This document shows, piece after piece, positions 1 to 22,497 of a stretch of 22,497 nucleotides of DNA; position 1 is the first letter of the stretch; each line of letters begins with the position of its first letter. The notes beneath the pieces are model-generated. The model searched no databases, was not told the DNA's origin, and saw nothing but the letters and a program-made list of their open reading frames with translations. The position numbers were made by a program, and so were the translations under genes. The stretch is from a virus: the IMG/VR virus record IMGVR_UViG_3300044608_000949, positions 1 to 22,497 of that record; one strand, written 5' to 3'.

Positions 1-7
1 GCCTTCA

Positions 8-1741
8 ATGGTCAAGACCGGAACAAAAGAGTTCCGAGGCACTTTCCTTTATGCAATAAGTCAAGGCGAGATTGTTTCTACTCCTGTCAAGTCGACATCA
101 TGGATCGGCAATCGCCAGATTGCATATCTTTCAGATTCAACCGTCACGATGACGCATTCCTATGCGACGGCAGCCAGCTTGGAATCTGCGCCTGATGTCT
201 GCCCTATTGGAACTGATCGCATCTTTTGCGGCATTGAAACTTTGACCTATCTAAGCCGTGATGGCAAGGCTGAAGTTGGCGCGCAATTTGTCGAACTGTA
301 TCCGGCCAAAGCCTATTGGGGATTTGGCGACATCATACTGGCCACCGGCGATGTCACAAATACAGTCATTACGGTTGGTGGCATTGGCTATCAAAAGGTC
401 TACAGATCAGACACAGGTGCAGACGTCACATCTTTATGGGAGGCAACATACGGAACGTCCAGCTTCGCTCCTAACAGCACCGGATCGTCGCCACCTGGCC
501 GCGCGGCAGGGGACATTAATTCATTCTTTGATCCGATTGATCTTATCTACGACTTCCCTGGTTCTATTGGTCTTGACATGCCGACTGGTTCGTATTTGAT
601 TTACATCGGAGAAGTGGTTAGTGTCAATGAACAATCAGACCCGTTGCTGCCAGCAAGCACGGGCGAGCTTTATGGAATGCAATTTGAATATCTTTGGTCA
701 CCATACGCTGATCCATCTGACACGCCAACTGCTGATAACTCAGCTTATGCAGACATCACATTTTTGAACGTGACCGGCCAGATCCTAGAACGCGAATCAG
801 CTTTGAGCCCCTTTGCGTTGACGCCGAAACAGCTTTCAATTTTCTACGAGCAAGGCGTCAAAGTTGACCTTTATAGCGGTGGTCTAGTAGGCGGTGTCTA
901 TCCAACAGGGGCGAGCAATCAGCTGATTGATCTTGTCATGTATCTGTTCACCATCTACAAGCGCGCCGCTGGCGCTGCAACTGCTGCGATCGCTGCGCCG
1001 ATCTACACTGGCAACATGACGGACATCGCTGCATTCTGCGATGAATACAGCTTGCACTACAACGGCATCCTGGATGAATCGGTCAATCTGGTCGAGTTCG
1101 CGTCGGCCATTGCCCCGTTCTTTCTGCTGTCATTCCTGTCCGTTGGTGGTCAGTATCGTTTTCAGCCGATCCTGCCATTGAACAACAGCGATCAGATCGA
1201 TGTGACAGCTCTGACGCCTGCAGAGACGTTTGATGAATCGAACATCCTGCCGGGCAGTTTCGGCAAGGCATACAAGCCCGTCGCGGATCGGCAGGACTTC
1301 ATCGCCGTCATGCTATGGCGCGAAAGCGATCCAAGCCAGGTCGGCATCCAACGCACTGTCCAAGTCGCATACGCAACCACATCGCGCGATGCACCAGTGC
1401 AGCAGTTTGATCTGACTAATTTTTGCTGCGATCCCAATCACGCAACCATCTACGGCAAGTATGAACTAGCTCGGCGCAAGCATTCAACACACACGATCAG
1501 TTTCCAGACTTCGCTGGTCGTGACTGACCTCAAGCCGACCGACGTGATCAAGCTTGAGCGGCAACGCATCAGCAGCAAAGGCGATAACCGCGCAGAGGTT
1601 GACTGGTATCAGATCACCAGCATTAGCTACGTCAGCGATGGCACCAGCGAGATTAACGCTGAGCACTTCCCCGTTGATGGCAGCGACATTGCCGTGATCA
1701 GTGATGAAGTGTTGAATGGATCGTTTCGGGTGCTGTCATGA
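8..1741 (+). CDS. Tail-tip / host-specificity protein (J-like), probably 5'-partial
   Basis: This is probably the tail-tip protein that sits at the distal end of the tail tube and carries the fibres. Residues ~340-480 resemble the central part of J-type tip proteins: a FCDEYSLHYNGILDES segment, then a hydrophobic stretch and a block of strands. Near the C-terminus a DLKPTDVIKLERQ segment resembles the 'PGDVV' region of that family. The frame is open from base 2 with no stop before the ATG at 8, so that ATG may be internal and the gene may begin upstream of the window; J-like proteins are usually longer than 577 residues. The stop overlaps the next ATG (ATGA), indicating translational coupling. 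The first ~1 kb is more AT-rich than most of the window. The tail role is fairly sure, the exact family less so. Confidence 0.6.
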   Translation: MVKTGTKEFRGTFLYAISQGEIVSTPVKSTSWIGNRQIAYLSDSTVTMTHSYATAASLESAPDVCPIGTDRIFCGIETLTYLSRDGKAEVGAQFVELYPAKAYWGFGDIILATGDVTNTVITVGGIGYQKVYRSDTGADVTSLWEATYGTSSFAPNSTGSSPPGRAAGDINSFFDPIDLIYDFPGSIGLDMPTGSYLIYIGEVVSVNEQSDPLLPASTGELYGMQFEYLWSPYADPSDTPTADNSAYADITFLNVTGQILERESALSPFALTPKQLSIFYEQGVKVDLYSGGLVGGVYPTGASNQLIDLVMYLFTIYKRAAGAATAAIAAPIYTGNMTDIAAFCDEYSLHYNGILDESVNLVEFASAIAPFFLLSFLSVGGQYRFQPILPLNNSDQIDVTALTPAETFDESNILPGSFGKAYKPVADRQDFIAVMLWRESDPSQVGIQRTVQVAYATTSRDAPVQQFDLTNFCCDPNHATIYGKYELARRKHSTHTISFQTSLVVTDLKPTDVIKLERQRISSKGDNRAEVDWYQITSISYVSDGTSEINAEHFPVDGSDIAVISDEVLNGSFRVLS

Positions 1742-2112
1742 CCACGTTCCCCGCTATTGAACCAGCAACCCGCCAGCTAAGCTTTGGTGATTATCCGCAG
1801 CTGAATCATGATGGCGTCAGCGGCGTGGGCGTCAGATTCCTGCAGGGTGCCGATCGCGTAGCGCAAGTGCTTAGCCTGCGATGGCTTTACCTGAGCGAGT
1901 CGCAGTTATATCAGATCCTGAATCACTACGTCGGCCAAGAGGGCACCATGTTGTCCTTTGACCTGCCGGCCATTATCTGGTCAGGATTCACGACACCGCC
2001 GATTGGTATTGAGTATGAATGGCGCTATGCCGATCAGGTGGACGTTGAGCAGGCCGCACCCCTTTCCTACAATGTGGGTGTGCAGCTCGTTTCCGTGCTG
2101 TTGGCACCATGA
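1738..2112 (+). CDS. Small tail protein, first of a tandem paralogous pair
   Basis: The 124-residue product shares a clear pattern with the next gene: an N-terminal P...TR.....GD.PQ segment, a central G....F..G, an L..I/L..HY...QG/EG segment, a WSG....PP motif and a WRYA motif before C-terminal strands. The pair therefore looks like a tandem duplication that has diverged. I do not recognise a named family. Its place between the tail-tip gene and the fibre genes, and ATGA coupling on both sides, suggests a tail-tip or fibre-adaptor component. There are no membrane segments or catalytic motifs. The start ATG lies inside the previous gene's stop, so the start is well fixed. Confidence 0.65.
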   Translation: MTTFPAIEPATRQLSFGDYPQLNHDGVSGVGVRFLQGADRVAQVLSLRWLYLSESQLYQILNHYVGQEGTMLSFDLPAIIWSGFTTPPIGIEYEWRYADQVDVEQAAPLSYNVGVQLVSVLLAP

Positions 2113-2615
2113 ACCTGTTCCCGTCGCTGGTGCCATCGACACGCCTTTATGTGCCGGGTGATCTGCCACAGTCGCGGATGCAGTCACTGAGCGGCGTTGA
2201 TGCCAGCTTCAGGCGCGGCAATCGTCGCATTGGGCAAGCTCTGAACCTGACCTTCACAAACCTACAGGAGGCGGATCTAGACCTGCTGACGCAGCACTAC
2301 ATCGCAGTGCAGGGCAGCTTTGATCGGTTCTGGCTATCGGCTGAGGTCTGGTCTGGTTTGGCTACGCCGCCGGTGGCATTAGTCAGCGATTACACCTGGC
2401 GGTATGCATCAGCGCTGCTGGTCAGTCACGCCTCATGCGGCCGGTTCAACGTTGAGGTTGAACTGATCACCGAGCCAGTCGACCTTGGTGACCTTCTGTT
2501 TGATGGCAGCGTCGCTGATCCAGTTACGCCGGCGCGGCTTTACATCGTCGACGCATTGACGGCTGCGCCCGCCCCGGCTAGGTCGCTTATCATCGAGGCA
2601 GGAGGTGCCGCATGA
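2109..2615 (+). CDS. Small tail protein, second of a tandem paralogous pair
   Basis: The 168-residue product matches its upstream neighbour over ~120 residues: PSTRLYVPGDLPQ near the start, then FRRGNRRIG, LTQHYIAVQGSFDRFWL, WSGLATPP and TWRYASALLVS. It carries an extra ~45-residue C-terminal tail rich in Ala, Pro and Leu. The neighbour lacks this tail, which may contact the next fibre. The gene is coupled to both neighbours by ATGA overlaps. The function is inferred from position only: a structural adaptor at the tail tip. The paralogy can be read directly from the two proteins; the role cannot. Confidence 0.65.
   Translation: MNLFPSLVPSTRLYVPGDLPQSRMQSLSGVDASFRRGNRRIGQALNLTFTNLQEADLDLLTQHYIAVQGSFDRFWLSAEVWSGLATPPVALVSDYTWRYASALLVSHASCGRFNVEVELITEPVDLGDLLFDGSVADPVTPARLYIVDALTAAPAPARSLIIEAGGAA
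2600..2607 (+). promoter_or_regulatory. Strong Shine-Dalgarno for the fibre gene at 2612
   Basis: An AGGAGGTG tract begins at 2600, leaving a 6-nt gap between AGGAGG and the ATG at 2612. Many genes in this window lack a recognisable Shine-Dalgarno, so this strong site stands out. It supports the ATG at 2612, which also overlaps the upstream stop. High fibre protein output is a reasonable inference. Confidence 0.7.
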
Positions 2616-3994
2616 CTACATTGCTGCTGGCGTTTCAAAAGCAACGCCGCGACACCGCCGCCAACTGGACATCGGTCAACCCGACGCTGCTGGCCGGCGA
2701 GATCGGCATCGAATCAGACACCAACAAATGGAAGGTCGGCGACGGCACAACGGCATGGGCCAGCCTTGGGTACATCCCCGGCTTGTCGATCAGCGCATAT
2801 CCGCTGGTCAATGTTGACATCGCCAGTAACGCCGAGATTGCTGTCAGCAAGCTAGCTGATGGCACACCGCGGCAGCTGCTGCAGACAGATGCGGCCGGCA
2901 CCGGCGTTGAGTGGGCCAGCAACATTGATGTCCCTGGCACGCTTGACGTAACCGGCGCGGCGACGTTCGACGCCAGCGTCACGGTTCAAGGTGACCTGAC
3001 AGTCAACGGCACTACGACCACGATCGACACCACCAACCTGGTGGTCGAAGATAAAAACATCGAGATCGGCAAGGTCGCCACACCGACCGATGTGACCGCC
3101 GACGGTGGCGGCATCACGCTCAAGGGCAGCACCGACAAGACGATCAACTGGGTTGACGCCACCGACGCGTGGACATTCAGCGAGCACGTCAACATCGCCA
3201 GCACCAAGGAATACCGCATTGCTGGCACCAAGGTGCTCGATGCCACCAGCCTTGGCAGTGGCGTCACCGGCAGCAGCCTGACCAGCGTCGGCACGATCGG
3301 CACCGGCACATGGCAAGGCACTGCGATCGGTGTCGCTTACGGCGGCACCGGTCAGACCAGTTATACCGACGGTCAACTGCTGATCGGTAACAGCACCGGC
3401 AACACGCTGACAAAGGCCACGCTGACAGCTGGCGCCGGCATCACAATCACAAACGGCAACGGCAGCATCTCGATCGCCGGCACCGGAGGCACTGTCACCG
3501 CCGTCACCGCCACCAGTCCGTTGGCCAGCAGCGGTGGCACAACGCCTGACATCAGCATCCAAGACGGCACCACCAGCCAGAAGGGCGCCGTTCAGCTTGA
3601 GGACTCAACCAGCAGCACAAGCACCACCAAGGCAGCCACGCCTAACGCAGTCAAGAGCGCCTACGACCTAGCCAATGCAGCGCTGCCTAAAACTGGCGGG
3701 ACCATCACTGGTGATGTGCTGCTCGACAATCAGTCTGATCTGCGGTTTGGTGAGGCGACAGGCCACGGCGGCAATTGGGTTGCATTTCAAGCTCCGGCCA
3801 CAATCGCGGCAAATGTCACGTGGACGCTTCCAGCTGCTGATGGCACAAGTGGCCAGCTACTCAGCACAAACGGCAGCGGCACATTGAGCTGGGCCTCCGA
3901 CACTGGCGCGATTATCGTAGATGGTGGAAACTTCGCCAATGGATCGTCAACAGTATCCACGGCGGCAACCTTTGACGGCGGAGACTTTACCTAA
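2612..3994 (+). CDS. Tail fibre protein with Mtd-like N-terminal adaptor motif
   Basis: The N-terminal ~55 residues contain [20 protein letters not shown] followed by Thr-Ala-Trp, a motif typical of phage fibre N-termini related to the major tropism determinant. The middle (~100-250) is a beta-rich, Thr/Gly/Asp-rich region of the kind found in trimeric fibres, including [20 protein letters not shown]. Around residues 315-355 there is a tail-fibre repeat-like stretch ([20 protein letters not shown]) with a short helical segment. The C-terminus is short and Gly/Ser-rich, with no obvious receptor-binding or chaperone domain, so it may be a shaft that carries the next fibre proteins. It abuts the next gene as TAATG. 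The fibre call is firm; receptor and partner are unknown. Confidence 0.8.
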
Positions 3995-4560
3995 TGCCAA
4001 CACCTGCAACACGCACGCCGGTCCGCATCGCTCGCGGCACTTACAGCAACCTGAACAGCAGCATCGCTGACCTGCTGGAAGGCGAGATCTGCTACGCCAC
4101 AGACCAGAACAAGGTTTATGTGATCGAGGGCGGTGCGCTCACTGAGCTGGCATTCCTTGACTCCGCCGACATCGGCGTCAGCGTGCAGGGCTACGACGCC
4201 GACACGGCCAAGACGGACGTGGCCCAGACCTTTACTGCAGGCCAACGCGCTGAGGTAACGGCGCTGACCGATGCGGCCACCATTGCGGTTGATTTTGCCG
4301 ATAGCAACAACTTCTCGGTCACGCTCGGCGGCAACCGCACACTGGGCAACCCGACCAACCAGGTGGCCGGGCAGTCTGGGTCGCTGTTCGTGACGCAGGA
4401 CGGCACCGGCAGCCGGACGCTGTCGTATTCGTCGGATTGGGAGTTTGCGGGCGGTGCTGCGCCAACGCTCAGCACAGCAGCCAATGCCGTGGACCGGATT
4501 GATTACATCGTCCGCGCAAGCGGCAGCATCCACGCTGTACTTACCAAAGCCTTCGCCTGA
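3994..4560 (+). CDS. Short fibre-associated protein with a similar N-terminal adaptor motif
   Basis: The 188-residue product begins with RIARGTYSNLNSSIADLLEGE and then ICYATDQNKVYVIEGG. This aligns with the [20 protein letters not shown] region of the upstream fibre, so both probably use the same docking fold. The remaining ~130 residues are Ala/Thr-rich beta strands ending in a segment (RTLSYSSDWEF, then AVDRIDYIVRASGSIHAVL) seen in many phage fibre tips and collars. The ATG overlaps the upstream TAA, and the TGA overlaps the next ATG, so the three fibre genes are coupled. It is likely a fibre tip or collar subunit. The exact family is not recognised. Confidence 0.7.
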   Translation: MPTPATRTPVRIARGTYSNLNSSIADLLEGEICYATDQNKVYVIEGGALTELAFLDSADIGVSVQGYDADTAKTDVAQTFTAGQRAEVTALTDAATIAVDFADSNNFSVTLGGNRTLGNPTNQVAGQSGSLFVTQDGTGSRTLSYSSDWEFAGGAAPTLSTAANAVDRIDYIVRASGSIHAVLTKAFA

Positions 4561-6974
4561 TGTCAGTCTTTCACGAGAACATGCTGATCGGCGCATCCGG
4601 TCAGGTTGCCGCAGGGGGTATCTCTAGGAGCCTGCGCTTCAACTCACCCGACTCGGCGTACCTCAGCCGCACCCCCGCATCTGCGGGCAACCGCAAGACC
4701 TGGACCTGGGCGGGGTGGGTGAAGAGGAGTGCGCTGGGAAGCAGTCCAACGATATTTAATGCTGGAGGTAACGGATTTGTATTGCGTTTTGACTCAGATG
4801 TACTGGAAGTCTACAACTACTCTTCTAGTGCATATCAGCTTCAACTGAGGACGACGCAAGTATTTAGGGATCCATCTGCATGGGCCCATGTCGTATTCGC
4901 GCTGGACACAACGCAATCGACACCCGCAAACAGAGCTAAACTATATATCAATGGTGTTCAAGTATCAGCGTTTAGCACGGAAACGTACCCCAATCAAGAC
5001 GCACTACTGCTTGTCAATAATACAAACGTGCACGTAATTGGCAACGTTGATGGTTTTAGCCTTTATTTCAACGGCTACCTAGCCGACATCCACTTCATCG
5101 ACGGCCAAGCGCTGACCCCCAGCAGCTTCACCGAAACCGACGCCACCACCGGCCAGCTCATCCCGAAGGCGTTCTCGGGATCATACGGCTCGCAAGGTTG
5201 GCATTTGGAGTTTGCGGACAACAGCGCAGCCACGGCAGCCGCCTTGGGCAAAGACACGTCGGGCAACGGCTTGAACTGGACCCCGAACAACCTGTCCGTC
5301 ACCGCTGGTGCAGGCAACGACAGCCTCGTAGACGTTCCCACTAATGGGTCGCAGACGGATACGGGCGTGGGGGGTGAGGTTAGGGGGAATTACTGCACGT
5401 TGAATCCGCTGGATTCAAACAGCAGCCTCACCCTCCAGAACGGCAACCTTTACGCCTCAAATGGTGCCGCAAGTCATCGGACAAGCAGAGGCACAATCGC
5501 CATCACATCTGGGAAGTGGTATTGGGAAGTAACTCTTGATTCGGCGTTGACCGGCAGCACTGCGTTGACGGCTGGCATTGCTACTTCTTCTCTCTCTCTG
5601 TCGTCAATTCCCGGCACAGATGCAAACAGCTATGGCTGGTATAACGATGGCGGCGGTGGTTCATTAAAGTACAACAATAACTCGTCGGCCAATTACGGCA
5701 GCGTTATTTCGAACGGTGTTGTTGTCGGTGTTGCTTTTGATGCTAACGCCGGGACGCTAACGTTTTACCGCAATGGTTCAAGTCAAGGTACTGCTTATTC
5801 CAGCATCCCCGCTGGTACTTATTTCCCTACTGTTGCCCTCTACAACGTAAATGCGACAGTAAACTTCGGCCAACGCCCCTTCGCCTACACGGCCCCCAGC
5901 GGCTTCAAGGCGCTCTGCACGGCAAACCTGCCCGCGCCATTAGTCACAAAGCCTAATACGGTGATGGATGTGGTGCTTTACACCGGCACTGGGTCAAGCC
6001 TGACGCTTCCTTACGCCAGCAGCACACCAACCAGCATTGCTTTTACGCCCGACCTCGTGTGGATCAAAGGTCGGTCCGGGGCAACTGATCATGCGCTCTA
6101 CGACGCGGTGCGTGATGTTCAAAAGGATCTTGCTAGCAACAGTACCGCTGCAGAAACAACGCAAAGCACTGGTCTGACAGCGTTCGGCACCAACACCTTC
6201 ACCATAGGCAGTCTTGCCAAACTCAACACCAGTTCAGCCACGTACGCCGCCTGGTGCTGGGACGCCGGAAGCTCCACCGTCACGAACACACAAGGCTCCA
6301 TCACTTCTAGTGTCAGGGCCAATGCGACGGCGGGGTTCTCAGTTGTCACGTGGACAGGGGACGGTGGCACAAACAAAACCGTTGGCCACGGCTTAGGTGT
6401 TGCACCTGAACTGATTATCGCCAAATGGCGTGGCGGCAGCTCTGACTGGGAGGTCTACAGCAAAGCTGCTGGAGCAACAAAAGTGTTGCAGCTAAACGCT
6501 ACAAATGCTGCTAGTACGCTGGGTCACTTTGGTAGCACAAATCCAACCAGCACGGTTTTCACGGTCAACGCGAGCGGCACCGGAAACGAGATCAATGGCA
6601 ACGGTCAGTCTTATGTGGCGTATGTATTCAGCCCAGTAGTCGGGTACTCTTCTTTCGGCAGCTACACCGGCAACGGAAGTTCGACTGACGGTCCCTTTGT
6701 GTATACCGGGTTTAGGCCGAGGTTTTTACTCGTTAAATCTTCCAGCTTTGCTGAGTATTGGGAAATGTACGACACGGCAAGAGATACATACAACATTGCA
6801 AAAGCAGAGATATTTGCGAATACATCCGGAGCCGAAGGAACTGCTTCTGCTCTTGATTTCTTGTCAAACGGTTTCAAAATTAAAACTTCTGGAAGCGGAT
6901 TCAATTCCTCTAGTCAGACGTACATTTGGGCAGCTTGGGCCGAATCGCCCTTCCAATACGCCCGCGCCCGCTGA
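4560..6974 (+). CDS. Large multidomain adhesin/tail fibre (LamG-like, SPRY-like, C-terminal repeats)
   Basis: The 804-residue product is a probable receptor-binding fibre. After a short N-terminal motif (FHENMLIGASGQ) a concanavalin/LamG-like region spans ~30-190 (WTWAGWVKRSAL, WAHVVFALDTTQ, AKLYINGVQVSAF, YLADIHFIDGQAL). A SPRY-like domain spans ~300-435 (GKWYWEVTL, VGVAFDANAGTLTFYRNG). From ~460 to the end there are about three diverged repeats of one unit, each with a P-x-hydrophobic-hydrophobic-hydrophobic-hydrophobic-K core (PDLVWIKGRSG, PELIIAKWRGG, PRFLLVKSSS) and an aromatic YxAWxxS/YVAYVFS-like end. Base composition swings inside the gene: ~4740-5070, ~5580-5860 and ~6700-6900 are visibly AT-richer. 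That suggests domain shuffling at a host-range locus. Sugar binding is inferred from the folds. Confidence 0.8.
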   Translation: MSVFHENMLIGASGQVAAGGISRSLRFNSPDSAYLSRTPASAGNRKTWTWAGWVKRSALGSSPTIFNAGGNGFVLRFDSDVLEVYNYSSSAYQLQLRTTQVFRDPSAWAHVVFALDTTQSTPANRAKLYINGVQVSAFSTETYPNQDALLLVNNTNVHVIGNVDGFSLYFNGYLADIHFIDGQALTPSSFTETDATTGQLIPKAFSGSYGSQGWHLEFADNSAATAAALGKDTSGNGLNWTPNNLSVTAGAGNDSLVDVPTNGSQTDTGVGGEVRGNYCTLNPLDSNSSLTLQNGNLYASNGAASHRTSRGTIAITSGKWYWEVTLDSALTGSTALTAGIATSSLSLSSIPGTDANSYGWYNDGGGGSLKYNNNSSANYGSVISNGVVVGVAFDANAGTLTFYRNGSSQGTAYSSIPAGTYFPTVALYNVNATVNFGQRPFAYTAPSGFKALCTANLPAPLVTKPNTVMDVVLYTGTGSSLTLPYASSTPTSIAFTPDLVWIKGRSGATDHALYDAVRDVQKDLASNSTAAETTQSTGLTAFGTNTFTIGSLAKLNTSSATYAAWCWDAGSSTVTNTQGSITSSVRANATAGFSVVTWTGDGGTNKTVGHGLGVAPELIIAKWRGGSSDWEVYSKAAGATKVLQLNATNAASTLGHFGSTNPTSTVFTVNASGTGNEINGNGQSYVAYVFSPVVGYSSFGSYTGNGSSTDGPFVYTGFRPRFLLVKSSSFAEYWEMYDTARDTYNIAKAEIFANTSGAEGTASALDFLSNGFKIKTSGSGFNSSSQTYIWAAWAESPFQYARAR

Positions 6975-6978
6975 CCCC

Positions 6979-6997
6979 ACAAGTGAACAAGACTTGT
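6979..6997. other. Small inverted repeat downstream of the adhesin gene
   Basis: ACAAGT and ACTTGT form a 6-bp stem with a 7-nt loop, 5 bases after the adhesin stop. There is no T-run after it. It is a weak hairpin that could slow transcription or stabilise mRNA ends. The 57-bp gap 6975-7031 shows no Shine-Dalgarno before the next ATG. Confidence 0.3.
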
Positions 6998-7031
6998 ACC
7001 ACCCCTAGACTGCAACCACGGACCTAGACCT

Positions 7032-7538
7032 ATGTTCCTCCTCGACGGCAAACCCCTGGCTCTGGACGTGCCTTTTAAGCACGCTGGCATTCAGTACCCC
7101 GCCAACTGGCTGAGGCTGAGCAGCCCGCAGGAGCGCAAGGCGATTGGCATCACGGAGGTGCCCGACCCCGCGCCATACGATCAGCGGTTCTACTGGGGGC
7201 CTGGTCTGCCGAAAGACCACACGCAACTGGTTGAGCAGTGGGTGCAGCAGACACGCACTACCGCGAACACGCTGTTGGCCCCTACGGACTGGATCATCAT
7301 CCGGGAGGCTGACAACGGCAAAGCTGCTGACCCGCTGCTTAAGACCTGGCGCGAGGACATCCGCCTGGCTACTGGCGTGAAGGTGACCGCCATCCGCGAC
7401 ACTCTGGACACCGACGCGCTGGCTGCTTACATTACCGGCGCTGATTACCCCGTGTGGCCTGCTGATCCTTATGCGCCGCAGCCGGTGGCAGACCACACAG
7501 TGTCGTTTGCGGCCAACAGCACCAGCAGCGGCTTCTAA
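7032..7538 (+). CDS. Tail-fibre assembly / chaperone-like protein
   Basis: The 168-residue product resembles small fibre-assembly proteins found just downstream of phage adhesins. The central part has TRTTANTLLAPTDWIIIREAD followed by a short acidic stretch and a WREDIRLATG helix, the pattern of proteins with a fibre-binding N-terminus and a helical C-terminal core. The N-terminus (MFLLDGKPLALDVPFKHAG, then IQYPANWLRL) is typical of proteins annotated with a DUF4376-like domain. No membrane segment is seen. Its stop TAA overlaps the next ATG (TAATG). A chaperone role is inferred; it could instead be a minor structural protein. Confidence 0.6.
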   Translation: MFLLDGKPLALDVPFKHAGIQYPANWLRLSSPQERKAIGITEVPDPAPYDQRFYWGPGLPKDHTQLVEQWVQQTRTTANTLLAPTDWIIIREADNGKAADPLLKTWREDIRLATGVKVTAIRDTLDTDALAAYITGADYPVWPADPYAPQPVADHTVSFAANSTSSGF

Positions 7539-7675
7539 TGGCCGTTAAAGCCAAGACCGGCGCCGCCCGGATCGACCACCAACCCGGGCCACCCAAGACC
7601 ACCAGCATCGGCCACGGCCAGAACAGCCGGCCACGGCGACGCGGCAAGAAGCCCCGCCGCGGGCAGGGGCGCTAA
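7538..7675 (+). CDS. Small basic RGQGR-tail protein
   Basis: This short gene encodes 45 residues beginning MAVKAKTGAARIDHQPGPPK and ending in RRGKKPRRGQGR. It is very rich in Lys, Arg, Gly and Pro, with no hydrophobic core, so it is likely disordered and nucleic-acid binding or virion-associated. From memory, similar short proteins (KTG..RI.H.PG.PK.T at the start and RGQGR at the end) recur in marine cyanophage genomes; this is the main sequence hint for a cyanobacterial host. It starts inside the preceding TAA (TAATG), so the start is convincing. The function is unknown. Confidence 0.65.
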   Translation: MAVKAKTGAARIDHQPGPPKTTSIGHGQNSRPRRRGKKPRRGQGR

Positions 7676-7684
7676 CCTAGGTGC

Positions 7685-7933
7685 ATGATCGAGCTGATCG
7701 CTGCTGTTGCTGGGGCATCCATCAGCGTGGCTGCAATGGGTGCGATGGGTTTCAGCCGTCGCAATGATGAAGCACGTGATGCCGTGATCCGTTTGACTGC
7801 GGCTGTCGAGCACATTGCCACCCAGCTCGAGGTGCTCCACGGTGACATCCGCGCGGATCGACAGGAAACCTTCAAGCGGCTGAATGGCGTCGAGCAGCGC
7901 GTGGCTACCCTTGAAGCACGCCCCCACCGCTGA
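7685..7933 (+). CDS. Small membrane protein with coiled-coil tail, holin/spanin candidate
   Basis: The 82-residue product has one hydrophobic N-terminal segment (residues ~3-22, small Ala/Gly/Met residues), then a charged heptad-like helix (residues ~28-78) with regular Leu, Val and Ile positions, ending in basic residues. Nothing enzymatic is seen. It sits just upstream of another small membrane protein and the endolysin, the usual place for holins, antiholins or inner-membrane spanins. The single span with a long coiled coil fits a spanin-like or XhlA-like protein better than a classical multi-span holin. The topology is seen in sequence; the role comes from context. Confidence 0.6.
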   Translation: MIELIAAVAGASISVAAMGAMGFSRRNDEARDAVIRLTAAVEHIATQLEVLHGDIRADRQETFKRLNGVEQRVATLEARPHR

Positions 7934-7935
7934 CC

Positions 7936-8076
7936 ATGGACGCGCAAACCGTCGCCGTCATCGCCATCATCCTCGCCGCTGGTAGCGAGATCATCGCGCT
8001 GACCCCGCTCAAGTCGAACAGCTGGATCCAACTGCTGCTGCAGGCACTACGCCTGATGTTTCCCAAGCGTGGCTAA
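7936..8076 (+). CDS. 46-residue single-span membrane peptide, holin candidate
   Basis: The product is MDAQTVAVIAIILAAGSEII followed by a polar turn (ALTPLKSNS) and an amphipathic helix WIQLLLQALRLMFPKRG. The first ~22 residues form a membrane span and the second half could lie on the membrane surface. It starts two bases after the previous stop and overlaps the GTG start of the endolysin by 8 bases, so it belongs to the lysis cassette. Small hydrophobic proteins here are commonly holins, but no family can be named. The second helix ends in basic residues, which favours the C-terminus staying in the cytoplasm. Confidence 0.55.
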   Translation: MDAQTVAVIAIILAAGSEIIALTPLKSNSWIQLLLQALRLMFPKRG

Positions 8077-9130
8077 AGCACCGATCAAACCAAGCGACCT
8101 GTTCCGCTACTGGAAAGGGCTGCCGCATCAAATGGCGGCGATCGTTGAATTGGAAGCGGAGCTGTTAAAGGTTGCACCGGATTTGTTCAATAGAGACCAA
8201 TCGTGGTTCCAGACATGGAGCCAAGACGGCAAGCAGGCTGACCTGGGCGCAGCGCTGCAGTTGATCCAGCAGTTTGAGGGCTGTCACCTTGAGGCTTACC
8301 CCGACCCGCTAAGCGGCGGCGACCCGTGGACCATCGGCTGGGGCACCACGCGCTACAGCGACGGCCGCAAGGTGCAGAAAGGCGACAAGATCAACCGGGT
8401 CGAGGCCGACATGCTGCTGCGCAGCGAGGTCGATCGCATCGCCGAGAAGCTGCGCGCGACCGTGCCGTTCTGGGTAGCGATGAGCGACCAGCAGAAGTGC
8501 GCGCTGATCTCGTTCGCCTACAACCTGGGCTCGGGCTTCTACGGCACCGCCGGGTTCGAGACCATCAGCAAGCGGCTGAAGGCGAAGGAGTGGGCCAAGG
8601 TGCCTGAGGCGCTGCTGCTCTACCGCAACCCTGGAACGGCCGTAGAAGCTGGCCTGCTGCGCCGCAGGCAAGCGGAAGGCAGGCTATGGGGCATTGAGTC
8701 ACAGACCGCCAAGCTGAGCCCTAGCAGCCCGTTCTCAGCGCACATCACGCCCCACATACGGCTAGGCGAGTTTGCCCTTGACCAAGAGGCCCGCAGGTTT
8801 GACCACCAGCACCAGATCGACACAGCCGCCGAGCTGGCCGCGTTCCTTGAGCGGGTGCGTGGCGCGTTCGGTGGTAAGCCGATCGTAATCACATCGGGAT
8901 TCAGGCCGCCGGCCATCAACCGGCAGGTGGGCGGGGCGTCAGGTAGCGAGCACCTGTACGACGCGCCCGGCGTGGGTGCTGTGGACTTCTTCGTGCATGG
9001 CGCGGACATCTACGCGGTCCAGGACTGGTGCGATAAGAACTGGCCCTATAGCGTCGGCTACGGCGCGCCGAAGGGATTTGTTCACCTCGGCATCCGCAAG
9101 GGCAAACCTAAGGCGCGCTGGGAGTATTGA
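8069..9130 (+). CDS. Bifunctional endolysin: GH24 lysozyme plus M15 peptidase
   Basis: This is the lysis enzyme that would cut peptidoglycan at two bonds. After an N-terminal helical segment (~1-58), a phage-type lysozyme domain spans ~60-210: the E of QQFEG (E70), D79 in YPDPL and T88 in WTIGWGTT match the Glu-Asp-Thr catalytic set, and the fold continues through SFAYNLGSG and LLRRRQAEGRLW. A second domain (~230-353) looks like a peptidase M15 family: TSGFRPPAINRQVGG, then SEHLY (H295), AVDFF (D306) and FVHLG (H339), which would be the zinc ligands. The start is GTG inside the preceding gene's end. No signal peptide is seen, so export would need a holin. Confidence 0.85.
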   Translation: MAKAPIKPSDLFRYWKGLPHQMAAIVELEAELLKVAPDLFNRDQSWFQTWSQDGKQADLGAALQLIQQFEGCHLEAYPDPLSGGDPWTIGWGTTRYSDGRKVQKGDKINRVEADMLLRSEVDRIAEKLRATVPFWVAMSDQQKCALISFAYNLGSGFYGTAGFETISKRLKAKEWAKVPEALLLYRNPGTAVEAGLLRRRQAEGRLWGIESQTAKLSPSSPFSAHITPHIRLGEFALDQEARRFDHQHQIDTAAELAAFLERVRGAFGGKPIVITSGFRPPAINRQVGGASGSEHLYDAPGVGAVDFFVHGADIYAVQDWCDKNWPYSVGYGAPKGFVHLGIRKGKPKARWEY

Positions 9131-9281
9131 ACCGCGCGATCCGGCCCGGCGCTTCGGCTGGATCGTCAAGCGGGATCATGCGGTAGTCGTCGATGCCGTG
9201 GCTCTCGGCAAAGTGCTGCGCCGCGATGTGGGTCGGGAATGGCCCGATGTGCCACGGGCCGGTGTGGATGATGTAGGTCAT
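9108..9281 (-). CDS. Small unknown protein, convergent with endolysin
   Basis: It encodes 57 residues beginning MTYIIHTGPWHIGPFPTHIA, with a middle AQHFAESHGIDDYRMIPLDD and a Pro/Ala-rich end. It has a short His- and Trp-containing N-terminal half and no membrane segment. The last 23 bases overlap the endolysin 3' end on the opposite strand. It is the most distal gene of the minus-strand cluster, which supports its reality. No family is recognised. Confidence 0.5.
   Translation of the reverse strand: MTYIIHTGPWHIGPFPTHIAAQHFAESHGIDDYRMIPLDDPAEAPGRIARFNTPSAP
9137..9165. terminator. Possible bidirectional hairpin terminator after the endolysin
   Basis: Arms 9137-9146 and 9156-9165 pair over 10 bp with one G-T wobble around a 9-nt loop, starting 7 bases after the endolysin stop. 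It lies between convergent transcription units, where a shared terminator is expected. There is no T-run on either side, so it may act as an mRNA-stabilising hairpin. It also lies within the small minus-strand gene 9108-9281. Confidence 0.35.
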
Positions 9282-9304
9282 GGGTGGGAGGCGTGGCCGG
9301 CGGA

Positions 9305-9478
9305 TCAGGCCATCATGGCCTCGATCGTGAATGCCAGGTCGGCGTCGCGGTTGCAGGCTTCGTCGAGGGCGGCGTCAAAGCAGGCGTTGAACACTTCATC
9401 AGCGATCAGCTGGCGGATCAGCTCAAGCAGGTCAGCGGTGGAGAGGGTGGCGAGCTTGGCGGTGAAGGTGGCGAGCAT
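9305..9478 (-). CDS. Small helical protein of unknown function
   Basis: Reading from the ATG at 9478, it encodes 57 residues: MLATFTAKLATLSTADLLEL, then an acidic helix-rich part ending DLAFTIEAMMA. The protein is mostly alpha-helical and acidic, with two Cys but no zinc-type spacing. A nine-residue longer version (start 9505) is possible, but the internal ATG gives a more natural N-terminus. It is in the same direction as the following minus-strand gene, 23 bp away. Function is not recognised. Confidence 0.45.
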   Translation of the reverse strand: MLATFTAKLATLSTADLLELIRQLIADEVFNACFDAALDEACNRDADLAFTIEAMMA

Positions 9479-9615
9479 CGGTCCGGTGCGTTGATGAACT
9501 AACAATACACCACAGGCAGCGCATAGTGTGCGATCAGGGCGGCCCGTTCACAATCCGTCACACACCAGGCGATCCAGTCGCGCCCGCTACCGTTAGGGCA
9601 AGCGGCGGCGATCCA

Positions 9616-9801
9616 ATGCGGGCCTTCATCGTCGAAGTCTCCGCCACCGTCGTGATCCGCTCCGACGCTGACCCGGAGGACCTGCCGGCTGATGTCTACA
9701 GCCGGATCGCTGAGCACATCCACGACGACGACGACATCCTGAGCCTTGAGGTTCAGGCAATGCCCCTGCCGCCGAATCTCAGTGGACAAGGCGCATATTG
9801 A
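9616..9801 (+). CDS. Small acidic protein, coupled to the HNH gene
   Basis: It encodes 61 residues starting MRAFIVEVSATVVIRSDADP, with an alternating hydrophobic strand, a helical SRIAEHI segment, an Asp-rich HDDDD stretch and a second strand LSLEVQAMPL. This beta-alpha-beta-like pattern is common in small phage proteins of unknown role. The stop overlaps the likely GTG start of the HNH gene by ~20 bases, so the two are co-expressed. An overlapping minus-strand frame exists (9499-9819) but this strand has the better protein pattern. Confidence 0.5.
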   Translation: MRAFIVEVSATVVIRSDADPEDLPADVYSRIAEHIHDDDDILSLEVQAMPLPPNLSGQGAY

Positions 9802-10102
9802 CGGAACCCGCCTGGTCACCCGTCGCTCGGCGCGCGATCAGGTGCTGCTCGCATGGTCCTATCGCTGTGCTTACTGCGGCGATGACCTGGGCCGATCGCC
9901 AACGCTCGACCATGTAGTGCCCAAGGTGCACGGCGGCCTGACGGTGCGTGCCAACCTGGTCGCCTGCTGCCTGAGCTGCAACAGCCGCAAGGGCCACAAG
10001 CCATGGCTCGACTGGTACCGTCAGCAAGACTTCTACACCGAGCTAGGCGAGTGGGCCGTGGCCCGGTGGATCACGGAAGCATCCGACTCAACAGCAGAAT
10101 GA
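9782..10102 (+). CDS. HNH endonuclease
   Basis: The product is a compact HNH nuclease. Reading from GTG 9782 it has 106 residues. The core is YRCAYCGDDLG (first Cys pair), TLDHVVPKVHGG (the H of the ββα-metal motif), NLVACCLSCNSRKGHK (second Cys pair with Asn). This is a complete zinc-supported HNH fold. It may be a homing endonuclease, a packaging-associated nuclease or a recombination nuclease. It is plus-oriented inside a minus-strand cluster, suggesting an inserted free-standing homing gene. An upstream ATG at 9746 exists but would run deep into the preceding gene, so GTG is preferred. Confidence 0.8.
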   Translation: MDKAHIDGTRLVTRRSARDQVLLAWSYRCAYCGDDLGRSPTLDHVVPKVHGGLTVRANLVACCLSCNSRKGHKPWLDWYRQQDFYTELGEWAVARWITEASDSTAE

Positions 10103-10160
10103 CCAGCGCGCAAATCAGCCAATACATCACGGCCAGGTAAGCAATCTCGGGCAGCGTCAT
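10071..10160 (-). CDS. 29-residue single-span membrane peptide
   Basis: This very short gene encodes MTLPEIAYLAVMYWLICALV followed by ILLLSRMLP: an N-terminal polar turn and one membrane span of about 20 residues. Its ATG overlaps the stop of the preceding minus-strand gene as ATGA, the same coupling used all along this cluster, which is the main reason to believe it. The last 32 bases overlap the HNH gene on the other strand. Function is unknown; small toxins, inhibitors and membrane anchors are all possible. Confidence 0.5.
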   Translation of the reverse strand: MTLPEIAYLAVMYWLICALVILLLSRMLP

Positions 10161-10330
10161 CGGGCTAGCAGGTGGTCGAGATACATCTCAGCCTGCCACA
10201 GGTCGCTCGAGTAGCGGCACATGCCGTGCGCGCAGCTGCGGTAGTACAGCTCGCCGCCACCTTCAGGTTGCAGCGTCTCGATCCAACCGCCGTCGCGATC
10301 AGTACGGCTCAGCACTTCCGGCGCGCTCAT
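10157..10330 (-). CDS. Small unknown protein with Cys/His pair
   Basis: It encodes 57 residues: MSAPEVLSRTDRDGGWIETL, then a stretch of charged and aromatic residues with YYRSCAHGMCRYSS (a C-x-H-x-x-C-like arrangement) and a helical end (WQAEMYLDHLLAR). A small metal site is possible but not shown. It ends in an ATGA overlap with the 29-residue membrane peptide and its own start overlaps the 3' end of the preceding gene (10299). No family is recognised. Confidence 0.5.
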   Translation of the reverse strand: MSAPEVLSRTDRDGGWIETLQPEGGGELYYRSCAHGMCRYSSDLWQAEMYLDHLLAR

Positions 10331-10508
10331 GGCGATGGATCCAGTCCTTCAGCTCGACCACATACTGCCGTAGGTACTCAGCTCGATGCAGGTGCCACGC
10401 GTCACCTGTCGTGAACCACAGACTGTTGTGACGGTCAATGCCGTCGAGGCACTGCTTAATCAGCGGGCACCACGGTTCACGCGTGGCCGTTACCCATTCG
10501 CGCGACAT
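10299..10508 (-). CDS. Small unknown protein with Trp-rich helices
   Basis: Starting at ATG 10508 it encodes 69 residues: MSREWVTATREPWCPLIKQC, then DGIDRHNSLWFTTGDAWHLH and RAEYLRQYVVELKDWIHRHE. It is Trp- and His-rich and mostly helical. A longer frame open to 10619 would overlap far more of the upstream gene, so the internal ATG is chosen. It overlaps both neighbours by 19-32 bases, as elsewhere in this cluster. The function is unknown. Confidence 0.5.
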   Translation of the reverse strand: MSREWVTATREPWCPLIKQCLDGIDRHNSLWFTTGDAWHLHRAEYLRQYVVELKDWIHRHERAGSAEPY

Positions 10509-10825
10509 GGCTGGAACATCTCGCACCGGGGCGCATAGCGGCCGCCGCTTCGCTTCGATTCTGGCAGCCCCAGATCGCAACGCTGCCGGCGCATATCCCA
10601 CTGAAGACAATCCCAGCACATCCGCGGCGCATCAACGGGCCGCATAGATGCCACTGCCATCTTGTAGACCGATTGCGCGCGGATCAACGCATCAGGCAGG
10701 TGAACCGTGCCGGTATCGGCTTTGATCTGCAACTCAGGCCGCGGACCCAGTACAACATGGGCCCACCAGTTGCGAGAGGAGCAGCTGCACACCAGCAGCA
10801 GGCGGCCGGCGTGCAGGCTGATCAT
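10490..10825 (-). CDS. Cys-rich, possibly zinc-binding protein
   Basis: The 111-residue product has its conserved-looking part at the C-terminus: CWDC at 70-73, RCDLG with Cys 83, and RCEMFQPC with Cys 101 and 107. The C-x2-C...C...C arrangement resembles a small zinc finger. The N-terminal ~60 residues form a mixed alpha/beta region without clear motif. The ATG overlaps the preceding stop (ATGA). Such Cys-rich small proteins are common in phage early regions and may bind nucleic acid or host RNA polymerase; that is inference only. Confidence 0.55.
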   Translation of the reverse strand: MISLHAGRLLLVCSCSSRNWWAHVVLGPRPELQIKADTGTVHLPDALIRAQSVYKMAVASMRPVDAPRMCWDCLQWDMRRQRCDLGLPESKRSGGRYAPRCEMFQPCRANG

Positions 10826-11073
10826 TCGCGTTCGCCGTAACTTGGCGCGTGATACAACCGCTCGAGCAACATGCTCGCCGGCTCGTCGTCGCTGGTCTCA
10901 GGCAGGCACAGCAGGTCATCAATGATGGCGGTGGCGATCTCGTCATCAGGCCGCGCCGACCAACTGATCAGCGTCGTGTCAACTGGTTTCAGAATTAGCA
11001 GGCTGACGCGCGGGCTGTGATGCAGCAACCGCAGCGCCCACCGCTCGAGCCAGTTCAGGTGTGTCTGCTTCAT
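10822..11073 (-). CDS. Small unknown protein
   Basis: From the ATG at 11073 it encodes 83 residues: MKQTHLNWLERWALRLLHHS, a strand segment PRVSLLILKPVD, and an acidic C-terminal half with DDLLCLPETSDDEPASMLLE. It begins inside the end of the preceding DUF3310-like gene and ends in an ATGA overlap. A start at 11232 would be fully antisense to no other gene but would overlap the upstream gene in another frame over its entire length, so it is rejected. No family is recognised. Confidence 0.5.
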   Translation of the reverse strand: MKQTHLNWLERWALRLLHHSPRVSLLILKPVDTTLISWSARPDDEIATAIIDDLLCLPETSDDEPASMLLERLYHAPSYGERE

Positions 11074-11264
11074 GACTCCATGGTGCCAAGGAGTCTGGCG
11101 ACATACCAGGCGGCCTTTCTTAACGATTCCGGGTCTTTGTGCTGCTCGCGCCAGACGTACTTCATCACGTTGCCCTTGCAGAACCCCCGGAACTCCTCCG
11201 GTGTCAGCGCGGCCTGGATGGCGTCGATGCACTCGATCTCGCCGTGGCGGTAGTGGTCACTCAT
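11070..11264 (-). CDS. DUF3310-like protein
   Basis: The product (64 residues from ATG 11264) reads HYRHGEIECIDAIQAALTPE, then FRGFCKGNVMKYVWREQHKD and PESLRKAAWYVARLL. This matches the DUF3310 family pattern: HY..G.IE.ID.I, FC.GN..KY..R...K, and a Leu-rich final helix. It is a small phage protein of unknown biochemical role, often found near nucleotide-metabolism genes and sometimes labelled a nucleotide kinase without proof. Two further in-frame ATGs lie upstream (11273 and 11279); 11264 is chosen because it gives an 8-base overlap with the preceding stop. Confidence 0.75.
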   Translation of the reverse strand: MSDHYRHGEIECIDAIQAALTPEEFRGFCKGNVMKYVWREQHKDPESLRKAAWYVARLLGTMES

Positions 11265-11487
11265 GGTTGCCATCCTCAAGCGCGGCCGCCATCACCGACG
11301 CTGAGCGCAGCATGGTGCTCAGCTTGATGGGCCGCATCTCCTTCCAGCACGCGTACCGGATCGCCTGCCTGAAGCCCATGCTGATGTTGCCATCGCCCAG
11401 CTTCCGCGCGGCCTCGATCTCCTCGCGGCTCATCCTGATGTTGACCGTGAAGTTGCGGCCCTTGCCGTTGGGTTTGCGGTCGGTCAC
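11257..11487 (-). CDS. Ribbon-helix-helix-like small protein
   Basis: Starting at GTG 11487, inside the previous gene's TGA (GTGA), it encodes 76 residues. A basic N-terminus (MTDRKPNGKGR) leads into a strand NFTVNIRMSREEIEAARKL and a helix ISMGFRQAIRYACWK. This order, a strand then two helices, resembles ribbon-helix-helix DNA-binding proteins of the Arc/MetJ type. The C-terminal ~30 residues are helical. It may act as a repressor for the cluster or another phage promoter. The fold call is from pattern only. Confidence 0.5.
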   Translation of the reverse strand: MTDRKPNGKGRNFTVNIRMSREEIEAARKLGDGNISMGFRQAIRYACWKEMRPIKLSTMLRSASVMAAALEDGNHE

Positions 11488-11753
11488 AACCACTTCTCCC
11501 TGAGCAAGAACCGTCGGCAGACGGCGATGCACTGCTGCGCGTGCTTTTCAGCCAGATGGCTCTCGGTGTGGTCGATCGCGATCACGCACGCAGCGTGAAG
11601 GTCGGCGTAGTCGGTGTCCCTGAAGTTGGTGGCGATGTCTTGGCAGAACTCCTGCCACAGGCCGGTGTAGGTGCCGCAGGTGCGGCCACTGGCCTGATAC
11701 AACGAATCGAGCATTTCGGCGCGTTGCTGGTCGAGTCGGACGCGGTTCAGCAT
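11484..11753 (-). CDS. Small helical protein of unknown function
   Basis: The 89-residue product is helical and contains MLNRVRLDQQRAEMLDSLYQ, a GRTCGTYTGLWQEFCQDIA segment, and a C-terminal helix with AEKHAQQCIAVCRRFLLREK. It has four Cys but no clear finger spacing. The gene overlaps its upstream neighbour by 7 bases and is GTGA-coupled to the next gene. I do not recognise a family. Confidence 0.5.
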   Translation of the reverse strand: MLNRVRLDQQRAEMLDSLYQASGRTCGTYTGLWQEFCQDIATNFRDTDYADLHAACVIAIDHTESHLAEKHAQQCIAVCRRFLLREKWL

Positions 11754-11950
11754 GGTTCCAATGCTTGGCGGATTCTGAGCAGTTCAGCGCACACGGCGCT
11801 GACATGCGGCACGCTACCGGCGCCGCGCAGCTCGTCGATCCTTGCGGTAATCAACAACTGCAACCGGCGGCGCTCCTCAAGCTGGCCGGCATTGAACATG
11901 CCCGAGTCGCTGATCAAGGCCTCAAGCTTGGCGCGGATGTGATCGGTCAT
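11747..11950 (-). CDS. Small helical protein of unknown function
   Basis: It encodes 67 residues, MTDHIRAKLEALISDSGMFN followed by QLEERRRLQLLITARIDELR and a final helix with CAELLRIRQALEP. It is charged and strongly helical, likely a small helical bundle. The ATG overlaps the preceding stop (ATGA). Nothing points to a function. Confidence 0.5.
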   Translation of the reverse strand: MTDHIRAKLEALISDSGMFNAGQLEERRRLQLLITARIDELRGAGSVPHVSAVCAELLRIRQALEPC

Positions 11951-12138
11951 CGCAGGCTCGGGTTCCGCTCAGCGGCGGTCAGTGATGGGTGGTCATCGTC
12001 AGCCCATTCGGGCTCCAGCTCGACGTTCAGCAGCTGCTGGTCTGGGTACAGCTCCATCGCGCTGAGAACAGCGGTGGCAGCGTTCGGCGCCAACAGCTCG
12101 ACCTGATCGGTCTCAAGGATCACGCGGTAGGTATTCAT
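11947..12138 (-). CDS. Small acidic protein with N-terminal beta-alpha fold
   Basis: From ATG 12138 it encodes 63 residues: MNTYRVILETDQVELLAPNA, then TAVLSAMELYPDQQLLNVEL, then an acidic tail (EPEWADDDHPSLT). The alternation of strand and helix with an acidic tail is typical of small phage proteins that modify host factors or bind DNA-mimic style, but this is only a suggestion. ATGA coupling joins it on both sides. The start at 12198 is rejected because it would overlap the upstream gene out of frame. Confidence 0.5.
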   Translation of the reverse strand: MNTYRVILETDQVELLAPNAATAVLSAMELYPDQQLLNVELEPEWADDDHPSLTAAERNPSLR

Positions 12139-12314
12139 TGGTGCAGCGCTGGGTCGGTCACAGTTTGCGGGTTGAGCCATTCGATCTCGGACCACCACGG
12201 CAGCCAGCCTGTTTCGGCAGCGATCTGCTGCGCTTCGGTCAGGCTGTGCGCCGTGATGGCCTCGATCACGTTGGCGCTGCGGATCTGGAAGTAGAAGCGG
12301 CGCATGGTGGTCAT
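12135..12314 (-). CDS. Small unknown protein similar in layout to its neighbour
   Basis: From ATG 12314 it encodes 59 residues: MTTMRRFYFQIRSANVIEAI, then AHSLTEAQQIAAETGWLPWW and SEIEWLNPQTVTDPAL. The beta-strand (FYFQIRS), helix (SLTEAQQIAAE) and Trp-rich end recall small phage proteins of the 'strand-helix-strand' type, like the product of the next gene. A second ATG at 12305 is possible. Coupled by ATGA overlaps. Function unknown. Confidence 0.5.
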   Translation of the reverse strand: MTTMRRFYFQIRSANVIEAITAHSLTEAQQIAAETGWLPWWSEIEWLNPQTVTDPALHQ

Positions 12315-12439
12315 GGCTTCAGGTTCTGATGGCAGGCGGGATGGTTGTGGTGCGCTTTCACGGCGTCGGTGCGGCCGGTGTCGAGACCGGCCACATAGAC
12401 CATCAGCAGCAGAACAGCGGCGGCGATGCGGTTGATCAT
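12311..12439 (-). CDS. 42-residue membrane or secreted peptide
   Basis: This short gene encodes MINRIAAAVLLLMVYVAGLD, a hydrophobic N-terminal segment (residues 4-19) following a basic residue, then a polar His-rich tail TGRTDAVKAHHNHPACHQNL. It could be a single-span peptide with the tail outside, or a signal peptide with a short secreted product. Four His and one Cys in the tail could bind a metal. ATGA overlaps with both neighbours make it likely to be translated. No family is recognised. Confidence 0.5.
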   Translation of the reverse strand: MINRIAAAVLLLMVYVAGLDTGRTDAVKAHHNHPACHQNLKP

Positions 12440-12630
12440 GATGCGAGCGCCTTGCGGACGCGGTAGCGGGTGATGTGAAGCGAGTCAGCGATCTGGCGCT
12501 GGCTGCGGCCGGCATGGGCCAGCACGCGAACACGGCGATCGGTGGAAGCGGTCAGCCAGTCGATCAAAGCGACCAGCACCAGCAGCGGCAGGAACAGCTT
12601 CCAGATCACCAGGGCAGTGGCGGTGAGCAT
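12436..12630 (-). CDS. Membrane-anchored helix-turn-helix protein
   Basis: From ATG 12630 it encodes 64 residues. Residues ~5-25 are a strong membrane span (ALVIWKLFLPLLVLVALIDW), and residues ~32-63 form a helix-turn-helix (RVRVLAHAGRSQRQIADSLH and ITRYRVRKAL), the resolvase-type HTH in which an AGRSQRQIA turn leads to a recognition helix. A DNA-binding module tethered to the inner membrane by only a short linker is unusual for a phage protein of this size. It is ATGA-coupled to the 42-residue membrane peptide. A longer start at 12684 (basic N-terminus) is possible but would overlap the preceding gene's stop at 12681. The HTH call is pattern-based. Confidence 0.6.
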   Translation of the reverse strand: MLTATALVIWKLFLPLLVLVALIDWLTASTDRRVRVLAHAGRSQRQIADSLHITRYRVRKALAS

Positions 12631-12680
12631 GGGTCGGTGTCGGGTGGACTTCGCCACAATACGCCACCGGTAGCAGCGAA

Positions 12681-12965
12681 TCAAGCGGCCTTGTCACATT
12701 TGTTCATGCCGCCGGTGACTCGCAGGATCTGCCGCATGTCCGCCTCCTCGACGTGCTGCAGCGTCACCGTCACCGGCACACGCAGCACCGGCTTTGACTG
12801 CATCGACGCAGCCCATCCCACCGTGTAGTCCGGCACACGCGTCTCGACCGTGAACCACTTGAACCCGCACGCTTTGCACAACCGATAGCGCACCACCTGG
12901 CTCGGCAGTTTGTTGTTCGTGTGCTTCACGCGGAGATCACTGCTACAGCACTTCGGACAATTCAT
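12681..12965 (-). CDS. Zinc-ribbon protein (NrdR-like N-terminus)
   Basis: Reading from ATG 12965 it has 94 residues. CPKC at 3-6 and CKAC at 30-33 frame a short basic strand region (SSDLRVKHTNN, VVRYRLC) and are followed by GFKWFTVETR, which is the NrdR/transcription-factor type zinc ribbon. The C-terminal half (~45-94) is a beta-alpha region (RVPVTVTLQHVEEADMRQIL) not shared with NrdR's ATP-cone as far as I can see. An in-frame GTG at 12971 is an alternative start. It is the first gene of the minus-strand run and could be its transcriptional activator or a DNA-binding early protein. Confidence 0.65.
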   Translation of the reverse strand: MNCPKCCSSDLRVKHTNNKLPSQVVRYRLCKACGFKWFTVETRVPDYTVGWAASMQSKPVLRVPVTVTLQHVEEADMRQILRVTGGMNKCDKAA

Positions 12966-12974
12966 TGGCACGAT

Positions 12975-12990
12975 GGGGCAACTACGCCCC
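12975..12990. promoter_or_regulatory. Inverted repeat between divergent genes, operator candidate
   Basis: GGGGC and GCCCC flank a 6-nt AACTAC spacer in the 31-bp gap separating the divergent genes that start at 12965 (minus) and 12997 (plus). It could be an operator or the core of a short divergent promoter. The gap is too short for two full promoters without overlap, so any control here must be shared, or one promoter lies within a gene. No -10 box is evident. Confidence 0.35.
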
Positions 12991-12996
12991 GGCTAG

Positions 12997-13212
12997 ATGG
13001 ATTTCGGCAAATGGATGGCGGTAGACATCCCACCAGAGAAGCTGTTCAAACTCGAGGCCAACTGCCGCGGCTTGGCCGAACAGGGCAACGTCGGCCAACT
13101 CGCGGCGCAGCTGCTGCGGCAAACCTTCCGGCAGCAGGAAATGCTCCAGGCGGCGGTCCATGAGATCGCGCGCCTGGAACTGATGATCATGAATCAGAAC
13201 ACGTCGTCCTGA
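12997..13212 (+). CDS. Small helical protein, lone plus-strand gene in a minus-strand region
   Basis: It encodes 71 residues: MDFGKWMAVDIPPEKLFKLE, then NCRGLAEQGNVGQLAAQLLR and QTFRQQEMLQAAVHEIARLE. It is helical and amphipathic with a likely coiled-coil C-terminal half. It starts 31 bp from the divergent zinc-ribbon gene and its 3' end overlaps the SSB-like gene on the other strand by 19 bases. The opposite frame over this segment is Ser/Arg-rich and looks like a shadow. The function is unknown; oligomeric regulator is one option. Confidence 0.55.
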   Translation: MDFGKWMAVDIPPEKLFKLEANCRGLAEQGNVGQLAAQLLRQTFRQQEMLQAAVHEIARLELMIMNQNTSS

Positions 13213-13568
13213 ATCACCGTGCCGCCGGTCGCCTTGGCCAGGCTTGTGGCCGCGGCCTCGGCAGTGGCGCCCGCCTCCTCGATCGCTTTCTGCGTCTTGT
13301 AGTCAGGCTCAATCGCCATCGACACATACGCGTCACCGCCGCTGGCCGGCTCCTTGCGCCATCCGCTGATCCGCATCGGGATGTTGCCCCGATCGTTCGG
13401 CGTGGCGTTCATTAGGTAGTTGGCCATCGCATACGCCTGATCAGCCGGCACGCTCACCACGCCGTCGTACATCGGGTAGTTCTTGCTGGCGTCGTACCGG
13501 TCGCGCAGCCGCTCGCGCAACTTTTGCTCGGTGTTTCTGAACAGTGCGCCGTTTGCTTTGAAGGTCAT
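13194..13568 (-). CDS. OB-like ssDNA-binding protein candidate with acidic tip
   Basis: The 124-residue product resembles small phage SSB-like proteins: GALFRNTEQKLR at the start, YPMYDGVVSVPAD, then IPMRISGWRKEPASGGDAYV with SMAIEP, the alternating strands and SGW.K pattern typical of that group. The C-terminal ~35 residues form a low-complexity Ala/Thr linker ending in the acidic tip QDDVF. Bacterial SSB proteins end in an acidic tip that recruits partners, so this tail would do the same. It lies downstream of RecT-like and RecE-like genes in one operon, which fits a recombination role. Binding residues cannot be proven from sequence. Confidence 0.65.
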   Translation of the reverse strand: MTFKANGALFRNTEQKLRERLRDRYDASKNYPMYDGVVSVPADQAYAMANYLMNATPNDRGNIPMRISGWRKEPASGGDAYVSMAIEPDYKTQKAIEEAGATAEAAATSLAKATGGTVIQDDVF

Positions 13569-13756
13569 TGTGAATCGTGGGTGATGGTGTTGGCCTTCTC
13601 GTATTGCTCAACCTCGGCCAATGGGTAGAGCACGAAACCGGGCGTCCTGAAATAGGCGGGGCCCTTGCCCGCCTTGCGCCAGCGCATCAGCGTGTCAGGG
13701 TGCAACCCCCACCGCTGCGCCAGCTGCGGCGCGGTCAGATAATCAGAAGAGGTCAT
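13565..13756 (-). CDS. Small HTH protein (excisionase/MerR-like)
   Basis: The 63-residue product contains SSDYLTAPQLAQRWGLHPDT and LMRWRKAGKGPAYFRTPGFV, the helix-turn-helix and wing pattern of HTH_17/excisionase-like proteins (TAxQLAxRWGxxxxTLxRWRxxGxGP). A basic wing ends in LYPLAEVEQYE. It is nested between the RecT-like and SSB-like genes and overlaps both (14 and 4 bases). It could regulate this operon, the divergent promoter at 15246-15295, or act as a recombination directionality factor, although no integrase is visible in this window. Confidence 0.7.
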   Translation of the reverse strand: MTSSDYLTAPQLAQRWGLHPDTLMRWRKAGKGPAYFRTPGFVLYPLAEVEQYEKANTITHDSQ

Positions 13757-14405
13757 CGGTCACAATCTCCACGGGTTCGGGCTCAGGGTCGGCCGCGATC
13801 TTGGCGTTCAGGTCGTCGAGCGTGGTATCGGCCGCTGTGACCTTGACCGGCTCGATGTCCACAACTTCCTCCTGGCTCTGCATCCCAAGCAACATGTCGC
13901 TGGCGTACAGCCTGCCCCAGAATGCCGCGGCCCTGTAGCGGATCATCAGCTCCGGCATTGTCTGCCATTTGCTGCCCGACTTCGTGGCCCAACCCTCTTT
14001 CTTGGCCATGGCCATCGTGATCGTCGGCCCCTTCAGCTCCTGCTGGCTGGCAAGGTCGATCGCGACGGCATAACACGCAAGGCTCTCGCCTTCGCCGCTT
14101 AGCTCAAACCGCAATGGGCTGAACCGGCCGCAGCCATTGACCATCGCGATGATGAAACTGCTGCTCCACGACGGGCGGCCGTGGATCACATGCAGGTGCT
14201 GCATCGCCAAGAACGGGCTGATGCCCATCCGATTGGCGATCTCAAGCGCAACCAAGCAGTTGGCGAAGCCCTGCTGTCCCTGGAACTGCGGCGGGATCAG
14301 CGTGCTGCTGGCCAAGGCCTTGGCGATCCGCTGGGCGTCCTCGAACGCCTGAATCCCCGAGAAGACGGAGCCGGTGGTCGTGGTGGTGATTGCTGTGGAT
14401 TCCAT
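13743..14405 (-). CDS. RecT-like single-strand annealing recombinase with acidic tip
   Basis: This protein would anneal complementary single strands made by the exonuclease next to it. The 220 residues include IAKALASSTLIPPQFQGQQG, LVALEIANRMGISPFLAMQH and then HVIHGRPSWSSSFIIAMVNG, a pattern shared by RecT-type annealing proteins. The middle has a MAKKEGWATKSGSKWQTMPE segment and an RYRAAAFWGR helix, as in this group. The C-terminal ~35 residues are acidic and end in TDDLF, resembling the tip of SSB proteins and the QDDVF tip of the SSB-like gene two places downstream. The gene overlaps the exonuclease stop by one base. Confidence 0.75.
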   Translation of the reverse strand: MESTAITTTTTGSVFSGIQAFEDAQRIAKALASSTLIPPQFQGQQGFANCLVALEIANRMGISPFLAMQHLHVIHGRPSWSSSFIIAMVNGCGRFSPLRFELSGEGESLACYAVAIDLASQQELKGPTITMAMAKKEGWATKSGSKWQTMPELMIRYRAAAFWGRLYASDMLLGMQSQEEVVDIEPVKVTAADTTLDDLNAKIAADPEPEPVEIVTDDLF

Positions 14406-15244
14406 CAGTAGGTCTCGATCTCAGGTGGGTTAGGCAGTGAACCATCAGCCCGCGGCCGCATCCATGCGGGCAGGCTGAGCGGTTCGATCTGGTCGCTGTA
14501 TCCGGGCCAAGTGTTGTTGGTCTTGCATTCGACCAGCCGGGCCAGGTCCCGTGCAGCGGTCTCGGCGCCGATCTGGATCATCTCCGCATCGGCGGCGTAG
14601 ACGGCCACGGCATAGGGCGGCTTCTTCTCCACACAGATGAAGATGAACTGAGCGGGCCGGTGACCGGTGGCCGCCTCAACCCCGTCGAGGTACCAGCTGG
14701 CCTGACAGTGGTAGCGATAATTCGCCACGCTCCGCTGGAAGCCGCTCGGGCTGGCATCCTCGGTTGTCTTCAGGTCGATGATCAGGTTGCCGTCATTGGT
14801 CAGCCAGTCCGGCCGGCACTTGCATTCGGCGCCAGTGGTCGGATCGGTCCACATATGCGTTGTCTCGGCCTTGCCTTGCCAATGCAGCAGCATCGCCGCG
14901 GCCGGGTGGCGCCACACCGATTCGGCCATGCGGCTGATGGTGGCGCGGTCGTCGGCGTCGATCAGCTCGCGGCCACCGGCTTCAGCTTCGAACTCAAGCC
15001 AGCGGGCTTTGCCTTCCTTGGTCCGGCGATCAACCACCGGCGTGGTGATGTAACGATTCTCAAACTGATCAGCCTCAAGCGTCAGCGTGTGAACAGCGGT
15101 CCCGAGCCGCATCGCATCAGTTGGCTCAGTCGGCACCCGGTTCGGGTCGATGTAGCGCGCCCAGTAGTGCAGCGGGCTGCGGGCGATGAGATCCAGATGA
15201 GATTTTGAGATGGCGGGGTGGGCGTGGTAGTCGGCGTTCTCCAT
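14405..15244 (-). CDS. RecE-like exonuclease (PD-(D/E)XK fold)
   Basis: The 279-residue product is a 5'-3' exonuclease candidate that feeds the RecT-like protein. It has RLGTAVHTL (H52), an acidic patch near ELIDADDR, RPDWLTNDGNLIIDLKTTED (D146, D157-L-K159, the D-x-K core), and YRYHCQASWYLDG (Tyr 177, Gln 181), the ordered residues of RecE/Cas4/DUF3799-type nucleases. It is shorter than E. coli RecE, matching the phage-size nuclease domain alone. As the first gene of the operon it starts at 15244, in the divergent spacer, with a leader of about 15-20 nt if the promoter at 15267-15274 is used. Confidence 0.8.
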   Translation of the reverse strand: MENADYHAHPAISKSHLDLIARSPLHYWARYIDPNRVPTEPTDAMRLGTAVHTLTLEADQFENRYITTPVVDRRTKEGKARWLEFEAEAGGRELIDADDRATISRMAESVWRHPAAAMLLHWQGKAETTHMWTDPTTGAECKCRPDWLTNDGNLIIDLKTTEDASPSGFQRSVANYRYHCQASWYLDGVEAATGHRPAQFIFICVEKKPPYAVAVYAADAEMIQIGAETAARDLARLVECKTNNTWPGYSDQIEPLSLPAWMRPRADGSLPNPPEIETY

Positions 15245-15245
15245 G

Positions 15246-15295
15246 GGTTGCAGAGACTTGCGCCATCCTATAGGGTGTTGCTGCCAGATGCAACC
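15246..15295. promoter_or_regulatory. Perfectly symmetric divergent promoter/operator
   Basis: The left arm GGTTGCA (15246-15252) and right arm TGCAACC (15289-15295) are inverted repeats around a CCTATAGG palindrome (15267-15274). All three share the same centre, and the arm-to-palindrome distance is exactly 14 nt on both sides. TATAGG reads as a -10-like box on either strand, with TTGCAG (plus) and TTGCAT (minus) at a 15-nt spacing as -35-like boxes. It would fire the RecE-like operon to the left and the helicase operon to the right. An operator for a dimeric or tetrameric regulator is the alternative, and both could be true. Confidence 0.5.
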
Positions 15296-15296
15296 T

Positions 15297-17555
15297 ATGA
15301 CCTACTCAGACTTCCTAGCCTCAAAGTCCACCGCCTGCCCTGCAGTTGGGTTTGACCCGCAGCGGTTCACGGCGCCGCTGTTCCCGTTTCAGCGTGACAT
15401 CGTGACCATGGCCTGCCGCGTTGGCAGGTTCTGCATCTGGGCCGATTGCGGCATGGGCAAAACCGCCATGCAGCTGGAATGGGCATCCCAGGTTTGCCGT
15501 CACACCAAAGGCAACGTCCTTGTCCTGGCCCCCCTGGCAGTCGCACACCAGACCGTCCGAGAGGGCAGCAAGTTCGGCATCCCATGCGTGTTCGCTGCAA
15601 CCCAGGGCGAGGTCAAGCCCGGCATCACGATTACCAACTACGAGAAGCTTGGCCACTTCGACCCGGCCGCCTTCGATGGCGTGGTGCTCGATGAGAGCAG
15701 CATCCTTAAGGCGTACACCGGCAAGATCCGCAGCCAGATCATCGAGTCATTCAGCCAGACGCCATTCCGGCTGGCCTGTTCAGCAACACCGGCGCCGAAC
15801 GATCACATGGAGCTGGGCAACCATGCCGAGTTCATCGGCGTGATGACCAGGACCGAGATGCTGGCGATGTTCTTTGTCCACGACGGCGGCGATACCAGCA
15901 AATGGCGCCTCAAGGGTCACGCTCAGTCGAAGTTCTGGGAGTGGGTCTGCAGCTGGGCCGTCACCATTCGCAAGCCATCAGATCTGGGCTACGACGACGG
16001 CAGCTTCATCCTGCCCGAGCTATCCATTCAAGACTGCACGGTCGAGACACCACGCGAGGCGATGGCTGACGACGCCGGCCAGATGGCGCTGTTTGCCATG
16101 GAAGCCCGCACCCTGAGCGATCAGCGACATGTACGCAAAGCATCGCTGCAGATGCGCGTTAATGCAGCCGCAGCCCTGGCCAACAACAGCACCGAGCAAT
16201 GGCTGATCTGGTGTGATCTCAACGACGAATCCAAAGCGCTTACTGCCGCGGTTGATGGCGCGGTGGAGGTGTCAGGCAGCGACAGTGACGATCACAAGCA
16301 ACAGTCCGCCATCGACTTTCAAGATGGCAAGATCCGCGTGCTGGTCAGCAAGCCCAGCATCTTCGGATTCGGACTCAACTTTCAAGGCTGCCACAACGTC
16401 GCCTTTGTTGGACTGTCGCACAGCTACGAGGCGTTCTATCAAGCCATCCGCCGGTGCTGGCGATTCGGGCAGCAGCACCCGGTCAACGCGCACATCATCT
16501 ACGACGTGGCCGAAGGCCGCGTGATCGACAACATCCGCCGCAAAGAAGCGGACAGCATCGCAATGGCTGAATCAATGGTCACCATCATGAAGCAAACCAC
16601 CATGGAACAACTGAAAAAGATCCAGCGCCAAGTGGCGCCACACATCACTGAGCACAAGTCCGGCGACAACTGGGACATGTACATGGGCGACTGCGTTGAG
16701 AGCATTAAGCAACTTGACTCAGACAGCATTCACTACAGCATTTTCAGTCCGCCGTTCGCGTCGCTTTACACCTACTCGAACAGCGACCGGGACATGGGCA
16801 ACAGCCGTAACGATCAGGAGTTTTTCGATCACTTCGTCTACTTGGCCAAGGAGCTGCATCGCGTGCTGATGCCAGGCCGGTTGATCAGCTTCCACTGCAT
16901 GAATCTGCCCAGCAGCAAAGAGCGCGACGGCTTCATCGGCGTGAAGGACTTTCGCGGCGACATGCTGCGCATCTTTCAGGCGGCAGGATTCGTCTTTCAC
17001 TCAGAGGTCTGCATTTGGAAGGATCCCGTCACCGCCATGCAGCGCACCAAGGCGATCGGGCTGCTGCACAAGCAGATCCGCAAGGACTCAGCTCTGAGCC
17101 GTCAAGGCATCCCCGACTACCTGGTCACGGTGCGCAAACTGGGCGACAACCCCGAGCCATGCGCTGGCCCGTTCACTGAGTTTGCCGGCGAGAACCCACC
17201 AGCTAAGACTGGTGACGCCATCAAAGACAGCATCAACATCTGGCAGCGCTACGCCAGCCCGGTGTGGATGGACATCAACCCATCCGACACCCTGCAATAC
17301 CGCAGCGCTCGCGCCAATGACGACGAGCGCCACATCTGCCCGCTGCAGCTTGAGGTGATCCGCCGTGGTCTGCAGCTGTGGAGCAACCCAGGCGATCTGG
17401 TGCTTAGCCCGTTTGCCGGTATCGGCAGCGAGGGCTATGTCAGCCTGCAGATGGGTCGCCGGTTCGTTGGCTTCGAGCTGAAGCCCAGCTACTTCAACTG
17501 CGCAGTCAAAAACCTGAACGATTGCGAGGCCATTACGCAGGCAGCGCTGCTGTGA
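15297..17555 (+). CDS. SNF2-like helicase fused to a DNA methyltransferase
   Basis: Numbered from ATG 15297 (752 residues), residues ~1-440 are an SNF2-type ATPase: Walker A GMGKT at 52-56, DESS at 132-135 (in VVLDESSILKAYTG), SAT at 162-164 and QAIRRCWRFGQ at 382-392. Residues ~455-752 are an N4-C/N6-A-type methyltransferase with SPPF at 484-487 (motif IV), FASLYTYSNSDRDMGN after it, and SPFAGIGSEGY at 704-714 (motif I). The motif order, IV before I, is that of the beta class. An in-frame ATG at 15288 is an alternative start. It may methylate phage DNA while unwinding or tracking it, to evade host restriction. Each domain resembles phage proteins I know; the target is unknown. GTGA overlap with the next gene. 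Confidence 0.85.
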   Translation: MTYSDFLASKSTACPAVGFDPQRFTAPLFPFQRDIVTMACRVGRFCIWADCGMGKTAMQLEWASQVCRHTKGNVLVLAPLAVAHQTVREGSKFGIPCVFAATQGEVKPGITITNYEKLGHFDPAAFDGVVLDESSILKAYTGKIRSQIIESFSQTPFRLACSATPAPNDHMELGNHAEFIGVMTRTEMLAMFFVHDGGDTSKWRLKGHAQSKFWEWVCSWAVTIRKPSDLGYDDGSFILPELSIQDCTVETPREAMADDAGQMALFAMEARTLSDQRHVRKASLQMRVNAAAALANNSTEQWLIWCDLNDESKALTAAVDGAVEVSGSDSDDHKQQSAIDFQDGKIRVLVSKPSIFGFGLNFQGCHNVAFVGLSHSYEAFYQAIRRCWRFGQQHPVNAHIIYDVAEGRVIDNIRRKEADSIAMAESMVTIMKQTTMEQLKKIQRQVAPHITEHKSGDNWDMYMGDCVESIKQLDSDSIHYSIFSPPFASLYTYSNSDRDMGNSRNDQEFFDHFVYLAKELHRVLMPGRLISFHCMNLPSSKERDGFIGVKDFRGDMLRIFQAAGFVFHSEVCIWKDPVTAMQRTKAIGLLHKQIRKDSALSRQGIPDYLVTVRKLGDNPEPCAGPFTEFAGENPPAKTGDAIKDSINIWQRYASPVWMDINPSDTLQYRSARANDDERHICPLQLEVIRRGLQLWSNPGDLVLSPFAGIGSEGYVSLQMGRRFVGFELKPSYFNCAVKNLNDCEAITQAALL

Positions 17556-18964
17556 CCAATCTCCGCCCTTACCAACACCGCGCGATCGACGATCTGCGCA
17601 ATGCCTACCGCTCAGGCGCACGCGCGCCGCTGCTGGTCGCTCCCACCGGTGCAGGCAAGACCGTCATCCTGGCCGCCATCACCTCCAGCGCCACCGAACG
17701 CGGCCGCAAGGTGCTGATCCTTGTGCATCGCCGTGAACTGATCCATCAGGCCAGCAGCAAACTCACCGCCGCCGGCGTCGAGCACGGCATCATCGCGGCA
17801 GGTGTGCAGCGTGCAGATGCACCGGTGCAGGTCGCATCCGTGCAGACGCTCATCCGCCGGCTCGACACAATCGACTGGCAACCGTGCCTGATCATCATCG
17901 ACGAGGCCCATCACGCCGCCGCCGGTTCGTGGTCGCAGATCCTGAACCACTGGCCCGGTGCGCTGCGCCTAGGCGTCACCGCCACACCCTGCCGCCTTGA
18001 TGGCCGCGGCCTGCGCGACACCTTCGACGCGCTAGTCGAGGGGCCATCAGTTCAGATGCTCACATCGGCTGGCTACCTGTCACCCGCGCGGATCTTTGCG
18101 CCGCCGATGGTGGCCGATCTCACCGGCCTGCGCATGAGGGCCGGCGACTACGCCAACAACCAGGCCGCGGCCGCCATGACCCGGCCAACCGTCACCGGCG
18201 ATGCGATCCATCACTACCAACGCCTTGCGGCGGCACAGCAGGCGATCGCGTTCTGCTGCAACATCGCCCACGCTGTCTCAGTCCGAGACGCGTTTAAGAC
18301 TGCTGGCATCAATGCCGCCAGCCTGCTCGGCAACACCGCCGATCGTGATGCCGTGGTCGCCGCGTTCGCCGCTGGCACGATCCGCGTGCTGGTGACCGTT
18401 GACGTGGTCTCCGAAGGGTTCGACATCCCCGCCGCCGGCTGCGCCATCCTGCTCAGGCCCACCGCCAGCCTTGGCCTGTACCTGCAGCAGGTCGGTCGGG
18501 TGCTGCGGCCAGCACCAGGTAAAGACGCCGCGATCATCCTTGATCACGTCGGCAACGTCACCCGTCACGGCTTCCCCGATGACATCCGCCAGTGGACGCT
18601 CGAGCACGGCGCACGCCGCGCAGGTGGCATACAGGCAGCGCCATCGGTGCGGACGTGCCCGCAGTGCTTTGCATCGTTCAGGCCGGCGCCGATCTGCCCA
18701 TGCTGCGGCCACGAGCAGCCCGCACCTAAGCAGCGACCGATGCAGCAGATCGACGGCGAGCTAAAGGAACTCAAGCGCATCGACGTGCAACTCCGACGCC
18801 GTGAGCAAGGCAAAGCCCAGACCCTCCAACAGCTCATCGCCATCGGTCATGCCCGCAACATGCAGAACCCCGTAGCGTGGGCCCATCATGTGCTGCGCGC
18901 GCGTGGCCAACGCCGAAACAACCCTTCAACAGCAGATCCGCCTAGCGCTCGGCTCCCGCTCTGA
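17552..18964 (+). CDS. SF2 DNA helicase with C-terminal zinc finger
   Basis: Starting at GTG 17552, the first base of a GTGA overlap with the upstream stop, the product has 470 residues. It has an SF2 core: PTGAGKT at 31-37, IIIDEAHH with DEAH at 117-120, TATP at 143-146, VSEGFDIPA near 287-294 and QQVGRVLRP at 312-320, a RAD25/UvsW-like arrangement. A small zinc finger follows (CPQC at 369-372, CPCC at 382-385) and then a basic helical tail (RRREQGKAQTLQQL). UvsW-type helicases unwind R-loops and Holliday junctions and regress forks. The zinc finger could steer it to branched DNA. Its 3' end overlaps the nuclease gene by 62 or 77 bases. Confidence 0.85.
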   Translation: MTNLRPYQHRAIDDLRNAYRSGARAPLLVAPTGAGKTVILAAITSSATERGRKVLILVHRRELIHQASSKLTAAGVEHGIIAAGVQRADAPVQVASVQTLIRRLDTIDWQPCLIIIDEAHHAAAGSWSQILNHWPGALRLGVTATPCRLDGRGLRDTFDALVEGPSVQMLTSAGYLSPARIFAPPMVADLTGLRMRAGDYANNQAAAAMTRPTVTGDAIHHYQRLAAAQQAIAFCCNIAHAVSVRDAFKTAGINAASLLGNTADRDAVVAAFAAGTIRVLVTVDVVSEGFDIPAAGCAILLRPTASLGLYLQQVGRVLRPAPGKDAAIILDHVGNVTRHGFPDDIRQWTLEHGARRAGGIQAAPSVRTCPQCFASFRPAPICPCCGHEQPAPKQRPMQQIDGELKELKRIDVQLRRREQGKAQTLQQLIAIGHARNMQNPVAWAHHVLRARGQRRNNPSTADPPSARLPL

Positions 18965-19265
18965 CCTGCGCATTTTTCGCAATCAGGTCGGCAGCCTGCC
19001 CGACCCACGCACCGGTCGGCTTGTCACCTTTGGCCTCGCCCGTGGCTCAGCAGACCTCATCGGTTGGCGTACCGTCACCATTGGCCCAGAACACATCGGC
19101 ATGCGGCTGGCCGTGTTCACGTCCATCGAGGTCAAGACACCCACCGGGCGGGTCAGGCCTGAACAGTCAGCCTGGCTCTCTACCGTGAACGATGCCGGTG
19201 GCCTCGCCGGCGTCGCGCGATCCGTGTCAGACGCGCACGCCATCATCCAATCCGTCAGCCAATAA
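18903..19265 (+). CDS. VRR-NUC nuclease
   Basis: The product is a compact nuclease of the VRR-NUC/PD-(D/E)XK group. Numbered from ATG 18888 (125 residues; GTG 18903 gives 120), E10 in NAETTLQQQI, GSADLIGW with D56, IEVKTPTGR with E81 and K83, and PEQSAWL with Gln 93 form the expected active-site set. Such proteins cleave branched structures, for example Holliday junctions, and phage copies often sit near helicase and primase genes. It overlaps the helicase gene by 62-77 bases in a different frame. No Shine-Dalgarno is clear before either start, so translation may depend on the helicase's ribosomes. Confidence 0.75.
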   Translation: MANAETTLQQQIRLALGSRSDLRIFRNQVGSLPDPRTGRLVTFGLARGSADLIGWRTVTIGPEHIGMRLAVFTSIEVKTPTGRVRPEQSAWLSTVNDAGGLAGVARSVSDAHAIIQSVSQ

Positions 19266-19322
19266 ACAGGCCGGCGGTGCTCGACACACCCCGGCCCTGG
19301 CCCACAGCCCTTACCTGCAAGC

Positions 19323-21431
19323 ATGGCAAGACTACCAAAACCTGTTGACTTCAGCGCCGCTCGTCAGTTCCTGAAGATCCTCGGCAAGACCAAAGAAGCC
19401 ACCAGACTCCGCGCTTTCTATCCCTCTGGCCACCAGTTCAAGGCTGGTGACTCAGGTCGCAAAGCACCGCCATCAGCCGCCATCATCGATGAATGGCAGG
19501 CCGAGGGCCGCGGCGTCTACGTCGTCATCAACGACGGCGGTGACACCGACTCAGAGATCACCGTTTGCCGCGCCATCTTCTGTGAATGGGACAACCGCCC
19601 CAAAGATTGGCAGGTGACCGCATGGCAGGATCTGCAGCTCCCAGAGCCATCGCTGCAGGTTGACACCGGCGGCAAGTCGATTCACACCTACTGGGTGCTC
19701 GCTGATCCGATCGCGCCCGATCAGTGGCGCTCGATGCAGAAGCGCCTCCTTGAGCACGCCGATGCAGATCGCACGCTCAAAAACCCCTCGCGGGTCATGC
19801 GCCTGCCTGGCACGTATCACATCGGCCCAGACGGTCACCCAGGTCAGCAGGTGGCCATCATCCATCAATCAGATCTCACCTACACCACAGACGAACTCAA
19901 TGCCTGCCTGCCAGATGAACAAACACACACCCGCCTGATAAGCGCCAAGCAATACACCGACCACACACCCCGCACCCTCTCAGACATCCAGCAGGCCCTC
20001 GACTGCATTCCGGCAGCGGTCCCCAAGTCCGGCCAATACCCCTTCTTCCGCAATCTGCTATGGGGCCTCATCGCCGCATGCGAGGAAGCCGGCAGCACCG
20101 CTGATCAGGCCGTCGCCATGATCCAGCGGCACAGCCCAGACTTTGCCGAAGCCCAGCAGGTGGCCCGCAGCAACTGCGCATCAGTCACCGCCGGCACGTT
20201 TTGGTATTTCGCTCGTGAACAGGGCTGGCGCCCGCCGCGCACTATCCCGCAGGTCATTGCCGATCACCCGCCCACGGCCATCACACCCATCGACCCGCAG
20301 CCGCTCAAGCGCATGGAGGCGAACGAGCTGCTGCAGCAACTACGGGACGCCGGCAACCTTCGATACAACATCTTCACACAACAGATCGAACGCAACGGCA
20401 AAGTCCTAGAAGGCGCTGAGCATTTCTATCTCGAGATCGCAGAACGCGGCGGCAAGATCTCAAAAGAGACCGCGCTCGACTGCCTGGTCAAGATCGCCAA
20501 AGCGAACCCCTACGACCCGATCAAGAACTACCTGAACCACGTAGCCGCGCACGAACAGCCCACCTACATCGACCGGCTCGCATCGACCTACCTGCGGCCT
20601 GAAGACGCAAACACACCCGATCCCACCCTCTATGACCACATGATCCGCTGCACCCTCATTGGTGCAGTGCGCCGCATCTACGAACCCGGTGCCAAGCACG
20701 ACAACGCAACGGTCCTCATGGGTGAACAGGGCGCCCGCAAGTCATCTTTCTGGGCTGCGATCGGAGGCGAGTTCTTCTCCGATGCACTCAAAGACATCGG
20801 CTCGAAGGACGACCTGATGGTCCTACATCGCAGCTGGATTATGGAGTGGGCTGAGTTGGATCACATCACCAGCAAGAAACACGCCGGTCAGGTGAAGGCA
20901 TTCCTAAGCCAATCAACCGACCTGTTCCGCATCCCTTACGGCAAGGCCACTGAAGCATTCCCGCGCCGCTGCATCATCGTCGGCTCAACCAACCGCGACA
21001 CCGGCCTGCTAGTTGACGAGACAGGCAACCGCAGGTTCTGGGTCATACCCGTCACCTGCACCCTCGCCAAACCGATCGACGTGTCATCGCTGCTCAAGGA
21101 GCGCGACGCTATTTGGTCGGCAGCGGTAGCCGCCTACCGCAACGGCGAGCCAAGCGTGCTCACCGCTGAACAGGAGGCGATGGTGGCCCAGCAGAACGAG
21201 GACTACCTGGTCGAGTCGCCATGGCGCGCACCCATCGAGGCGTGGCTGCTGGCACCCCATAACAAGTCCAAGGACATCACGACCGACGTGCTCCTGGCCG
21301 AAGCCGTGGCCAAGCCGGTTGAACGTCAGACCCGGTCCGATCAGATGCAGGTTGCCAGCATCCTGCGCGACCTCGGGTACCAACGAAAGAAGACCCGAGT
21401 CGATGGCATTCTCAAATGGGTCTACTTTTGA
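19323..21431 (+). CDS. Replication protein: RepB-type primase fused to VapE-like ATPase
   Basis: The 702-residue product joins two replication modules. The N-terminal ~200 residues hold primase motifs: AIFCEWDNRPKDW (E88/D90 metal site), VDTGGKSIHTYWVL (S119-x-H121) and RVMRLPGTYH, as in RepB/AEP primases. From ~330 to ~580 there is a VapE/DUF5906-like ATPase: DNATVLMGEQGARKSSF (P-loop 467-474), WIMEWAELDHITSK (Walker B-like acidic stretch), KAFLSQSTDLFRIPYG, CIIVGSTNRDTGLLVDETGN and RRFWVIPV. The P-loop reads GEQGARKS, with Arg where a third Gly is more usual. The tail (~580-702) is helical. It probably starts phage DNA synthesis at the iteron block immediately downstream. Weak or absent Shine-Dalgarno before ATG 19323. 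Confidence 0.8.
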   Translation: MARLPKPVDFSAARQFLKILGKTKEATRLRAFYPSGHQFKAGDSGRKAPPSAAIIDEWQAEGRGVYVVINDGGDTDSEITVCRAIFCEWDNRPKDWQVTAWQDLQLPEPSLQVDTGGKSIHTYWVLADPIAPDQWRSMQKRLLEHADADRTLKNPSRVMRLPGTYHIGPDGHPGQQVAIIHQSDLTYTTDELNACLPDEQTHTRLISAKQYTDHTPRTLSDIQQALDCIPAAVPKSGQYPFFRNLLWGLIAACEEAGSTADQAVAMIQRHSPDFAEAQQVARSNCASVTAGTFWYFAREQGWRPPRTIPQVIADHPPTAITPIDPQPLKRMEANELLQQLRDAGNLRYNIFTQQIERNGKVLEGAEHFYLEIAERGGKISKETALDCLVKIAKANPYDPIKNYLNHVAAHEQPTYIDRLASTYLRPEDANTPDPTLYDHMIRCTLIGAVRRIYEPGAKHDNATVLMGEQGARKSSFWAAIGGEFFSDALKDIGSKDDLMVLHRSWIMEWAELDHITSKKHAGQVKAFLSQSTDLFRIPYGKATEAFPRRCIIVGSTNRDTGLLVDETGNRRFWVIPVTCTLAKPIDVSSLLKERDAIWSAAVAAYRNGEPSVLTAEQEAMVAQQNEDYLVESPWRAPIEAWLLAPHNKSKDITTDVLLAEAVAKPVERQTRSDQMQVASILRDLGYQRKKTRVDGILKWVYF

Positions 21432-21438
21432 GACAGTC

Positions 21439-21464
21439 GAGTCTCGTGAGTCTCAAAGTGAGAC
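21439..21464. repeat. GAGTCTC direct repeat and TGAGAC hairpin
   Basis: GAGTCTC occurs at 21439-21445 and 21448-21454, 9 bp apart. GTCTCA at 21450-21455 and TGAGAC at 21459-21464 form a 6-bp stem with a 3-nt loop. Further TGAGAC-type sequences occur at the primase stop (21429) and GTCTCA at 21657. This may be a second iteron family or a terminator-like hairpin (no T-run). Confidence 0.55.
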
Positions 21465-21472
21465 AGGCATGT

Positions 21473-21502
21473 GTTCCTACCTGCTGGGGAGTAGGTGGGA
21501 AC
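21473..21502. repeat. Iteron hairpin: GTTCCTACCT and its inverted partner
   Basis: Arm 21473-21482 and arm 21493-21502 pair over 10 bp with one mismatch (a G-U pair if transcribed) around a 10-nt loop. The unit is the same GTTCCTA(C/T) that recurs downstream in direct and inverted orientations. A protein-binding site or a stem that folds single-stranded DNA are both plausible. Confidence 0.6.
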
Positions 21503-21528
21503 ACCGAAACCCTGTCCGCTACTACCTT

Positions 21529-21553
21529 GTTCCTATGTTCCTACTGTTCCTAC
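21529..21553 (+). repeat. Three direct iterons, GTTCCTA(T/C)
   Basis: GTTCCTAT at 21529-21536, GTTCCTAC at 21537-21544 and GTTCCTAC at 21546-21553 follow one another with 8- and 9-bp periods. This is a classic iteron array with sub-helical spacing. Initiators commonly use such arrays; their spacing and copy number can be read directly here. Confidence 0.65.
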
Positions 21554-21579
21554 CTATATAAAAGACCTATATGGAATAT
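21554..21579. other. AT-rich core of the candidate origin
   Basis: Twenty of 26 bases are A or T, with CCTATAT occurring twice (from 21553 and 21566), in a GC-rich genome. It sits directly between the direct iterons and the G-run tract and would be the easiest stretch to melt. It may also hold a promoter-like TATATAA element, so transcription is a competing explanation. Confidence 0.5.
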
Positions 21580-21609
21580 GGGTAGAAGGGGGGGTACAGG
21601 GGCGTGGGG
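21580..21609 (+). other. G-quadruplex-type tract
   Basis: On the plus strand, runs of 3, 7, 4 and 4 G are separated by 5, 4 and 3 bases, which satisfies the four-run G-quadruplex pattern. Single-stranded G4 DNA can pause polymerases or bind helicases; here it directly follows the AT-rich core. It could equally reflect a G-rich bias without function. Confidence 0.5.
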
Positions 21610-21624
21610 AAACTCTTCTAAGGA

Positions 21625-21649
21625 GGTGGGAACGGTGGGAACTAGGAAC
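21625..21649 (-). repeat. Three inverted iterons, GGTGGGAAC/TAGGAAC
   Basis: GGTGGGAAC at 21625-21633 and at 21634-21642, then TAGGAAC at 21643-21649, are inverse copies of the GTTCCTA unit with one variant base in the first two. They mirror the direct iterons on the far side of the AT-rich core. The 9-bp period is conserved. Confidence 0.6.
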
Positions 21650-21685
21650 AAAGTCAGTCTCACCGGCTTCGCCTACCCTTGACCC

Positions 21686-22366
21686 ATGGCAGGCGGCATC
21701 TCCATCGACCTCACCAGCGACCTTGGCAAGGCCGAGGCATGGTCGGCTGCGCTGCTCAAGCAGCTGCCATTCGCCACCAGCAAGGCGCTCAACGACACCG
21801 CATTCGATGCGCGCACGTCACTGTCCGGTGCCACACGCCAATACTTCGACCGGCCCACGTCATTCACCCAGAAGGGCTTCGGCGTCGAGAAGAGCACCAA
21901 GCGTGACCTAGAGGTGATCGTTGGCGCAGAGGCCAAGCGCGCTCGCTACCTGCGCACACAGATCACAGGTGGCGCACGTAGCCAGAAAGGCTTTGAGCGG
22001 TTGTTCCTTGCGCAGATCACAGAATCAGCGCAGATTCCTCGCAACAGTCAGTTCATACCCACCTCCCTTGTCAAGCTCAATGCATCCGGCAACGTGAGCC
22101 TCGCCACGCTCAAGCGCATTAAGCAGGGCCTGAGTAGCAACCCCCAGGGTGGCTTCTTCGTTGGCACCCCTAAAGGGGGCGACCGCCCTGCTGGTATCTA
22201 CAGACGCAGTAAGGGTCAACTGTTCCCATACTTCATCGCCATTGATCAGGCAGCGCAGTATCAGCCCCGCTTCCCGATGCTTGACGTAGTTGGCAAGGTC
22301 TATCAGAGGCGCTATGCGAGCTACTTCAAGACAGCACTCGAGCGCGCACTCGCGACAGCACGCTAG
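21686..22366 (+). CDS. Putative virion structural protein (minor tail/connector type)
   Basis: The 226-residue product contains LLKQLPFATSKALNDTAFDA, then YFDRPTSFTQKGFGVEKST, RARYLRTQITGGARSQKGFE and a C-terminal basic helix YFKTALERALATAR. I recall the DRPTSFTQK and TGGARSQKGFE-like segments in phage proteins annotated as minor structural or hypothetical, near head-tail genes (similar in outline to minor tail protein Z). It has no enzymatic motif. Its location past the replication genes suggests the start of the morphogenesis module. No Shine-Dalgarno precedes the ATG; a 15-codon leader frame ends 3 bases upstream. Confidence in the role is low, in the CDS high. Confidence 0.65.
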   Translation: MAGGISIDLTSDLGKAEAWSAALLKQLPFATSKALNDTAFDARTSLSGATRQYFDRPTSFTQKGFGVEKSTKRDLEVIVGAEAKRARYLRTQITGGARSQKGFERLFLAQITESAQIPRNSQFIPTSLVKLNASGNVSLATLKRIKQGLSSNPQGGFFVGTPKGGDRPAGIYRRSKGQLFPYFIAIDQAAQYQPRFPMLDVVGKVYQRRYASYFKTALERALATAR

Positions 22367-22497
22367 AAGGCGCTGCAATGGGCATGGGCCATGCCTTGCG
22401 TGGTTTGCATCATCAACGCGCAATCGTCGGCCGCGACGACGCGCGCCGGCCGCATTGCGGGTCCTTCCGGGGCCAATGTGCATGGGTCGTCCAAACG
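22367..22497. other. GC-rich palindromic region at the window edge, no gene assigned
   Basis: In addition to the palindrome at 22381-22395 there are CGCAAT/ATTGCG arms (22419-22424 and 22454-22459) around two CGGCCG palindromes (22428-22433, 22447-22452), followed by GGGTCCTTCCGGGG from 22459. I associate the last motif, from memory, with sequence just upstream of phage terminase genes. Two plus-strand frames (from ATG 22378 and 22391) stay open to the edge but neither resembles a known protein, so no gene is called. Confidence 0.35.
22381..22395. repeat. 15-bp perfect palindrome
   Basis: GGCATGG and CCATGCC flank a single G, 14 bases after the preceding stop. Together with the longer GC-rich inverted repeats at 22419-22459 it gives this end of the window a strong secondary-structure character. 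It could be an operator or packaging-site element. Confidence 0.5.

Follow-up and report, generated by a model that had tools for sequence, protein, structure and literature searches.

What is the role of the short repeats found behind the primase gene of this virus? The window, i.e., the whole 22,497-base virus record analyzed here, is an incomplete genome fragment (22.5 kb), in which a 254-bp intergenic gap separates the primase gene (19323–21431) from a minor tail protein gene and holds the repeat block. A sequence-only reading had proposed that this block is a replication origin lying beside its primase, made of iterons, an AT-rich stretch and a G-quadruplex. Comparative evidence strongly supports the origin itself, but neither the G-quadruplex nor the part of the protein put forward as the DNA binder. 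From the sequences compared, the block is very probably the iteron replication origin of a freshwater picocyanobacterial siphophage, with the adjacent upstream PrimPol–VapE protein as its initiator.

The repeat block and its layout in relatives

The main features of the locus are the following:

19323..21431, + strand: initiator gene, 702 aa, with PrimPol (AEP), VapE-type helicase and C-terminal winged-helix domains (profile and structure matches)
21213..21428, + strand: C-terminal winged-helix domain, aa 631–702, the presumed iteron reader (model, structural match and co-variation)
21396–21398, + strand: codon of Arg692, a wing residue
21473..21479, + strand: outlying forward iteron GTTCCTA (the outlying pair is present in relatives too)
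21496..21502, − strand: outlying inverse iteron TGGGAAC, with one mismatch (word search)
21529..21552, + strand: three tandem forward iterons GTTCCTA, at 21529, 21537 and 21546 (word search and relatives)
21553..21579, no strand: AT-rich stretch, presumed unwinding element (AT lies 5′ of the G runs in 81/81 relatives)
21580..21609, + strand: G-rich tract with four G runs, C-rich on the opposite strand (conserved strand bias)
21608..21623, + strand: GGAAACTC...CTAAG box, found in part of the family (13/81 cores)
21627..21649, − strand: three tandem inverse iterons TGGGAAC, TGGGAAC and TAGGAAC, at 21627, 21636 and 21643 (word search)

The four exact forward copies that had been claimed are indeed the only GTTCCTA words on the + strand of the whole window, and all lie inside the block. 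The four inverse copies are present as well, but only the one at 21643 is exact, which is also the single TAGGAAC of the window; those at 21496, 21627 and 21636 carry one mismatch. The forward tandem copies are spaced by 8 and 9 bp, as described, whereas the inverse ones, thought to follow a uniform 9-bp period, lie 9 and 7 bp apart. The picture of four plus four copies flanking the core has to be amended too, since 21473 and 21496 form a separate pair, leaving three forward and three inverse copies around the core. The AT-rich stretch (about 21553–21579) followed by the four-run G tract, and the location of the repeats directly downstream of the primase-ATPase gene, which ends at 21431, were correctly read. 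A tandem pair combined with an inverted tandem pair of one 8-mer reaches a score of 22/24 only at the block, the best value elsewhere in the window being 20. Single-word counts are weaker evidence: the best exact 7-mer occurs five times in the block, as compared with four times at most in 998 of 1000 shuffles, and when one mismatch is allowed the block is not outstanding. GTCTC/GAGAC words are also seen on either side of the putative origin block (21441, 21450, 21460 and 21657 in the window), and recur there in close relatives.

Relatives were gathered by protein, and 103 of these loci are non-redundant with respect to the DNA that follows the gene. Inward-facing tandem repeats score at least 21/24 in 73 of these 103 relatives, versus none of the 304 coding windows taken from the same loci; the mean score is 21.4 in relatives and 17.7 in coding DNA, and dinucleotide shuffles reach 20 at most. 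About 30 of the 103 loci score below 21, some of them with degenerate repeats. The closest relatives keep the same order of forward tandem iterons, AT-rich stretch, G-rich tract and inverse tandem iterons. This comparative evidence makes chance untenable and confirms that the repeat block is genuine. The sequence-only reading had made its case depend on conservation of the repeats in relatives sharing the primase; across the 103 relatives the architecture is conserved while the word itself varies (GTTCCTA, GTTCCAACC, CGTCCAACC, CTTCCTACC, TTGCTAACC, TGCCCTACC and others). The 5′ part of the iteron word is variable and the other part, C-C-(T/A)-A-C-C-T, is commoner; within one phage the copies change in concert. 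The DNA further downstream varies between relatives, and the element follows the primase gene regardless of which gene comes next.

Own inward-facing repeats are also found after the more distant VapE genes of APSE-1, YeP5, Paenibacillus phage Bob and Staphylococcus phage 2638A, and likewise downstream of the VapE genes of several alphaproteobacterial prophages. Clear iterons were not found downstream of the VapE gene in U5 and Javan630, nor were such repeats found downstream of the gene in one rhodobacterial VapE group. Rhodobacterial VapE-type genes (L265, L267–L275 and similar ones) have a nearly identical wing (KANGWERYRRRDEGG), without clear downstream iterons. When the block DNA itself was compared with phage records, a single weak match was obtained, in Acidovorax phage ACF1, and corresponds to the same element after a distant primase.

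The polar core and other signals

The core was analyzed in the 81 loci with well-placed iterons. On the G-rich strand, the AT block is located on the 5′ side of the G runs in all 81, i.e., in every locus with G runs, and this G-rich strand is the gene strand in 58 loci and the opposite strand in 23. The core is therefore a polar unit oriented independently of the gene, as would not be expected of an RNA element in the primase transcript. An Rfam RNA search of the block gave no match. The conserved traits of the core are the G richness of one strand and a fixed order on it, AT first and then G.

Could the G tract fold as a G-quadruplex and drive origin firing, as a further mechanism within the origin reading? 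Apart from the four-run motif at 21580–21609, the + strand of the window has no G4 motif, and canonical motifs are more frequent in the 81 cores (25%) than in shuffles (7%). Nevertheless, three quarters of the cores have no canonical motif and the number of G runs per core equals that of shuffles (3.53 versus 3.55), the conserved traits being the strand bias and the AT-then-G order. The G-quadruplex, which had been singled out as the distinctive feature of the block, was thus rejected as a conserved feature; it belongs to some members of the family, and its role in origin firing looks improbable. Another motif, GGAAACTC, is found in 13 of the 81 cores as compared with 0.2 in shuffles, with related forms in others; this GGAAACTC/CTCCTAAG box sits between the G tract and the inverse iterons in part of the family.

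Judged by the initiator, Synechococcus phage S-LBS1 comes closest among sequenced phages (64% identity over the C-terminal 55%), and in the genome collection a Cyanobium bin does, which makes a freshwater picocyanobacterium the probable host. In S-LBS1, the minimum of the cumulative GC skew (34,063 of 34,641) falls within about 0.5 kb of the homologous origin block (34.24–34.51 kb). In the window, the detrended minimum lies at 21,095, near the block, in a profile drawn from an incomplete record. A skew minimum close to the site is thus seen in both cases, but S-2L does not fit, with no GC-skew switch at the homologous place. Skew gives weak support as origin evidence, gene direction being a confounder in small phages. 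The end of the S-LBS1 record (L082:34515–34641) repeats sequence from the start of the origin region (about 34264 onward), which may result from the assembly. A DnaA-dependent iteron plasmid origin was also considered, and rejected because no DnaA box (TTWTNCACA, up to one mismatch) lies in or near the block, the search covering 18982–22497.

The initiator and its presumed reading of the iterons

A match to the VapE-type initiator is found in 668 phage records. Residues 16–166 of the protein are predicted to form an AEP primase-polymerase domain, matching the S-2L PrimPol structure (PDB 6zp9, E 5e-33; E 2e-45 by profile). The helicase domain matches PF05272 (aa 416–628, E 2e-65), and aa 388–578 match the SaPI5 PriRep1 structure (PDB 7pds, profile E 6e-49). 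A C-terminal DNA-binding domain is predicted as well: the AlphaFold2 domain model has a winged-helix fold, with a pLDDT of about 97 over the fold, which is also seen in the full-length model, and residue 692 is placed on the first strand of the wing. Its best structural match is PriRep1 with dsDNA (7pds, Z 6.8 over 81 residues), a value approached by other winged helices and thus the best of many at the level of a common fold; Foldseek returned no match for this domain at E ≤ 0.001. The primase N-terminus or the VapE core had been suggested as the DNA-binding part, but both the predicted structure and the co-variation described below point to the C-terminal winged helix as the likely binder.

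For the co-variation analysis, 75 proteins were aligned with their iterons, the DNA frame being set from the DNA alone, except that the frame of one locus (L002) was moved by one base by hand; the ACF1-like relatives (L164–L169) were excluded because their iterons could not be framed with certainty. When position 692 is Arg, the first iteron base is G in 22 of 22 cases; without Arg, G is found in 0 of 53, so that all 75 agree. This pattern was spotted by eye in the same data before the residue-by-base scan, in which Arg692–G1 has the highest APC-corrected mutual information among residue–base pairs (residues 300 onward), and each of the five top-ranking pairs includes a C-terminal-domain residue. 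On a tree built from the helicase only (aa 330–628), the Arg692 and G1 traits each changed six times, and in a Pagel test on this tree the dependent model is far better (LR 39.8, 4 df, p about 5e-8). When the base trait was simulated on the tree, only 2 of 1,939 runs perfectly matched any of 1,153 residue features, which gives a family-wise p of about 0.001. Arg together with G is also found in six loci set aside beforehand (L007, L072 with GATCCGACC, L078, L125, L126 and L141), a small set read by hand, which had been omitted for low score or bad frame. This co-variation speaks strongly for the C-terminal domain setting iteron specificity. In one locus, L071, the helicase falls among those of the TTGCC-type phages, yet the iteron and wing are of the GTCC type; this single case would fit a joint movement of the C-terminal domain and the origin. 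In distant alphaproteobacterial prophages an iteron with G occurs without Arg, and the one-residue rule is therefore limited to the PrimPol–VapE phage family.

These observations also bear on whether the repeats could serve as operators through which a transcription regulator, such as the HTH protein of the phage itself, controls the primase or the tail gene. Short intergenic inverted repeats can indeed be operators, a small HTH_17 protein is encoded at 13565–13756, and initiators may autoregulate too. However, the iteron bases co-vary with an amino acid in the C-terminal domain of the primase itself, the core occurs in both orientations relative to the gene, and the DNA downstream of the block differs among relatives. 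In addition, a search of 21300–21760 revealed neither a sigma-70-like promoter nor a terminator, although cyanophage promoters may differ. Operators are thus quite an unlikely explanation as compared with an origin read by the adjacent initiator.

A bolder extension of the origin reading, which we put forward tentatively and would not rate as an even chance, is that the wing reads the 5′ half of the iteron through a readable and evolvable code (Arg692 for G1). The domain and the origin might then drift or be swapped as a cassette, making the origins of relatives incompatible, and the AT-then-G polarity might mark the priming strand and the direction of the first fork. If true, the incompatible origins of close relatives might, for example, escape origin-directed interference.

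Comparison with known systems and a proposed mechanism

The closest parallels are the SaPI Rep–ori system (SaPI5 PriRep1) and SCCmec Cch2, which share with this locus a homologous VapE-type helicase (the profile match to 7pds given above), a C-terminal DNA-binding domain and iterons directly downstream of the gene (PMC7581432). The C-terminal domain of SaPI Rep recognizes iterons directly downstream of its own gene, and the isolated C-terminal domain of Cch2 binds its putative origin (PMC7581432). A VapE/SaPI Rep-type helicase and short iterons directly downstream of its gene, as a putative origin, are both found here. Unlike SaPI, the present system belongs to a picocyanobacterial phage and combines an S-2L-kind AEP PrimPol N-terminus with other iterons and a polar AT-then-G core; natural variation moreover allows the initiator–iteron contact to be deduced at the residue level.

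The identity of the parts, their homology, layout, conservation and co-variation being established computationally, the steps of initiation can be proposed by analogy with SaPI Rep and SCCmec Cch2. On each side of the core, initiator copies would use their C-terminal winged helix to bind the iterons, which face inward, with Arg692 of the wing contacting the G that opens GTTCCTA. Two inward-facing helicase assemblies would then form around the core, the AT-rich stretch would melt, and the helicase domains would load. The PrimPol domain would finally prime replication on the exposed strand. This may be the C-rich strand of the core, given that the SCCmec primase prefers to start opposite a template C (PMC7581432).

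In cyanophage S-2L, the PrimPol module (PDB 6zp9) shows 33% identity over 91% of the protein, and the initiator has similar neighbors (SSAP, PD-(D/E)XK nuclease, helicase, VRR-NUC, PrimPol). The S-2L iterons are weaker, have another sequence and were missed by the automatic search. After the S-2L PrimPol gene, inverted repeats of the GTGCC type can nevertheless be seen by eye on both sides of an A/G-rich tract (L083:3540–3800); they are a candidate origin and priming template of this 2-aminoadenine phage. The passages of the S-2L study that were searched report no priming on the templates tried, call for the right template and do not mention an origin (PMC8065100). The block described here is a natural template candidate for S-2L-type PrimPols.

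The crenarchaeal plasmid pRN1 raises another possibility, namely a cruciform or stem-loop origin in which the paired arms are recognized rather than the repeat word. Its Rep (AEP, helicase and winged helix) depends on an inverted-repeat element that immediately follows the gene, with inverted arms and an AT-rich middle (PMC4234260), and the two iteron triplets of our block are roughly complementary. The pRN1 origin is described as a stem-loop, without iterons. Copies on the same side of the block resemble one another, however, which pairing does not require, and the tandem spacing matches between sides in just 20 of the 81 loci (8 and 9 versus 9 and 7 bp in the block), which also disfavors a conserved hairpin. 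In the pRN1 stem-loop arms themselves (L342:5083–5190), TGTCCA is repeated in tandem every 9 bp, in inverted orientation on the two sides of the AT-rich middle; pRN1 may hence be of the same iteron kind. Recognition of paired arms is accordingly a shade less probable still than operators. A packaging (pac/cos) or attachment site is hardly credible: a terminase small-subunit gene does lie near the primase in some phages (BL94), but the surroundings of the block in the window showed no terminase gene, the element stays behind the primase gene irrespective of the gene that comes after it, and co-variation with a primase residue is not expected of packaging signals.

Exchange as a module has been described for the Vibrio PLE RepA–ori pair, whose DNA-binding domain and iterons co-vary (PMC8263062). 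PLE differs by its unrelated RepA_N initiator and by iterons of about 30 bp. This RepA_N initiator is not known to carry a helicase or primase domain. The origin type (SaPI) and the idea of co-variation between initiator domain and iterons (SaPI; PLE RepA, PMC8263062) are thus already known. As far as the searched literature shows, with few subscription papers covered, what is new is the origin in this family of cyanophages, the co-variation seen at the residue level in many phages, and a core that is both polar and invertible; no description of the origins of phage VapE-type initiators was found in this mostly subscription-free literature. The set makes the architecture of such origins recognizable, points to the domain that probably reads the DNA, and yields a prediction on one residue (Arg692 with G1) for binding assays.

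Two other features of the window can be mentioned. One ORF (15243–17555) fuses an SF2 helicase and an N6/N4 DNA methyltransferase, which are encoded by separate genes in S-LBS1, and the endolysin (8069–9130) combines phage lysozyme and peptidase M15 domains in a single protein.
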